The notes under the pieces were generated by a model. That model saw only the letters and a list, made by a program, of their open reading frames with translations. It was not told the origin of the DNA and searched no databases. DNA of 64,000 nucleotides from Streptomyces sp. NRRL F-6676. Its GTDB lineage: Bacteria > Actinomycetota > Actinomycetes > Streptomycetales > Streptomycetaceae. This document shows, piece after piece, positions 1 through 64,000 of this stretch. The position numbers and the translations under genes were made by a program. The stretch covers positions 8,684 through 72,683 of the forward strand of contig NZ_JOHS01000047.1 of assembly GCF_000725625.1 (NCBI RefSeq). The letters run 5' to 3'. The number at the start of each line of letters is the position of its first letter. Position 1 is the first letter of the stretch.

Positions 1-1776
1 GGCGACGGCCATGAAGCCGTTGCCCCCGGCCTCCTCCACCGCCTTCTGCCGCGCGCTCATCAGCGGATCGTCGGGCCGCGGGAACGGGATCTTGTCCATC
101 ACGACGAGCTGACAGCTCGCCCCGGGCACGTCCACGCCCTGCCACAGCGACAACGTGCCGAACAGACACGTCGCCGGGTCCGCCGCGAAGTTCTTGATCA
201 GCTCGCCGAGCGTCTCCTCGCCCTGGAGGAGGATCGGGTACTCGGGGATGCGCGCGCGCAGCGCCTCCGCCGCGAGCTGGGCGCCCCGCATCGAGGAGAA
301 CAGCCCCAGCGTGCGCCCGCCGGCCGCCTGGATCAGCTCCGTCAGCTCGTCCAGCATGTCGGCCCGGTCGCCGTCCCGGGCCGGCCGGGAGAGGTGTTTG
401 GCGACGTAGAGGATGCCCTGCTTGCGGTAGTCGAACGGGGAACCGACGTCGACGCCCTTCCACCGCGGCACCTCGTCCCCCTCCGTGCCCTCGGGGGCCA
501 GCCCGAGCGAGGCTCCGACGCCGTTGAAGTCGCCGCCGAGCTTCAGCGTGGCCGAGGTGAGGACCACCGAGCGGTCGGTGAAAAGCTTCTCGCGCAGCAG
601 CCCGGAGACGGACATGGGCGCGACCCGCAAGGACGCCCCGCTGTGTCGATACGCGGCTCCGCCGCGGGGCTCGTGCCGCTCGTACCAGACGACGTCCCAC
701 TCGCTGCCCTGCGTGATGCGCTCGGCCACGTCGTGCACCGACTCCACCGAGGCCAGGGCCTGCTTGCGGACGGCGTCCTCGTCCTGCACCGACTTGTCGC
801 GCGTGGCGCCGATCGCCGAGATCACCGTACGGGCGGCGTCGCGCAGGGCCGTCAGGGCGTAGCCGAGGTCCTCCGGGATCTCCTCCAGGCGTCCGGGCAG
901 CGCCAGTTCCATCAGCCGTTCGAAGCCCTCGGCGGCGGTCTGGAGCTGGTCGGCGGCCTTCTCGTTGACGAGCTTGGCCGCGCGCCGCACCGCGCGGTTG
1001 ACCTGGCCCGGGGTGAGCTCGCCGGTGGCGACGCCGGTGACCCGGGAGACCAGTTCGTGCGCCTCGTCGACGATCAGGACCTCGTGCTGCGGCAGCACCG
1101 GGGCGCCCTCGATGGCGTCGATGGCGAGCAGCGCGTGGTTGGTGACGACGACCTCGGCGAGCTTGGCCCGCTCCCGGGCCGCCTCGGCGAAGCACTCGGC
1201 GCCGTAGGCGCACTTGGAGGCGCCCAGGCACTCCCGGGAGGAGACGGAGATCTGCGCCCAGGCGCGGTCGGAGACGCCGGGGGTCAGGTCGTCCCGGTCG
1301 CCGGTCTCCGTCTCGTCCGACCAGTCGCGCAGCCGCAGCAGGTCCTGGCCCAGCTTGCTGGTGGGGGCCGCCGCCTCGAACTGGTCGAACAGGCCCTCCT
1401 CCTCGTCCTGCGGCATGCCCTCGTGCAGCCGGTGCAGACACAGGTAGTTCGAGCGGCCCTTGAGCATCGCGAACTCCGGGCGGCGGCGCAGCAGCGGGTG
1501 CAGCGCCTCGACCGTGCGCGGCAGGTCCCGCTCGACGAGCTGCCGCTGCAATGCCAGCGTGGCCGTCGCGACGACGACCGGCTCGCCGTGCGCGAGCGCG
1601 GGCACCAGGTAGCCCAGGGACTTACCGGTGCCGGTGCCGGCCTGGACCAGCAGATGGGAGCCGTCGTCGACGGCGTCCGCGACGGCTTGGGCCATGGTCA
1701 CCTGGCCGGGGCGCTCCGTGCCGCCGACGGCGGTGACGGCTGCGTGGAGGAGTTCGGGAAGTGAGGGCTTCGTCAT
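1..1776 (-). CDS. dinG: DinG/XPD-type ATP-dependent DNA helicase, 3' end cut by window
   Basis: Superfamily 2 DNA helicase of the DinG/XPD type, which unwinds 5'-tailed or structured DNA during repair. The start is the ATG at 1776 (MTKPSLPELL); 592 codons lie in the window and the C-terminus continues past base 1. Visible in order: a Q-motif-like RPGQ segment near residue 22, Walker A GTGTGKS at about 47-53, an iron-sulfur cysteine set (one Cys in NYLCLHR, then REC, SKC and AEC), the VVVTNHALL segment, the DEAH box (IVDEAHELV), the TSATLKLGG motif III, and late FGTLSLWQGVDVPG. The four cysteines mark the Fe-S subfamily. A damage-type promoter motif ends about 10 bp upstream of the ATG. The siderophore operon ends 118 bp away on the same strand. 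Confidence 0.93.
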   Translation of the reverse strand, partial: MTKPSLPELLHAAVTAVGGTERPGQVTMAQAVADAVDDGSHLLVQAGTGTGKSLGYLVPALAHGEPVVVATATLALQRQLVERDLPRTVEALHPLLRRRPEFAMLKGRSNYLCLHRLHEGMPQDEEEGLFDQFEAAAPTSKLGQDLLRLRDWSDETETGDRDDLTPGVSDRAWAQISVSSRECLGASKCAYGAECFAEAARERAKLAEVVVTNHALLAIDAIEGAPVLPQHEVLIVDEAHELVSRVTGVATGELTPGQVNRAVRRAAKLVNEKAADQLQTAAEGFERLMELALPGRLEEIPEDLGYALTALRDAARTVISAIGATRDKSVQDEDAVRKQALASVESVHDVAERITQGSEWDVVWYERHEPRGGAAYRHSGASLRVAPMSVSGLLREKLFTDRSVVLTSATLKLGGDFNGVGASLGLAPEGTEGDEVPRWKGVDVGSPFDYRKQGILYVAKHLSRPARDGDRADMLDELTELIQAAGGRTLGLFSSMRGAQLAAEALRARIPEYPILLQGEETLGELIKNFAADPATCLFGTLSLWQGVDVPGASCQLVVMDKIPFPRPDDPLMSARQKAVEEAGGNGFMAVA

Positions 1777-1785
1777 AGCCCGACC

Positions 1786-1808
1786 ACCCTACGGCCCGGG
1801 ACCGACAA
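1786..1808 (-). promoter_or_regulatory. PafBC/RecA-independent damage promoter motif of the helicase gene
   Basis: Read on the minus strand this is TTGTCGGTC, then 8 bp (CCGGGCCG), then TAGGGT. The actinobacterial RecA-independent damage-promoter consensus is TTGTCRGTG-N8-TANNNT; only the last base of the first block differs. The -10 ends at 1786 and the ATG begins at 1776, so the predicted transcript would start within a few bases of the ATG. No Shine-Dalgarno sequence fits in between, which suits a leaderless mRNA. The site is inferred from pattern and spacing only. Confidence 0.6.
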
Positions 1809-1894
1809 CCGGGTCCGGACGGCCGGAGCGCGAGGGGCGGCCCGGGGTGGTGAGGGGCGCCCGTGCGAGCCGCCCCCGGGCGGGGTGGTCGCGT

Positions 1895-2647
1895 TCACAT
1901 CAGATGCCGCAGGGAGCGGTCGCGGATCATCAGGGCCGCCCGCTTCCCGGGCAGCGTCAGCTCGGCGGAGAAGCGGAACCCCGCGCTCAGGAAGGCGGTG
2001 AGGGAGGCGGTGTTGCGCAGGTCGGGCTCCGCGACCACCCGCGCGCAGGCCGGGCGGTGGTCGAGAATCAGGTCGGTGACCGACCGCAGCAGCACCGAGC
2101 CGAGCCCGCGGCCCCGGTCGGCGACGGCGCCGAGGAGCAGATGGACGCCGGTGTCGTGCGGCCGGGCCGGATAGTGCCGGGCCAGGGGGTCGAGGTCGGC
2201 GCGGTACACCTCCCAGTAGCTCATCGCCGCGCCGTCCAGCACGCCGAGGCAGGGCACGCTGTGGCCGTCCCCGTCCGCCTGGGCGCGCAGATGCCGCCCG
2301 GTGACGTCGTCGGGCCCGTCGAGCTCCCAGAACGCGGCGACCGCCGGATCGTTCATCCAGCGCGCGACCAGCGGAGTGTCCCGCTCCGGGCGGACCGGCA
2401 GCAGCCGGAAGGCGCCGGCGGGGGTGGCGACCGGGCCCCAGTCCACGATCCGGCCGAGCAGGTCGTCGGCGGGGCCGGTGTCCGCGTCCCCCGCGTCGGG
2501 TGCGGGCGCGGCGAACGCCTCGGCCGGCCGCAGGCTCAGCGTGGTCTCGCAGTCGGATTCCTCGGGGACGGACAGGGGTTCCGCGGTGGGCACAACAGTG
2601 CGGCGCGACGGAGCGCCGTCGTCGGTGCGCGCGTCGTGGGAGGACAC
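1895..2647 (-). CDS. Siderophore-type GNAT N-acyltransferase (IucB/RhbD-like)
   Basis: A 250-residue protein with a variable N-terminal part of about 70 residues followed by a GNAT domain of the IucB/RhbD type (the family that acylates amines or hydroxylamines in siderophore assembly). Supporting segments are FRLLPVRPERDTPLVARW-type opening, MNDPAVAAFWEL, the acetyl-CoA loop RGRGLGSVLL, VVAEPDLRNTASL and the closing GFRFSAELTLPGKRAALM. The start is GTG 2647, preceded by GAGGAG about 8 bp upstream. It is the last gene of a three-gene leftward operon, 36 bp after the IucA/IucC gene. No hydroxylase gene is nearby, so whether the acceptor is an N-hydroxy-amine or diaminobutyrate itself cannot be told from sequence. 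Confidence 0.85.
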   Translation of the reverse strand: MSSHDARTDDGAPSRRTVVPTAEPLSVPEESDCETTLSLRPAEAFAAPAPDAGDADTGPADDLLGRIVDWGPVATPAGAFRLLPVRPERDTPLVARWMNDPAVAAFWELDGPDDVTGRHLRAQADGDGHSVPCLGVLDGAAMSYWEVYRADLDPLARHYPARPHDTGVHLLLGAVADRGRGLGSVLLRSVTDLILDHRPACARVVAEPDLRNTASLTAFLSAGFRFSAELTLPGKRAALMIRDRSLRHLM

Positions 2648-2683
2648 GGGGCGCTCCTCTCGGCAGACGGGGGTGGGCCGTGG

Positions 2684-4684
2684 TCAGCCATGAAGGGGGT
2701 TGGCGAGGGTGACGTAGACGGACTGGGTGTCGACGGGGCCGACGAGTTCGTCGAGCCCGTGCAGCCGGGTCAGCAGATTGGCCTTGCAGCGCAGCACGGG
2801 TGAGTCCAGCAGACGGGACGGCAGGCTCGTACGGAGCCGGTCCGGGCCGGTGGCGACGGCGGTGAGGAAGCCGCGGAACGCGGCGAGCAGCAGTCGCTCG
2901 TCGGCCAGGCGCTGCGCACCGAACGCGCCGATCAGCCCGAACACGTTGTTGATGCCGAGGTAGTAGGCGAACCGTTCGTCGGCGACCGCGTCGGCGACGA
3001 AGGTGTCGCTGCGGGCCCCGATGCCGGGCAGCAGGGCGTCTAGTTCCGCGTGCCGGGAGGTGCGGAAGTAATAGCCCTGGTTGTCCCGGTAGCGGCCGCC
3101 GGCCGGCCAGCCGTCGGGGTCCAGCAGGAGCAGGGTGTTCTGCTGGTGGGCCTCCAGCGCGATCCCGGCCTCCGCGTCCAGCCACAGCAGGGGCCGTACG
3201 ACCGCCTCCAGATAGCGCAGGAACCACTCGACGGACACGGCGCCGGGCGGGCGGCCGGTGCGGCGGGCGAGCCGGGTGACGAGACGGGCGAGCCGGGAGC
3301 CGGTGCCGGGCGGGGCCTGGGCGGCCCCGGAGTCCGGCTCCGGCAGCGGGCGTGGCGCGACCAGGCCCGCCACGCACGACACGTCGTCCGACGGGGCGAA
3401 CGGGTTGTGGCGGAGCAGCGCGTCGAGCCCGGGCACGGGGCCGCCGTCCGGGTCGTCGACGGCGAGCCAGGCCGGGTCGCGGACGATGTCGAAGCCGGGG
3501 TGGGCGGCCCGCCATCGCCGGCCCAGGCCGGTGCGCAGCAGCCGGTGCGCCTCGACGCCCCGGTGCAGTTCCTTGCGCAGGTTCTCCCGGCGGGAGTTGG
3601 TGATGCGCAGGCCGAGCGACAGCTTGAGCATGGCGGGGGCGCCGGTGCGGTGGACCGTGCGGACGGAGGAGGTGGGGTGCCAGGGCGGGCCGTACGGATG
3701 GAGGTCGCGGAGCAGCCCGGTGTCGAACAGCGCGGCGACGCCCGGTCGCAGGCGCAGTTCGCGCGCCTGCCAGGGATGGACGGGGAGCGCGGCGTGTCCG
3801 GCGGGCAGCGGCAGGCCGTGGCCCGCGAGCCGCGCGGTCAGCTGGGCGGCGGGCACGGGCCGTCCGCGTTCGGTCCAGGCGGAGTCGGTCGCGAGGGCGG
3901 TGGGGGCCACGGCCAGCCAGTGCAGCGGGAAGGAGCCGCGTGCTTCGGGCGAGTAGCGGCCGGCCTCCGCTTCGGAGAGCCCTTCGCGGCTCTTCGGCGT
4001 GGGGTGCAGTGGGTGGCCGAGCAGCAGCGCCTGTTCGGCGGCGAGGAAGAGGTCGGGACCGTCGTCGGGGCGGGCGCGGCGGTCGCGCAGGAAGACGGCG
4101 GTACGGCGCACGGAGTCGGCGACGCGCCCCACGAGGTCGGCGGCCTCCGCCCCCGCCCCGGGTGCGCCGGAGCGTGCGCCGGCCTCCCTGGCCAGCAGGG
4201 CCGCGAGCGTCACGGCGTCGACGGGCGGGGCGGACTCCGGTGCGTCCGTCAGGGCCGGTGCCCCGAAGCGGTGCCAGCCGGTCGCCGACCAGTGGCGGAC
4301 CGGCACGCGCAGATGGGCGCCGGAGGCGGGCAACGGGACGCGGAGGACGCCGTCGTCCGGCGCCGCGAACCCGTTCTCCCGCACCCAGCAGCGCAGCAGA
4401 TTGTCGACACCGGCGGCCTGGGCGGCGGCATACGGGTCGGGATGGTCGAGCGGGTCGGGATGGTCGAGCGGGTCGGGATGGTCGAGCAGGTGGGAGTGAT
4501 CGAGGTGGTCGAGGTGGTCGAGTGGGGCGAGCCGGCCGCGTGCCTCGGGCTTGTCGCTCGCCGTACGGCGGTCGGGCGGGCCGGCGGGGCGGGGCGCCGA
4601 CAGCCGCTCGACGGGGGCCGACGGACCGGCGGGCGGCGGGACGTCCTCGGCGTCCGTACCGGCGAGAGCGGCGGTCGTGTTCAC
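2684..4684 (-). CDS. IucA/IucC-family NRPS-independent siderophore synthetase
   Basis: ATP-dependent synthetase that joins a carboxylate such as citrate to an amine, the core enzyme of NRPS-independent siderophore (NIS) pathways. It is 666 residues. Family landmarks are HPTPKSREG near residue 230 (nucleotide-binding region), LPVHPWQ, KLSLGLRITNSRRE, EAHQQN and a C-terminal FhuF-like iron-reductase-type region. The start is GTG 4684 with an excellent AAGGAG site 5 bp upstream. The first ~90 residues are poorly conserved and hold tandem HPDPLD and DHLDHL repeats, so the fold begins near VDNLLRCWVRE. It lies 57 bp after the aminotransferase gene and 36 bp before the GNAT gene. From memory this trio sits at the same place in S. 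coelicolor (around SCO5799-5801). Confidence 0.93.
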   Translation of the reverse strand: MNTTAALAGTDAEDVPPPAGPSAPVERLSAPRPAGPPDRRTASDKPEARGRLAPLDHLDHLDHSHLLDHPDPLDHPDPLDHPDPYAAAQAAGVDNLLRCWVRENGFAAPDDGVLRVPLPASGAHLRVPVRHWSATGWHRFGAPALTDAPESAPPVDAVTLAALLAREAGARSGAPGAGAEAADLVGRVADSVRRTAVFLRDRRARPDDGPDLFLAAEQALLLGHPLHPTPKSREGLSEAEAGRYSPEARGSFPLHWLAVAPTALATDSAWTERGRPVPAAQLTARLAGHGLPLPAGHAALPVHPWQARELRLRPGVAALFDTGLLRDLHPYGPPWHPTSSVRTVHRTGAPAMLKLSLGLRITNSRRENLRKELHRGVEAHRLLRTGLGRRWRAAHPGFDIVRDPAWLAVDDPDGGPVPGLDALLRHNPFAPSDDVSCVAGLVAPRPLPEPDSGAAQAPPGTGSRLARLVTRLARRTGRPPGAVSVEWFLRYLEAVVRPLLWLDAEAGIALEAHQQNTLLLLDPDGWPAGGRYRDNQGYYFRTSRHAELDALLPGIGARSDTFVADAVADERFAYYLGINNVFGLIGAFGAQRLADERLLLAAFRGFLTAVATGPDRLRTSLPSRLLDSPVLRCKANLLTRLHGLDELVGPVDTQSVYVTLANPLHG
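4434..4523 (-). repeat. In-frame tandem repeat at the N-terminus of the NIS synthetase
   Basis: Three 18-bp units (plus-strand core gggtcgggatggtcgagc) followed by 9-bp units (gaggtggtc). On the coding strand they give HPDPLD repeated, preceded by DHLDHLDH. All unit lengths are multiples of three, so gain or loss of units leaves the frame intact. Confidence 0.85.
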
Positions 4685-4741
4685 ACTGGCTCCTTGATTG
4701 CGAGGGGCGCGCGGCGGACCCGGCCACGGCGCACGGTTGCC

Positions 4742-6472
4742 TCACGCGCCGGCGCGCGCTCCCCGGGCCACCGCCGCCACGGCGTCGGCGAGGCGGTCCA
4801 GTACGGCGGAGGCCTGCTCGTCGGTGATCGTCAGCGGGGGCAGCAGCCGTACGACACTGGCGTCGCGGCCGCCCAGTTCGACGATGAGCCCGCGCCGCAG
4901 ACACTCCCGCTGCACTGCCGCCGCGAGGTGGGGCGCGGTGGGGCGGGGCTCGTGACCCGCCGACTCCGTGAGGCCGTGACCCGCCGGCTCCGTGAGGCCG
5001 TGACCCGCCGGCTCCGTGAGGCCGTGACCCGCCGGCTCCGGGAGGCCGTGGCCCGCCGGCTCCGTGAGGCCGTGGCCCGACTCCGTGAGGCCGTGGCCCG
5101 ACTCCGTGAGGCCGTGGCCCGACTGCGTAAGGCCGTCGGGCGACGCGCCGGCACCGCGCTCGCCCCGCTCCACGTCCCGACCGCCCGACTCCCCCGCCGG
5201 ATCGACCAGCTCCACCCCGATCATCAGCCCGCGCCCCCGCACCTCCCCCACGCACGCGTACGACGTTGCCAGCTCCCGGAGTTGACCGAGCATCCGTTCG
5301 CCCAGCTCCGCCGCCCGCGCGGCGAGCCCGTTCTCACGGACGTACGCCAGGGTCGCCGTGCCCGCGGCCATGGCGAGCTGGTTGCCGCGGAAGGTGCCCG
5401 CGTGGGCGCCCGGCGGCCAGACGTCGAGGTCGTCGCGGTAGACGACGACGGCGAGTGGCAGGCTGCCGCCGATGGCCTTGGACAGCACCATCACATCGGG
5501 CACCGTGCCGCTGTGTTCGACCGCCCAGTAGCGGCCCGTGCGGCCCACCCCGGTCTGCACCTCGTCCACGATCAGCGGAATCGAACGCGCCTCGGTGAGT
5601 GCGCGCATGCGGCGCAGCCAGGCGTCGGGCGCGGGCAGCACGCCTCCCTCCCCCTGCACCGGTTCGAGGATCATCCCGGCGGGCCGGGGCACCCCGGACT
5701 TGGGGTCGTCCAGCAGCGACTCGGTCCAGCGCGCGGCGAGTTCGGCGCCGCGCGGGCCGCCGACGCCGAACGGGCAGCGGTAGTCCTGCGGATACGGCAG
5801 GCGTGCCACCCGTACATCGCTCGCGCCCCCGGATGCTTCGAGCGCCCCCGCGGTCTGTCCGTGGTAGGCGCCGGTGAAGGCGAGGATCCCGGTCCGTCCG
5901 GTGGCCGTGCGGACCAGTTTGAGCGCGGCTTCGACGGCGTCCGTTCCGGCGGGTCCGCAGAACTGGATGCGGGCACGCTCGGCGAGCCCCGGGGGCAGGG
6001 TCCGGAACAGTTCGGTGGTGAAGGCGTCCTTGACGGGGGTGGCCAGATCGAGGCAGTTGAGCGGGGCCCCGGAGTCCAGGACCCCGCGAATGGCCTCCAG
6101 GACCACGGGGTGGTTGTGGCCGAGGGCCAGCGTGCCCGCGCCGGAGAGGCAGTCGAGGTAACGGCGGCCGTCGGCGCCCTCGATGGTGAGGCCGCGGGCG
6201 CGTACGGGCACGATCGGCAGGGCGCGCGCGTAGGTGCGGGCGGCGGACTCGCGCGCCGCCTGCCGGCGCAGGATGCCTTCGTGCGCCCCGCGCGCACCTC
6301 CGGGCACGCGCGCCCCGAGCGCGTCTGCGGACGCGTGCGCCCCCGCCACCACCGATGCCTCCGCTGTCTCTCCTGCTTCTCCCGCTTCTCCCGCTTCTCC
6401 CGCTTCTCTCGTTTCTCCCGTTTCTCCCGCTTCTCCTGCCTCGGACGCCACCGCAGATCCGGTCACTGTCAC
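4742..6472 (-). CDS. Diaminobutyrate-2-oxoglutarate-type class III aminotransferase
   Basis: PLP-dependent class III aminotransferase, most like the diaminobutyrate aminotransferases that open rhizobactin-type siderophore pathways by making L-2,4-diaminobutyrate from aspartate semialdehyde. The start is GTG 6472, with GGGAGGAA 9 bp upstream; this gives 576 residues. Landmarks: GAGTLALGHNHP, FTGAYHGQTAGAL, LEPVQGEGG, LIVDEVQTGVGRTG with the PLP-binding Asp, and VLSKAIGG with the Schiff-base Lys near residue 331. Two abnormal segments are present: a GEA/GET repeat at residues about 10-38 and a GHGLTE repeat at about 445-505, inserted between RGLMIGVELVDPAG and the C-terminal RECLRRGLIVELGG. It is the first gene of the siderophore operon. 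Confidence 0.9.
   Translation of the reverse strand: MTVTGSAVASEAGEAGETGETREAGEAGEAGEAGETAEASVVAGAHASADALGARVPGGARGAHEGILRRQAARESAARTYARALPIVPVRARGLTIEGADGRRYLDCLSGAGTLALGHNHPVVLEAIRGVLDSGAPLNCLDLATPVKDAFTTELFRTLPPGLAERARIQFCGPAGTDAVEAALKLVRTATGRTGILAFTGAYHGQTAGALEASGGASDVRVARLPYPQDYRCPFGVGGPRGAELAARWTESLLDDPKSGVPRPAGMILEPVQGEGGVLPAPDAWLRRMRALTEARSIPLIVDEVQTGVGRTGRYWAVEHSGTVPDVMVLSKAIGGSLPLAVVVYRDDLDVWPPGAHAGTFRGNQLAMAAGTATLAYVRENGLAARAAELGERMLGQLRELATSYACVGEVRGRGLMIGVELVDPAGESGGRDVERGERGAGASPDGLTQSGHGLTESGHGLTESGHGLTEPAGHGLPEPAGHGLTEPAGHGLTEPAGHGLTESAGHEPRPTAPHLAAAVQRECLRRGLIVELGGRDASVVRLLPPLTITDEQASAVLDRLADAVAAVARGARAGA
4951..5137 (-). repeat. 21/24-bp in-frame tandem repeat inside the aminotransferase
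   Basis: About eight consecutive units with the plus-strand core ctccgtgaggccgtg. The upstream coding part has 21-bp units (SGHGLTE) and the downstream part 24-bp units (PAGHGLTE). They sit in what is normally a short surface loop of the enzyme. Near identity between units indicates recent expansion by slippage or unequal recombination. Confidence 0.9.
6368..6442 (-). repeat. 9-bp microsatellite in the aminotransferase N-terminus
   Basis: About eight copies of a 9-bp unit (plus strand cttctcccg with C-to-T variants), encoding GEA and GET triplets just after the start codon of the aminotransferase. Confidence 0.85.
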
Positions 6473-6835
6473 GACGACGGTTCCTCCCGCTTCCCGACGG
6501 CGAGTTGCCGGGGCACCGCACGCCCGCGCCGGACAGCCGGGCGGCAGGCCCCGTGACCACCAACGACCGGAGAGGCCGGGGGGAAGCGGGCACGGGCACG
6601 ATCTTTCGCCCGCCGTTGCCACGATCTTTCACCTGCCGTTGCCCCGACGGCCCTTGTCCCGGCGGCTCTTGAGCGCCGCTGCCGTGACGCAACCGTTGCC
6701 CTCCGGTGGGCAACCACCCACAGCGACCGCATAGTGTGGGATGCCGTCGCGTAAAGCCGTACGGGCAGGGGACTCACTCCCGCACGACAGTCAACTCCGC
6801 AGCACATCCCGTTCTTTCCAGGGGGACTTCACACC
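6473..6835. promoter_or_regulatory. Divergent promoter region, siderophore operon / secreted protease
   Basis: This 363-bp gap separates the leftward siderophore operon from the rightward protease gene, so it must hold both promoters. Two structured elements stand out: a tandem 23-bp duplication at 6598-6643 and a perfect 7-bp inverted repeat, GTTGCCC and GGGCAAC, at 6695-6701 and 6708-6714 around a 6-bp spacer. I looked for a DmdR1-type iron box (TTAGGTTAGGCTAACCTAA-like) and did not see one. Which element serves which gene is unknown. Confidence 0.5.
6598..6643. repeat. Tandem 23-bp duplication upstream of the siderophore operon
   Basis: Two abutting 23-bp units, 6598-6620 and 6621-6643, each beginning acgatctttc and ending gccgttgcc, with two mismatches. 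They lie about 125-170 bp upstream of the aminotransferase start. The 23-bp period is close to two helical turns, which would put two copies of a binding site on the same face of the DNA. Confidence 0.7.
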
Positions 6836-8065
6836 ATGCGACCCATACGCCCGCTCTTCGCCGCTCGCCGAGAAAGGAGCGGACGCCGCAGGATCTCCCC
6901 CTCCCCGGCCGCCGTCGCCCTGGCCGCCGCACTGGCGCTGACGGCCACCGCCTGCGGCTCGGACGACGACACCAAGGCGAACGCCGAGATCTCCGCGAGC
7001 CCCTCCGCCGGCGACGACGGCAAGATCCACATCCCGGACGACGTCAAGCAGAAGCTCAAGGAGCACGGCTTCGACCTGGACAAGTGGAAGGACGGCGCCT
7101 GGAAGAACTGGGACAAGGACGACTGGCTGCGCGAGGCCAACGAGTACATCAACCCCATCATCCAGGGCCTGTGGGACCCGGACCGGATGCGCAAGGCCGA
7201 CGACCCGGACAAGGGCGTCGACGCCAAGGATCTCGCCGCCGACCAGGGCGTCACCGATCAGACTCCCGCCCCGGTGCGGGCCCAGTCGGTCACGGCGCCG
7301 TACCACGACAGCGCACCCACCGCCGGCAAGGTCTTCTTCGACGCCCCCGAGGGCACGATGGTCTGCTCGGCGACAGTGGTCGAGGACCCGGCGCACCCGG
7401 GCAAGTCCAACCTGGTGTGGACCGCGGGCCACTGCGTGCACGCCGGCAAGAAGGGCGGCTGGTACCGCAACATCGCCTTCGTGCCCGCGTACAACAACGC
7501 CGGTGAGACGGCCGCCCAGTTGGTGGACGCCTCCCGCGAGGAGGTCGCGCCGTACGGGGTCTGGTGGGGCGACTGGGCGCAGACCTCGCAGCAGTGGATC
7601 GAACAGGGCGGTGAGACGGGCGGCCAGGGCGCCGCGTACGACTACGCCGTGATCCATGTGACGCCGGAGAAGGGCAGCGGCGGCAAGTCGCTGGAGGAGA
7701 CGGTCGGTTCGGCGCTCCCGGTGAACTTCGACGCGCCCGCCGTGCCGGACGTCGACAGCATCACGGCCACCGGCTACCCGGCGGCGCCGCCGTACGACGG
7801 GCAGACGCTGTACCGCTGCCAGGACAAGCCGGGCCGGCTGTCGATCGCCCAGAACGACCCGACGATGTACCGCATCGGCTGCACCATGACCGGCGGTTCG
7901 TCCGGCGGCGGCTGGGTGGAGACGGGCTCGGACGGCAAGCCCGCGCTGGTCTCCAACACCTCCATCGGCCCGGTCAGCGCCGGCTGGCTGGCCGGCCCGC
8001 GCCTGGGCGACGTGGCGAAGGGCGTCTACGACGCGGTGAGCAAGAAGTTCGCAGCCGCGCGGTAA
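6836..8065 (+). CDS. Secreted trypsin-like serine peptidase, probable lipoprotein
   Basis: A 409-residue exported protein. The N-terminus has an Arg-rich n-region, a hydrophobic stretch and TATACGSDDD with Cys at residue 40; the lipobox is imperfect (no Leu at -3), so lipidation is likely but not certain. A charged linker of about 110 residues (PDDVKQKLKEHGFDLDKWKDG) precedes a chymotrypsin-fold domain. The catalytic triad is visible as His199 in WTAGHC, Asp269 in YDYAVI and Ser356 in GGSSGGG. Substrate is unknown. It is monocistronic: its own promoter region lies upstream and a strong hairpin follows its stop. Confidence 0.85.
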   Translation: MRPIRPLFAARRERSGRRRISPSPAAVALAAALALTATACGSDDDTKANAEISASPSAGDDGKIHIPDDVKQKLKEHGFDLDKWKDGAWKNWDKDDWLREANEYINPIIQGLWDPDRMRKADDPDKGVDAKDLAADQGVTDQTPAPVRAQSVTAPYHDSAPTAGKVFFDAPEGTMVCSATVVEDPAHPGKSNLVWTAGHCVHAGKKGGWYRNIAFVPAYNNAGETAAQLVDASREEVAPYGVWWGDWAQTSQQWIEQGGETGGQGAAYDYAVIHVTPEKGSGGKSLEETVGSALPVNFDAPAVPDVDSITATGYPAAPPYDGQTLYRCQDKPGRLSIAQNDPTMYRIGCTMTGGSSGGGWVETGSDGKPALVSNTSIGPVSAGWLAGPRLGDVAKGVYDAVSKKFAAAR

Positions 8066-8095
8066 CCGCGCGAGCACCGCGGCCGGGAACGGCGG

Positions 8096-8131
8096 AAAGG
8101 GCCCGGCCCCTGCGAGGGGGCCGGGCCCTTT
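8096..8131. terminator. Bidirectional hairpin terminator, protease / hflX
   Basis: A perfect 15-bp stem, aaagggcccggcccc paired with its complement, around a 6-base loop. It lies 30 bp after the protease stop and before the hflX stop on the other strand, so it can end both convergent transcripts. Confidence 0.85.
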
Positions 8132-8204
8132 CCACTGCACGCCGGCGCCGTACGGTCCGGGCGGGACCGTACGGCGTCGGCGTACCGCCTGTGGGCCGGT
8201 CCGG

Positions 8205-9698
8205 TCAGGCCAGCGGGGCCGGAGTGTACGGTTCCAGGTCCGCCGCCAGTTCCTCGTGCACCCGTACCTTGAGCAGCGTGCCCTCCGGGGTGTGCTCCTC
8301 GGAGAGGACCTCGCCCTCGGCGTGGGCGCGGGCGACCAGCTTGCCGTGGGTGTACGGCACCAGGGCCTCCACCTCGATCGCCGGGCGCGGCAGCTCCGCG
8401 TCGATCAGGGCGAGCAGCTCGGCGATGCCGCGGCCCGTGCGGGCGGAGACGGCGATCGCACGCTTCTCGGTCCGCAGCAGCCGCTGGAGCTCCAGCGGGT
8501 CGGCCGCGTCGGCCTTGTTGACGACGACGATCTCGGGCACGCCGGTGGCGCCGACGTCCCTGATCACCTCGCGCACGGCGGCCAGCTGCTCCTCCGGGAC
8601 CGGGTGCGAACCATCCACCACGTGCAGGATCAGGTCGGAGTCGCCGACCTCCTCCATCGTGGAACGGAACGCCTCGACCAGGTGGTGCGGCAGGTGCCGG
8701 ACGAAGCCGACCGTGTCCGCCAGGGTGTACAGCCGCCCGCCCGGGGTCTCGGCCCGGCGCACGGTCGGGTCCAGGGTCGCGAACAGCGCGTTCTCGACCA
8801 GGACGCCCGCGCCGGTGAGGCGATTGAGCAGCGAGGACTTGCCGGCGTTGGTGTAGCCGGCGATGGCGACGGAGGGCACCTTGTTGCGGCGCCGCTCCTG
8901 GCGCTTGACCTCGCGGCCGGTCTTCATCTCCGCGATCTCCCGGCGCATCTTCGCCATCTTCTCGCGGATCCGCCGCCGGTCCGTCTCGATCTTGGTCTCA
9001 CCGGGGCCGCGGGTGGCGAGGCCGCCGCCCTTGCCGCCGCCCATCTGCCGGGACAGCGACTGGCCCCAGCCGCGCAGCCTCGGCAGCATGTACTGCATCT
9101 GCGCGAGCGCGACCTGCGCCTTGCCCTCACGGGACTTGGCGTGCTGGGCGAAGATGTCGAGGATCAGGGCCGTACGGTCGATGACCTTGACCTTGACGAC
9201 GTCTTCCAGGTGGATCAGCTGGCCGGGGCTCAGCTCGCCGTCGCAGATGACGGTGTCGGCGCCGGTCTCGATGACGATGTCCCGCAGCTCCTCGGCCTTG
9301 CCGGAGCCGATATACGTCGCCGCGTCCGGCTTGTCGCGGCGCTGGGTGACGCCGTCGAGCACGAGGGCGCCGGCCGTCTCCGCGAGGGCGGCGAGCTCCG
9401 CGAGGGAGTTGTCCGCGTCCTGGATGGTGCCCGAGGTCCAGACGCCGACGAGGACGACCCGCTCCAGGCGGAGCTGGCGGTACTCGACCTCGGTGACGTC
9501 CTCGAGTTCGGTGGAGAGGCCGGCGACGCGGCGGAGGGCCGCGCGGTCGGAGCGGTCGAGCTGGTCGCCGTCCCGCTCTCCGTCGATCTCGTGGCTCCAG
9601 GTGACGTCCTCTTCCATCAGGGCATCGGCCCGGAGACCCTCGGGGTGAGTGTGCGCGAGGCGTTTGGTGGCCTGAGAAGAGGAAGAGGAGGAGGTCAT
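8205..9698 (-). CDS. hflX: Ribosome-associated GTPase HflX
   Basis: A 497-residue GTPase that binds the large ribosomal subunit and splits or rescues stalled ribosomes under stress. The N-terminal HflX domain holds TYIGSGKAEEL and GPGETKIETDRR, followed by a coiled helical linker (RREIAEMKTGREVKRQERR) and a G domain with AGYTNAGKSSLLN (G1), DTVGF (G3) and NKADAAD (G4). The start is ATG 9698 (MTSSSSSSQ); the poly-Ser opening is variable. It sits in the same neighbourhood as miaA and miaB, a grouping seen in many bacteria. The gene is transcribed leftward toward the shared hairpin with the protease. Confidence 0.95.
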   Translation of the reverse strand: MTSSSSSSQATKRLAHTHPEGLRADALMEEDVTWSHEIDGERDGDQLDRSDRAALRRVAGLSTELEDVTEVEYRQLRLERVVLVGVWTSGTIQDADNSLAELAALAETAGALVLDGVTQRRDKPDAATYIGSGKAEELRDIVIETGADTVICDGELSPGQLIHLEDVVKVKVIDRTALILDIFAQHAKSREGKAQVALAQMQYMLPRLRGWGQSLSRQMGGGKGGGLATRGPGETKIETDRRRIREKMAKMRREIAEMKTGREVKRQERRRNKVPSVAIAGYTNAGKSSLLNRLTGAGVLVENALFATLDPTVRRAETPGGRLYTLADTVGFVRHLPHHLVEAFRSTMEEVGDSDLILHVVDGSHPVPEEQLAAVREVIRDVGATGVPEIVVVNKADAADPLELQRLLRTEKRAIAVSARTGRGIAELLALIDAELPRPAIEVEALVPYTHGKLVARAHAEGEVLSEEHTPEGTLLKVRVHEELAADLEPYTPAPLA

Positions 9699-9877
9699 TG
9701 GTTCCTTACGTCGTGGGAATGCGGTGGGGGACGGCGGGGAGCCGTCCTCTTCGTCAACGTGTGAGAGTGCCCGGGGATTCCCGGGCGGGCCCGTCGCACG
9801 GCCGACCCCCCGATGCTCCCACGGCCCCCCGGCCCCCGTCACCGTGTTATCGCCCCCGCCGCCCCGTAAAGATCGCA

Positions 9878-10045
9878 CGGTTCCCCGCGCCCCTGTCAGG
9901 GGTGCGAGGAACCGCGCATTCAGGGGCGCCGGAACTGCGTACTCAGCGGCGCGGGGAACTACGCACTCAGGGGCGCGGGGAACCGCGCGAGAAGCCCCAC
10001 CGGCGGTCAGCCGACAACACGCCCCCGGGGTCCAGGGGCGGAGCC
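9878..10045. repeat. Gap 9699-10050: dispersed G/C modules and a 24-bp tandem repeat
   Basis: The 352-bp gap upstream of hflX and downstream of the M1 peptidase gene. At 9878-9895 is the dispersed module ggttccccgcgcccc. At 9914-9984 follow three tandem units of 23, 24 and 24 bp with the pattern gcgcactcaggggcgcggg ending in gaac. A further gggcggagcccc palindrome lies at about 10034-10045. I see no gene. The hflX promoter must lie in its right-hand part relative to 9698, but I could not assign boxes confidently. Confidence 0.65.
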
Positions 10046-10050
10046 CCTTG

Positions 10051-11580
10051 TCAGCTCGGGTCGGTGGCCGGACGCCAGTCCGGGTGACCCGGCATCGGCG
10101 GCGTCTTCGCCCCGTACAGCCACGGCCGCAGGAACCCGCTCACGTCCCGCCCCGCCACCTCCGACGCGAGCCGTACGAAGTCGGCCGTCGTCGCCGTACC
10201 GTCCCGGTGCGTGCCGACCCACTCCCGCTCCAGCCGCTGGAACGCGTCCGCGCCGATCTCCTGCCGCAGCGCGTACAGGACCAGCGCCGCGCCGTCGTAG
10301 ACGTTGGCCCGGAAGATGCCGATCTTCTGGCCGGCCTTGGGCGGCTTGGGCGCGGCCGGCGGGCCGCCGGACGCCCTCCAGCCGTCGGACGCGGCGTACG
10401 CCGCCTTCATACGGGCCTCCATGGGCCGGTCCGCCTTCTCCTGGGCGTACAGCGCCTCGTACCAGGTGGCGTGCCCCTCGTTGAGCCACACGTCGGACCA
10501 GGCGCGTGGGCTGACGCTGTCGCCGAACCACTGGTGGGACAGCTCGTGCACCATGATCGACTCGACGTACCAGGCCGGGTAGCCGGGCTCGGTGAACACC
10601 TCCTTCTCGAACAGTGAGAGGGTCTGCGTCTCCAGTTCGAACCCGGTCTGCGCCTGCGCCATCAGCAGCCCGTACGTCTCGAACGGGTACGGGCCGACCT
10701 TGCTCTCCATCCAGGCGATCTGGCCGGGGGTCTTCGCCAGCCACGGCTCCAGCGCCTTCTTGTCCTTGGCGGGGACGACGTCGCGGACCGGCAGTCCGTG
10801 CGGGCCCTGGCGGTGCAGCACCGCCGAGCGGCCGATGGAGACCTGGGCGAGCTCGGTGGCCATGGGGTGCGCGGACCGGTACGTCCATGTGGTGGTGCGG
10901 GCGGTGCGCTCAAGCCCTGCGGGCAGGCCGTTGGCGACGGCCGTGTAGCCCTCGGGGGCGGTCACGTGGAAGGTGAAGTCGGCCTTGTCGGAGGGGTGGT
11001 CGTTGCACGGGAAGACGAAGTGCGCGGCGTCGGCCTGGTTGGCCATGGCGAGGCCGTCCGTGGTCCGCACCCAGCCGCCGTCCCGGTCGGCGGAGGGCTT
11101 CCGCGGGTCGCTGGTGTGCCGGACGGTGACCAGGAGCGGGGTGCCCGGCACGAGCGGGGCCTCCGGTGTGACGACGAGGTCCTCACCCGCGGTGGTGAAC
11201 GAGGCGGGGTCGCCGTTGACGGTGACGGACTGCACCGTGCCGTGCGAGAAGTCGAGGTTGAACCGCTCCAGGTTCTCCGTGACGCGGGCGTTGATCCTGG
11301 TGACGGCGGTGAGCGGCTTGGTGTTGTCGCCGCCGTAGGTGAAGGACAGGTCGTACGCGCGGACGTCGTACCCGGGGTTGCCCAGGTGCGGGAAGAGCCG
11401 GTCGCCGATGCCGAGCGGCTCCGCCGGGGAGGGCGCGGAGGCGGCGACGAGGCAGACGGAGACGGCCGAGGCGAGCAGGGCGGCGCGCAGTCGCCCGCCG
11501 CGGCGGGAGCGGCGTGGCCTGCGGGTGTCGGGGAGCGGAGGGGCGGACGAGCTGCTCTGCGGATCCGGGGTGTGCGGCAT
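10051..11580 (-). CDS. Secreted M1-family zinc metallopeptidase
   Basis: A 509-residue exported aminopeptidase-type enzyme. The start is ATG 11580. An Arg-rich n-region (RRPRRSRRGGRLR) and hydrophobic core ending in SAPSPAEP form a secretion signal, and the twin arginines leave Tat export possible. The mature part has the M1 beta-sandwich domain and then the zinc site VHELSHQWFGD with the third ligand in WLNEGHATW 18 residues later. Compared with PepN (~850 residues) it lacks the large C-terminal domain and belongs to the short secreted actinobacterial group. Substrate unknown. It is followed downstream by a repeat-rich gap and hflX, and preceded by an ~890-bp repetitive region. Confidence 0.92.
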   Translation of the reverse strand: MPHTPDPQSSSSAPPLPDTRRPRRSRRGGRLRAALLASAVSVCLVAASAPSPAEPLGIGDRLFPHLGNPGYDVRAYDLSFTYGGDNTKPLTAVTRINARVTENLERFNLDFSHGTVQSVTVNGDPASFTTAGEDLVVTPEAPLVPGTPLLVTVRHTSDPRKPSADRDGGWVRTTDGLAMANQADAAHFVFPCNDHPSDKADFTFHVTAPEGYTAVANGLPAGLERTARTTTWTYRSAHPMATELAQVSIGRSAVLHRQGPHGLPVRDVVPAKDKKALEPWLAKTPGQIAWMESKVGPYPFETYGLLMAQAQTGFELETQTLSLFEKEVFTEPGYPAWYVESIMVHELSHQWFGDSVSPRAWSDVWLNEGHATWYEALYAQEKADRPMEARMKAAYAASDGWRASGGPPAAPKPPKAGQKIGIFRANVYDGAALVLYALRQEIGADAFQRLEREWVGTHRDGTATTADFVRLASEVAGRDVSGFLRPWLYGAKTPPMPGHPDWRPATDPS

Positions 11581-12471
11581 GGATCACCGCTATCAGCGCC
11601 CGCACCCGACACGGCGCAGACGCGCACCGAGCCCACCCGAAAGAGGGGCGTACGGGGGCCGGGGGACGTGTACGGCGACGCGGGGAAGCCCAAAATGCAA
11701 CCGTGCGCACGCATCGCGCCGGGGGCCCGTGCGGCGGCACCCGGGCGCCCGCACGCACGACGCCCCGAGGGCGCGCGGGGCAGCACGGAGATGCCAGGCA
11801 CGCGCCCGAACGCACGACGGCCCGGGGGCGGAACACAACCAGGCGCACCCGCCCGCCCGCCGTCGCGCACAGCGTCACCCGGCGGCACGGGCGCGACGCC
11901 CGGGGCCGGTGCGGTGCGGTGCCCGGGGCCGGGTGGGGCACCCGGGGCCGGAATGCGGCCGACCGCAGCCGACGGCCCGAGGGGCAGCACGGAGATGCCA
12001 GGCACACGCCCGAACGCACGACGGCCCGGGGCGGAACACAACCAGGCGCGCCCGCCCGCCGTCGCGCACAGCGTCACCCGGCGGCACGGGCGCGGCACCC
12101 GGGGCCGGGTGCGGCACCCGGGGGGGCGGATGCGGCACCCGGGGGGGGCGGATGCGGCACCCGGGGCCGGATGCGGTGCCGGGGCCCGGATGGGGCCCGA
12201 CCGCAGCCGACGGCCCGAGGGCGCGCGACGGCGCAGGTATGCCGGGAACCGACCAGGCGCGCCCGCTACCCCGAATGGCGCGCAGCCGCGCCCGGCGGCA
12301 CGGGACGCGACGCCCGCGACCCGGCACGGTCGGCCGACGCCGCCGGCCCGGGCGTCCGTTCGACGGCGCCCGGGCGGCGGCGTCCGGACGCCGCCGCCCG
12401 GTCGGCGGCCTCCGCGCATCGGCGCCCGGCCGGTGAGGTTCGGTCGGCCGCGCCCGGTGAGCCGCGGCCGG
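11581..12471. repeat. Large degenerate tandem-repeat gap between peptidase and rshA
   Basis: This 891-bp gene-free stretch is dominated by a nested repeat. A segment of ~115 bp (starts ggggcagcacggagatgcca) occurs at 11777-11894 and again at 11981-12094, about 204 bp apart, with few differences. A more decayed third copy can be traced at about 12197-12330. Between copies are short runs of gcggcacccggggcc-type units, notably at 12090-12180. Long open frames cross it on both strands, but their translations are Arg/Pro/Ala-rich and merely repeat with the DNA, so I call no gene. The peptidase promoter should lie near its left end. Confidence 0.75.
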
Positions 12472-14709
12472 TCAGCCGCGGTCGGTGGTTCGGGCCGCGG
12501 CCTCCGTGTGCTGGGCGCGGTCGACGTCGTACACGCCGGGGACGTCACGCATGGCGCGCATCAGCGCGGGGAGGTGCGCGGCGTCGGGGAGCTGGAGCGT
12601 GTACGTGTGCCGTACGCGCTGCTGGCTGGGCGGTTCGACGGTCGCCGAGACGATGCCGACGCCCTCCCGGGCGATCGCCTCGGTGAGGTCGGCGAGCAGG
12701 TGGGGCCGGCCGAAGGACTCGGCGACGAGCGTCACCCGGAAGTCGGCGGTGTCCCCCCAGCGCACGTCGACCTCCGCGCGCCCGGCGCTCTTCATGCGCG
12801 CCGCTCCGGCGCACTCGACGCGGTGGACGGTCACCGCTCCCCCGCGCACCGTGAAGCCGGTGATCTCGTCCGGTGGTACGGGCGTACAGCACCCGGCGAG
12901 CCGTACGGGGGCTCCGGGCCGGTCGGCCACGACGCTCGCGGGGGCGCGCGTGGCGGCGGGGCGGGGGTCGGAAGCCGCCGCGGGCGCCCGGCGTGCGCCC
13001 TCCGGGCCGTCGGCCGGAACGGCGAGCGGGGCGGCAGGCGCGGTCGGCGGATGGGCGGTGAGCCAGCGCTGGATGGCGATGCGCGCGGCGGGGGTGTGCG
13101 CGTGCTCCAGCCACTCGCGGGAGGGCTCGGAGGCCGCGTCCTGGCCCATGAGGAGCTCGACCGCGTCCCCGTCCTTCAGCACCGTGCTGAGCGTGGCCAG
13201 CCGGCCGTTGACCCGGGCGCCCATGCAGGCGTGGGCGTCCTCGCCGTACTGGGCGTAGGCGGCGTCGACGCAGGTGGCGCCCTCGGGCAGACCGAGCGTG
13301 CCGCCGTCGGGGCGGAAGACGGTGATCTCGCGGTCCTGGGCGAGGTCCTCGCGCAGCGCCGACCAGAAGATGTCGGTGTCGGGGACCGCCTCCTGCCACT
13401 CCAGGAGGCGGGAGAGCCAGCCGGGACGGGTGGGGTCGGCGCGCTCGCCGTCGGCCGGGTCCTCGGCCCCGGGGGCGTACGGATTGCCGAGGGCGACCAC
13501 GCCGGCCTCGGCGACCTTGTGCATCTGGTGGGTGCGCACGAGCACTTCGGCGACCTCGCCGTCCGGGCGGGCGACGGCCGTGTGCAGCGACTGGTACAGG
13601 TTGAACTTGGGTACGGCGATGAAGTCCTTGAACTCCGAGACGACCGGCGTCATACAGGTGTGCAGTTCGCCGAGGACGGCGTAGCAGTCGGCGTCCTCGG
13701 CGACCAGGACGAGCAGCCGGCCGAAGTCGGTGCCGCGCAGGGTGCCGCGTTTGCGGGAGACGCGGTGGACGGAGACGAAGTGCCGCGGCCGGATGAGGAC
13801 TTCGGCGGTGATGCCGGCCTCGCGCAGGACCGCGCGGACCTCGTCGGCGACCTCCGTGAGGGGGTCGGTGCCGCGTTCCGCGTTGCGCGCGATCAGCTCG
13901 CGGGTGTGCGCGTACTCCTCGGGGCGCAGGATCGCGAAGACCAGGTCCTCGAGCTCGGTCTTGAGGGCCTGGACGCCGAGGCGTTCGGCGAGCGGGATGA
14001 GGACGTCGCTGGTGACCCTGGCGATGCGTTCCTGCTTCTCGGGGCGCATGACGCCGAGGGTGCGCATGTTGTGCAGCCGGTCGGCGAGTTTGATCGACAT
14101 CACACGGACGTCGTTGCCGGTGGCGACAAGCATCTTGCGGAACGTCTCGGGCTCGGCGGCGGCGCCGTAGTCGACCTTCTCCAGCTTGGTGACGCCGTCG
14201 ACGAGATAGCGCACCTCCTCGCCGAACTCCTCGCCGACCTGGGCGAGGGTGACGTCCGTGTCCTCGACCGTGTCGTGGAGGAGGGACGCCGTGAGCGTCG
14301 TGGTCTCGGCGCCGAGCTCGGCGAGGATGAGGGTGACGGCGAGCGGGTGCGTGATGTACGGCTCGCCGCTCTTGCGCATCTGGCCGCGGTGGGAGGACTC
14401 GGCGAGGAGGTAGGCGCGGCGGAGGGGGCCGAGGTCGGCGTCGGGATAGTGGGCGCGGTGGGCCTCGACGACGTGGCCGATGGCGTCAGGGAGCCGGTCG
14501 CCGCGGGCGGCCGGTCCGCGGAGGGCCGCGCGGCTGAGGCGGCGGAGGTCGAGGTGGCGGCTCTTGCGGCGGGGGCCGGCGGGGGTGGGGGCGTCCTCGG
14601 GTGTGGGGGCCGGGCGCGGGGCCGGGGTCGGCGCCGGGGGTGTCATGGACGCCGCGGACGCGGGCGTGGTGGGGGCGGGCGTGGCAGGGGTCGTGGCCTC
14701 CGCACTCAT
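12472..14709 (-). CDS. rshA: RelA/SpoT homologue RshA, (p)ppGpp metabolism
   Basis: A second-type RSH protein of 745 residues that handles the alarmone (p)ppGpp. The start is ATG 14709 with GGAGGT 6 bp upstream. After a Pro/Ala/Thr-rich extension of ~60 residues come the HD hydrolase domain (RGQMRKSGEPYITHPL, LLHDTVEDT, KLADRLHNMRT, all metal and substrate residues present), the synthetase-type domain (PKFNLYQSLHTAV recognisable), a TGS domain (DREITVFRPDGG), a linker, and a C-terminal ACT domain. In the synthetase domain the usual GRPKHYYSIYQK region reads IRPRHFVSVHRV, so key lysines are replaced. Hydrolase activity looks secure; synthetase activity is doubtful from sequence. It corresponds by position and length to S. 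coelicolor RshA (SCO5794). Confidence 0.92.
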   Translation of the reverse strand: MSAEATTPATPAPTTPASAASMTPPAPTPAPRPAPTPEDAPTPAGPRRKSRHLDLRRLSRAALRGPAARGDRLPDAIGHVVEAHRAHYPDADLGPLRRAYLLAESSHRGQMRKSGEPYITHPLAVTLILAELGAETTTLTASLLHDTVEDTDVTLAQVGEEFGEEVRYLVDGVTKLEKVDYGAAAEPETFRKMLVATGNDVRVMSIKLADRLHNMRTLGVMRPEKQERIARVTSDVLIPLAERLGVQALKTELEDLVFAILRPEEYAHTRELIARNAERGTDPLTEVADEVRAVLREAGITAEVLIRPRHFVSVHRVSRKRGTLRGTDFGRLLVLVAEDADCYAVLGELHTCMTPVVSEFKDFIAVPKFNLYQSLHTAVARPDGEVAEVLVRTHQMHKVAEAGVVALGNPYAPGAEDPADGERADPTRPGWLSRLLEWQEAVPDTDIFWSALREDLAQDREITVFRPDGGTLGLPEGATCVDAAYAQYGEDAHACMGARVNGRLATLSTVLKDGDAVELLMGQDAASEPSREWLEHAHTPAARIAIQRWLTAHPPTAPAAPLAVPADGPEGARRAPAAASDPRPAATRAPASVVADRPGAPVRLAGCCTPVPPDEITGFTVRGGAVTVHRVECAGAARMKSAGRAEVDVRWGDTADFRVTLVAESFGRPHLLADLTEAIAREGVGIVSATVEPPSQQRVRHTYTLQLPDAAHLPALMRAMRDVPGVYDVDRAQHTEAAARTTDRG

Positions 14710-15072
14710 GGGCACCTCCGGCTGCTAGACCGGCGGACGGGTTCCCCTTTGCTTGTGCGCGGCTCGGGGACTGGTGGTGTTCCCCGTCCGGGCCGGTGCT
14801 TGATGCTATCGAGCCCACCACGGCTGTCCGACCGCCTCCCGCCGAGCGTGAAACGGATCACCCAATCGAGCGACGTGAGGCGAGGTTTATCCCTCGCCGA
14901 CCGTGGTTGCAGAACTGTCAACGCCCCGACCGCCCCTACCCTTCCCGTCCCTCACCCGGGGGCTGCGCCCCCGGGCCCCCGCTGGTTCGGACGGGTGCTG
15001 GTGGGATGTGGCCGGTCGCGCGGTTCCCCGCGCCCTTGGGAAGGCCGCGGTCCCCCAGGGGTCCAGGGACCG
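14710..15072. other. Gap with rshA promoter region and dispersed G/C modules
   Basis: A 363-bp gap upstream of rshA and downstream of dapF. Its left part (to about 14900) is less G-rich and should contain the rshA promoter. From 14921 a dispersed element begins: cgcccctacccttcccgtc, then a gggggctgcgccccc palindrome at about 14968, then ggttccccgcgccc near 15021. No gene seen. Confidence 0.55.
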
Positions 15073-15942
15073 TCAGCCCCCGACCCCCCGCAGCCACTCC
15101 CCGTCGATCTCCCCCTCCGCCACGATCACCGCAGGCCCCGTCATCTCGATCTCGCCCCCGGGGTACTCCGTGATCACCAGCCTGCCGCCCGGCACATCCA
15201 CCGTGTACGTCGATGCCGCTCCCGTCACCGCCGGGTCCGCCCCGTCCCGACGCGCCGCCGCGACGGCCACCGCGCACGCCCCCGTCCCGCACGATCGCGT
15301 CTCCCCCGAGCCCCGCTCGTGCACCCGCATCGCGACATGCCGCGGCCCCCGGTCGACCACGAACTCGACGTTCACCCCGTCCGGGTAGGCCGCGGCCGGC
15401 GCGACCGGCGGCGCGACCAGCAGATCCCCGGCGTGCGCGAGGTCGTCCACGAACGCCACCGCGTGCGGATTGCCCATGTTGACGTTGCGCGCGGACCAGC
15501 TGCGCCCGCCGACGCTCACGGTGACCTCGCCCTCGGGGAACCTCGCCCGCCCCATGCCGACCGTCACGTCCCCGTCCTTGGCGAGGTGGACCCGCTTCAC
15601 GCCGCCCCGCGTGGCGACGGCGAGGTCGCCCGCCCCGACGTGCCCGGCGCGCTCGAGATAGCGCGCGAAGACCCGTACGCCGTTGCCGCACATCTCCGCG
15701 ACCGAGCCGTCCGCGTTGCGGTAGTCCATGAACCACTCGGCCTCGGCAGCCATCCCCCGGGCCTCGGGGTGCGCCGCGGACCGCACGACGTGCAGCAGGC
15801 CGTCCCCGCCGATGCCCGCGCGGCGGTCGCACAGCGCGGCGACGGCGGCCGGGGGCAGGTCGAGGGTGTTCTCGGGGTCCGGGACGATCACGAAGTCGTT
15901 CTCGGTGCCGTGTCCCTTGAGGAAGGCGATCCGCGTGCTCAT
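15073..15942 (-). CDS. dapF: Diaminopimelate epimerase DapF
   Basis: Converts LL- to meso-diaminopimelate in lysine synthesis. Streptomyces peptidoglycan uses LL-diaminopimelate, so here the product mainly feeds lysine. The 289-residue length is typical. The two catalytic thiols are Cys85 in AEMCGNGVRVF and Cys218 in RSCGTGACAVA; the substrate-binding AWFMDYRNADGS-like segment and NVNMGNPHAV are also present. The start is ATG 15942 (MSTRIAFLKGHGTENDF). It lies downstream of the membrane-protein gene and miaA on the same strand, with short gaps that allow co-transcription. Confidence 0.97.
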   Translation of the reverse strand: MSTRIAFLKGHGTENDFVIVPDPENTLDLPPAAVAALCDRRAGIGGDGLLHVVRSAAHPEARGMAAEAEWFMDYRNADGSVAEMCGNGVRVFARYLERAGHVGAGDLAVATRGGVKRVHLAKDGDVTVGMGRARFPEGEVTVSVGGRSWSARNVNMGNPHAVAFVDDLAHAGDLLVAPPVAPAAAYPDGVNVEFVVDRGPRHVAMRVHERGSGETRSCGTGACAVAVAAARRDGADPAVTGAASTYTVDVPGGRLVITEYPGGEIEMTGPAVIVAEGEIDGEWLRGVGG

Positions 15943-15986
15943 ACACCGATCGTACGGGCTGGGTACGACACCCGGCCGCCCGTGCC

Positions 15987-16577
15987 TCAGCGCAGCCGGG
16001 CCACGCGCCACACGGCGAGCACGACCACCGCGGTGACCACCACGGCGTAGGCCATCACGACCCGCCACTCCGGCCGCCGTCCGGACCCGCGCGAGGGCAG
16101 TCCGGGCCAGGCGTAGCCCACCCTGCGGGCGGCCATCATGCCCCACCCGGCGGCGCAGGAGCAGATGAGCAGGCCGAGCATGGCGACCACGGCACCGCCG
16201 TCACCGAACTCGAAGGCCAGCGGGAAGGCGAACATCAGCGAACCGACCGCGGCCAGCATGACGATGGGCGCGAGCTGCCAGATGCGCAGCCGGCGCTGCG
16301 GGCGCAGCTCCACCTCGACCTCGGGCCCGGTGGACAGCTCGTCCGCGCCGGGACCGTCGTCGCTCACGCCGACCGGTTCCGGTTCGTCCTCGGGGCCGTC
16401 GGAGCTGAGCGGTCCGGCGTCCACGCCGAGCCGGTCGTCGTCCGGCAGCACCGGGGCGTCGCCGAACTCGCGCGCGTCCTCGCCGAGGTCGCCGTCGGGT
16501 TCCGGTTGCGGGTGCCCGGTGCTCTCCGCGGTGCCGTGCGCCGCGGCGTGTGCGGTGTCACGAGGGCCGGCCTCCAT
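15987..16577 (-). CDS. Hypothetical membrane protein with acidic N-terminus
   Basis: A 196-residue protein of unknown function. Roughly the first 110 residues are soluble, acidic and low in complexity (Asp/Glu/Pro-rich, for example DDDRLGVDAG and DGPEDEPEP). The rest has three predicted membrane segments: APIVMLAAVGSLMFAFPLAF, a VAMLGLLICSCAAGWGMM stretch, and a final VVMAYAVVVTAVVVLAV ending in a basic tail. The chosen start is ATG 16577, with AGGG 9 bp upstream; GTG 16583 is possible. It sits between miaA and dapF on the same strand, a placement conserved in Streptomyces from memory. Confidence 0.75.
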   Translation of the reverse strand: MEAGPRDTAHAAAHGTAESTGHPQPEPDGDLGEDAREFGDAPVLPDDDRLGVDAGPLSSDGPEDEPEPVGVSDDGPGADELSTGPEVEVELRPQRRLRIWQLAPIVMLAAVGSLMFAFPLAFEFGDGGAVVAMLGLLICSCAAGWGMMAARRVGYAWPGLPSRGSGRRPEWRVVMAYAVVVTAVVVLAVWRVARLR

Positions 16578-16683
16578 CGCCACGCGCCCTCCCCACTCGG
16601 ACTCCACTTGCGATCGAAGCTCGATGATGGCACGCCGCCGATGGCCCGGATGACGGCCGGAGCTTCCCGATGCCATCACGTGA

Positions 16684-17622
16684 TCAGGCTGTAACCGGTC
16701 GTTCGACCAACGCGAGCGCGAGCCCCGGAAGTTCCCCGATGTCGGCCGCGGCCCCACTCAGCCAATGCACCCGGGGATCCCGCCTGAACCATGAATCCTG
16801 GCGGCGCGCGAAGCGCTTGGTGGCGCGTACGGTCTCGGCGCGCGCCTCCTCCTCCGTGCACTCCCCGACGAGCGCCGCGAGCACCTGCTGGTAGCCCAGC
16901 GCGCGCGAGGCCGTGCGCCCCTCGCGCAGGCCCTGCGCCTCCAGCGCGCGCACCTCGTCGACGAGCCCGGCGTCCCACATGCGGTCCACCCGGCGCGTGA
17001 TGCGGTCGTCGAGCTCGGGGCGCGCCACGTCGACCCCGATCTGCACGGTGTCGTAGACCGAGTCGTGCCCGGGCAGATTGGCGGTGAACGGCTTGCCGGT
17101 GATCTCGATGACCTCCAGGGCGCGCACGATCCGCCGCCCGTTGCTGGGCAGGATGGCGTGCGCGGCCCCGGGGTCGGCGGCGGCCAGCCGCGCGTGCAGG
17201 GCGCCCGAACCGCGCAGCACCAGCTCCTCCTCGAGCCGGGCCCGTACTTCGGGGTCGGTGCCGGGGAACTCCAGGTTGTCGACGGCCCCGCGGACGTAGA
17301 GCCCCGAGCCGCCCACCAGTACGGGCCAGCGGCCCTCGGCGAGGAGCGCGTCGATACGGGCGCGGGCGAGCCGCTGGTACTCGGCGACGGACGCGGTGAC
17401 GGTCACGTCCCAGATGTCCAGGAGGTGGTGCGGAACGCCGGCGCGCTCCTCGGGCGTCAACTTGGCGGTGCCGATGTCCATCCCCCGGTAGAGCTGCATG
17501 GAGTCGGCGTTGACGACCTCGCCCCCCAGCTGCCGGGCGAGGAAGACGCCCAGATCGGACTTTCCGGCCGCGGTCGGCCCGACGACGGCGATGACCCGCG
17601 GGGCGGGGGCTGCGCTACTCAC
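16684..17622 (-). CDS. miaA: tRNA dimethylallyltransferase MiaA
   Basis: Transfers the dimethylallyl group to A37 of tRNAs reading U-starting codons. It is 312 residues, normal for the family. The P-loop GPTAAGKSDL lies at residues 15-24, with NADSMQLYRGMDIGTAK (substrate tRNA contacts), GGSGLYVRGA and the C-terminal FARRQDSWFRRD. The start is GTG 17622. MiaB, encoded 2 kb away on the same strand, carries out the next step (methylthiolation) in organisms that make ms2i6A. Confidence 0.97.
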   Translation of the reverse strand: MSSAAPAPRVIAVVGPTAAGKSDLGVFLARQLGGEVVNADSMQLYRGMDIGTAKLTPEERAGVPHHLLDIWDVTVTASVAEYQRLARARIDALLAEGRWPVLVGGSGLYVRGAVDNLEFPGTDPEVRARLEEELVLRGSGALHARLAAADPGAAHAILPSNGRRIVRALEVIEITGKPFTANLPGHDSVYDTVQIGVDVARPELDDRITRRVDRMWDAGLVDEVRALEAQGLREGRTASRALGYQQVLAALVGECTEEEARAETVRATKRFARRQDSWFRRDPRVHWLSGAAADIGELPGLALALVERPVTA

Positions 17623-17805
17623 CGCCCCAGTCTCGCAAACCCCGCGCGCACTCCTCGAACGAGTTACGTGACGTCACCTGTGCGGGGTCGTTGCCCGGAG
17701 CGGGGTTCCGGCCGCCGTTCGCGAGCGCCGGCGTTCCGGGTGACGCGAAGAGGCGCACCGGAGCCACGCGGGATTTCGCCCGCACGAGTACCGTATGGAG
17801 TGGAT

Positions 17806-18309
17806 ATGGGTGTTTTTGCGCGACTTTTCCGGAAGTCGAAGGTTGTCGAGTCCTCGGTGCCGTCGGAGGGCGACGAGTCCTCGGAGACTGCGACGCCCTC
17901 GGATGCCGGGGAGTCCGCGACGACCGAGGAGTCCCCGGTAGTCGCCGAGGTCTCGACGGTTTCAGAGGTCTCAGGGGTCTCAGGGGTCTCGGAGGCCTCG
18001 GAGGCCTCGGAGGTCTCGGAGGTCTCAGAAGTTGCGGAGTCCTCCGAACCCGCCGAGGACTCCGGGCTCTCCGAGTCGTCCGACTCCGCGCGGGATGCGG
18101 AGTCCTCCGAGGGCCGCGAGACCGCGGGGGCGGACGTCGGGGACTCCGCGACGGCGGATGCCGGCGCCCGCGCCGACGAGGTGAAGGACGCGGCGGACGA
18201 CCAGACCGCCGACGCTGTCCCCGCCGCCCGCGAGCACGCGGCGATTCCGGGGCAGCAGTCCGCCGGACGGACCGCCGACGAGGAGGCCGGCGAGAGCGCC
18301 CGCACATGA
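17806..18309 (+). CDS. Hypothetical acidic Ser/Glu-rich low-complexity protein
   Basis: A 167-residue protein that I cannot assign. The opening MGVFARLFRKSK is short, basic and amphipathic, like a membrane- or nucleic-acid-contact helix. The remainder is acidic and built mostly of Ser, Glu, Ala, Val and Asp, with a tandem SEV/SEA run at residues about 48-75 and a more helical tail (ADEVKDAADDQTADAV). The start is ATG 17806. It ends 25 bp before the small antitoxin-like gene, whose ribosome site (GAGGGGAAGG) lies in the gap, so the two are probably one transcript. Likely intrinsically disordered. Confidence 0.7.
   Translation: MGVFARLFRKSKVVESSVPSEGDESSETATPSDAGESATTEESPVVAEVSTVSEVSGVSGVSEASEASEVSEVSEVAESSEPAEDSGLSESSDSARDAESSEGRETAGADVGDSATADAGARADEVKDAADDQTADAVPAAREHAAIPGQQSAGRTADEEAGESART
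17947..18030 (+). repeat. 9-bp in-frame microsatellite (SEV/SGV/SEA)
   Basis: About nine 9-bp units of the form gaggtctcg or gaggcctcg inside the acidic protein gene, giving repeated Ser-Glu-Val, Ser-Gly-Val and Ser-Glu-Ala. Confidence 0.85.
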
Positions 18310-18334
18310 CGGTCCCGCGAGGGGAAGGTGCACC

Positions 18335-18586
18335 ATGGGTCTGCTCGACAACGTGAAGGCCAGGCTGGGCCCGGCCAAGGACAAGGTCTCGGACCTCGCC
18401 GATCAGCACGGGGACAGGATCGGGCGGGGGATCGACAAGGCGGCGCGGGTCGTCGACGAGAGGACCGGGGGCAAGTACCGGGACCGGATTCGGACGGGGT
18501 CGGGGAAGGCGAAGGATGCGGTGGGGCGGCTCGGCCACCGTGGGGCCGACGGCGGGGGTGGGGCGGCTCCGCCGCCGGTCTCTTGA
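18335..18586 (+). CDS. Small MT0933-type antitoxin-like protein
   Basis: An 83-residue protein (MGLLDNVKARLGPAKDK) that matches the short actinobacterial family annotated as MT0933/Rv0909-like antitoxin: amphipathic helix, VSDLADQHGDRIGRGIDKAA, then VVDERTGGKYRDRI and a Gly-rich tail. The ATG at 18335 follows GAGGGGAAGG closely. No gene resembling a toxin of the usual partner family is adjacent; the only neighbour on the strand is the acidic low-complexity protein. The family name reflects a mycobacterial prediction, and a true antitoxin role here is unproven. Confidence 0.75.
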   Translation: MGLLDNVKARLGPAKDKVSDLADQHGDRIGRGIDKAARVVDERTGGKYRDRIRTGSGKAKDAVGRLGHRGADGGGGAAPPPVS

Positions 18587-18599
18587 GCGGTGGGGTGCT

Positions 18600-18762
18600 G
18601 TGGGGGTTCTCGCCCCCGCCGCCCCTCCCCCGAGCTCTCCGCTTCGCTCGAGCAGGGGGCGCCCCGATCGTCCCCGGGGGCTCCGGGGGCTCCGGCCCCG
18701 GACGCTCGAAGATGCGCCCACGCGGCGGAGCCGCACATCGGCACCGCCCCGCGCCCCTATCG
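18600..18762. repeat. Dispersed G/C intergenic element
   Basis: The gap contains ttctcgcccccgccgcccct at 18607-18626, a cgggggctccgggggctccg run near 18676-18700, and a ccgccccgcgcccct module near 18744. The same pair of modules occurs in other gaps of this window (14921, 30242-30722, 43795). It lies between convergent genes and may act as a terminator. No gene seen. Confidence 0.5.
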
Positions 18763-18764
18763 CC

Positions 18765-19478
18765 TCATGACCACGTTGCCGTCATATAGCCCACCCCGTA
18801 CGGGGCCTCCGCGTACAGCAAGGCGCCCGTGAGGTCGGTCGAGGTGGCCGCGCCTGCCAGGACCTGCCAGGGGGCGCGGCCGGAGGCCTTCAGGGTGCGG
18901 GCCAGGTCGGGGTCGAGTGCCATGAGGGCGGCCGGGTCCGCCGTGCCGAGTGCCTCGGCGGCCCGGGCGTCGAAGGGCTCGGCCCGTTCGTCGAGGTAGC
19001 CCGGCGCCTTGAGGGACCGGCAGGCGCTGCCGTCGCCCATCACCAGCAGGGCCACCCGGTCGGCTCGCGCGGCGAGGTCCCGGCCCGCCTCCGCACACCG
19101 TTCGGGCTCCAGCGGTTCACCCACGCCCAGTCCCTCGACCGGGGCGCCGGACCAGCCGTCGCGCTCCAGCAGCCACGCCGCCACGGCCAGCGAGGGCGGC
19201 AGCGCGCCCTCGGACGCGGTGCCGGGGTCCCGGCCGAGCCGGACGTCCAGGTCCACGCCGAAACCGCGGAACGAGCCGGGCGTGCCCTCCGGGTGCGGGC
19301 CTCGGCCGGGCCGCTCGGCCGGTCCGACGACGACGAGCAGGTCGGGGCGGGCCGCGGCGAGGACGCCGAGGGCGTCCGCGCACGCGGCACGCGCGGCGTC
19401 CAGCTCGGGCGCGGCGCCCCGCGCCACCTCCGGCACCAGCAGGGGCGGACAGGGGCAGACGGCTGCGGCGACAAGCAT
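18765..19478 (-). CDS. Class III extradiol dioxygenase-fold (MEMO/LigB-like) protein
   Basis: A 237-residue protein of the extradiol ring-cleavage dioxygenase class III subunit B fold, to which MEMO-type proteins also belong. Recognisable segments are the opening AAAVCPCPPLLVPEVARGA, DLLVVVGPAERPG, the hydrophobic VALLVMGDGSA strand and the closing EAPYGVGYMTATW. It is actinobacterial and conserved beside miaB. Whether a metal site is complete is unclear: the expected paired His ligands near the N-terminus are not obvious (the motif is CPCPP instead). I therefore give the fold but no reaction. The start is ATG 19478. Confidence 0.75.
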   Translation of the reverse strand: MLVAAAVCPCPPLLVPEVARGAAPELDAARAACADALGVLAAARPDLLVVVGPAERPGRGPHPEGTPGSFRGFGVDLDVRLGRDPGTASEGALPPSLAVAAWLLERDGWSGAPVEGLGVGEPLEPERCAEAGRDLAARADRVALLVMGDGSACRSLKAPGYLDERAEPFDARAAEALGTADPAALMALDPDLARTLKASGRAPWQVLAGAATSTDLTGALLYAEAPYGVGYMTATWS

Positions 19479-19547
19479 GATCGGCAGCCTAACGCCGTCC
19501 CACGGCCCGCCGCCCGCGCCTTTCCGGCTGTCGCGCCCCGGCGCGGA

Positions 19548-21077
19548 TCAGTCGCAGCCGCACCCGCTCGCCACGGCCGGCAGCGGCTCCGGCACGCCGA
19601 TCTTCGGCAGGCCGAGCAGGACGCCGCTCTGCCTCTTCTCCTGCTCCCGGGCGTTGCGCGCCGCCCAGGCGTCCCCCGCGCGCGTGCGGCGCACGCCGAG
19701 CACGGCGCCCTCGGCGAGCAGGTGGTGCGGGGCGGCGTAGGTGACCTCGACGGTGACCATGTCGCCGGGGCGGACCTCCTGCTCCGGCTTGGTGAAGTGC
19801 ACCAGGCGGTTGTCGGGGGCGCGGCCGGAGAGGCGGTGGGTGGCGCCGTCCTTGCGGCCCTCGCCCTCGGCGACCATCAGCTCCAGGGTGCGGCCGACCT
19901 GCTTCTTGTTCTCCTCCCAGGAGATCTCCTCCTGGAGGGCGACGAGCCGCTCGTAGCGCGCCTGGACGACCTCCTTGGGGATCTGGTTCTCCATGGTGGC
20001 CGCCGGCGTTCCGGGCCGCTTGGAGTACTGGAAGGTGAACGCCTGTGCGAACCGGGCCTCGCGCACCACGTGCAGGGTCTGCTCGAAGTCCTCCTCGGTC
20101 TCCCCGGGGAAGCCGACGATGATGTCCGTGGTGATCGCGGCGTGCGGGATGGCGGCGCGCACCTTCTCGATGATCCCGAGGTAGCGCTCCTGGCGGTAGG
20201 AGCGGCGCATCGCCTTCAGGACGGGGTCGGAGCCGGATTGCAGCGGCATGTGGAGCTGCGGCATGACGTTCGGCGTCGCGGCCATCGCCTCGATGACGTC
20301 GTCGGTGAAGTCGCGCGGGTGGGGCGAGGTGAAGCGGACCCGCTCCAGGCCCTCGACCTGGCCGCAGGCGCGCAGCAGCTTGCTGAACGCCTCGCGGTCG
20401 CCGATGTCGGAGCCGTACGCGTTGACGTTCTGCCCGAGCAGGGTGATCTCGGAGACGCCCTCGGCGACCAGGGCCTCGACCTCGGCGAGGATGTCGCCGG
20501 GGCGGCGGTCCTTCTCCTTGCCGCGCAGCGCCGGGACGATGCAGAACGTGCACGTGTTGTTGCAGCCCACGGAGATCGAGACCCAGGCGGCGTAGGCGCT
20601 CTCGCGCCGGGTCGGCAGCGTGGAGGGGAACGCCTCCAGCGACTCGGCGATCTCGACCTGCGCCTCCTCCTGCACGCGGGCGCGCTCCAGGAGGACCGGC
20701 AGCTTGCCGATGTTGTGCGTGCCGAAGACGACGTCGACCCAGGGCGCCTTCTTGACGATGGTGTCGCGGTCCTTCTGCGCCAGGCATCCGCCGACGGCGA
20801 TCTGCATCCCGGGGCGCGAGGCCTTCTTGGGGGCGAGGCGGCCGAGGTTGCCGTAGAGGCGGTTGTCGGCGTTCTCGCGGACGGCGCAGGTGTTGAAGAC
20901 GACGACGTCCGCGTCGCCGTCGGAGCCCTCGGGGGCCCGTACGTACCCGGCGCCCTCCAGCAGCCCGGAGAGCCGTTCGGAGTCATGGACGTTCATCTGG
21001 CACCCATAGGTGCGGATTTCGTAGCTCTTGGGTGCGGGAACGTCCACTGCCGGGCTCCGGTCGCTGCTGCTGGTCAT
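19548..21077 (-). CDS. miaB: tRNA-2-methylthio-N6-dimethylallyladenosine synthase MiaB
   Basis: Radical-SAM methylthiotransferase that converts i6A37 to ms2i6A37 in tRNA. It is 509 residues from ATG 21077 (MTSSSDRSP). The N-terminal UPF0004 domain carries its three Fe-S cysteines in [19 protein letters not shown] and GGCLAQKD. The radical-SAM triad is [20 protein letters not shown] and a C-terminal TRAM domain ([13 protein letters not shown] onward) follow. Open frame continues upstream, but the translation there has no family similarity, so the ATG is preferred. It is divergent from the TAXI gene with 114 bp between starts. Confidence 0.97.
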
Positions 21078-21191
21078 GCCCTCCAGGGTAGGCCGTCCCG
21101 CGACCGCCCCCGGGGGCGCCCGGAAGCGTCCGGGGGCGTCCGGGAGGACCGCCCTGGCCGTGGCGGCCCTCCTGCTGGCAGGATCGCGCGC

Positions 21192-22190
21192 ATGGTCACA
21201 GGTCTCGCCGGGGTCGGCCGGCGCCGGATGCTGTACGCGGCGGCGGCCGTGCTCGTCGTGCTCGGGCTGCTGTTGTGGTGGCTGCTGCCGCTGGGCGGGA
21301 CGTCGCCCAGCGGGACGATCAGCCTCAGTACGGGCACGCCCACCGGCGTCTACCAGAAGTACGGCGTCCTCCTGCAACGCGAGGTCGCCCAGCAGATGCC
21401 GCAGCTGGACGTGCGCCTGGTGAACAGCGACGGGTCGCAGGCGAACGTCCGCCGGGTGGCCACCGGGAAGGCGGACTTCACCATCGCCGCGGCCGACGCC
21501 GTCGAGGCGTACACGCTCGCGAACCGGGAGGGCGCGGACACGCTGCGCGGCTGCGCACGTCTGTACGACGACTATGTGCACCTCGTCGTGGCGCGCTCCT
21601 CGGACATACGCTCGGTGGCCGACCTCAAGGGGCACAGCGTCGCGGTCGGGGAGGCCGGATCCGGGGTGCGGCTGATAGCGGACCATGTGCTGGCCGCGGC
21701 GGGGCTCGATCCGCAGGACGACGTCACTCCGCTGCCCCAGGGCATCGGTGACGCGCCCCGACTGCTGGAGCAGCACCGGATCGACGCGTTCTTCTGGTCG
21801 GGCGGGCTGCCCACCGCGACGCTCACCCAGCTTTCGCAGCGCTTCCCGGTGCGGCTGGTGCCGATCGGCACCGATCTGGTGCGCAAGCTGCACGCCCAGG
21901 GCGGCGCCTCCCGCTACTACCGGGCGGCGGTGATGCCGGCCGACGCCTACCCCGACGCCCAGCACGGCAACGCGGTACCCACCCTCGCGGTGGCGAACCT
22001 GCTGGTGACCCGGGCGAGCTCGGGCGCGGACCTGACCGAGCAGCTGACCCGTACGGTGATCGACAGCCGGGACCGCATCGGGCGCAAGGTGCACGCGGCG
22101 CAGCGGGTGGACCTGCGCACCGCGATCTACACGGATCCGCTCCCGCTGCACGAGGGCGCACGCCGGTACTACCGGTCCGTGAAGCCGTAG
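21192..22190 (+). CDS. TAXI-family solute-binding protein, membrane anchored, orphan
   Basis: A 332-residue extracytoplasmic binding protein of the TAXI branch of TRAP transporters. An N-terminal anchor ([20 protein letters not shown]) has no lipobox or clear cleavage site. The binding domain follows: [57 protein letters not shown] and [11 protein letters not shown]. Characterised TAXI proteins bind glutamate or glutamine in some bacteria. No DctQ/DctM-type membrane subunit gene is in the window. It sits next to gluK-gluR and gluABCD, which suggests a sensory role rather than transport. Start ATG 21192. Confidence 0.88.
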
Positions 22191-22248
22191 GCCCCCCCCA
22201 GAACCCCAGACCTCAGGCCCCCAGCCCCCCAGGACCCCCCGACGGCTT

Positions 22249-23664
22249 TCACGCCCCCCGCGGCACCGACGTCCGCGGCACCGTCACCGTCACCGTCAGG
22301 CCGTGCGGGGCGTGGTGCGCGTACGCGATGGTGCCGCCGCCGGCCGCGAGCAGGGCCCGGCAGATGGACAGGCCGAGTCCGGAGCCCTTGATGTTCTGGT
22401 GGGCGGTGCTGCGCCAGAAGCGGTCGCCGATCCGGGCGAGTTCCTCATCGGTGAGGCCGGGTCCGAGGTCGTTGACGACGATGCTCGCACTCTCGCCCCC
22501 GGCGGCCACCTCCACCTCCACGCGCTCCCCCGCGGGGGTGAACTTGAGCGCGTTGTCGATGACGGCGTCCAGCGCGCTGGACAGGGCCACCGGGTCGGCC
22601 CAGGCCGTGGTGGCCGGGCACTGTCCCTCCAGGAGCACGCCCTTGTCGGCGGCGACCGGTCCCCAGGCGGCGACGCGCTCGGCGGCCAGCGCCCCGATGT
22701 CGGTGAGCCGCAGCTGGGTCTCGGCGTGCTCGGCGAGCGCCAGGTCCAGCAGGTCGTCGAGCACCTGTGCGAGGCGTTTGCCCTCGGTGCGGACGGAGGC
22801 GATCTCCTCGTTGCCCTCGGGCAGTTCCAGGGCGAGCAGTTCGATGCGCAGCAGGAGCGCCGAGAGGGGGTTGCGCAGCTGGTGGGAGGCGTCGGCGACG
22901 AAGGCGCGCTGCTGCTCCAGCACGTCCTCGACGTTGTCGGCCATCTCGTTGAACGAGCGGGCCAGACGCTGGAGTTCCGGGGGTCCGCCGGCCGCCGCGA
23001 CCCGGGACTTCAGCCGTCCGGTGGCGATGTCGTGGGTGGTGGCGTCGAGGATCCGTACGGGCCGCAGCACCCAGCCGGTCAGCCGGAGCGCGGCGCCGAC
23101 GGCGAGCAGCATGGCGGCGACCTCGCCGGCGGCGAGCACCACCCAGCCGTGCAGGATCCGGGAGCGCATCTGCCCGGTGGGCGAGTCGGTGACGACGACC
23201 GCGACGACGTCGCCGTCCCGGATGACCGGGGAGGCCACGAAGAGGGAGCTGTGCTGCCAGGGCCAGACCTGCTGGGGATCGTGGCTGCGGCGCCCGGCGA
23301 GGGCCTCGTCGAAGGCGGCGCGGCCCTCGCCCTCCTCGGGCACCCGCCAGTTGCCGGGGGCCCGCGCCATGGGGCACTCGTCGCGGTAGAAGACGCCGGC
23401 CCGGATGCCGTACACCCCGTGGTAGGTGGTGAGTTCCTTCTGGAGGGTGGCGCCGCGCTCGTCGCTGTCGGCGAGCGCGGCGCAGCCGGCGGGCCGGTCG
23501 GTGACGAACTGGGCGAGCGAGGCGAAGCGCGCGGTGTCGTCGATCCGGTCGACGACGACCTTCTGCTGTTCCCCGGCGGCCAGGCTGACCGCGAGCGGGA
23601 CGCCGAGCGCGAGCAGGACCGCCGCCATGAGGACGATGAGCAGCGGCAGGAGACGTGCGTGCAC
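22249..23664 (-). CDS. gluK: Sensor histidine kinase GluK (glutamate two-component system)
   Basis: A 471-residue membrane histidine kinase. An N-terminal membrane segment ([20 protein letters not shown]) is followed by an extracytoplasmic sensor of about 130 residues, a second membrane segment ([19 protein letters not shown]), a HAMP domain, the HisKA box [15 protein letters not shown] with the phospho-acceptor His near residue 260, and the ATPase domain ([32 protein letters not shown]). The start is GTG 23664, 9 bp after the response-regulator stop. Its position next to gluABCD corresponds to the GluR-GluK system of S. coelicolor, reported to sense glutamate and control gluABCD. It is convergent with the TAXI gene. 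Confidence 0.9.
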
Positions 23665-23673
23665 GCGGCCCCG

Positions 23674-24360
23674 CTAGGCGGCCGGGGCGACGAGCCGGTA
23701 CCCGACGCCGCGCACGGTCTCGATCAGCGCGGGCATGCGCAGTTTGGAGCGCAGCGAGGCGACGTGCACCTCCAGGGTGCGCCCGGTCCCCTCCCAGCTC
23801 GTCCGCCACACCTCGCTGATGATCTGCTCGCGGCGGAAGACCACGCCGGGGCGCTGGGCGAGCAGTGCGAGCAGGTCGAATTCCTTGCGGGTGAGCTGGA
23901 CCACCGTGCCGTCCACGCGCACCTGGCGGGTGGGCAGCTCGATGTGGACGGCGCCGAGGCGCAGCGCGGTCTCGACGGCGCCGGTGTCGTCCACGTGCGG
24001 GGTGCGCCGGCTGACGGCGTGGATGCGGGCGAGGAGTTCGCCGGTGTCGTACGGCTTGACCACGTAGTCGTCGGCGCCGAGGTTGAGGCCGTGGATGCGG
24101 GAACGCACGTCGGAACGGGCGGTCACCATGATCACGGGGGTGCTGGTGCGCTTGCGGATCTTGCCGCACACCTCGTAGCCGTCCTGGTCGGGCAGGCCCA
24201 GGTCGAGCAGGACCACGTCGAAGCCGGCCGCCTCCGGGACGAGGGCGCGCAGGGCCTCCTCGCCGCTGCGGGCGTGGGTGACCTCGAAGCCGTGCCGGGC
24301 CAGTACGGCGGACAGGGCGGCGGCCACGTGGTTGTCGTCCTCGACGAGGAGCAGTCTCAT
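23674..24360 (-). CDS. gluR: OmpR-family response regulator GluR
   Basis: A 228-residue regulator. The receiver domain has VEDDN at residues 7-10, phospho-acceptor Asp53 in LLDLGLPDQDG, TARSD and VKPYD. The C-terminal winged helix shows LTRKEFDLLALLAQRPG and RTLEVHVASLRSKL. The start is ATG 24360; open frame further upstream lacks family similarity. It is transcribed ahead of gluK in one operon and divergently from gluA across a 331-bp gap. In S. coelicolor GluR controls gluABCD. Confidence 0.93.
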   Translation of the reverse strand: MRLLLVEDDNHVAAALSAVLARHGFEVTHARSGEEALRALVPEAAGFDVVLLDLGLPDQDGYEVCGKIRKRTSTPVIMVTARSDVRSRIHGLNLGADDYVVKPYDTGELLARIHAVSRRTPHVDDTGAVETALRLGAVHIELPTRQVRVDGTVVQLTRKEFDLLALLAQRPGVVFRREQIISEVWRTSWEGTGRTLEVHVASLRSKLRMPALIETVRGVGYRLVAPAA

Positions 24361-24691
24361 CCGGCGGCGCCCTCCGGTCCTCGGTGGTCTTGCGGCTGCG
24401 GCTAGAGTGGTAGCACACGCGTGCGGACGCGCGTACCGGGTGGTCACGCGGACACCGGGGGCGTTCCGCGTGCACATGGCAGTGACGCCGATGAAGCAGG
24501 ACGCCGTCAAGAGAGATCGGGTTGCGAGCGGTTTCTGTTATCCACCCGGTACGGGTTCCGGACGCTTCTATGACGGCACGCGTCCGGACGATATCCGATC
24601 GTGATGCTCAACCTTCCCTCAGATGTGCTGACGGTCACTTTGACGGCTGATTACTGTCCTCCGAAACCGAGGAGGACGGAGCCAGTCAGCA
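24361..24691. promoter_or_regulatory. gluR / gluABCD divergent control region
   Basis: A 331-bp gap between divergent starts. Close to gluA there are two direct TGACGG hexamers at 24629-24634 and 24641-24646 (12-bp period), a spacing compatible with tandem binding by an OmpR-type dimer such as GluR. The gluA ribosome site is the GGAGGACGGAG run at 24671-24681. A TTGCGA hexamer near 24522 could be a -35 box. Assignments are by pattern only. Confidence 0.45.
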
Positions 24692-25468
24692 ATGACCGAA
24701 GTAGCAGTTGCCAAGAACAGTACGGCCTCGACCAGTGATCTTGTGGTCCTGAAGAGCGTCAACAAGCACTTCGGCGCCCTGCATGTGCTCCAGGACATCG
24801 AACTGACCATCACCCGCGGCGAGGTCGTCGTGGTGATCGGGCCCTCCGGGTCCGGCAAGTCGACCCTGTGCCGCACCATCAACCGCCTGGAGACCATCGA
24901 CTCCGGCGAGATCAGCATCGACGGCAAGCCGCTGCCCCAGGAGGGGCGGGAGCTGGCCCGGCTGCGCGCCGACGTGGGCATGGTCTTCCAGTCGTTCAAC
25001 CTCTTCGCGCACAAGACGGTGCTGGAGAACGTGACCCTGGGCCAGCTCAAGGTCCGCAGGACGGACAAGAAGCAGGCCGAGGAGAAGGCGCGCGCCCTGC
25101 TCGACCGCGTCGGCGTCGGCACCCAGGCGGACAAGTACCCCGCACAGCTCTCCGGCGGTCAGCAGCAGCGCGTCGCCATCGCCCGGGCGCTGGCCATGGA
25201 CCCCAAGGTCATGCTGTTCGACGAGCCGACCTCGGCGCTCGACCCCGAGATGATCAACGAGGTCCTCGAGGTCATGCAGCAGCTGGCGCAGGAGGGCATG
25301 ACGATGGTCGTCGTCACCCACGAGATGGGCTTCGCGCGCTCGGCCGCCAACCGTGTGGTGTTCATGGCGGACGGCCGGATCGTCGAAGAGGCGACCCCGG
25401 ACCAGTTCTTCAGCAACCCGCGCAGCGACCGGGCCAAGGACTTCCTGTCCAAGATCCTGCACCACTGA
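24692..25468 (+). CDS. gluA: Glutamate ABC importer ATP-binding protein GluA
   Basis: A 258-residue polar-amino-acid-type ABC ATPase that powers glutamate uptake. Walker [10 protein letters not shown] lies at about residues 51-59, with the Q-loop ([12 protein letters not shown]), signature LSGGQQQR, Walker [13 protein letters not shown] and the H-loop ([10 protein letters not shown]). The start is ATG 24692. It is the first gene of gluABCD; a 156-bp gap with G/C-rich dyads separates it from gluB. Confidence 0.96.
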
Positions 25469-25624
25469 CCCCCGCCGGCCCTCGCGGCCGGACCCCCCCC
25501 GGCCCCCCGCGGCCGGATCCCCTCGCACGCACAGACTTCCGTACCGGCACCCGCACGCACGGGGCGCGCCGCACACGCACCGCCGGCCTCGGCACACCGC
25601 TTTCACGAGTCAAAGGACGCAGAC

Positions 25625-26461
25625 ATGAACCTCCGCAAGATCACCGCCGCCTCGGCCGCCGTGCTCGCCCTCGCCGTGACCGCCACCGCCTGCGGTTCGG
25701 ACGACAAGGACAGCGGGTCCTCGGGCGGCGGTGACAAGATCACCGTCGGCATCAAGTTCGACCAGCCCGGCCTCGGCCTGAAGAACCCGGACGGCAGCTT
25801 CTCCGGCTTCGACGTCGACGTCGCGACGTACGTGGCCAAGCAGCTCGGCTACGACGCCAAGAACATCGAATGGAAGGAAACTCCGAGCGCCGACCGTGAG
25901 AACGCTTTGCAGCGCGGAGATGTCGACTACATCGTCGCCTCCTACTCGATCACCGACGAGCGCAAGGAGAAGGTCGACTTCGCCGGCCCGTACCTGCTCG
26001 CCCACCAGGACCTGCTGATCCGCGCCGACGACAACATCGCCAAGGGCGCCGACCTCAACGGCAAGAAGCTGTGTTCGGTCACCGGTTCGACCTCGGCGCA
26101 GAACGTCCAGAAGAGCATCGCGCCCAAGGCCCAGCTCAAGAAGTACGGCACGTACTCCGAGTGCCTCGACGGACTGACCAGCGGTGCCGTCGACGCCGTG
26201 ACCACCGACGACTCGATCCTCGCGGGCTACGCCTCGCAGGACCAGTACAAGGGCAAAGTCAAGCTGGCCGGCCTCAAGCTCAGCAACGAGAACTACGGCA
26301 TCGGTGTCAAGAAGGGCGACACCAAGATGACGGACAAGATCAACAAGGCCCTCGAGAAGATGGCGTCGGACGGTTCCTGGGACAAGGCCGTCAAGACCAA
26401 CTTCGGCCCGGCGAACTACAAGAACGAGCCGGCCCCGAAGATCGGCAACATCGTCAAGTAG
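25625..26461 (+). CDS. gluB: Glutamate-binding lipoprotein GluB
   Basis: A 278-residue extracytoplasmic solute-binding protein (SBP family 3). Signal MNLRKITAASAAVLALAV leads to TATAC with the lipid-bearing Cys at residue 23, followed by a Ser/Gly/Asp linker. Binding-fold markers are VGIKFDQPGLGLKNPDG, GFDVDVATYVAKQLG, ALQRGDVDYIVASYSIT and DFAGPYLLAHQDLL. It captures glutamate for GluCD. A strong hairpin follows its stop, which may keep gluB mRNA more abundant than that of the permease genes. Confidence 0.96.
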   Translation: MNLRKITAASAAVLALAVTATACGSDDKDSGSSGGGDKITVGIKFDQPGLGLKNPDGSFSGFDVDVATYVAKQLGYDAKNIEWKETPSADRENALQRGDVDYIVASYSITDERKEKVDFAGPYLLAHQDLLIRADDNIAKGADLNGKKLCSVTGSTSAQNVQKSIAPKAQLKKYGTYSECLDGLTSGAVDAVTTDDSILAGYASQDQYKGKVKLAGLKLSNENYGIGVKKGDTKMTDKINKALEKMASDGSWDKAVKTNFGPANYKNEPAPKIGNIVK

Positions 26462-26531
26462 GCGCACGCCCTGCACCAGACCGGTACGGCGAGCAGGCCC
26501 GAGTCACGACGGCAGGTGAGCCCGTACGCAT

Positions 26532-26568
26532 GATGTGCCGCGCCCCGAGCGCGCGGGCGCGGCACATC
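26532..26568 (+). other. Strong hairpin between gluB and gluC
   Basis: A perfect 13-bp inverted repeat, gatgtgccgcgcc and its complement, around an 11-base loop, with no T-run. It sits 70 bp after the gluB stop inside the operon. It could stabilise gluB mRNA 3' ends or partly terminate transcription. Confidence 0.75.
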
Positions 26569-26605
26569 CCGACATCCCTCGGCACTCGTGGAAGCGCGGG
26601 AGATC

Positions 26606-27274
26606 GTGTTCGACTTTCTTGAAGGCTACGACGTCCTCGCGGCGTTCTGGGTGACGGTGAAGCTGACCTTCTTCTCCGCCCTGGGCTCGCTGATCCTGGG
26701 CACCCTGCTGGCCGGTATGCGGGTCAGCCCGGTGCCGCTCATGCGCGGTTTCGGCACGTTCTATGTGAACACCGTCCGCAACATCCCTCTCACCGTCATC
26801 ATCGTTTTCTCGTCCCTCGGCCTCGCCGACGTCTTCGGCATGACCCTCGGCGCGCCCGACGACTTCGACGCGCTGGCCTACCGGCTCTCCATCCTCGGCC
26901 TGAGCCTCTACACGGCGGCGTTCGTCTGCGAGGCGCTGCGGTCCGGCATCAACACCGTGCCGATGGGACAGGCGGAGGCGGCCCGGGCCCTGGGGCTGAA
27001 CTTCACCCAGGTCCTCACCCTGATCGTGCTCCCCCAGGCGTTCCGCACGGTGATCGTCCCCCTGGGCAACGTGCTGATCGCCCTGACCAAGAACACCACG
27101 GTCGCGGCGGCCATCGGTGTGGGCGAGGCGGCCCTGCTGATGAAGGACATGATCGAGAACGAGGCGCAACTGCTGCTCATCTCGCTCATCTTCGCCCTCG
27201 GCTTCGTGGTCCTCACGCTGCCGACGGGTCTGATCTTCGGTTGGCTCGGCAAGCGCCTGGCGGTGAAGCGATGA
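26606..27274 (+). CDS. gluC: Glutamate ABC importer permease GluC
   Basis: An inner-membrane permease of the His/Glu/Gln/Arg/opine family, about 222 residues from GTG 26606 (V-FDFLEGYDVLAAFW). An in-frame GTG at 26588 would add six residues; I prefer 26606 because relatives begin at FDFLEGYD and GGGAG lies just upstream, although the spacing is short. Membrane segments include VTVKLTFFSALGSLILGTLL, LTVIIVFSSLGLADVF and LLLISLIFALGFVVLTL. The cytoplasmic EAA loop is EAARALGLNFTQVLTLIVLP. Its stop overlaps the gluD start (ATGA). Confidence 0.9.
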   Translation: MFDFLEGYDVLAAFWVTVKLTFFSALGSLILGTLLAGMRVSPVPLMRGFGTFYVNTVRNIPLTVIIVFSSLGLADVFGMTLGAPDDFDALAYRLSILGLSLYTAAFVCEALRSGINTVPMGQAEAARALGLNFTQVLTLIVLPQAFRTVIVPLGNVLIALTKNTTVAAAIGVGEAALLMKDMIENEAQLLLISLIFALGFVVLTLPTGLIFGWLGKRLAVKR

Positions 27275-28197
27275 GTTCCGTCCTGTACGACACGCCCGGC
27301 CCCCGGGCGAAGCAGCGCAACATCATCTACACGGTCGTCTTCGTCGTCCTCCTCGGCCTGCTGCTGTGGTGGGTCTGGCAGCAGCTGGACGACAACGGCC
27401 AGCTCGACTGGGCCAAGTGGAAGCCGTTCACGCTGTCGACCAGCTGGACGACGTATCTGCTGCCCGGTCTCGGCGAGACCCTCAAGGCCGCAGCGCTGTC
27501 CATGGTGATCGCGCTGCCGCTGGGCGCGCTGTTCGGCATCGCGCGGCTCTCCGACCACGTGTGGGTCCGGGTGCCGGCGGGGGTGATCGTGGAGTTCTTC
27601 CGCTCCATCCCCGTGCTGCTGATGATGGTCTTCGCCAACCAGTTCTATGTGCAGTCCACGGACCTCAGCAGTGACACCCGTCCGCTCTACGCGGTCGTCA
27701 CGGGCCTGGTGCTCTACAACGCCTCCGTCCTCGCGGAGATCGTCCGGGCGGGCATCCTGTCGCTGCCCAAGGGCCAGGCGGAGGCCTCGCACGCGATCGG
27801 TCTGCGCAAGTACCAGACCATGACGTCGATCCTGCTGCCGCAGGCGGTCACGGCGATGCTGCCGGCGATCGTCAGCCAGCTCGTCGTCATCCTGAAGGAC
27901 ACCGCGCTCGGCGGCGCGATGCTGAACTTCACGGAGCTGCTGTCCGCCCGCAAGACGCTGGCCGCCTTCTACGCCAACGTCATCCCCAGCTTCATCGTGG
28001 TGGGCCTGATCTACATCGTGCTCAACCTCGCTCTCACCACCTTCGCGAGCTGGCTGGAGCGGCGGCTGCGGCGCAGCAAGCGCGGCACGGGCACGGTGCT
28101 GGGCGCGGAGGACGTCGAGGAGCTGAACGCGGCGGAGCTCGGCAGCGTGGTCGGTGCCGGGGTCGGTGGTGCCGCCGACGATGTCGGCAAGAGGTGA
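27271..28197 (+). CDS. gluD: Glutamate ABC importer permease GluD
   Basis: The second membrane subunit, 308 residues, start ATG 27271 overlapping the gluC stop by 4 bp. N-terminal segment NIIYTVVFVVLLGLLLWWVW, then a soluble loop and the permease core (GLGETLKAAALSMVIALPLG, FFRSIPVLLMMVFANQFY). The EAA loop is QAEASHAIGLRKYQTMTSILLP. It has a charged C-terminal tail. It pairs with GluC to form the channel driven by GluA. Confidence 0.95.
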   Translation: MSSVLYDTPGPRAKQRNIIYTVVFVVLLGLLLWWVWQQLDDNGQLDWAKWKPFTLSTSWTTYLLPGLGETLKAAALSMVIALPLGALFGIARLSDHVWVRVPAGVIVEFFRSIPVLLMMVFANQFYVQSTDLSSDTRPLYAVVTGLVLYNASVLAEIVRAGILSLPKGQAEASHAIGLRKYQTMTSILLPQAVTAMLPAIVSQLVVILKDTALGGAMLNFTELLSARKTLAAFYANVIPSFIVVGLIYIVLNLALTTFASWLERRLRRSKRGTGTVLGAEDVEELNAAELGSVVGAGVGGAADDVGKR

Positions 28198-28218
28198 CGA
28201 CCGGTCACCGTACGTGAA

Positions 28219-28248
28219 CGAGGCCCGCCGGGGAACCGGCGGGCCTCG
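28219..28248 (+). terminator. gluABCD terminator hairpin
   Basis: A perfect 13-bp stem, cgaggcccgccgg with its complement, around a GGAA loop, 21 bp after the gluD stop. A short mixed T/C stretch follows. Confidence 0.85.
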
Positions 28249-28416
28249 TCGTGCGTTTCCCCGGTGACTCTGACCCACTTGGCGGCACGGCGGGGGCCGG
28301 GATGATCACGGCCGAGTCCGTCGCTTGACGCGGACAGCGGCAATGGGTTGCATACGTTCTGTGATCGTGCACCCCGCTCCACCTGCCTGTTCCCGTCCGT
28401 TCCCGAGGACTTCGTC

Positions 28417-30198
28417 ATGGGCGGGGGGCGCGGCGCCGTGGACCCGGTGATCATCGTCGGCGCAGGGCCCGTGGGGCTGGCCCTGGCACTCGCGCTGGCC
28501 CGCCAGGAGGTCCCCTCCGTGGTCCTCGACGACGGCCCGGGCAAGGACGAACCCCGGCTCGCCCGCACCGCCGTGCTGCGCGAGGACACCACCGCGCTCG
28601 TCGAACGCCTGACCGGCGCGCCGCTCACCGGGGCGGGCGTCCGCTGGAGCGGCTGGCGGTCGATGCGGCGGAAGCAGGTGATGCGGCGGGTGGTGTTCGA
28701 GGGCGCGGGCGAGGAGGCGTCCGACGGCGGATACGGGGGCGCGCTCGACGGCGGGCTCGGGGGCGGGCACGGCGGCGCGTTCGGGGGCGGGCACGGCGGC
28801 GCGTTCGGGGGCGTCGAGGACGCGCGGGGTGGCCCGGCCGAGGATTCCCCCGAGCCCCGCGGTGCCGAGGCCGCCGGACCCGCTCCCCTGCACCTCGCCC
28901 AGCACGTCCTGACCGGCGTCCTGCGGGCGGCGCTCGCCCGGGAGCCGCTGGTGAAGGTGGCGGTGGAGAGCCGGCTGGACGGCGTCGAACAGGACACGTC
29001 GGGCGTCACGGCACACACCCGGGGCCCCAAGGGCACCTGGTGGCGCGGGAGTTACCTGGTCGGCTGCGACGGCCCGCGCTCCACCGTCCGCAAACTCCAG
29101 GACATCCGTTTCCCGGGGCGCACGGCCGTCGAGCGGTACGCCGTCGCGGCCCTGCGCACCGAACTCCCGTGGAGCGGCGAAGCGTTGCTGCACCGCCTGC
29201 CGCCATGGCGCACCGCGGGCCCCTCGGCCGGCGAGGTCACCGCACGGCCGCTGCCCGAGGGGGTGTGGCGGCTGGACTGGCTGCTGCCGCCCGGCAAGGA
29301 ACTGGTGACGCCGGAGCTGCTGGTCGGCCGCATCCGCGAGACGCTCACCGGCTGGACCGGCAACGCCACACCGGCGTACGAGCTCCTGGACACCGGCGTG
29401 CACACCGTGCACCACCGGCTCGCGCGCCGCTGGCGCGCCGACCGGGTCTTCCTCGCCGGGGACGCCGCGCATCTGCTCGGCGCACTCGGCACACAGGGGC
29501 TGGACGAGGGGCTGCGGGACACGGACAACCTCGCCTGGAAACTGGCGGCCGCCTGGCACCACCCGAACGGCTCGCGCGAGGCTCTCCTCGACAGCTACCA
29601 GGAGGAACGGCGCGCGGTCGTCTCCGCCCGGCTGCGCGCCGCCGACCAGGTGCTTCCGGTACTGCGCGGCGGTCGGGGCCTGCGGTCGTACGTCCCCGGG
29701 TCCGGGCGCGGCCACGACGCGCTGCTCGCCGACGGCCACCTGGGGCGGGGTCCGCTGGGCGGCCCCGGCGCCTACACCGGCTCGCCCCTGGCGGCGCCGG
29801 ACGACGAGGCCACCGTGCCGGTGGGCACGCCGCCGGGGGCGCCGGTGGTCGACGTGACGGTGACGGCGGAGGACGGCACGTTCGTACGGCTGCGGGACCG
29901 GCTGGGGCGCGGGGCGCTGCTGGTGGTACTCGTCGCTCCGGGCACCGGGGTGTGGGAGCGGCGGCACTGGATGTCGGCCGGGATCATGCCGAGGCTCGCG
30001 GCGGCGGTGACGGCACTGCCGTACCGCGCGGAGCTCCTGGTCACCGAGAGCTATCCGGGTGCCGCCCCCCACACGGTCCTCCTGATCCGCCCCGACGGCC
30101 ACCTCGTCACCGCCCTGGCGGGCGTCCACCCCGCCGCGCTCTACACGGCCACGGCAACGGCCCTGGCCGCCCAGGAACCCACTCCGCACACGACCTGA
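28417..30198 (+). CDS. FAD-dependent aromatic-type monooxygenase
   Basis: A 593-residue flavoprotein of the PheA/TetX/MhpA-like class A monooxygenase group, which uses FAD and NAD(P)H to hydroxylate aromatic or polyketide substrates. Landmarks: the Rossmann GXGXXG in VIIVGAGPVGLALALAL, the central YLVGCDGPRSTVRK (DG motif) and the second FAD motif in FLAGDAAHLLGALGTQGLDEGL, then a thioredoxin-like C-terminal domain. The ATG at 28417 has GAGGA 7 bp upstream; TTG and GTG codons further upstream are less likely. A Gly-rich insert with GGGHGGAF repeats lies at about residues 105-135. It is monocistronic and its substrate is unknown. Confidence 0.87.
   Translation: MGGGRGAVDPVIIVGAGPVGLALALALARQEVPSVVLDDGPGKDEPRLARTAVLREDTTALVERLTGAPLTGAGVRWSGWRSMRRKQVMRRVVFEGAGEEASDGGYGGALDGGLGGGHGGAFGGGHGGAFGGVEDARGGPAEDSPEPRGAEAAGPAPLHLAQHVLTGVLRAALAREPLVKVAVESRLDGVEQDTSGVTAHTRGPKGTWWRGSYLVGCDGPRSTVRKLQDIRFPGRTAVERYAVAALRTELPWSGEALLHRLPPWRTAGPSAGEVTARPLPEGVWRLDWLLPPGKELVTPELLVGRIRETLTGWTGNATPAYELLDTGVHTVHHRLARRWRADRVFLAGDAAHLLGALGTQGLDEGLRDTDNLAWKLAAAWHHPNGSREALLDSYQEERRAVVSARLRAADQVLPVLRGGRGLRSYVPGSGRGHDALLADGHLGRGPLGGPGAYTGSPLAAPDDEATVPVGTPPGAPVVDVTVTAEDGTFVRLRDRLGRGALLVVLVAPGTGVWERRHWMSAGIMPRLAAAVTALPYRAELLVTESYPGAAPHTVLLIRPDGHLVTALAGVHPAALYTATATALAAQEPTPHTT
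28757..28810 (+). repeat. 24-bp in-frame repeat in the monooxygenase
   Basis: Two 24-bp copies (core gggcgggcacggcggcg, ending gcgttc) encoding GGGHGGAF, within a longer Gly-rich stretch that interrupts the FAD-binding part of the enzyme. Confidence 0.8.
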
Positions 30199-30204
30199 CG
30201 GACG

Positions 30205-30722
30205 GTGCGGGGGGCTCCGCCCGGGAGCGGTGGGGGACGCGCCCCATCAGGGGCGCGGGGAACCGCGCGCCCAGCCACGACACCCCCGCACCCGCCATCG
30301 CACCCCAAGTCCCCCGCCCCTCCGGGGGACTTGGGGGCAGAGCCCCCTCGGGACGGGGGGCTGGAGCCCCCGCGGGACCGGGGGCGGAGCCCCATGGCGT
30401 CCCGGGGGGGGCAGAGCCCCGCACATTCTTTCGGGGGTGCAGGGGGCGCAGCCCCCGTGCAGGGGTGCAGGGGGCGCAGCCCCCGTGCAGGGGTGCAGGG
30501 GGCGGAGCCCCCGCGGGACCGGGGGCGGAGCCCCACGGCGTCCCGGGGGGGCAGAGCCCCCGCACGTTCTTTCGGGGGTGCATGGGCCGCAGCCCCTGCG
30601 CAGGGGTGCAGGGGGCGCAGCCCCCGCGTAGGGGGCCCGGGGGCGGAGCCCCCGGTGGGGTCGAAGGGGCGGAGCCCCTGGAGGACGGGAAGGGTAGGGG
30701 CGGCGGGGGCGAAACACCCCCG
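30205..30722. repeat. Dense palindromic G/C repeat block with a 141-bp duplication
   Basis: The gap 30199-30781 after the monooxygenase is packed with short dyads of the gggggcgcagccccc type. A block of about 141 bp is duplicated in tandem: the marker gcgtcccgggggg occurs at 30397 and again at 30538, each followed by cattctttcgggggtgc or a one-base variant. Copies span about 30364-30504 and 30505-30645. At the left end (near 30245) is an inverted gttccccgcgcccct module and at the right end (30676-30722) an inverted cgcccccgccgcccct module. Open frames here are repeat artefacts. No gene seen until the leader peptide at 30782. Confidence 0.75.
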
Positions 30723-30745
30723 AAACAACACTCCGCACCCCGGAA

Positions 30746-30774
30746 TTGACCACCCGCCGCCCCCATGGTGTACT
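30746..30774 (+). promoter_or_regulatory. Probable promoter giving a leaderless leader-peptide mRNA
   Basis: TTGACC at 30746-30751, a 17-bp spacer, and TGTACT at 30769-30774. The -35 is a good match to the major actinobacterial sigma factor; the -10 is imperfect. The expected transcription start, 7-8 bases after the -10, falls at 30781-30782, the A of the leader ATG. No purine-rich ribosome site precedes that ATG, which supports a leaderless transcript. Confidence 0.55.
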
Positions 30775-30781
30775 CCCGACC

Positions 30782-30868
30782 ATGACCGACACCTGCGTAC
30801 GCCTCTGGCGGAGGGTCCACATGGACCTCGTCCGCTACGCAGGCTGCGTATGTAGCCCGTCCTGCTGA
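30782..30868 (+). CDS. Cysteine-rich leader peptide (attenuator) of the CDO-rhodanese operon
   Basis: A 28-codon open frame: MTDTCVRLWRRV, then HMDLVRYAGCVC, then SPSC. It has four Cys codons, three in the last seven residues (Cys22, Cys24, Cys28). The HMDLVR core resembles the HVDLxR signature of short Streptomyces leader peptides that precede sulfur-metabolism genes. It lies 132 bp upstream of cysteine dioxygenase. A GGCCGG/CCGGCC hairpin (30885-30890 with 30896-30901) begins 16 bases after its stop, within reach of a ribosome stalled at the final codons. The inferred role is to report cysteinyl-tRNA charging by stalling at Cys codons. Function is inferred from position and composition; no strong intrinsic terminator is visible. 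Confidence 0.75.
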   Translation: MTDTCVRLWRRVHMDLVRYAGCVCSPSC

Positions 30869-31000
30869 ACCACACCCCCCTTCCGGCCGGTCCCCCCGGC
30901 CCCCGGTTCACCCCCGGCTCCCCATTGCCGCGTACCCACGCCCCCGCAGGGCCACCACGCGTACCCCGGAGAGCCCCGGACTCCTCAGGACGGTCCCGCG

Positions 31001-31552
31001 ATGTCTGCAACCCCTTCTTCCGCCACCAGCTCCCTCACCTCCCACGCCCCCACCCCCACACCCCCCACCCAGGCCGAACTCCTCGACTTCGTCCACCGCA
31101 CCGCCGCCGACACAGAACTGATCGACTCCCTCCCCCTCGACCCGGAGGGCCGCACCTGGATCCGCCTCGACGGCCCCGGCGGCAGCGAGGCCTGGCTGAT
31201 CGGCTGGCCCCCCGGCACCGGCACCGGCTGGCACGACCACGCCGACTCGGTCGGCGCCTTCCTCACCGCCCGCGGCGAGTTGAAGGAGAACGCGCTCGCC
31301 GCCCGACTGCCCACCGACGGCTGGAAGACCCTCGAACTGACCGAGGACGTCGACCGCGAGCGCCGGCTGCCGGCCGGCAAGGGCCGCGCCTTCGGCCGCC
31401 ACCACGTGCACGAGGTGCTCAACGAGTCCGCCGACGCCCACGCCGTCTCCGTCCACGCCTACTACCCGCCCCTGCCGCGCATCCGCCGCTACTCCCGCTC
31501 GGGCCACGTCCTGCGCCTGGAGCAGGTCGAGAGCCCGGAGGACTGGCAGTGA
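31001..31552 (+). CDS. Cysteine dioxygenase (cupin)
   Basis: A 183-residue cupin of the bacterial cysteine dioxygenase family, which oxidises cysteine to cysteine sulfinate with a non-haem Fe(II) centre. The iron ligands are visible as His78 and His80 in GWHDHADSVGAF and a third His in the GRHHVHEVLN segment (His137 most likely). The first ~20 residues are a Ser/Thr/Pro-rich variable lead. The ATG at 31001 follows AGGACGG. The rhodanese start overlaps its stop (GTGA), indicating translational coupling. With the leader peptide upstream it forms a cysteine-responsive catabolic unit. Confidence 0.92.
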   Translation: MSATPSSATSSLTSHAPTPTPPTQAELLDFVHRTAADTELIDSLPLDPEGRTWIRLDGPGGSEAWLIGWPPGTGTGWHDHADSVGAFLTARGELKENALAARLPTDGWKTLELTEDVDRERRLPAGKGRAFGRHHVHEVLNESADAHAVSVHAYYPPLPRIRRYSRSGHVLRLEQVESPEDWQ

Positions 31553-32019
31553 GTCCCAGCCGTCCCTCCGCCGACCACGGCCTCAGCCGCCCGCAACCGC
31601 CCCTCGGCATCGACGAGTTGCTGGACCGGGTCCGCGCGGACCTGGACCGGGTCGAACCCCGGCGGGCCCACGAGGAGGCGCAGTCGGCCGGCACCCTGCT
31701 GGTCGACATCCGCTACGCCGCCCTGCGCGACCGTGACGGCCTCGTCCCCGGCGCCGTCATCGTCGAGCGCAACGAACTGGAATGGCGCCTGGACCCCACC
31801 GGCAGCCACCGCATCCCGGAGGCCACCGGCCACGACCTGCGCGTGATCGTCTTCTGCAACGAGGGCTACGCCTCCAGTCTGGCCGCCGCGTCCCTGCGCC
31901 GACTCGGCCTCCACCGCGCCACCGACCTGACAGGCGGCTTCCAGGCCTGGCGCGCCGAGGGCCTGCCGGTGACGTTCGCCCCAGGACGTCCCCCCACGGC
32001 CCCCGTGCAACCCCACTGA
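31549..32019 (+). CDS. Single-domain rhodanese-like sulfurtransferase
   Basis: A 156-residue rhodanese domain protein translationally coupled to cysteine dioxygenase (GTG start 31549 overlaps the preceding TGA by 4 bp). The fold is shown by TLLVDIRYAALRDRDGLVPGAV, the active-site loop FCNEGYASS with nucleophile Cys103, and the closing DLTGGFQAWRAEGLPV. Rhodaneses move sulfane sulfur; the pairing suggests handling of sulfur released during cysteine breakdown. The CNEGYASS loop is unusually Gly/Glu/Tyr-rich compared with the common CRSGxRS, so acceptor specificity may differ. Confidence 0.92.
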   Translation: MSPSRPSADHGLSRPQPPLGIDELLDRVRADLDRVEPRRAHEEAQSAGTLLVDIRYAALRDRDGLVPGAVIVERNELEWRLDPTGSHRIPEATGHDLRVIVFCNEGYASSLAAASLRRLGLHRATDLTGGFQAWRAEGLPVTFAPGRPPTAPVQPH

Positions 32020-32184
32020 GCCGATTGCCCCGACCCCGCCCGGCGCCCGCGCCCCGGCCCCGGCCCCGGGCGGGTCGAGGTGGAACCGCCCCTCGCCAGG
32101 CACCCGCCCCAGCCGACTCAGCCCCCCTTGTCCCCCTCGCCTCTCTCGTCCCCCCACGTCGCCCGTGCCCACTCGTTCACTCGT

Positions 32185-33024
32185 TCACTCGAACCCCAGA
32201 TCCTCCGTCTCTTCCCCCTCCTCCTCCAGCGCCCGCCGGACCACCCGGAGGGCCATGCCCTCCGGATACCCCTTGCGGGCCAGCATCCCGGCAAGGCGGC
32301 GCAGCCGCTTGTCGCGGTCGAGTCCACGCGTCGCGCGGAGCTTGCGCGCGACCAGTTCCCGCGCCGTCTCCTCCTCCTGCTCGGCGTCGAGCTGCCCCAC
32401 GGCCTCGTCGATCAGGGCCGGGGCGACCCCCTTCGTCCGGAGCTCCCGGGCGAGCGCCCGCCGCGCCAGGCCCCGGCCGTGATGCCGGGACTCCACCCAG
32501 GCGTCCGCGAACGCTCCGTCGTCGATCAGACCGACCTCCGCGAACCGGTCGAGCACGCCGTCCGCCACGTCGTCCGGGATCTCCCGCTTGCGCAGGGCGT
32601 CCGCGAGCTGTTTCCGCGTGCGCGGGGTCCCGGTGAGCAGGCGCAGACAGATCGCCCGCGCCCGCTCCTCCGGGTCCCCTGGGGACTCCCCCTGCTCGGC
32701 CCTCGACGAGGAGGAGGAGCCCCCGTCCTGTGCGGCGCCGGTCCCCTCCCCGGAACCGCGCCGTCGTCCCCGGCCCCGTCCCGCGTGCGCGCCCCCGGCC
32801 CGGCGGGCGCCACCCCGCCGCGTGCCACCGCCGCCGGCCCCGCCGGCCGGTTCGCCGCCCTCGCCGCCGGTGCCGTCCCCCGGCCCCCCGCCGGCGCCGT
32901 ACGCGTGCTCGTCGTACCCCCCGTCCCCGTCCGCGACGGGCCGGCCGCCGGCGTCACCGGTCCCCCGGCCGGAGGGCGCGGGGGGCCGGGGGGTGTACTC
33001 GGCCCACTCGGTGCGTCGTGTCAT
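32185..33024 (-). CDS. recX: RecA regulator RecX
   Basis: RecX blocks RecA filament extension. The protein is 279 residues; the conserved three-helix repeats occupy only about residues 120-265 (ICLRLLTGTPRTRKQLADAL, DDVADGVLDRFAEVGLIDD, FADAWVESRHHGRGLARRAL, KLRATRGLDRDKRLRRLAGM). The first ~115 residues are a Gly/Arg-rich disordered extension, common in Streptomyces. It starts at ATG 33024, 6 bp after the recA stop, so it is co-transcribed with recA and shares its damage induction. Confidence 0.95.
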   Translation of the reverse strand: MTRRTEWAEYTPRPPAPSGRGTGDAGGRPVADGDGGYDEHAYGAGGGPGDGTGGEGGEPAGGAGGGGTRRGGARRAGGAHAGRGRGRRRGSGEGTGAAQDGGSSSSSRAEQGESPGDPEERARAICLRLLTGTPRTRKQLADALRKREIPDDVADGVLDRFAEVGLIDDGAFADAWVESRHHGRGLARRALARELRTKGVAPALIDEAVGQLDAEQEEETARELVARKLRATRGLDRDKRLRRLAGMLARKGYPEGMALRVVRRALEEEGEETEDLGFE

Positions 33025-33030
33025 GCTCCG

Positions 33031-34149
33031 CTACTTCGCCGCCACGGCCTTCGCCTTGCCGGCCTTGGCCGCCGGTGCGGGCACCGCCTTGGCGTCCGTC
33101 GCGGGAGGCGTCACGGCCGCGTCCGTGCCCGGCTCGGCGGCGGGCTGCTCCGGACGGACCCCGACACCCAGCTTCTCCTTGATCTTCCTCTCGATCTCGT
33201 TGGCCAGGTCGGGGTTGTCCTTCAGGAAGTTGCGCGCGTTCTCCTTGCCCTGGCCGAGCTGGTCGCCCTCGTACGTGTACCAGGCGCCGGCCTTGCGGAC
33301 GAAGCCGTGTTCCACGCCCATGTCGATCAGGCCGCCCTCGCGGCTGATGCCGTGGCCGTAGAGGATGTCGAACTCGGCCTGCTTGAAGGGCGGCGCGACC
33401 TTGTTCTTGACGACCTTGCAGCGGGTGCGGTTGCCGACCGCGTCCGTGCCGTCCTTCAGGGTCTCGATGCGGCGGATGTCGATGCGCACCGAGGCGTAGA
33501 ACTTCAGCGCCCGGCCACCGGTCGTGGTCTCCGGGGAGCCGAACATCACACCGATCTTCTCGCGGAGCTGGTTGATGAAGATGGCGGTGGTCTTGGACTG
33601 GTTGAGCGCGCTGGTGATCTTCCGCAGGGCCTGGCTCATCAGCCGGGCCTGCAAACCCACGTGGCTGTCGCCCATCTCGCCCTCGATCTCCGCGCGCGGG
33701 ACGAGCGCGGCGACGGAGTCGATGACGATGAGGTCGAGGGCGCCGGAGCGGACCAGCATGTCCACGATCTCCAGGGCCTGCTCGCCGTTGTCCGGCTGGG
33801 AGAGGATCAGGTTGTCGATGTCGACGCCCAGCTTCTTCGCGTACTCGGGGTCGAGAGCGTGCTCGGCGTCCACGAACGCGACCTGGCCGCCGGCCTTCTG
33901 CGCGTTCGCCACGGCGTGCAGGGTGAGGGTCGTCTTGCCGGAGGACTCCGGGCCGTAGATCTCCACCACCCGGCCGCGCGGCAGGCCGCCGACGCCGAGG
34001 GCCACGTCGAGCGCGGTGGATCCGGTCGGGATGACCTCGATGGGCTCGTTGGTCCGGTCACCCATGCGCATGACCGCGCCCTTGCCGAATTGTCGTTCAA
34101 TCTGTGCGAGCGCGGCGTCGAGCGCCTTCTCGCGGTCGGTTCCTGCCAT
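33031..34149 (-). CDS. recA: Recombinase RecA
   Basis: A 372-residue DNA strand-exchange protein and LexA co-protease. Start ATG 34149 ([18 protein letters not shown]). Walker A GPESSGKT at residues 66-73, Walker [16 protein letters not shown], loop L1 [20 protein letters not shown], loop L2 around [21 protein letters not shown]. The C-terminal tail is Ala/Pro/Lys-rich as in other streptomycetes. Two regulatory elements lie upstream: a PafBC-type promoter and a LexA-type box. recX follows directly. Confidence 0.99.
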
Positions 34150-34192
34150 GGGTTCCACCCGGTTCGTTTGTGTCGATCGCTTCACGTCAAAG

Positions 34193-34215
34193 ACGCTAAC
34201 GCCTGCCACTGACAA
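34193..34215 (-). promoter_or_regulatory. RecA-independent (PafBC-type) damage promoter of recA
   Basis: On the minus strand: TTGTCAGTG (34207-34215), 8 bp GCAGGCGT, then TAGCGT (34193-34198). This is an exact match to TTGTCRGTG-N8-TANNNT, the promoter class that PafBC activates after DNA damage in actinobacteria. Transcription would start near 34186, giving a ~37-nt leader before the recA ATG. Confidence 0.8.
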
Positions 34216-34313
34216 TGCGCCTCGACGCCGTCCGGCCTGTGGATAACTCGGGCACTTCGCCGCGAATCACACGGGCGTTCCCTCCGCCCGGCGCCCCGCC
34301 GGAGATCTCATAT

Positions 34314-34325
34314 GAATGGATGTTC
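34314..34325 (-). promoter_or_regulatory. LexA (SOS) box upstream of recA
   Basis: On the minus strand GAACATCCATTC, a one-base deviation from GAAC-N4-GTTC; as I recall the same 12-mer is described for Streptomyces recA genes. It lies about 165 bp upstream of the recA start, ahead of the PafBC-type promoter, so a second, LexA-controlled promoter is expected nearby. Confidence 0.7.
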
Positions 34326-34462
34326 GATTTTCATGTCAAGCGCACCACGCACAACCGGCGCCCGTCGGCGGCCACGCCCCGTCCCGCTCTCCCTCCCCCG
34401 CCGCTACTCCCCCGGACGTACGGCCGTTGCCTTCGGCCGGACGACGACCCTCCTGGCTGCGC

Positions 34463-35005
34463 ATGGCCGCCCGGACCCGTACCGTCCTGCTCGCCGTGTT
34501 CGCCGTCGACTGCGTGGTCGAGGTGGGCGGGATCACTCTCCAGGCGTGGCGCCGCGTGCCCTCGCACCTCGACACGGAGACGCCCTTCGACACGGCGGTC
34601 TCCATGACCCTCGCGGTGGGGGGCGGCATCCTGGTCGTCGTCCTGTCGGCCTTCGCCGCGGCCGCGTTCCGGCACCGGCCGACGGGTCCTGAGGGCATGG
34701 CGCCCGCGGTGCGCGCGGGGTTCGCGCTCCTGGTCGTCGGCCTGCTGTCCGGGGCTGCGATGATCGCGCGCGGCGTCCTGCCGGCGCGTACGGGACACCA
34801 GGAGGCCGCCTACCGCTCGACCGCACCGCTCAAGCCGCTGCACGGCGTCAGCCTGCACGCCGTGCTGGTGCTGCCGGCCGCGGCATGGCTGGTGTCCCGT
34901 ACGTCCTGGAGCGCCCCGGTCCGGCGCCGGGCCGTACGGGCGGCGATCGCCTGCTGCACGGCAGCCGTCGTGGCCGCCGCGCTGTGGCCGCTCCTCAACC
35001 GCTGA
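34463..35005 (+). CDS. Hypothetical four-helix membrane protein
   Basis: A 180-residue protein of unknown function with four predicted membrane helices: TVLLAVFAVDCVVEVGGITL, ILVVVLSAFAAAAF, GFALLVVGLLSGAAMIARGV and AVLVLPAAAWLVSR, then a final RAAIACCTAAVVAAALWPLL. The start taken is ATG 34463 (MAARTRTV); an in-frame ATG at 34316 would add an unconserved Pro/Ser-rich lead inside the recA promoter region and is less likely. It is divergent from recA and convergent with the AI-2E-type gene. Confidence 0.7.
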   Translation: MAARTRTVLLAVFAVDCVVEVGGITLQAWRRVPSHLDTETPFDTAVSMTLAVGGGILVVVLSAFAAAAFRHRPTGPEGMAPAVRAGFALLVVGLLSGAAMIARGVLPARTGHQEAAYRSTAPLKPLHGVSLHAVLVLPAAAWLVSRTSWSAPVRRRAVRAAIACCTAAVVAAALWPLLNR

Positions 35006-35048
35006 GAACCGGCCGCGCGCCGGAGAGCGTGCCCCGCCCGCGCCCCTG

Positions 35049-36305
35049 TCAGGCCCCTTCCTCCCCCTGCGGCCCGGCCGCCGCCCGCCGGGCCGCCCAC
35101 ATCCGCCGCAGCCCCCGGGAGACCCCGCCCGGGGGACGACGGGTCCGGTGCCCGTGGACGCGGGGGTCGTCCGTGACGTCGTACCGCTTCACATAGGCGC
35201 CCAGGAACGCCTGTAGCGTGGCGATCGCCGGAATGGCGATCAGCGCGCCGACCGCACCGAGCAGCGCGGTGCCCGCGATGACCGACCCGAAGGCGACCGC
35301 GGGGTGGATGTCCACGGACCGCGCGGTCAGCTTCGGTTGCAGCATGTAGTTCTCGAACTGCTGGTACACCACGACGAAGACCAGCACCCACAGCGCGTAC
35401 CAGGGGTCGACGGTGAACGCGATCAGCATGGGCAGGGCACCCGCGAGGTAGGTGCCGATCGTCGGGATGAACTGCGAGACGAGCCCGACCCAGACGGCGA
35501 GCACGGGCGCGTAGGGGATCTCCAGCACTTGCAGCAGTACGTAGTGGGCGGCGCCCGAGATCAGTGCCATGAGGCCACGCGAGTACAAATAGCCACCGGT
35601 CTTGTCGACGGCTATCTCCCAGGCGCGCAGCACCTCCGCCTGCCGGGCGGGCGGCAGCACGGAACACAGGCCGCGCCGCAGCCGGGGGCCGTCGGCCGCG
35701 AAGTAGAACGAGAACAAAGTGATCGTCAGCATCCTGAAGAGGCCGCCCAGGACCTGCGCGGAGACGTCCAGCACGCCCGTGGCGCTGTTCTGCACGTACT
35801 TCCGCAGCCAGTCGGAGTGCACCAGGTTGTTCTGGACGTCGACCCTTCTCAGTTCGGTGTGGAACGTGGTGTTGATCCACTGGATGAGCGAGTCCAGGTA
35901 CTCCGGGAAGCCCTCGATCATCTTGACGATCTGCCCGGCCAGCATCGACCCCAGCAGGGTGATGAAGCCCGCGGTCAGGAGCATCAGACACAGGAAGACC
36001 AGGAAGGTGGCCAGCCCCCGGCGCAGACCGTGCCCGGCCATCCAGCTCACCGCGGGCTCTATGGCCAGCGCGAGGAAGAACGCGATCAGAATGTTGATCA
36101 GCAGCCCCGTGAGCTGGTGGAAGGCCCAGCTGCCGAGCTGGAAGGCGGCGATCAGGGCGAGGGCCAGCACCATCGCGCGGGGCAGCCAGCGCGGCATGCG
36201 GGTACTGCGCCCGGGCACGCCCTCGGGCGGCGGGCCGGGCGGCCGGGGCGCGTCGGCCGGCGCCGGGTGCGGGGGGACCTGCGCGGTCTCGTCAGTCGGG
36301 GCCAC
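35049..36305 (-). CDS. AI-2E family transporter-like membrane protein
   Basis: About 418 residues from GTG 36305; an alternative GTG at 36371 would add 22. The N-terminus is Pro/Ala-rich and cytoplasmic. The AI-2E/PerM-type membrane domain begins at PRAMVLALALIAAFQLG, with paired N-terminal helices, a long extramembrane segment (KMIEGFPEYLDSLIQWINTT-like) and the C-terminal helices LAVWVGLVSQFIPTIGTYL, WVLVFVVVYQQFENYMLQP and AVGALIAIPAIATL. The QQFEN and P-x-IG motifs are typical of the family. The substrate is unknown; the family name comes from E. coli TqsA and should not be read as AI-2 transport here. Confidence 0.88.
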   Translation of the reverse strand: MAPTDETAQVPPHPAPADAPRPPGPPPEGVPGRSTRMPRWLPRAMVLALALIAAFQLGSWAFHQLTGLLINILIAFFLALAIEPAVSWMAGHGLRRGLATFLVFLCLMLLTAGFITLLGSMLAGQIVKMIEGFPEYLDSLIQWINTTFHTELRRVDVQNNLVHSDWLRKYVQNSATGVLDVSAQVLGGLFRMLTITLFSFYFAADGPRLRRGLCSVLPPARQAEVLRAWEIAVDKTGGYLYSRGLMALISGAAHYVLLQVLEIPYAPVLAVWVGLVSQFIPTIGTYLAGALPMLIAFTVDPWYALWVLVFVVVYQQFENYMLQPKLTARSVDIHPAVAFGSVIAGTALLGAVGALIAIPAIATLQAFLGAYVKRYDVTDDPRVHGHRTRRPPGGVSRGLRRMWAARRAAAGPQGEEGA

Positions 36306-36422
36306 GGCGCAAGTGTCGCCCACGCCACCGACAACCCGACCGCCGCCCACCACTGTCGTGACCCGCGACACACCTCAAGGGCAGCGGGAAGGGCGCGAAC
36401 CGTCGCTTTCCGCCCCCGGCGG

Positions 36423-36617
36423 TCAGCGCCTCTCCTGCGGGACGTCCATGGCCGTGCACACCACTCGCCACACGTCCTTGGCGTCCCAGCCGGCGTCCAG
36501 CGCCTCGTGGACCGTGCGGCCGCCGAGCTCCGTCATCACGTGGTCGCGCGCGAAGGTGTCGGCGTACCCCGTACCGAAGTGCTCGGACATCCGCTGCCAG
36601 AAAACCGTCAACCGCAT
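36423..36617 (-). CDS. DUF3046 small protein
   Basis: A 64-residue actinobacterial protein (MRLTVFWQRMSEHFG) with the DUF3046 pattern: VFWxRM opening, GYADTFARDHVMTELGG, then AGWDAKDVWRVVC. It is predicted to be all-helical and cytoplasmic. It is conserved in the recA-recX neighbourhood of many actinobacteria, but no function is known. Start ATG 36617. Confidence 0.9.
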   Translation of the reverse strand: MRLTVFWQRMSEHFGTGYADTFARDHVMTELGGRTVHEALDAGWDAKDVWRVVCTAMDVPQERR

Positions 36618-36652
36618 GCCTCAAGTATCCCGCTCCCGGGGCGCCGACCGGC

Positions 36653-36961
36653 TCAGCCCGTCATCACCCGCACCCCCGCCGTCACCACCACCGCGGCGGC
36701 CACCACGAGCAGGAAGGGGGCGCGCAGCACCAGGGCGACGGCCGCCGCGGCGAGCCCGGCCGCGCGGGCGTCCAGGACGAGCGCGCGGCCGTCGGCGAAC
36801 GTCTGCTGGGCCGTGAGGGCGGCCAGCAGGGCGACGGGCAGCAGAGCGGCCAGCCTCCGCACGACGGGCCGCTCCAGGACACCCTCGGGCACCAGCAGCC
36901 CGGCGAGCTTGACGGCGTAGGCGCCGACCGCGGTCGCCCCGATCGCCAGCCAGACGTTCAC
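36653..36961 (-). CDS. azlD: AzlD-type branched-chain amino acid exporter small subunit
   Basis: A 102-residue membrane protein (V-NVWLAIGATAVGAYAVKL) with four short hydrophobic segments typical of AzlD, the partner of AzlC in exporting branched-chain amino acids. GTG start 36961 overlaps the azlC stop by 4 bp, which fits translational coupling. Confidence 0.9.
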   Translation of the reverse strand: MNVWLAIGATAVGAYAVKLAGLLVPEGVLERPVVRRLAALLPVALLAALTAQQTFADGRALVLDARAAGLAAAAVALVLRAPFLLVVAAAVVVTAGVRVMTG

Positions 36962-37689
36962 CGCTCCTCCCCTCCGGGCTCCGCCGAGCCCCGCCGCCCC
37001 GCGAGGAAGAGCACCAGCGGGGCGGCCAGCGCAGCCGCCAGCACCGGCACACCGGCGGGCAGCACGGGCAGCAGCCCGAGCCCCAGCAGCACGGCGAGCC
37101 CGGCCACGACACGCTCGGTGGTGGTCCGCAGCATGGGGGCGAGCAGCGCGAGGAAGACGGCCGGACCGGCGGCGTCGAGCCCCCACGCGTCGGTGTCGCC
37201 GATGGCCTCCGCGCCCAGCGCGCCGAGCAGCGTGGTGATGTTCCACAGCACGTAGAGGGTGAGCCCGGTGACCGTGAACCCGATGCGGGCGGCCCGCCGG
37301 GAGGGCTGGGCGAGCGAGACGGCGGTCGTCTCGTCGATGACCCACTGCGCGGCGAACGGACGCGCCACGCGGGGGAGGGCCAGCAACTGCGACAGCCGCA
37401 GCCCGTAGAAGGCGTTGCGCACGCTCAGGAAGAACGCCCCGGCGGCCGCGGTGTACGGATTGCTCCCGGCCGCGAGCGCACCCACCAGAGCGAACTGGGA
37501 TGCCCCCGTGAACACCAGGAGGCTCAGTACGCAGGTCTGCGGGAGTGTCATCCCACTGCCGGCCGAGGTCACCCCGAAGGCGAACCCGGAGAGGCCGACG
37601 GCGACACCGACGCCCAGGGCGTCACGGACGACGGCGGCATCAGGTTTCCCCTGCGGCCCTCTGTCCACGAAAACTGTCTGTTCTGCCAC
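36958..37689 (-). CDS. azlC: AzlC-type branched-chain amino acid exporter large subunit
   Basis: A 243-residue membrane protein with the AzlC signature near the N-terminus (GVAVGLSGFAFGVTSAGSG, TCVLSLLVFTGASQFALVG) and SVRNAFYGLRLSQLL, AAQWVIDETTAVSL. It exports branched-chain amino acids or analogues together with AzlD. GTG start 37689 lies 10 bp after the stop of the AraC-type gene. The three genes form a regulator-exporter operon. Confidence 0.92.
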   Translation of the reverse strand: MAEQTVFVDRGPQGKPDAAVVRDALGVGVAVGLSGFAFGVTSAGSGMTLPQTCVLSLLVFTGASQFALVGALAAGSNPYTAAAGAFFLSVRNAFYGLRLSQLLALPRVARPFAAQWVIDETTAVSLAQPSRRAARIGFTVTGLTLYVLWNITTLLGALGAEAIGDTDAWGLDAAGPAVFLALLAPMLRTTTERVVAGLAVLLGLGLLPVLPAGVPVLAAALAAPLVLFLAGRRGSAEPGGEER

Positions 37690-37699
37690 CCCCGCGACG

Positions 37700-38551
37700 C
37701 TACGGACCGCCCACCCCGAAATCTTGTACGTTTTTGCGCTCCCGCCGGTACGCCCCCGGCGGCACCCCCACGATCCGGGTGAAGTGCCGGCCGAGATGCG
37801 CCTGATCGGTGAAGCCGACGGCGACGGCCACCTCGGCGGGCGCGCGACCGGCGTCCAGCAGCCGTCGTGCCGCCCGCACGCGCGCGTCGGTGAGCCAGGT
37901 GTGGGGCGGCATCCCGTAGGCGTCACGAAAGGCCCGCAGCAGCGCGAACGGGCCGGTGCCCAGCTCCGCGGCGAGCCTCTCCAGGGTCGGCGGCTCGGCC
38001 ATCCGCTCCTCGAGCACGGCACGCGCGCGTGCGGCCAGCCGCGCACCCGCCGTCCGCACGGACCGCTGCGGCAGCGCCCCGCCGTTGAGCCGCAGCAACC
38101 GCGTCACCACGACCCGCAACAGCGTGTCGGCGGCCAGCGCGTTGCCCTCGTCGACCGCCCGCAGCACCTGGTGCACGAGTCCGGCCGCGTACGGATCATC
38201 CACAACAGGCCTCACGAACCCCGGACTGCCGCGCAGCGCGGTGGTTTCCTCCGCGATCCGGGCCACGAGCCCCGCCGGCGGATAGACGGCCCCGTACCGC
38301 CATCCCTCAGGAACCCCCGCACGACCTGTATGCGGAGTATCGGGATTGACCAGCGCGAGGGCACCGGCCCCCACGTACTGGTCGGCACCGCCATGGTGGA
38401 ACACCTCGACACCATCGACGACGGCCGCGATGACGAACTGCTCATGCGTGTGCCGCACGAACCGCTTCTCGACGTAACGGGCACGCAGCAGATCGACCCC
38501 CGGCAACTCCTCGTACCGCCAGTGCCGCGCCCGCTCCTCACCACCCGCCAT
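37700..38551 (-). CDS. AraC-family transcriptional regulator of azlCD
   Basis: A 283-residue regulator: an N-terminal AraC-type cupin (HTHEQFVIAAVVDGVEVFHHGG, ALALVNPDTPHTG) and a C-terminal pair of helix-turn-helix motifs (TLERLAAELGTGPFALLRAF and AEVAVAVGFTDQAHLGRHF, ending in GVPPGAYRR). ATG 38551 begins MAGGEERARHWRYEEL. It precedes azlCD in the same transcript, so the likely ligand is an amino acid or analogue that needs export. Confidence 0.92.
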   Translation of the reverse strand: MAGGEERARHWRYEELPGVDLLRARYVEKRFVRHTHEQFVIAAVVDGVEVFHHGGADQYVGAGALALVNPDTPHTGRAGVPEGWRYGAVYPPAGLVARIAEETTALRGSPGFVRPVVDDPYAAGLVHQVLRAVDEGNALAADTLLRVVVTRLLRLNGGALPQRSVRTAGARLAARARAVLEERMAEPPTLERLAAELGTGPFALLRAFRDAYGMPPHTWLTDARVRAARRLLDAGRAPAEVAVAVGFTDQAHLGRHFTRIVGVPPGAYRRERKNVQDFGVGGP

Positions 38552-38849
38552 GCCCCCATTGTCGACGCAGCGGCAGCCACGCGCGCACCCCCACGGCGGG
38601 CAGGCCGCCCAGGCACGGGAGGGGACGGGGCGGTGGTGCCCGCCCGCGGCGTCCGGCGCGTCGGCACCGGCTCCCTCGTCCTCGTACCGCCCCGCACCGG
38701 GCCGAGGACGCGTATCTCCGCCGCGGCCCCGGCCCCGTACGCACAGCGGGCGCACACCAACTGCCTGAAGCAACCGCAACCACCGACAGACGACGCACCC
38801 GCGAACCACCGAACCCGCCGCCGACGGCCGAACCCGCAGGTCATCCCCA
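38552..38849. other. Divergent gap between the AraC-type gene and lhr
   Basis: Together with the lhr promoter motif this forms a 327-bp divergent gap. It must hold the promoter of the AraC-azlCD operon near its left end. I found no gene or repeat in it. Confidence 0.4.
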
Positions 38850-38872
38850 TTGTCAGTGGGGCAGGGCACCAT
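38850..38872 (+). promoter_or_regulatory. PafBC-type damage promoter motif, lhr (leaderless)
   Basis: TTGTCAGTG at 38850-38858, 8 bp GGGCAGGG, then CACCAT at 38867-38872. The first block is an exact match to the damage-promoter consensus; the -10 keeps the A at position 2 and the final T but lacks the first T. The predicted start is at 38879, exactly the A of the lhr ATG, so the mRNA would be leaderless. Confidence 0.65.
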
Positions 38873-38878
38873 GGACCC

Positions 38879-41800
38879 ATGGCCAGCTCCACCCACCGAG
38901 CCCTAGCCGGCTTCTCGCCCGCGACCCGCGCCTGGTTCACGGGGGCGTTCTCCGCCCCCACCACGGCCCAGGCCGGCGCCTGGCACGCCCTCGCCCAGGG
39001 CTCGGACGTCCTCGTCGTCGCGCCCACCGGCTCCGGCAAGACCCTGGCCGCCTTCCTCGCCGCACTCGACCAGCTCGCCTCCGCCCCGCCCCCCGCCGAC
39101 CGGCGCAAGCGCTGCCGGGTCCTGTACGTCTCCCCGCTCAAGGCCCTCGCGGTCGACGTCGAACGCAACCTCCGCAGCCCCCTCACCGGCATCCGCCACG
39201 AGGCGCTCCGGCTCGGCCTGCCCGAGCCGGAGGTCAAGGTCGGCATCCGCTCCGGCGACACCCCCGCCGCCGAGCGCCGCTCCCTGGCCACCCGCCCGCC
39301 GGACATCCTGATCACCACCCCCGAGTCCCTGTTCCTGATGCTCACCTCCGCCACGCGGGACGCGCTGACCGGCGTGGAGACGGTGATCCTGGACGAGGTG
39401 CACGCGGTCGCCGGCACCAAGCGCGGCGCGCACCTCGCGCTGTCCCTGGAGCGGCTGAACGAACTGCTGCCGCGCCCCGCCCGCCGCATCGGCCTGTCGG
39501 CCACCGTCCGCCCGGTGGACGAGGTCGCCCGCTTCCTGTCCCCGCACCGCAAGGTGGAGATCGTCCAGCCGGAGTCCGGCAAGGAATTCGACCTCTCCGT
39601 CGTCGTCCCCGTGGAGGACCTGGGCGAACTCGGCGGCTCCCCCGTCTCCGACGGACCAGGCGGCGCAGGCGACGGAGGGGCCGCCGGCGGCGCCGAGCGC
39701 CCCTCCATCTGGCCGCACGTGGAGGAGCGCATCACCGACCTGGTGCAGGCGCACCGCTCGACGATCGTCTTCGCCAACTCCCGCCGCCTCGCCGAACGCC
39801 TGTGCAACCGGCTCAACGAGATCGCCTACGAGCGGGCCACGGGCGAGCCCCTGGAGGAGCACCACTCCCCCGCCGAGCTGATGGGCGGTTCCGGCGCCGC
39901 CCAGGGGGCGCCCCCGGTCCTCGCGCGCGCCCACCACGGCTCGGTCTCCAAGGAGCAGCGCGCCCTGGTGGAGGAGGACCTCAAGGCGGGCCGGCTGCCC
40001 GCGGTGGTGGCCACCTCCAGCCTGGAACTCGGCATCGACATGGGTGCGGTGGACCTCGTGATCCAGGTGGAGTCGCCGCCGTCGGTGGCGTCCGGGCTAC
40101 AGCGGGTGGGCCGCGCGGGCCACCAGGTGGGGGCGGTCTCCACGGGCGTGGTCTTCCCCAAGTACCGGGGCGATCTGGTGCAGGCCGCGGTGGTCACCGA
40201 GCGGATGCGCACGGGCTCCATCGAGTCGCTGCGGATCCCGGCCAACCCGCTGGACGTACTCGCGCAGCAGCTCGTCGCCATGGTGGCGCTGGACACCTGG
40301 CAGGTCGACGACCTGCTGGCCATGGTCCGCCGCGCGGCCCCCTTCGCCGCGCTGCCGGAGTCGGCGTTCACGGCGGTCCTGGACATGCTCGCGGGCCGTT
40401 ATCCGTCGGACGCGTTCGCGGAGCTGCGCCCGCGCGTGGTGTGGGACCGCGTGGCGGGCACGGTCACCGGCCGCCCCGGTGCCCAGCGGCTGGCCGTCAC
40501 CTCCGGGGGCACGATCCCGGACCGCGGGCTCTTCGGGGTCTTCCTGGCCGGCGCCGATCCGAAGAAGGGCGGCGGCCGGGTCGGCGAGCTCGACGAGGAG
40601 ATGGTGTACGAGTCCCGCATCGGGGACGTGTTCACGCTCGGCACCAGTTCCTGGCGGATCGAGGACATCACGCGCGACCGGGTCCTGGTCTCCCCCGCTC
40701 CCGGCGTCCCGGGCCGGCTGCCGTTCTGGAAGGGCGACCAACTGGGCCGTCCCCTGGAACTGGGCCGCGCGCTGGGCGCCTTCCTGCGCGAGGTGGGCGC
40801 GCTGTCCGAGGAGGACGCCCGGCTGCGGCTGCTGTCGGCGGGGCTGGACGCCTGGGCGGCGGACAACGTGCTCGCCTACCTCGCCGAGCAGCGCGAGGCC
40901 TGCGGCCACGTCCCGGACGACCGCACGATCGTCGTGGAGCGGTTCCGCGACGAACTGGGCGACTGGCGGGTCGTGGTGCACTCCCCGTTCGGCGCGCAGG
41001 TCCACGCCCCCTGGGCGCTCGCGCTGGGCGCTCGGCTGTCCGAGCGGTACGGCATGGACGCCCAGGTCATGCACGCCGACGACGGCATCGTGCTGCGCCT
41101 TCCCGACGCCGACCTGATGGGCCTCGACCTGCTCGACCAGGAACCGTCCGCGCCGGGCACGGCCTACGACGCCGAGCAGGCCCCCGTCGGCGCGTCGGAC
41201 GTCCTGTTCGACAAGGGCGAGGTGGACCAGGTCGTCACCGACCAGGTCGGCGGCTCGGCCCTGTTCGCCTCCCGCTTCCGCGAGTGCGCCGCCCGCGCGC
41301 TGCTGCTGCCGCGCCGCAGCCCCGGCCGGCGCACCCCGCTGTGGCAGCAGCGTCAGCGCGCGGCGCAGCTGCTCCAGGTGGCGAGCGAGTTCGGATCGTT
41401 CCCGATCGTCCTGGAAGCCGTCCGCGAATGCCTCCAGGACGTCTTCGACGTCCCCGGGCTCACCGAACTCATGGGCGACATCGAGTCCCGCAAGGTGCGT
41501 CTGGTGGAGGTGACCACCCCGGAGCCCTCCCCCTTCGCCCGCTCCCTGCTGTTCGGCTACGTGGCGCAGTTCCTGTACGAGGGGGACTCGCCGCTCGCCG
41601 AGCGCCGCGCCGCCGCGCTGTCGCTGGACTCGCGGCTGCTGGCCGAGCTGCTCGGCCAGGCGGAGCTGCGCGAACTGCTCGACGCGGAGGTGCTCACCGA
41701 GCTGGAGCGGGAACTCCAGTGGCTCACCGAGGACCGCCGGATCAAGGACGTCGAGGGCGTCGCCGACGTACTGCGGCTGCTGGGCCCGCTCACCGACGCG

Positions 41801-43789
41801 GAACTCGCCGAGCGCGGCGCCGCCCCCGGGTGGGCGCCCGAGCTGGCCGCGTCCCGGCGGGCCATCCGGGTGCGTATCGGCGGCGCCGAGCACTGGGCGG
41901 CGGTGGAGGACGCGGGCCGGCTGCGCGACGCGCTCGGCACCGCGCTGCCCGTGGGCGTGCCGGAGGCGTTCACCGAGCCGGTGAAGGACCCCCTGGGCGA
42001 TCTCCTCGCCCGCTACGCCCGCAGCCACGGCCCGTTCACCTCGGCCGCGGCCGCCGCCCGCTTCGGACTGGGCACCGCCGTCACCGAGGGTGCGCTGCAA
42101 CGGCTCGCGGCGAGCGGCCGGGCGGTGCAGGGCGAGTTCCATCCGGCGGGCATCGGCCAGGAGTGGTGCGACGCGACGGTGCTGCGCCGGCTGCGGCGCC
42201 GCTCGCTCGCCGCGCTGCGGCACGAACTGGAGCCGGTGCCGCCCGCCGCCCTGGCCCAGTTCCTCCCCCAGTGGCAGCACGTGGGCGGCGGGCACGGTCT
42301 GCGCGGCATCGACGGACTCGTGCGCACGATCGAGCAGTTGCAGGGCGCCTCCGTACCGGCGTCCGCCCTGGAGAAGCTCGTCCTGCCGTCCCGCGTGACC
42401 GGCTACGCGCCCGCGCTGCTGGACGAACTCACCGCCGCCGGGGAGGTGGTGTGGGCCGGTGCGGGCGCCCTGCCCGGCAAGGACGGCTGGGTCTCCCTCT
42501 ACCTGGCCGACGCCGCCCCCCTGTTGCTGCCCCCGCCGCACCCCCTGGAACTGTCCGCGCTGCACCAGTCCGTGCTGGACGCGCTCTCCGGGGGCTACGG
42601 CCTGTTCTTCCGTCAGATCGCCGACCAGGTCCGCGCCACCACCCACCCCGAGGCCACCGACCCGCAACTGGCCGACGCGGTCTGGGACCTGGCCTGGTCG
42701 GGGCGGCTCACCAATGACACGCTGGCCCCGATGCGCGCCCTCCTCGGCTCGGGGCGCACCGCGGGCTCCACGGCCCACCGCGCCAAACGCTCCGTCCCGC
42801 GCGGGCGGTACGGCTCCCTGACGGCCGCCGCGCGCCCCCAGTCCCGTACGGGCCCGCCGACGGTGGCGGGCCGCTGGTCCCTGCTGCCGGCCCGGGAGGC
42901 GGACCCGACCGTGCGCGCCCACGCGCTCGCCCGCACCCTGCTGGACCGCCACGGGGTGGTGACCCGGGGCGCGGTGGCCGCGGAGGGCGTCGAGGGCGGC
43001 TTCTCCGCGGTGTACCGCGTCCTGTCCGCGTTCGAGGACAGCGGCCAGGCCCGCCGCGGCTATGTGGTCGAGGGGCTGGGCGCGGCGCAGTTCGCGATGG
43101 ACGGCGCGGTGGACCGGCTGCGCGCGGTCTCCACCGCCCGTGAACGGGGTGGTACACCGCCGGCCCCGGTGGGGGTGGCGACCGGCTCCGTCGCCGGGGA
43201 GGGTTTCCTCGACGCGTTCGACACGCCGTACGACGGTGACGGTGACGGCGACGGGAGCGGCCAGGGCGGTGCGTACGATCCCTGGTCCGCGCCCGGCTAC
43301 GGTGGCCCGCGCTCCGGCGCGGGGGGTGGAGGTCCGGTGCGGCCCGGTCCGCCGGCCTTCCCGCCCGGTCACGGCCGCCCCGGCCGGACCACGGGCCCGG
43401 CGCGCGCGGTCGTCTTGGCCGCCGCGGATCCGGCGAACGCCTTCGGGGCGGCACTGTCCTGGCCCGAACCGCCGGAGGGGGCGGGGCACAAGCCGGGGCG
43501 GAAGGCGGGGGCGCTGGTCGTTCTGGTGGACGGTGAGCTGACGCTGTACATGGAGCGCGGCGGGAAGACGCTCCTCGCCTGGCCCGGTGCGGCGGACACC
43601 GCGCCCGGAGACGATCCCCGGCTGCCCGCCGCCGCGGAGGCGCTGGCCGCCTCCGCCCGTGCCGGCGCCCTGGGCACCCTCACCGTCGAACGCATCAACG
43701 GGGTTCCCGCGCTGACGTCGCCCTGGGGCGCCCTCCTGGAAACCGCGGGCTTCGTAGCCACCCCCCGGGGCCTCCGCATACGGGCGTGA
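38879..43789 (+). CDS. lhr: Large Lhr-type ATP-dependent DNA helicase
   Basis: A 1636-residue superfamily 2 helicase of the Lhr group, a 3'-5' translocase that favours RNA:DNA hybrids and is damage-induced in mycobacteria. Motor motifs: Walker A APTGSGKTLAAF near residue 43, TTPESLFLML, DEVHAV (II), LSATVRP (III), ATSSLELGIDMG and GRAGHQVGAV (VI). A winged-helix and the Lhr-core region follow, then the long C-terminal extension of the full-length Lhr form. Near residue 1450 is a linker of Gly/Asp/Pro (DGDGDGDGSGQGG). ATG 38879 is chosen because the conserved motor begins right after it; the open frame upstream has no similarity. The nei gene follows 257 bp later. Confidence 0.95.
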   Translation: MASSTHRALAGFSPATRAWFTGAFSAPTTAQAGAWHALAQGSDVLVVAPTGSGKTLAAFLAALDQLASAPPPADRRKRCRVLYVSPLKALAVDVERNLRSPLTGIRHEALRLGLPEPEVKVGIRSGDTPAAERRSLATRPPDILITTPESLFLMLTSATRDALTGVETVILDEVHAVAGTKRGAHLALSLERLNELLPRPARRIGLSATVRPVDEVARFLSPHRKVEIVQPESGKEFDLSVVVPVEDLGELGGSPVSDGPGGAGDGGAAGGAERPSIWPHVEERITDLVQAHRSTIVFANSRRLAERLCNRLNEIAYERATGEPLEEHHSPAELMGGSGAAQGAPPVLARAHHGSVSKEQRALVEEDLKAGRLPAVVATSSLELGIDMGAVDLVIQVESPPSVASGLQRVGRAGHQVGAVSTGVVFPKYRGDLVQAAVVTERMRTGSIESLRIPANPLDVLAQQLVAMVALDTWQVDDLLAMVRRAAPFAALPESAFTAVLDMLAGRYPSDAFAELRPRVVWDRVAGTVTGRPGAQRLAVTSGGTIPDRGLFGVFLAGADPKKGGGRVGELDEEMVYESRIGDVFTLGTSSWRIEDITRDRVLVSPAPGVPGRLPFWKGDQLGRPLELGRALGAFLREVGALSEEDARLRLLSAGLDAWAADNVLAYLAEQREACGHVPDDRTIVVERFRDELGDWRVVVHSPFGAQVHAPWALALGARLSERYGMDAQVMHADDGIVLRLPDADLMGLDLLDQEPSAPGTAYDAEQAPVGASDVLFDKGEVDQVVTDQVGGSALFASRFRECAARALLLPRRSPGRRTPLWQQRQRAAQLLQVASEFGSFPIVLEAVRECLQDVFDVPGLTELMGDIESRKVRLVEVTTPEPSPFARSLLFGYVAQFLYEGDSPLAERRAAALSLDSRLLAELLGQAELRELLDAEVLTELERELQWLTEDRRIKDVEGVADVLRLLGPLTDAELAERGAAPGWAPELAASRRAIRVRIGGAEHWAAVEDAGRLRDALGTALPVGVPEAFTEPVKDPLGDLLARYARSHGPFTSAAAAARFGLGTAVTEGALQRLAASGRAVQGEFHPAGIGQEWCDATVLRRLRRRSLAALRHELEPVPPAALAQFLPQWQHVGGGHGLRGIDGLVRTIEQLQGASVPASALEKLVLPSRVTGYAPALLDELTAAGEVVWAGAGALPGKDGWVSLYLADAAPLLLPPPHPLELSALHQSVLDALSGGYGLFFRQIADQVRATTHPEATDPQLADAVWDLAWSGRLTNDTLAPMRALLGSGRTAGSTAHRAKRSVPRGRYGSLTAAARPQSRTGPPTVAGRWSLLPAREADPTVRAHALARTLLDRHGVVTRGAVAAEGVEGGFSAVYRVLSAFEDSGQARRGYVVEGLGAAQFAMDGAVDRLRAVSTARERGGTPPAPVGVATGSVAGEGFLDAFDTPYDGDGDGDGSGQGGAYDPWSAPGYGGPRSGAGGGGPVRPGPPAFPPGHGRPGRTTGPARAVVLAAADPANAFGAALSWPEPPEGAGHKPGRKAGALVVLVDGELTLYMERGGKTLLAWPGAADTAPGDDPRLPAAAEALAASARAGALGTLTVERINGVPALTSPWGALLETAGFVATPRGLRIRA

Positions 43790-44046
43790 CCGCGGGTGTT
43801 CTCGCCCCCGCCGCCCCTACCCTGCCCGTCCCCGGGGGCAAGCCCCCGGACCCCCAAAAGATGCGCAGTTCCCCGCGCCCCTGTCAGGGGCGCGGGGCTG
43901 CGTCAACATGCGGCTCCGCCGCGGGCGCACAACCGGGCGAAGCCCCGTGCCGAGGTCCAAGGGGTGGAGCCCCCCGAGGAACGGGACGGGTAGGGGCGAC
44001 GGGGGCGGAAAACCCCGGGCGAACCCCGCCGTGTCACCCTGGAGCC
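43790..44046. repeat. Two inverted dispersed G/C elements between lhr and nei
   Basis: At 43795 reads gtgttctcgcccccgccgcc, then a gggggcaagccccc dyad, then gttccccgcgcccctg and its complement caggggcgcgggg (43873-43897). At 43981-44012 the first module returns inverted. The arrangement makes a large imperfect inverted repeat that could end lhr transcription. No gene seen. Confidence 0.6.
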
Positions 44047-44886
44047 ATGCCCGAAGGCGACACCGTCCATCAGGCCGCGGCCCGGCTGCACACCGCCCTG
44101 GCCGGCAGCCGGCTCACCCGGTTCGACCTCCGCGTCCCCCGCTTCGCCACCGCCGACCTCACCGGCCACACCGTCCTGAACGTCACCCCCCGCGGCAAAC
44201 ACCTGCTCACCCGCATCGAGGGCGGCTACACCCTCCACTCCCACCTCCGCATGGACGGCGCCTGGAAGGTGTACGCCCCGGGCCGCCGCTGGACCGGCGG
44301 CCCCGCCCACCAGATCCGCGCGATCCTCGGCACCACCGACCGCACGGCCGTCGGCTACCGCCTCCCCGTCCTCGAACTCCTCCGCACCACCGACGAGTCC
44401 CGCGCCGTGGGCCACCTCGGACCGGACCTGCTCGGCCCCGACTGGGACCCGGACACCGCCCTCGCCAACCTTCTGCGCGACCCCGCCCGCCCCCTCGGCG
44501 AGGCCCTGCTCGACCAGCGCAATCTCGCCGGCATCGGCAACGTCTTCAAGAGCGAACTGTGCTTTCTGCTCCGGGCCACCCCCTGGCTCCCGGTGGGCGA
44601 GCTTCCCGCCGGTCACCTCGCCGAACTGCCGGCGCTCGCGCGGAAGGTCCTGGAGGCGAACCGCGAGCGCCCCGTCCGCAACACCACCGGCCGCCGCGAG
44701 CAGCCCCTGTTCGTGTACGGCCGCGCGTCACGGCCCTGCCTGCGCTGCGGCACCCCGGTCCGCATGGCCGACCAGGACGACGGCTCCCGGGACCGCCTCA
44801 CCTACTGGTGCCCCGTGTGCCAGTCGGGCCCGGCCCCCGCCGCTTCCGTCTCCCGCCCGGCACCGCCGCCCACCGACCGGCCGTAG
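44047..44886 (+). CDS. nei: Fpg/Nei-family DNA glycosylase (endonuclease VIII type)
   Basis: A 279-residue base-excision enzyme that removes oxidised bases and nicks the strand. It begins MPEGDTVHQAA, with Pro2 and Glu3 after Met as the catalytic residues; the PEGD opening favours the Nei over the MutM branch. The H2TH region contains LLDQRNLAGIGNVFKSE, and the C-terminal zinc finger is CLRCG and WCPVCQ (four Cys). A Pro-rich tail is extra. It follows lhr on the same strand, which groups two repair genes. Confidence 0.93.
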   Translation: MPEGDTVHQAAARLHTALAGSRLTRFDLRVPRFATADLTGHTVLNVTPRGKHLLTRIEGGYTLHSHLRMDGAWKVYAPGRRWTGGPAHQIRAILGTTDRTAVGYRLPVLELLRTTDESRAVGHLGPDLLGPDWDPDTALANLLRDPARPLGEALLDQRNLAGIGNVFKSELCFLLRATPWLPVGELPAGHLAELPALARKVLEANRERPVRNTTGRREQPLFVYGRASRPCLRCGTPVRMADQDDGSRDRLTYWCPVCQSGPAPAASVSRPAPPPTDRP

Positions 44887-44936
44887 GACGAGGGGCGTCC
44901 CTGCCGGCCGCTCACCGACCGGCCGTAGGACGAGGG
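44871..44936. repeat. 24-bp direct repeat at the nei 3' end
   Basis: caccgaccggccgtaggacg followed by aggg occurs at 44871-44894 and 44913-44936 (42-bp period). The first copy contains the nei stop codon; the second overlaps the stop of the convergent small gene. It looks like a short local duplication across the boundary of the two genes. Confidence 0.75.
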
Positions 44937-45217
44937 CCCTTCCCGTCGGCCGTACGGCGACCCGTCTCCCCCTCGTCGGGCCGCCGTACGGCCGACGCCC
45001 AGCCTCCGCCACCGCCAGGGTTCCCCCCATCGGTCCGGCCCGCCGCGCGGGCCTTCGGCACACAGTGCACCGGCAGCAGACTGAGCCCCCACCCCCCGGT
45101 GGCGACCGCACCCTCCAGCACTCCGGCATCGGGTGCCAGGACGAGCCGCAGCAACCCCCACCACCACAGCCCGCCGAACGCCAGCGCAACCCCCCAGCGC
45201 ACCGCGCGCCCGGTCAT
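44912..45217 (-). CDS. Small hypothetical membrane protein
   Basis: A 101-residue protein (MTGRAVRWGVALAFGGLWWW) with a basic opening, one clear membrane helix, a second weaker hydrophobic stretch (LEGAVATGGWGLSLLPVHCV) and a basic Gly/Arg tail. ATG 45217 is chosen; the frame stays open upstream. It is convergent with nei. A gene of this kind occurs at this spot in other Streptomyces as far as I recall; function unknown. Confidence 0.55.
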   Translation of the reverse strand: MTGRAVRWGVALAFGGLWWWGLLRLVLAPDAGVLEGAVATGGWGLSLLPVHCVPKARAAGRTDGGNPGGGGGWASAVRRPDEGETGRRTADGKGPRPTAGR

Positions 45218-45451
45218 GGCCGCCACCTGCCGCCAGACGCTAGCCCTCCGCCACGACACCCGGGGAGGGCGCACCGACGGCACACGGGCGCACCGTCACG
45301 ACCGGCCGTGCCGTCACCGCGCGCCCACGATGCGCGCGCGGCACCTCCCGCACCGGTCGGGTCCGTCCGGATCATCCCTCCACCATGACCGCCCCGCCGT
45401 CCCCCGGCAAGCGCACCCAAGGCACACCGAGCGGCCCTCCAGACAGCGCAA

Positions 45452-45497
45452 AGCCCCGGTGGGAGGCTCCGAAGATCCGGAGCTCCCCACCGGGGCT
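45452..45497. terminator. Long hairpin after clgR
   Basis: A near-perfect 20-bp stem (left arm agccccggtgggaggctccg, right arm its complement with one mismatch) around a 4-6 base loop. It begins 12 bp beyond the clgR stop on the minus strand and ends that transcript. Confidence 0.85.
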
Positions 45498-45508
45498 CGT
45501 GAACCGCG

Positions 45509-45886
45509 TCAGGCGGCGACCACATCCACCGCTTCGCTGGGCGCCTTGATCGTGACCCGTTCCGGCGGGACGCCGGCGACGGACACGGAGTTCAGCATGG
45601 GGCGACGCACCGGAGCGGGCACCGGTTCGGTGACCGCGGCCGACGCCGCCAGCTCCGCGAGCGCGAGTTCGTCACTCACCTCGCGCATCAGCTCGGACAT
45701 CCGTACGTCCAACGCGTCGCAGATCGCGGAGAGCAGTTCGGAGGAAGCCTCCTTCTGCCCCCGCTCCACCTCGGAGAGATAACCGAGCGAGACTCGGGCG
45801 GAGGAGGAGACTTCGCGCAGAGTACGGCCCTGGCGCTGGCGCTGCCGACGCAGCACGTCACCCAGCAGGCGACGGAGCAGAATCAT
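45509..45886 (-). CDS. clgR: XRE-family activator ClgR (Clp gene regulator)
   Basis: A 125-residue transcription factor that activates clpP and other stress genes in actinobacteria. The helix-turn-helix spans about residues 14-66 ([27 protein letters not shown]). ATG 45886 begins [12 protein letters not shown]. The C-terminus ends in VDVVAA; in S. lividans a terminal Ala-Ala makes ClgR a substrate of the ClpP1/ClpP2 protease it controls, and that degron-like end is preserved here. The order clgR-cinA-pgsA is conserved with corynebacteria and mycobacteria. A 109-bp gap upstream should hold its promoter. Confidence 0.95.
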
Positions 45887-45995
45887 CGGTGGCTCCCTCC
45901 TCGGACCGCGTAACCGCATCCTTCACGCCCCACCGTACCGCCTTGCGCCGCGGCCGTGCGGGGAGCGCTGTCGTGTTCACTCAGGGCTGCAAACA

Positions 45996-46541
45996 TCAAG
46001 TCCCCCCGTTCCGTTCCGTATCCTGTGCCCGCTCATTCCCGGTCTGTTCGCCCGCCAGCTCCTCCAGGAGGAGTGCGAGCACGCTCCGTACACTCTCCAT
46101 ACGAATTTCCGTACGGTCGCCGTTCAACCGCAGAGACGTCACTTTCTCGCCACCGGGTTCTCCGAAAACGGTCTCGAAGGGGCCGTCGACGGCCACGAAG
46201 ACCGTACCGACCGGCTGTCCGTCCTGGGGTTCGGGGCCGGCCACGCCGGTGGTGGCGATCCCCCAGTCCGCGCGCAGCAGCCTGCGCACGCCGGCCGCCA
46301 TCTGGGCCGCGACCTGCGGGTCCACCGCGCCCCGTTCGGCCAGTAGGGTGCCCTCCACACCGAGGACGTCCCGCTTCACATCGGTGGCATACGCGGTGAC
46401 CGAGCCCCGGAAGGCCTTGGACGCCCCCGGCACGGAGGCGATCTCCGCGGCCACCAGGCCGCCGGTCAGCGACTCCGCGACGGCGAGCGTCTCGCCTCTC
46501 ACCGTGAGTAGTCGCAGCACGTCGGCGGCCCCGGATGTCAC
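45996..46541 (-). CDS. cinA: CinA C-terminal domain protein (nicotinamide-nucleotide amidase, PncC type)
   Basis: A 181-residue single-domain CinA-C protein; this domain deamidates nicotinamide mononucleotide. Motifs: AVAESLTGGLVAAEIA, FRGSVTAYATDVKRDVLGV, and GIATTGVAGPEPQDGQPVGTVFVAV. The N-terminal MoCF/COG1058 half of full-length CinA is absent, the usual state in actinobacteria. GTG 46541 overlaps the pgsA stop by 3 bases, so the two are translationally coupled. The extreme C-terminus (EQTGNERAQDTER) is charged and variable. Confidence 0.93.
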   Translation of the reverse strand: MTSGAADVLRLLTVRGETLAVAESLTGGLVAAEIASVPGASKAFRGSVTAYATDVKRDVLGVEGTLLAERGAVDPQVAAQMAAGVRRLLRADWGIATTGVAGPEPQDGQPVGTVFVAVDGPFETVFGEPGGEKVTSLRLNGDRTEIRMESVRSVLALLLEELAGEQTGNERAQDTERNGGT

Positions 46542-47413
46542 CGTTGTGCCTCTTCCAACGCGGCCCGGCGCTCCGCGATTCCCCGGCGGCGCAGCACAAT
46601 GGCCTGTCTCACATAGTCGAGCCCCGTCACCACCGTCAGGACGACCGCCGCGGCCATCACCCAGAAACGGAGGGTGGCGAGCCACCCGGTCAGTACGAGG
46701 ACGTACATGCCGACGGCCACGCCCTGGGTGAGCGTCTTGAGCTTGCCGCCGCGGCTCGCCGGGATGACGCCGTAGCGGATGACGAGGAACCGCAGCAGGG
46801 TGATGCCGAGTTCGCGGCCGAGGATGACCACCGTCACCCACCACGGCAGGTCACCGAGGGCGGAGAGACAGATGAGCGCCGCCCCCATGATCGCCTTGTC
46901 GGCGATGGGGTCGGCGATCTTGCCGAAGTCGGTGACCAGATCGTACGTGCGTGCGAGATGGCCGTCGAACAGGTCGGTGATCATGGCGACGGCGAACGCC
47001 GCCCAGGCGAACGACCGCCAGGCCGGGTCGTAGCCGCCGTTGCCGAGCATCAGCGCGACGAAGCCCGGGACGAGGAGCAGGCGGAGCATGGTGAGCAGAT
47101 TGGCCACGTTCCAGACGCTGGCCTGGTCGACCGCGGCGGCGCCGATCTTCCCACCCCGCACCGGCCGCGCGCCCTCGTGCGGACCGCGCGCCCCCTCACC
47201 CTGCCCGGTCTCGTCCGTGTGCTCCCCCGCGCCGCCGTCGTACCGCCCGGCAACGGCCTCGGACCGTCCGGCCGTGACGTCCTCGACGGCACCGGAGTCC
47301 CGCGCGTCCTCGCGCACGGCGTCCGCCGCCGTGACGTCGGGAACCCGCGCCGCGGGAGCCGTCCCGCGCGCGCCGGAGGGGCCGCCCGCCGCGGATGCCG
47401 GGACTCCGGTCAT
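46538..47413 (-). CDS. pgsA: CDP-diacylglycerol-glycerol-3-phosphate phosphatidyltransferase
   Basis: Makes phosphatidylglycerophosphate, the first committed step to phosphatidylglycerol and cardiolipin. The CDP-alcohol transferase signature is complete: DLFDGHLAR, then eight residues, G, three residues, D, three residues, D. Several membrane helices follow ([25 protein letters not shown]-like, [16 protein letters not shown]). The first ~95 residues are a hydrophilic Ala/Gly/Asp-rich extension not needed for the fold. ATG 47413 overlaps the rimO stop by 3 bases. Confidence 0.94.
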
Positions 47414-48882
47414 CTGCCCGCCTCCTCTGTACATCCCGGGGAGCCCGGGAGCGGCTCGGCCACCAGGTCGACGCCCTCGGCCCCGACCACCTTCGCCTCG
47501 ACCATACGGCCGACGCGCACACCCGCGCCGCTCGTCAGCCGCACCTGGCCGTCCGTCTCGGGAGCCTGGTGTGCGGCACGGCCGTACACGCCCTCCTCCT
47601 CGTCGACGGACTCCACCAGCACGTGCACGGTGGAGCCGACACGCTCGTCGGCGCGCTGTGCGACCAGTTCCTCCGCGAGCCGGGAGACCCGGCTCAGCCG
47701 CTCGGCGACGACGTCCGCGTCGAGCTTGTTGTCGTACGTCGCCGCTTCGGTGCCGTCCTCGTCGGAGTACCCGAAGACGCCGATCGCATCCAGCCGTGCG
47801 CCGCTGAGGAATCTCTCCAGTTCGGCGAGGTCGGACTCCGACTCGCCGGGGAAGCCCACGATGAAGTTGGAGCGCACGCCGGCCTCGGGCGCCTTGCCGC
47901 GGATGGTGTCGAGCAGTTCCAGGAAGCGGTCGGTGTCGCCGAAGCGCCGCATCGCACGCAGCACGCCGGGCGCGGAGTGCTGGAAGGAGAGGTCGAAGTA
48001 GGGGGCGACCTTGGGCGTGGCGGTCAGCACGTCGATCAGGCCGGGGCGCATCTCGGCGGGCTGGAGGTAGCTGACGCGCACCCGTTCGATGCCGTCGACC
48101 TCGGCGAGTTCGGGCAGCAGGGACTCCAGGAGGCGGATGTCGCCGAGGTCCTTGCCGTAGGAGGTGTTGTTCTCGGAGACCAGCATGACCTCCTTGACGC
48201 CCTGCTCGGCCAGCCATCGCGTCTCGTTCAGCACGTCGCTCGGGCGGCGGGAGATGAAGGAGCCGCGGAAGGAGGGGATGGCGCAGAAGGAGCACCGGCG
48301 GTCGCAGCCGGAGGCGAGCTTCACCGAGGCGACGGGCGCCCCGCCCAGCCTGCGGCGCAGCGGCGCCCGCGGACCGGAGGCCGGAGCGACGCCTTCCGGA
48401 AGATCGGCCGGGCCGTGCCCGGGGAGGGCGACCGCGGCGCCCGCCTCCTGGCGCTCGGCGGGGCTGATCGGCAGCAGCTTGCGCCGGTCGCGCGGGGTGT
48501 GGGCGGCGTGGATGCCGCCGGACAGGATGGTCTGGAGGCGGTCGGAGATGTCCGCGTAGTCGTCGAAACCGAGGACTCCGTCGGCCTCGGGCAGCGCCTC
48601 GGCGAGCTCCTTGCCGTACCGCTCGGCCATGCAGCCCACCGCCACCACGGCCCGGGTTCTGCCGTGGTCCTTGAGGTCGTTGGCCTCCAGGAGGGCGTCG
48701 ACGGAGTCCTTCTTGGCGGCGTCGACGAAGCCGCAGGTGTTGACGACGGCGACGTCCGCGTCCTCGGCGTCCTCCACGAGCTGCCAGCCGTCCGCCTCCA
48801 AACGGCCTGCGAGCTCCTCGGAATCCACCTCGTTACGGGCGCAGCCGAGAGTGACGAGTGCGACGGTACGGCGTTCAGGCAT
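47410..48882 (-). CDS. rimO: Ribosomal protein S12 methylthiotransferase RimO
   Basis: Radical-SAM enzyme that adds methylthio to an Asp of ribosomal protein S12. It is 490 residues from ATG 48882 ([20 protein letters not shown]). Fe-S cysteines of the UPF0004 domain: [22 protein letters not shown]. Radical-SAM triad CDRRCSFC. RimO rather than MiaB is indicated by KNEVDS-like [10 protein letters not shown] and [23 protein letters not shown] domain at the C-terminus. It heads the rimO-pgsA-cinA overlap chain. Confidence 0.96.
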
Positions 48883-48985
48883 GGGCTCAAGACTACTTCG
48901 TCCCGCTGACATCCCACGTCGACGGGGTTGGCCGTCTCCCGGCCCCCTCCACCGGGCCGCGCGGTGTGCCGCGGCCCGGGCCCCG

Positions 48986-49885
48986 TCATCCGGCTTCGGG
49001 GTCGCCCTTGGTGTACGTCAGCCGCTCGACCTGGCCGGCCTGGAACTCGTCCTCGATCTCCTTGCCGTTGACATGGAGCCGGACCGCGCCGGCGTCGCCG
49101 AGGACGAGGTCGATCTTCTCCTTGTCCTGGAACGTCTGGGAGTCGCCCTTCTCCAGGGTGCCGTCGAACAGGGTGCGGCCGTTGTGGTCCTTGGCGGAGA
49201 TCCAGCTGCGTCCGTCGGCGGCGCTCACCTGGACGGTCACCTTGTCCCGGGGTGCCGCGGCGATGGCGCTGTCCGTGGGGTCCGGCTTGGGGTCGGCGGG
49301 CTTGGCGCTCTCGGGCGTGGCGGACTTCGCGGGCTTGCTCGCGGTGGCGGTGGAGCCCTCGGCGACCTGGGCCTGCGTGCCGCCGTCGTCGTCGCCCCCG
49401 GTGAACAGCGTGAAGCCGACGAAGCCGATCACCGCGACGATCGCGGCGACCATGGCGGCGGTCCAGTTGGGCCCGCGCCGCTCCGGACGGATCCGCTCCG
49501 CCTCGAAGAGCGGGGCGGCCGGGGTCGGGGCGGGGCGCCCCCCGTGCTCGGCGGCGAACTGTTCGAGCAGCGGCTCCGGATCGAGGTGGACGGCGCGCGC
49601 CAGGGTGCGCAGATGCCCGCGCGCGTAGACGTCGCCGCCGCAGGGGGTGAAGTCGTCCCGTTCGATCGCGTGCACGATGGTGCCGCGGACCCGGGTGGCG
49701 TTGCTTATCTCGTCGACGGTCAGACCGGCCTCGATACGCGCCCGGCGCAGGGCGGTGCCGATCGAGGGGCGGTCGGCGGCACGGGTGGCCTCGTGGTCGT
49801 CGCCGGAACCGCCGTCGCCGACGCGGGCGTCTTCGACCGGGCGTGCGTCCTTGGGAGTTTTGTCGTCAGGGGAGTTGCCGATGGA
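48986..49885 (-). CDS. RodZ-like HTH membrane protein with DUF4115 domain
   Basis: A 299-residue bitopic protein. The cytoplasmic N-terminal part carries a helix-turn-helix ([37 protein letters not shown]). One membrane helix follows ([20 protein letters not shown]), then an extracytoplasmic Ala/Lys/Pro linker and a C-terminal DUF4115 beta domain ([19 protein letters not shown]). This is the RodZ/YfgA layout, a cytoskeleton-linked protein in rod-shaped bacteria. GTG 49885 is preferred because GAAAGG lies 8 bp upstream; GTG 49915 would add ten residues. Confidence 0.87.
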
Positions 49886-50126
49886 CACGGGGGCGCCTTT
49901 CGAGGGTGTAGCCACCTGTGCTGGAAGCTCAGTCTAGGGGGGGTACGAAAGGGTGGGGCAACCGGGCGGTAGGTGTTTGTACGCCATCAGAATGGCCGGT
50001 CATCCTGACGCCGGGAGGTCTCTCTTACCCCCCTCAACTTGACGTACTCGCAAGGAAAAGGGTTGCTCACGGATCACTTACGGGTGGGTCACGTTCGCGT
50101 TGCCGTACACCTGTGCGCCCTGTCCC

Positions 50127-52928
50127 TCACGCCTCGCTCTCCCCTCGGATCACCGCGAGCACACCGTCCAGTTCGTCGGCCTTCACCAGGACGTCGCGCG
50201 CCTTGGAGCCCTCGCTCGGGCCGACGATGTTGCGCGACTCCATGAGGTCCATCAGCCGCCCGGCCTTGGCGAAGCCGACGCGCAGCTTGCGCTGGAGCAT
50301 GGACGTGGACCCGAACTGGGTGGAGACGACCAGCTCGGCGGCCTGGCAGAGCAGGTCGAGGTCGTCGCCGATGTCCTCGTCGATCTCCTTCTTCTGCTTG
50401 CTGCCCACCGTGACGTCGTCCCGGAAGACGGGCGCCATCTGGTCCTTGCAGTGCTGGACGACGGCCGCGACCTCCTCCTCGGTGACGAACGCCCCCTGCA
50501 TACGGGTCGGTTTGTTCGCCCCCATCGGCAGGAAGAGCCCGTCGCCCTTGCCGATCAGCTTCTCGGCGCCGGGCTGGTCGAGGATGACGCGGGAGTCGGC
50601 GAGGGAGGAGGTGGCGAAGGCGAGCCGCGAGGGCACGTTCGCCTTGATGAGGCCGGTGACGACGTCGACGGAGGGCCGCTGGGTGGCGAGCACCAGGTGG
50701 ATGCCGGCCGCGCGGGCGAGCTGCGTGATGCGCACGATGGCGTCCTCGACGTCCCGGGGGGCGACCATCATCAGGTCGGCGAGCTCGTCGACGATCACCA
50801 GCAGGTAGGGATAGGGGTGGAGTTCGCGCTCGCTGCCCTCGGGCGGCTTGACCTTCCCCTCGCGCACCGCCCGGTTGAAGTCGTCGATGTGCCGGTAGCC
50901 GTAGGCGGCGAGGTCGTCGTAGCGCAGGTCCATCTCGCGCACCACCCATTGAAGCGCCTCGGCGGCCCGCTTGGGGTTGGTGATGATCGGGGTGATCAGG
51001 TGCGGGATGCCCTCGTAGACGGTGAGTTCGACGCGCTTGGGGTCGACGAGGATCATCCGCACGTCCTCGGGCGTCGCCCGCATCATCACCGAGGTGATCA
51101 GGCAGTTGATGCACGAGGACTTGCCGGATCCGGTGGCGCCGGCGACCAGCATGTGCGGCATCTTGGCCAGCGAGTGCATGACGTAGCCGCCCTCGACGTC
51201 CTTGCCGAAGGCGACCAGCATCGGGTCGTCGTCCTCCGCGGACTCCGCGAGCCGCAGCACGTCACCGAGGTTGACCATCTCCCGGTCGGTGTTGGGGATT
51301 TCGATGCCGACCGCGGACTTGCCGGGGATGGGGCTGATGATCCGCACGTCCGGGCTGGCGACCGCGTACGCGATGTTCTTGGCGAGCGCGGTGATCCGCT
51401 CCACCTTGACGGCGGGCCCCAGTTCGACCTCGTAGCGGGTGACCGTCGGACCGCGTGTGAAGCCGGTGACGCGGGCGTCGACCTTGAACTCGGTGAAGAC
51501 GTTGGTGAGCGCGGCCACTATGGCGTCGTTGGCCGCGCTGCGGGACTTCCCCGGTCCGCCGCGCTCCAGCAGGTCAAGGGCGGGCAGCGCGTAGGTGATG
51601 TCGCCGGAGAGCTGCAACTGTTCGGCGCGGGGCGGCAGGTCGCGCGGCTCCTGCGGGGACTGCTTGGTGAGGTCGGGCACCCCTGAGTCGCTCCGCTGCT
51701 CGCCCCCGGAGTCGCTCCCCGGCTGCGGGACCTTGCCGGCCGGAAGTTTGGGCTGCCTGGGCTTCGCCTCCACCGGCTCCTTGGTGCGCGCCGCCGGTAC
51801 GGGCGTGGTCTCCTCGTAGGGCTCGCGCGGGCCGCCGACGCCCTGGGTGAGGTCGGCGACGATCGGGGAGGGCGGCATGCCGTGCAGAACGGCGCCGTCG
51901 AGCGCGGCGGCGGCCGCGGCGGCGACGTCGACCGCGTCCATCGGGCGGTGCATGTCGGGCTGCGGCACGGCGGAACGCCGGGGCCGGCCGCGCCGCTTGG
52001 CGAGCGCCTCCTCCTCGGCGCTGTCCGCATCCCGCACGCCGGGGGCGGACCGGCGCCTGCGGGGGCGCGCGGGCGCCTCGTCGCGCCACTGCTCGTCATA
52101 GCGCCCCTCGGCGTACGCCCCTTCCGCCCCGTCCATCTCGTCGACGAGGTCGTCCTCGGGGTCGGGAAGGATGCCGAGCTTGACCCCGAGGAGGCGCAGC
52201 CGCTGCGGAATCGCGGTCACCGGGGTCGCCGTCACCACGAGCAGCCCGAAGAACGTGAGCAGCACGAGCAGCGGCACGGCCAGGACCTCGCCCAGCATGT
52301 ACGTCAGCGGGGTCGCCGCGCTCCAGCCGATGAGGCCGCCGGCGTCCCTTATCGCCTGCATGCCGTCGCTGCGGGCGGGCGAGCCGCAGGCGATGTGCAC
52401 CTGGCCGAGCACCCCGATGGCGAGCGCGGACAGGCCGATGACGATCCGGCCGTTGGCCTCCGGCTTCTCGGGATGCAGGATCAGACGCACGGCGATGGCG
52501 CCGAGCAGTATCGGCACGATGAGGTCGAGCCGCCCGAAGGCGCCGGTCACCAGGATCTCGACCAGGTCGCCGACGGGGCCGCGCAGATTGGCCCAGGTGC
52601 CCGCGGCCACGATCAGCGCGAGCGAGAGCAGGAGCAGCGCGACGCCGTCCTTGCGGTGCGCCGGGTCGAGCCCCTTCGCGCCCCGCCCTATGCCGCGGAA
52701 GAGGGCGCCGACGGCGTGCGCCAGGCCCAGCCAGAGGGCGCGCACGAGTCGGTACACGCCTGCGGTCGGGCTGGGCGCCGCCGCGGGCGCGGCCTTCTTC
52801 GCCGGGGCCTTCTTGGCGGGCGCCTTCTTCGCGGCGGCCTTTTTCGCGGGGGCCTTCTTCGCCGGAGCCTTCGCGGGAGCGGCCACCTTCTTCGCGGGCG
52901 ACTTCTTGGCTGCGGGACGTGGGGCCAT
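50127..52928 (-). CDS. ftsK: DNA translocase FtsK/SpoIIIE
   Basis: A 933-residue membrane-anchored DNA pump that clears chromosomes from sporulation septa. An N-terminal Lys/Ala/Pro tail (AKKAPAKK repeats) comes first, then four membrane helices (VALLLLSLALIVAAGTW, LIVPILLGAIAVRLIL and others), a Pro/Arg-rich linker (~250-420), the RecA-like motor with Walker A GATGSGKSSCIN, Walker B LLVIVDELADLMM, and a C-terminal gamma winged helix (VSTQFGSTSMLQRKLRVGFAKAG). ATG 52928 begins MAPRPAAKKSP. Confidence 0.96.
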   Translation of the reverse strand: MAPRPAAKKSPAKKVAAPAKAPAKKAPAKKAAAKKAPAKKAPAKKAAPAAAPSPTAGVYRLVRALWLGLAHAVGALFRGIGRGAKGLDPAHRKDGVALLLLSLALIVAAGTWANLRGPVGDLVEILVTGAFGRLDLIVPILLGAIAVRLILHPEKPEANGRIVIGLSALAIGVLGQVHIACGSPARSDGMQAIRDAGGLIGWSAATPLTYMLGEVLAVPLLVLLTFFGLLVVTATPVTAIPQRLRLLGVKLGILPDPEDDLVDEMDGAEGAYAEGRYDEQWRDEAPARPRRRRSAPGVRDADSAEEEALAKRRGRPRRSAVPQPDMHRPMDAVDVAAAAAAALDGAVLHGMPPSPIVADLTQGVGGPREPYEETTPVPAARTKEPVEAKPRQPKLPAGKVPQPGSDSGGEQRSDSGVPDLTKQSPQEPRDLPPRAEQLQLSGDITYALPALDLLERGGPGKSRSAANDAIVAALTNVFTEFKVDARVTGFTRGPTVTRYEVELGPAVKVERITALAKNIAYAVASPDVRIISPIPGKSAVGIEIPNTDREMVNLGDVLRLAESAEDDDPMLVAFGKDVEGGYVMHSLAKMPHMLVAGATGSGKSSCINCLITSVMMRATPEDVRMILVDPKRVELTVYEGIPHLITPIITNPKRAAEALQWVVREMDLRYDDLAAYGYRHIDDFNRAVREGKVKPPEGSERELHPYPYLLVIVDELADLMMVAPRDVEDAIVRITQLARAAGIHLVLATQRPSVDVVTGLIKANVPSRLAFATSSLADSRVILDQPGAEKLIGKGDGLFLPMGANKPTRMQGAFVTEEEVAAVVQHCKDQMAPVFRDDVTVGSKQKKEIDEDIGDDLDLLCQAAELVVSTQFGSTSMLQRKLRVGFAKAGRLMDLMESRNIVGPSEGSKARDVLVKADELDGVLAVIRGESEA
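52796..52910 (-). repeat. Lys-Ala-Pro repeat coding region in ftsK
   Basis: Repeating 15- and 18-bp units of the gccttcttcgcgggg type encode KKAPA and KKAAA runs, like histone H1 tails, before the first membrane helix of FtsK. Confidence 0.8.
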
Positions 52929-53171
52929 GGGTGTGAGATTACCGTCGGAGACGGCAACGGACACGTGTGCCCACCGCTTCACCCGTTCGTGTCGCCCGTC
53001 CCAGGGGGCCCTGCTGACGCGGCGTCAACGCGCGAGCGGACACCCGGGGCGGCCCGCCGACGGTACCCGCGTCACGTCGATCGCGTCGGCCGACCGCGAC
53101 GGCACCGGCCTCTCGGAGAGTCGCGTCGGCCGCGACGGCACCCGTCCCACGAGAGCCGCGCCGACCGGACG

Positions 53172-53873
53172 CTACGACACCGCCGTCGGCCCGCCCGAGG
53201 CGCCCGGTTCCAGCGCGTCCAGGGCGCGGCGCAGCCCCGTCAGCTTGCGTTCCAGGTGGGCGGCGGTGGCGACCGCCGCCGCGTCGGCGGACTCGTCGTC
53301 GAGCTGCTTGGACAGCGCCTCGGCCTGCTCCTCGACCGCCGCCAGCCGCGCGGAGAGTTCGGCGAGGATGCCGGCCGCCTCCTTGCTGTCGCCGACCACG
53401 TCCTTGGCGCCGTTCGTGCCGGCGCTGCCGTTCCCGTTGCCCTCCAGCTGGAGGCGGAGCAGCGCGGCCTGCTCCTTGAGCTGGCAGTTCTTCATGTAGA
53501 GCTCGACGAAGACCGACACCTTCGCGCGCAGCACCCACGGGTCGAACGGCTTGGAGATGTAGTCCACCGCACCCGCCGCGTACCCCCGGAAGGTGTGGTG
53601 CGGCCCGTGGTTGATCGCGGTCAGGAAGATGATCGGGATGTCCCGGGTCCGCTCCCGCCGCTTGATGTGCGCGGCGGTCTCGAAACCGTCCATGCCCGGC
53701 ATCTGGACGTCCAGCAGAATGACCGCGAAGTCGTCCGTGAGCAGCGCTTTGAGTGCTTCCTCCCCGGACGATGCCCGCACCAGCGTCTGATCGAGCGCGG
53801 AGAGGATGGCCTCCAGCGCCAGCAGATTCTCCGGCCGGTCATCGACCAGGAGGATCTTGGCCTTCTGCACCAT
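53172..53873 (-). CDS. osaB: Response regulator OsaB without a DNA-binding domain
   Basis: A 233-residue regulator from ATG 53873. The receiver has DDRPEN at residues 11-16, phospho-acceptor Asp55 in LLDVQMPGMDG, FLTAINHG and SKPFD. The C-terminal third (about 150-220) is a predicted coiled coil (LAELSARLAAVEEQAEAL, HLERKLTGLRRALDAL) joined by a Gly/Asn linker; no helix-turn-helix is seen, so output is probably by protein contact. It corresponds to S. coelicolor OsaB, needed for development under osmotic stress and partner of OsaA. Confidence 0.92.
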   Translation of the reverse strand: MVQKAKILLVDDRPENLLALEAILSALDQTLVRASSGEEALKALLTDDFAVILLDVQMPGMDGFETAAHIKRRERTRDIPIIFLTAINHGPHHTFRGYAAGAVDYISKPFDPWVLRAKVSVFVELYMKNCQLKEQAALLRLQLEGNGNGSAGTNGAKDVVGDSKEAAGILAELSARLAAVEEQAEALSKQLDDESADAAAVATAAHLERKLTGLRRALDALEPGASGGPTAVS

Positions 53874-54233
53874 GGCCCGCCCTCCTCGCCCCGGCGTGGG
53901 GCCTCCCCTGTCCGAAGGACTTGGGCCGGCACCGGACGCCGCCCCAGGGGACGGCTCCCTTGCGCCGTCCGTCCTTGTGCCGGTCATGGTAGCCGCACCC
54001 CGCCCGTCGCCACACCCTGTCACCGCGATGTCACTGTGCACGGAGCGGAAACGCGGCGGGAGACCAGAAGGTTCCCGGTTCTCGCAGTTCTACACGCGAA
54101 CCACCACAGTCCGTCAGCGGAAAACGGTGAACATCTCGTGTCCGCACCTCCCCGCGCACGGCACCGCCGCCCCGCGGGTCACTGCCGTCACGCTCCGCGC
54201 ACCGCCACCGCCGCCCCTCGCGTCACTCCTCCG
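53874..54233. other. Gap between osaA stop and osaB start
   Basis: A 360-bp gap on the minus strand between osaA and osaB. It should contain the osaB promoter, possibly stress-regulated. I found no gene, clear hairpin or repeat. Confidence 0.4.
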
Positions 54234-59780
<5,547 letters not shown>

Positions 59781-60162
59781 TGTGTCCCTCCCGCAGGGAT
59801 CGACCGTTACTCGCGTGCTCGCTTGCTGCCGCCACCCGGCCGCCGGGCACTGCCGCGTGCTTCTGCCCGGTGCCGCGGAAGGCACTCGCCGTGTGCACGG
59901 ACCTTCCTAGGAAGCCTGCCCAGTGTTTCACCCTGGCGCACCGGGGTGACGGGCCACGACCGTAACCCTAGGCCGCACTCCCCCGGCACCGCTCCGGGCG
60001 GGTCCGCTCCCGCACCGGCCGGACAGCGGCAATCCCTCCCGCCGGACGACAACCACGCAGGTCGCACACCTCCTCCCCACCCCCGCCCCACGCTCCTGCC
60101 CCGCTCAGAGGGCGCGCGAGGGGCGCGAGAAGGCGCGTGATGGCGCACTGGGCGCCACCCAG

Positions 60163-60202
60163 GTGTTCAGGGACGTGCCCACATGGGGATACCCCTGAAC
60201 AC
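60163..60202. promoter_or_regulatory. 10-bp inverted repeat upstream of osaC
   Basis: gtgttcaggg (60163-60172) and its complement ccctgaacac (60193-60202) flank a 20-bp spacer, in the 495-bp divergent gap 59781-60275 between osaA and osaC. It lies 74 bp before the osaC start and could be an operator or a 5'-leader hairpin. I saw nothing else I could name in this gap. Confidence 0.55.
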
Positions 60203-60275
60203 GGAGCCAGTGCCCCCACTACCCTGTAGTGATCGAACCGGGGAATCGGGCATGGGAGCCAGGGGGCGCCGACAC

Positions 60276-62909
60276 ATGGGGAGTGCTGTGATCACCGCGC
60301 GCGCGGCCGCCAGCTTCGAGCCCGTCGGACGGTCGGTCGCGACCGCCCGGTCCTTCGTCCGCGACACCCTCCAGGGCTGGGGCTTCGCCGACATCGTCGA
60401 CGACGCCGTGGTCCTCACCAGCGAACTCGTCACCAACGCCGTCGTCCACGCGGGCACCTCCGCCGACGTCCTGTGCCTGCGCACCGAGGACGGCGTCCGC
60501 GTCGAGGTCTCCGACCTCTACCCCGACCGCGAGGTCCCCGTCCAGAGCTCCGCGGTCTCCATGGGCAGCCCCGACCGCGAGGGCGGCCGCGGCCTCCAGC
60601 TCTGCGCCGCGCTCGCCACCCGCTGGGGCGTGGAGTACACCCCCACCCACAAGCAGGTCTGGTTCCAGCTCGACCTGCCCGAGCGCCCCGTCGGCACCCG
60701 CACCGCCGGCCCCGCGCTCCCCACCGATTTGCTCCCCCTCGCCGACGGCCGGGTCCGGGTCGCGGTCGTCCAGATCGACCGCACGGCGGCCATCACCGCG
60801 TGGAACGAGGACGCCGAGGAACTCTTCGGCTACGCCGCCGAACAGGTCATCGGCAAGCCCCTCACCGACCTGGCCGCCTGGCCGCACACCCCCGGCACCG
60901 GCACCGGCATCGCCGAGGCCCTGCGGCTCTCCCGCTGGGAGGGCAGCTACGGCATCCGGGCCACCACCGGCCGGGTGATCCCCGTCTACGCCTCCCACCT
61001 GCGCGTACGGGACACCGCGGGCGAGCCCTCCACCGTCTGCCTCCTGGTGCGCGACCACGAGCGCGCCGTCCTTCAGACCCCCCTGCGCAGCTCCGGCACC
61101 GAGACCACCACCTCCGCCGAGGGCCAGTCCGCCGACCCCTTCGAGGTCTTCATCGGCTCCCCCGCCCCCGACGACCTCGACGGCCTCCTCCAGCGCACGG
61201 TCGAACGCGCCCGCGACATGCTCGACGGTGACGCCGCCTTCCTCCTCCTGGCCACCGACGACGAGACGGAACTGGAGGTCCGCGCCTCCACCGGACTGCC
61301 CTCCGCGCGCCAGCGCTTCGCCCGCGTCCCCGTCGAGGCCGGCCCCGGCCGCTACGGCTCGGCCCGCATGCCCTCCGTCCACGACGACCTCGCCGCCGTG
61401 CCCGGCGCCGTCCCCCTGCTCGGCGGCACGGGCATGCGGTCGGTGATCACCGTCCCGCTCAAGGTCGAGGGCCGCCTCACCGGCTCCCTCGGCGTGGCCG
61501 CCGAGTCCCCCTCCCGCTATTCGAACGAGGAAGCGCTCAGACTCCAGTTCGCCGCCGACCGCATCGCCCTGGCCGTCGAATCGGCCCGCCTCGGCGAACT
61601 GGAACGCCTGCGCCGCGGCTCACTGAGCTTCCTCGTCGAAGCCTCCGACCTGCTGGCCGGCACCCTGGACCGCGACCAGACGCTCGCCCTGATGGCCCAG
61701 ATGACGATTCCCACCCTCGCCAGCTGGTGCGCCGTCTACACCATCGCCGAACCGTCCTCCGAGCCCTACCTCTCCTACGTCCTGCACGAGGACGAGGACC
61801 GCATCGACGGCCTCAAGGCCCTGCTCGCCAAGATCCAGCCGCCCGAGCCCATCCCCACCCCCGGCGCCCGCGTCTGGACAGCCCCCGCCGAGGCCGCCCA
61901 CCAGGCGGCCCTGCGCACCTCCATGCGCAGCCTGGGCCTCGGCGAACCGGCGACGGTCACCTCGGGCGTCGGTACGACACTGGCGACGGCCTCCGCGGTC
62001 GGCGGCGAGACCGTGGTGCTCCCCCTGGTGGCCCGCAACCGCGTCATCGGCATGCTGACGCTCGGCAAGCCCACGGACGAGCACTTCCGCCAGGAGATCC
62101 TGGAACTCGCCGAGGACCTCTCCCGCCGGGCCGCCCTGGCCCTGGACAACGCCCGCCTGTACTCCGAGCGCACGGCCATCAGCCAGTCCCTCCAGCGCAG
62201 CCTCCTCCCGCCGGAGCTGCCCACCATCGACGGCGTCGAGGTCGAGGTCATCTACCGCGCCGCCGGCGAGGGCAACGAGGTCGGCGGCGACTTCTACGAC
62301 CTCTTCCCCATCCGCGACGGCGCCTACGGCTTCGCCATCGGCGACGTCTGCGGTACGGGACCGGAGGCGGCGGCGGTCACGGGCCTGGCCCGGCACGCCC
62401 TGCGGCTGCTGGCCCGCGAGGGCTTCGGCGGCCCGGCGGTCCTGGAGCGGCTCAACTCCGCGATCCTCGACGAGGGCGCCCGCAGCCGCTTCCTCACCCT
62501 GCTCTACGGCGAGCTGTGGCCGCAGGAGGACGGCAGTGCGGTACTGAAGGTCGTCTGCGCCGGCCACCCGCTGCCACTCCGCCTCCGCCAGGACGGCACG
62601 GTCGAACCGGCCGCAGAACCGCAGCCCCTGCTGGGCGTCATGGACGACCTGGAGCTGTACGAGGAGACGGTGACCCTGAACCCCGGCGACGTCCTGCTGT
62701 GCGTCACGGACGGCGTCACCGAACGCAGGGAAGGCACCCGCATGCTCGGCGACGACGGCCTCGCCGACGTCCTCACGGGCTGTACGGGCCTCACCGCCGG
62801 CGCGGTCGCCGCACGAGTGATGCGCGCGGTGGAGCGCTTCGCCTCCGCCGCCCCGTCGGACGACATGGCAATTCTCGCGATGCGCGTACCCGAGCCGCAC
62901 CAGGCCTGA
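60276..62909 (+). CDS. osaC: Multidomain regulator OsaC (RsbW-like kinase, PAS, GAF, PP2C)
   Basis: An 877-residue soluble regulator, counterpart of S. coelicolor OsaC, which modulates SigB after osmotic stress. The order is: an RsbW-type ATP-binding domain (residues ~5-130: VVLTSELVTNAVVHAG, GGRGLQLCAAL), a PAS domain (~155-265: ITAWNEDAEELFGYAAEQVIG), a GAF domain (~305-435), a second GAF (~455-630), and a SpoIIE/PP2C phosphatase (~650-872: GNEVGGDFYDLFPI, FAIGDVCGTGPEAA, LLCVTDGVTERR). ATG 60276 has AGGGGG 9 bp upstream; ATG 60252 and GTG 60288 are alternatives. Kinase and phosphatase domains in one chain suggest it can both capture and release an anti-sigma system. Divergent from osaA. 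Confidence 0.94.
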   Translation: MGSAVITARAAASFEPVGRSVATARSFVRDTLQGWGFADIVDDAVVLTSELVTNAVVHAGTSADVLCLRTEDGVRVEVSDLYPDREVPVQSSAVSMGSPDREGGRGLQLCAALATRWGVEYTPTHKQVWFQLDLPERPVGTRTAGPALPTDLLPLADGRVRVAVVQIDRTAAITAWNEDAEELFGYAAEQVIGKPLTDLAAWPHTPGTGTGIAEALRLSRWEGSYGIRATTGRVIPVYASHLRVRDTAGEPSTVCLLVRDHERAVLQTPLRSSGTETTTSAEGQSADPFEVFIGSPAPDDLDGLLQRTVERARDMLDGDAAFLLLATDDETELEVRASTGLPSARQRFARVPVEAGPGRYGSARMPSVHDDLAAVPGAVPLLGGTGMRSVITVPLKVEGRLTGSLGVAAESPSRYSNEEALRLQFAADRIALAVESARLGELERLRRGSLSFLVEASDLLAGTLDRDQTLALMAQMTIPTLASWCAVYTIAEPSSEPYLSYVLHEDEDRIDGLKALLAKIQPPEPIPTPGARVWTAPAEAAHQAALRTSMRSLGLGEPATVTSGVGTTLATASAVGGETVVLPLVARNRVIGMLTLGKPTDEHFRQEILELAEDLSRRAALALDNARLYSERTAISQSLQRSLLPPELPTIDGVEVEVIYRAAGEGNEVGGDFYDLFPIRDGAYGFAIGDVCGTGPEAAAVTGLARHALRLLAREGFGGPAVLERLNSAILDEGARSRFLTLLYGELWPQEDGSAVLKVVCAGHPLPLRLRQDGTVEPAAEPQPLLGVMDDLELYEETVTLNPGDVLLCVTDGVTERREGTRMLGDDGLADVLTGCTGLTAGAVAARVMRAVERFASAAPSDDMAILAMRVPEPHQA

Positions 62910-62920
62910 AGCGAGGACAG

Positions 62921-62955
62921 AAAAAAGGCCCCGCCCATTCGGGCGAGGCCTTCTT
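62921..62955. terminator. Terminator after osaC / after tRNA-Thr
   Basis: An 11-bp stem aggccccgccc with gggcgaggcct (one mismatch) and loop attc, preceded by a run of six A and followed by ttctt. The A-run on one side and T-run on the other suit termination of both osaC and the leftward tRNA transcript. Confidence 0.8.
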
Positions 62956-62967
62956 ACCTTTTCCGCG

Positions 62968-63040
62968 AGCCCCCAAACGGAATCGAACCGTTGACCTTCT
63001 CCTTACCATGGAGACGCTCTACCGACTGAGCTATAGGGGC
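62968..63040 (-). tRNA. tRNA-Thr(GGT)
   Basis: 73 nt on the minus strand. Acceptor GCCCCTA pairs with TGGGGGC, D arm GCTC and GAGC, anticodon stem TCTCC and GGAGA around the 7-base loop ATGGTAA giving anticodon GGT (threonine ACC/ACT), and T arm AACGG and CCGTT around TTCGATT. No CCA is encoded. The 3' neighbour on this strand is the osaC terminator. Confidence 0.95.
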
Positions 63041-63135
63041 CTGTCACTTTTCGGGGTTTCCCCCGCGGCGACGAGAGAGATCATACCCCGAACAGATGAC
63101 TGCTCCCAACCGCGCGCACGCACTGAGCAGCGCGT

Positions 63136-63813
63136 TCAGAAAGCGTGCTGAAGGAGCCCGCCGAGCGCGTTGCAGGCGGAGACAATTCGGTGCAGATCCC
63201 GCTTCGTCAGCGCCCCGTCGAGCGACAGCGCCAACGTCTCGTCGGCGGCCCGTTCGGTCTCCGGAAGATACACATCACGCCGGAAGGCGGGCATGCGGTG
63301 CACGGGCGTCTTCACCGGAACCCGGCAGTCGACTCCCCTGGCGCGTACCGCACGCGCGAAGGCGTCACGGTCCGGCCGTCCGTTCCCGGGCACCCGGACC
63401 ACGTACTGCTGATACGTGTGGGCGGCACAGCCCTGCGGCGTCCGCACCCCCCGCAGCCGGCGGTCGAGATACGCGGCCCGTTCCCGGCGCTGCGGCAACT
63501 CCGCGTACGGCGTTTCGGATTCGCCCTGCTCCAGCACCAGGAGGCCGTGCCGCCGGCCGACCGCGTACATGGTGTCGAGCGGCGCCGGGTGACCGAAGCG
63601 GTGCACGGCGACCACGGCCGCCGTCCGCGGGCTCACCGCGGCCTCCACGGCGGCGGGGTCGAGGCAGTACGTGTCCGGATCTATGTCGGCGAAGACGGGC
63701 ACGGCACCGGCCAGCAGTGCGGCCTCGGCCGGCTCGGCGTTGCCGAACGCCGGCACGATGACCTCGTCACCGGCGCGCACGCCGGCTGCCCTGAGCATTC
63801 CAGCAGTCCCCAT
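63136..63813 (-). CDS. Shrunken DegT/DnrJ/StrS-like protein, probably non-catalytic
   Basis: 225 residues from ATG 63813, against about 370 in DegT/DnrJ/EryC1/StrS sugar aminotransferases. The start matches the family from the SGTAAL-like MGTAGMLRAAG onward: GDEVIVPAFGNAEPAEAALL, VFADIDPDTYCLDPAAVEAAV, AVVAVHRFGHPAPLD. After that GLLVLEQGESETPY replaces the usual VVEDAAQ (PLP-binding Asp), and the block with the Schiff-base Lys (SFxxxKN) is missing; the C-terminal domain resumes at TYQQYVVRVPGNGRPDRDAF. No PLP chemistry is therefore expected. It has no frameshift and good codon use, so it is a reduced gene, not debris. Possible start alternatives lie upstream but lack similarity. Confidence 0.8.
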   Translation of the reverse strand: MGTAGMLRAAGVRAGDEVIVPAFGNAEPAEAALLAGAVPVFADIDPDTYCLDPAAVEAAVSPRTAAVVAVHRFGHPAPLDTMYAVGRRHGLLVLEQGESETPYAELPQRRERAAYLDRRLRGVRTPQGCAAHTYQQYVVRVPGNGRPDRDAFARAVRARGVDCRVPVKTPVHRMPAFRRDVYLPETERAADETLALSLDGALTKRDLHRIVSACNALGGLLQHAF

Positions 63814-63864
63814 GGCCCCGATCGTGCGGGGGTCAGATGAACGCCAAGTGACGGGAAACACAAA

Positions 63865-63902
63865 AGAGCGGGTCTCTGAACCGAAGTTCGGAAACCCGCT
63901 CT
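63865..63902 (-). terminator. rRNA-operon terminator
   Basis: A stem agagcgggt with acccgctct around a 20-base loop that itself can pair (gaac and gttc). On the minus strand it is followed by TTTTGTG. It lies 11 bp after the 3' end of 5S rRNA. Confidence 0.85.
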
Positions 63903-63912
63903 CTACAAGTAT

Positions 63913-64000
63913 TGTTCGGCGGTGTCCTACTCTCCCACAGGGTCCCCCCTGCAGTACCATCGGCGCTGTAAGGCTTAGCTTCCGGGTTCGGAATGTAACC
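63913..64000 (-). rRNA. rrf: 5S rRNA, 3' part
   Basis: Complement matches the 3' ~88 nt of actinobacterial 5S rRNA: GGTTACATTCCGAACCCGG, GCTAAGCCTTACAGCGCC, GATGGTACTGCAG, and the closing GGACACCGCCGAACAA. The 5' end is beyond the window, so this is the distal end of an rRNA operon read leftward. Confidence 0.95.

Follow-up and report, generated by a model that had tools for sequence, protein, structure and literature searches.

The cysteine dioxygenase (CDO) gene of Streptomyces is preceded by a conserved cysteine-codon leader peptide whose last codons are complementary to the Shine–Dalgarno sequence of the gene and whose penultimate cysteine codon is invariantly UGU. We favor, with somewhat more confidence than doubt, a translational attenuator in which the end of the leader hides the CDO Shine–Dalgarno sequence and a stalled ribosome frees it. 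The analysis started from a 64,000-nt stretch of the Streptomyces sp. NRRL F-6676 genome (contig NZ_JOHS01000047.1), hereafter the window, and was extended to CDO loci of the genus, its family and class.

The leader peptide and its distribution

In the window, the frame from ATG 30782 to TGA 30866–30868 encodes MTDTCVRLWRRVHMDLVRYAGCVCSPSC, with four cysteines, three of them among the last seven residues, and lies upstream of CDO and a coupled rhodanese gene, just as the initial annotation had described it from the sequence. The peptide matches the whole NCBIfam profile NF042934 ("putative leader peptide"; positions 1–19 of 19, 37.1 bits, cut-off 27), and its score against the mycobacterial family NF042933 (leader_Ms5788A; 16.8 bits) is below the cut-off of 45. 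It is an NF042934 member by profile and, by its likely mechanism, a leader of the cysteine kind. An Rfam scan of 28000–33000 up to E = 1 gave no match within 30782–31001. The HxH, HH, and S-x-H-x-Y stretches of the CDO align with those of solved CDOs, of which the closest by sequence (8qfr and 8qfl, "Cysteine dioxygenase," E = 4e-11) are remote; some relatives of the CDO fold act on other thiols. Downstream of the two genes, recX and recA lie on the opposite strand. In S. coelicolor, recA is sco5769 and recX is sco5770 (PMC6637917), and SCO5772 is annotated as a putative cysteine dioxygenase (PMC3087709); on the basis of this numbering and annotation, we took SCO5772 as the orthologue of the window CDO.

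Table 1. Positions of the leader, CDO, and rhodanese features in the window
Feature	Position	Strand	Basis or remark
Promoter-like boxes, −35 TTGACC (30746–30751) and −10 TGTACT (30769–30774), spacing 17 nt	30746..30774	+	Sequence
Leader ORF, 28 codons, NF042934 cis_reg_atten	30782..30868	+	Profile score and presence at 52/53 genus loci
Hairpin inside leader ORF, arms 30806–30812/30831–30837 and 30813–30818/30823–30828	30806..30837	+	
GGAGG within the ORF and in-frame ATG 30821; may be a second start or a pause site	30810..30823	+	Sequence
Cys22 codon TGC	30845..30847	+	TGC 48, TGT 4 of 52
Cys24 codon TGT, proposed sensing codon	30851..30853	+	TGT in 90/90 CDO leaders
CCGTCCTG, anti-Shine–Dalgarno strand in codons 26–28	30857..30864	+	Exact complement of 30986–30993
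GGCCGG (30885–30890)/CCGGCC (30896–30901) hairpin, 16 nt after leader stop	30885..30901	+	Initial annotation
CAGGACGG, Shine–Dalgarno region of CDO	30986..30993	+	7 nt before ATG 31001; conserved
Cysteine dioxygenase type I (CDO), PF05995, 168 bits	31001..31552	+	Profile match
Rhodanese-domain protein, PF00581, GTG start overlapping CDO stop	31549..32019	+	Profile match

The genus sample comprised 61 genomes, 60 of them with some CDO match, and the 53 orthologue-level matches (at least 67% identity) were used. A comparison across these loci, in line with a check proposed in the initial annotation, located the leader upstream of CDO at 52 of the 53. The exception (L071, genome G012) has lost the leader, its CDO frame being joined to coding-looking DNA that is LacI-like by eye, and was excluded from every leader count. 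The leader was also found at 15 of 16 further genus loci (missing at L093, a partial CDO match) and at all 80 loci of named Streptomyces, a set that overlaps the other genus loci; one of the 80 (L176, S. tailanensis) has the 3′ half alone. There, the promoter and the 5′ half of the leader are replaced, and the cysteine codons and the Shine–Dalgarno-pairing end are kept. A related leader lies within 700 nt upstream of CDO in 25 of 34 loci from other genera of the family and in 1 of 6 loci outside the family, two of the six having <300 nt of upstream sequence. A table of 90 leaders omits L096, L116, and L118, at which another frame or a fused reading was picked; L089 duplicates L050. The leader seen in the window is thereby confirmed as real. 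In view of its conservation at a single site in 52 of 53 loci, and of the RNA-level constraint on its hairpin and UGU codon described below, we consider it extremely improbable that the frame is a conserved small peptide or a chance ORF without control over CDO.

Matches to NF042934 occur in 95 of 118 genomes of the class and exceed the cut-off in 78. The window's own genome has four above the cut-off, including the CDO leader; the other three precede a CysO-like/cysM pair, the sulfite reductase gene cysI followed by cysH, and a cysA2-type thiosulfate sulfurtransferase gene (genes named by eye). The CDO leader shares the profile of these members and differs in having CDO as its target; by eye, its GGAGG sequence and internal hairpin are absent from the other three. 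Separately, S. lividans metL, MSTTSDRTPATEATTTPGARCMCRRMCAF, is listed as a methionine leader in PMC8079986, and its end, C-M-C-R-R-M-C, resembles a cysteine leader.

The initial annotation had placed promoter-like boxes (TTGACC-N17-TGTACT) ahead of the leader ATG, and their coordinates proved accurate, with 7 nt between TGTACT and the ATG. In all 52 relatives, a −10-like box precedes the leader start, ending 7 nt before it in 47 and 6 nt before it in 5, and in 51 of them the spacer between the boxes measures 17 or 18 nt. According to PMC8079986, the mean distance from the −10 element to the transcription start in S. lividans is 6.3 nt; by the same source, TGTACT is without the A that is usual at position 2 in Streptomyces. 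Because the −10-like box sits 6 to 7 nt before the start codon, the leader transcript is probably leaderless and begins at that codon. The earlier call of an apparently leaderless frame is in keeping with the box spacing but qualified in two respects: a strict sigma-70 scan found no promoter within 30500–31100, and an internal start is possible. The internal GGAGG (30810–30814) lies 6 nt ahead of the in-frame ATG 30821, from which translation could begin as a second start; of the 52 loci, 6 have CTG and 4 have GTG at this position, which counts against such a start. The rare codon AGG within the GGAGG region is retained in 47 of 52 loci.

Farther upstream (30205–30700), between a gene for an FAD-dependent oxygenase and the leader, the window contains dense GGGGGCGGAGCCCC-like palindromic repeats, as judged by eye. 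In many Streptomyces (e.g., L173, L179, and L191), an inverted repeat TCACTGTCAC...GTGACAGTGA adjoins the −35 box and looks like a candidate regulator-binding site. A loose pattern for one of its arms matched 39 of the 80 named Streptomyces loci and was not found in window positions 30331–30781.

Predicted pairing with the CDO Shine–Dalgarno sequence and hairpins

Codons 26 to 28 of the leader, CCG TCC TG(C), are complementary to the Shine–Dalgarno stretch of CDO (Table 1). Across 52 loci, all eight positions pair in 38, seven in 7, six in 3, and five in 4; three of the four five-pair loci have a one-base insertion in the Shine–Dalgarno sequence that puts them outside the fixed register. In computed folds, the ensemble pairing probability was 0.95 in the window; with the register fixed, it was >0.5 in 43 of the 52 loci and at most 0.5 in 9. 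Both strands are canonical in 64 of the 80 named Streptomyces loci. The seventh position holds T-A in 56 of 72 distinct sequences, T-G in 6, C-G in 3, and unpaired bases in 7, the C-G pairs (L104, L109, and L113) all belonging to one other genus and representing a single compensatory change from U-A to C-G. Relative to a synonymous-codon null, the pairing is not exceptional because few codon choices exist: a median of 21% of variants pair with the Shine–Dalgarno sequence as well, and 3 of the 72 sequences reach the best 5%. It is, therefore, weak evidence in any single genome, and the argument for it rests on persistence across loci. By eye, several leaders in other genera of the family lack the pairing. 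At three loci of one other genus (L116–L118), the leader ends early (..CTAG) and a copy of CCGTCCTG directly follows its stop; two loci of the same genus (L120 and L126) have no such copy after the stop. Control may be wired differently in L116–L118.

Among 51 distinct leaders, 8 of the 13 pairs of the hairpin inside the ORF are never broken and the rest are broken in one to six leaders, with a double change in L054. In 58 of the 72 sequences, no more than 5% of the synonymous variants are more stable than this hairpin. A second leader hairpin (CGGGC/GCCCG) that would hold the cysteine codons was dropped, as 0 of 72 sequences reached the 5% level against synonymous variants. A stem (TTCGC/GCGAA) between the stop codon and the Shine–Dalgarno sequence occurs loosely in 46 of 52 relatives and is absent from the window sequence.

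The GGCCGG/CCGGCC hairpin lies where the initial annotation had put it, but the role of attenuator assigned to it there did not hold up. It has no U run, and it occurs in the closest relative (L077), other relatives carrying different hairpins by eye; for these two reasons it was set aside as a terminator or attenuator, and the feature that is conserved is the Shine–Dalgarno pairing. A scan of the + strand from the leader to CDO found no intrinsic terminator. The leader might act on transcription by another route, the stretch after it serving as a Rho site at which translation or stalling alters termination. The spacer (30869–30985) contains 65 C and 26 G in 117 nt, Rho has been suggested for mycobacterial cys leaders (PMC1262725), and the H2O2 response considered below is a change at the mRNA level (PMC4991794), but the conservation of the Shine–Dalgarno pairing and the blank terminator scan leave Rho as a highly improbable explanation. 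Rho-type control could operate in addition to the pairing.

The invariant UGU codon and ribosome position

At Cys24 the codon is TGT in 52 of 52 genus leaders, in all 90 CDO leaders with other genera included, and at all 80 named loci. The same profile position (19) is TGT in each of the best-scoring 30 matches of the class-wide search. These 30 leaders and 12 from two Streptomyces genomes (in all, L142–L171, L032–L034, L252–L258, L260, and L261) gave 41 distinct sequences after identical ones were merged, and position 19 is TGT in all 41, whatever gene follows. The other cysteine codons of the 41 leaders are TGC in 54 cases and TGT in 15, and TGT makes up 24 of 140 cysteine codons in the genes of the window. 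Since the NF042934 profile is built on amino acids, the invariance is not a matter of ascertainment. Codons beside the UGU vary, 40 of 41 leaders have C or T as the next base, and L251, with Tyr at position 22, retains UGU24. The outer positions are looser: Cys5 is cysteine in just 17 and Cys28 in 46 of the 52 genus loci. An RR..DL.R nascent-chain motif lies at a constant distance from the UGU in the leaders retrieved class-wide. We infer that sensing takes place at the UGU, a codon favored for being read slowly by wobble and held at a set distance from this motif.

The effect of ribosome position was modeled by blocking the ribosome footprint, refolding the RNA, and reading the unpaired probability of the Shine–Dalgarno core. 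The median over 52 loci was 0.004 without a ribosome and 0.006 with Cys22 in the A site, compared with 0.29 for Cys24, 0.36 for Cys28, and 0.35 for the stop codon; in the window alone, a ribosome at Cys24 changed the value from 0.01 to 0.19. The contrast between Cys22 and Cys24 holds with the leading edge set at +12 to +16 and weakens at +17 and +18; the order is kept from +12 to +18, with values running from 0.005/0.195 to 0.213/0.307 (18 loci, the window counted twice). In the model, the Shine–Dalgarno core thus opens at Cys24 but not at Cys22, which makes Cys24 the position at which a pause would have consequences. Over the whole 16-nt start region, accessibility was unaffected by ribosome position (medians of 0.35 free and 0.33 at Cys24). 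A terminating ribosome also covers the pairing strand in the model, which counts against the favored attenuator.

In the switch that we favor, transcription would begin at the leader start codon, and ribosomes would load at the 5′ end and translate the leader. With ample Cys-tRNA, the ribosome would finish and depart, the last codons would pair with the CDO Shine–Dalgarno sequence, and CDO expression would be low, with the rhodanese kept low alongside it through the overlapping start. When Cys-tRNA is short, the ribosome would wait at the wobble-read UGU of Cys24, perhaps assisted by the conserved nascent chain; its front would cover the pairing strand, and the opened Shine–Dalgarno sequence would allow translation of CDO. 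Stalling is thus predicted to raise CDO in the cell.

Direction of control and a second cysteine dioxygenase

Genomes of the genus usually carry a distant CDO paralogue (the copy at L076, 1211–1717 on the − strand, matches PF05995 with 57.8 bits), which in S. coelicolor we take to be SCO3035. Its upstream region was examined at seven loci (L076 and L136–L141), from the window genome and six others. The possibility that it has the same leader as the first CDO was rejected, as an NF042934-type leader was found at none of the seven and all seven have an unrelated poly-Cys leader, e.g., MLANLALTSTRSAGFLGAAHARCSCCCSSC; an NCBIfam search with two of these leaders matched no family. When the 61 genus genomes were searched with a strict DNA pattern for this leader, 14 gave one match each, and the reversed control pattern matched in 2; the 14 leader matches share contigs with, and sit near, the second-CDO matches. 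The cysteine tract of this leader pairs with the opening codons of the second CDO. In the model, a ribosome in the tract opens the second-CDO start codons (from 0.17 to ∼0.5 in L136; weakest in L076 and L141), a region that was scored after the fold had been seen, and Shine–Dalgarno accessibility is nearly flat. As the model opens both paralogues in the stalled state through leaders that are unrelated, we argue that this wiring has been selected.

Published mRNA data from S. coelicolor bear on the direction of control. Upon H2O2 treatment, 28 genes pass the rise threshold, including cysI, cysH, cysA, and cysM; SCO5772 is induced 8-fold and SCO3035 6.5-fold, and metNIQ rises together with the cys genes (PMC4991794). 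The induction depends on HbpS-SenS-SenR, and the authors explain it through SenR (PMC4991794). In a genome labeled S. violaceoruber NRRL S-981, NF042934 leaders lie by eye before cysO-cysM, CDO, sulfite reductase, cysA2, and sulfonate-type genes, and the NF042934-led operons in this genome and that of the window look like the same four as in the H2O2-induced set. Diamide induces cysI, cysA, and cysM independently of NdgR (PMC4340878). Together, the H2O2 and diamide data point to a direction shared with the cysteine-synthesis genes, not to a mechanism. In S. venezuelae, nitrogen starvation induces the CDO orthologue >5-fold and ammonium represses it, and the response is lost in a glnR mutant (PMC3087709). 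Since the response needs glnR, a separate transcriptional input exists, and this nitrogen induction suggests that cysteine is used as a nutrient.

Induction of a cysteine-degrading enzyme by low cysteine would be odd physiologically. The initial annotation had proposed a possibly new polarity, with stalling at low cysteine lowering CDO expression, which agrees with a degradative enzyme. In the model a ribosome at Cys22 leaves the Shine–Dalgarno sequence paired, and the copy of CCGTCCTG after the stop in L116–L118 is beyond reach of a ribosome at a cysteine codon. The invariant codon is, however, Cys24, and a modeled stall there or at Cys28 removes the pairing, so that the reversed polarity is not supported; the model of the second-CDO leader has the opening sign too, and the H2O2 data are opposed. 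We consider the reversed polarity distinctly unlikely. As a whole, the earlier interpretation is partly supported: a leaderless-type, cysteine-codon leader peptide ahead of the CDO–rhodanese pair, related to the mycobacterial ones, is supported, but the hairpin as attenuator and the new polarity are not.

The sign would also be reconciled with catabolism by nascent-chain arrest at high effector, as in TnaC and SpeFL, with WRRVHxDLxRYAG in the exit tunnel, cysteine or a related metabolite causing a stall near the end of the leader, and the CDO site thereby exposed. Exposure at high cysteine suits a catabolic gene, and a catabolic role agrees with the induction on nitrogen starvation (PMC3087709). 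The peptide is, moreover, conserved beyond what cysteine codons need, the codons for His13, Leu16, Arg18, and Tyr19 changing synonymously between genera, and the RR..DL.R motif keeps its constant spacing to the UGU across the class. Against this, leaders with this motif and UGU also stand before operons for cysteine synthesis, for which arrest at high cysteine has the wrong sign, and CDO goes up with the cysteine-synthesis genes under H2O2 (PMC4991794). Arrest at high effector is in our estimation unlikely, and we retain the opening of CDO by a ribosome waiting for Cys-tRNA.

A wider proposal, which we advance tentatively and with slightly less than even confidence, is that Streptomyces turns on both CDOs at low Cys-tRNA via two unrelated leaders, that the enzymes serve not as overflow valves but as part of a cysteine-limitation or oxidative response, and that the whole actinobacterial leader family senses at a fixed, invariable UGU held at constant distance from a pause-promoting nascent-chain motif. 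If so, the CDOs would recover sulfur from cysteine or other thiols; were they to recover sulfur or nitrogen, induction by starvation would make sense. Breakdown and synthesis of cysteine would then stand under one ribosome-read signal, against simple supply-and-demand logic. The leader switch would offer a common cause for the NdgR-independent diamide induction of cysI, cysA, and cysM (PMC4340878). If codon decoding is the sensor, one silent change of UGU to UGC should alter sensitivity.

Comparison with known leader systems

The kind of leader is known; new to us are CDO as its target, the invariant UGU, and the recurrence of the arrangement, by way of an unrelated leader, at the second CDO. 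A literature search of limited reach, covering titles and abstracts, found no cysteine leader at a Streptomyces CDO among the matches listed. In mycobacteria, Ms5788A-type leaders are leaderless poly-cysteine ORFs (Shell 2015, PMC4633059), and in the Canestrari 2020 attenuators, as described in PMC9031893 and PMC13236596, pairing masks the Shine–Dalgarno sequence and a stalled ribosome uncovers it, so that stalling is reported to raise expression. The CDO leader has in common with this type a short cysteine-codon ORF, probably at the 5′ end of the transcript, a place before sulfur genes, and a predicted pairing with the Shine–Dalgarno sequence. It differs in scoring below the NF042933 cut-off, in a target that oxidizes cysteine, and in having C-V-C-x-x-x-C (C-V-C-S-P-S-C in the window) and not a contiguous cysteine run; such runs occur in some NF042934 members (L142, L144, and L145) and in the second-CDO leader.

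With trp-type transcription attenuators, the CDO leader shares a leader peptide with regulatory codons, but the scan found no intrinsic terminator after it. TnaC and SpeFL are arrest peptides that control catabolic genes in response to high effector. The CDO leader resembles them as a leader peptide before a catabolic gene and in its conserved nascent chain; its motif is, in contrast, shared with biosynthetic operons, and sensing of a high free amino acid is not indicated.
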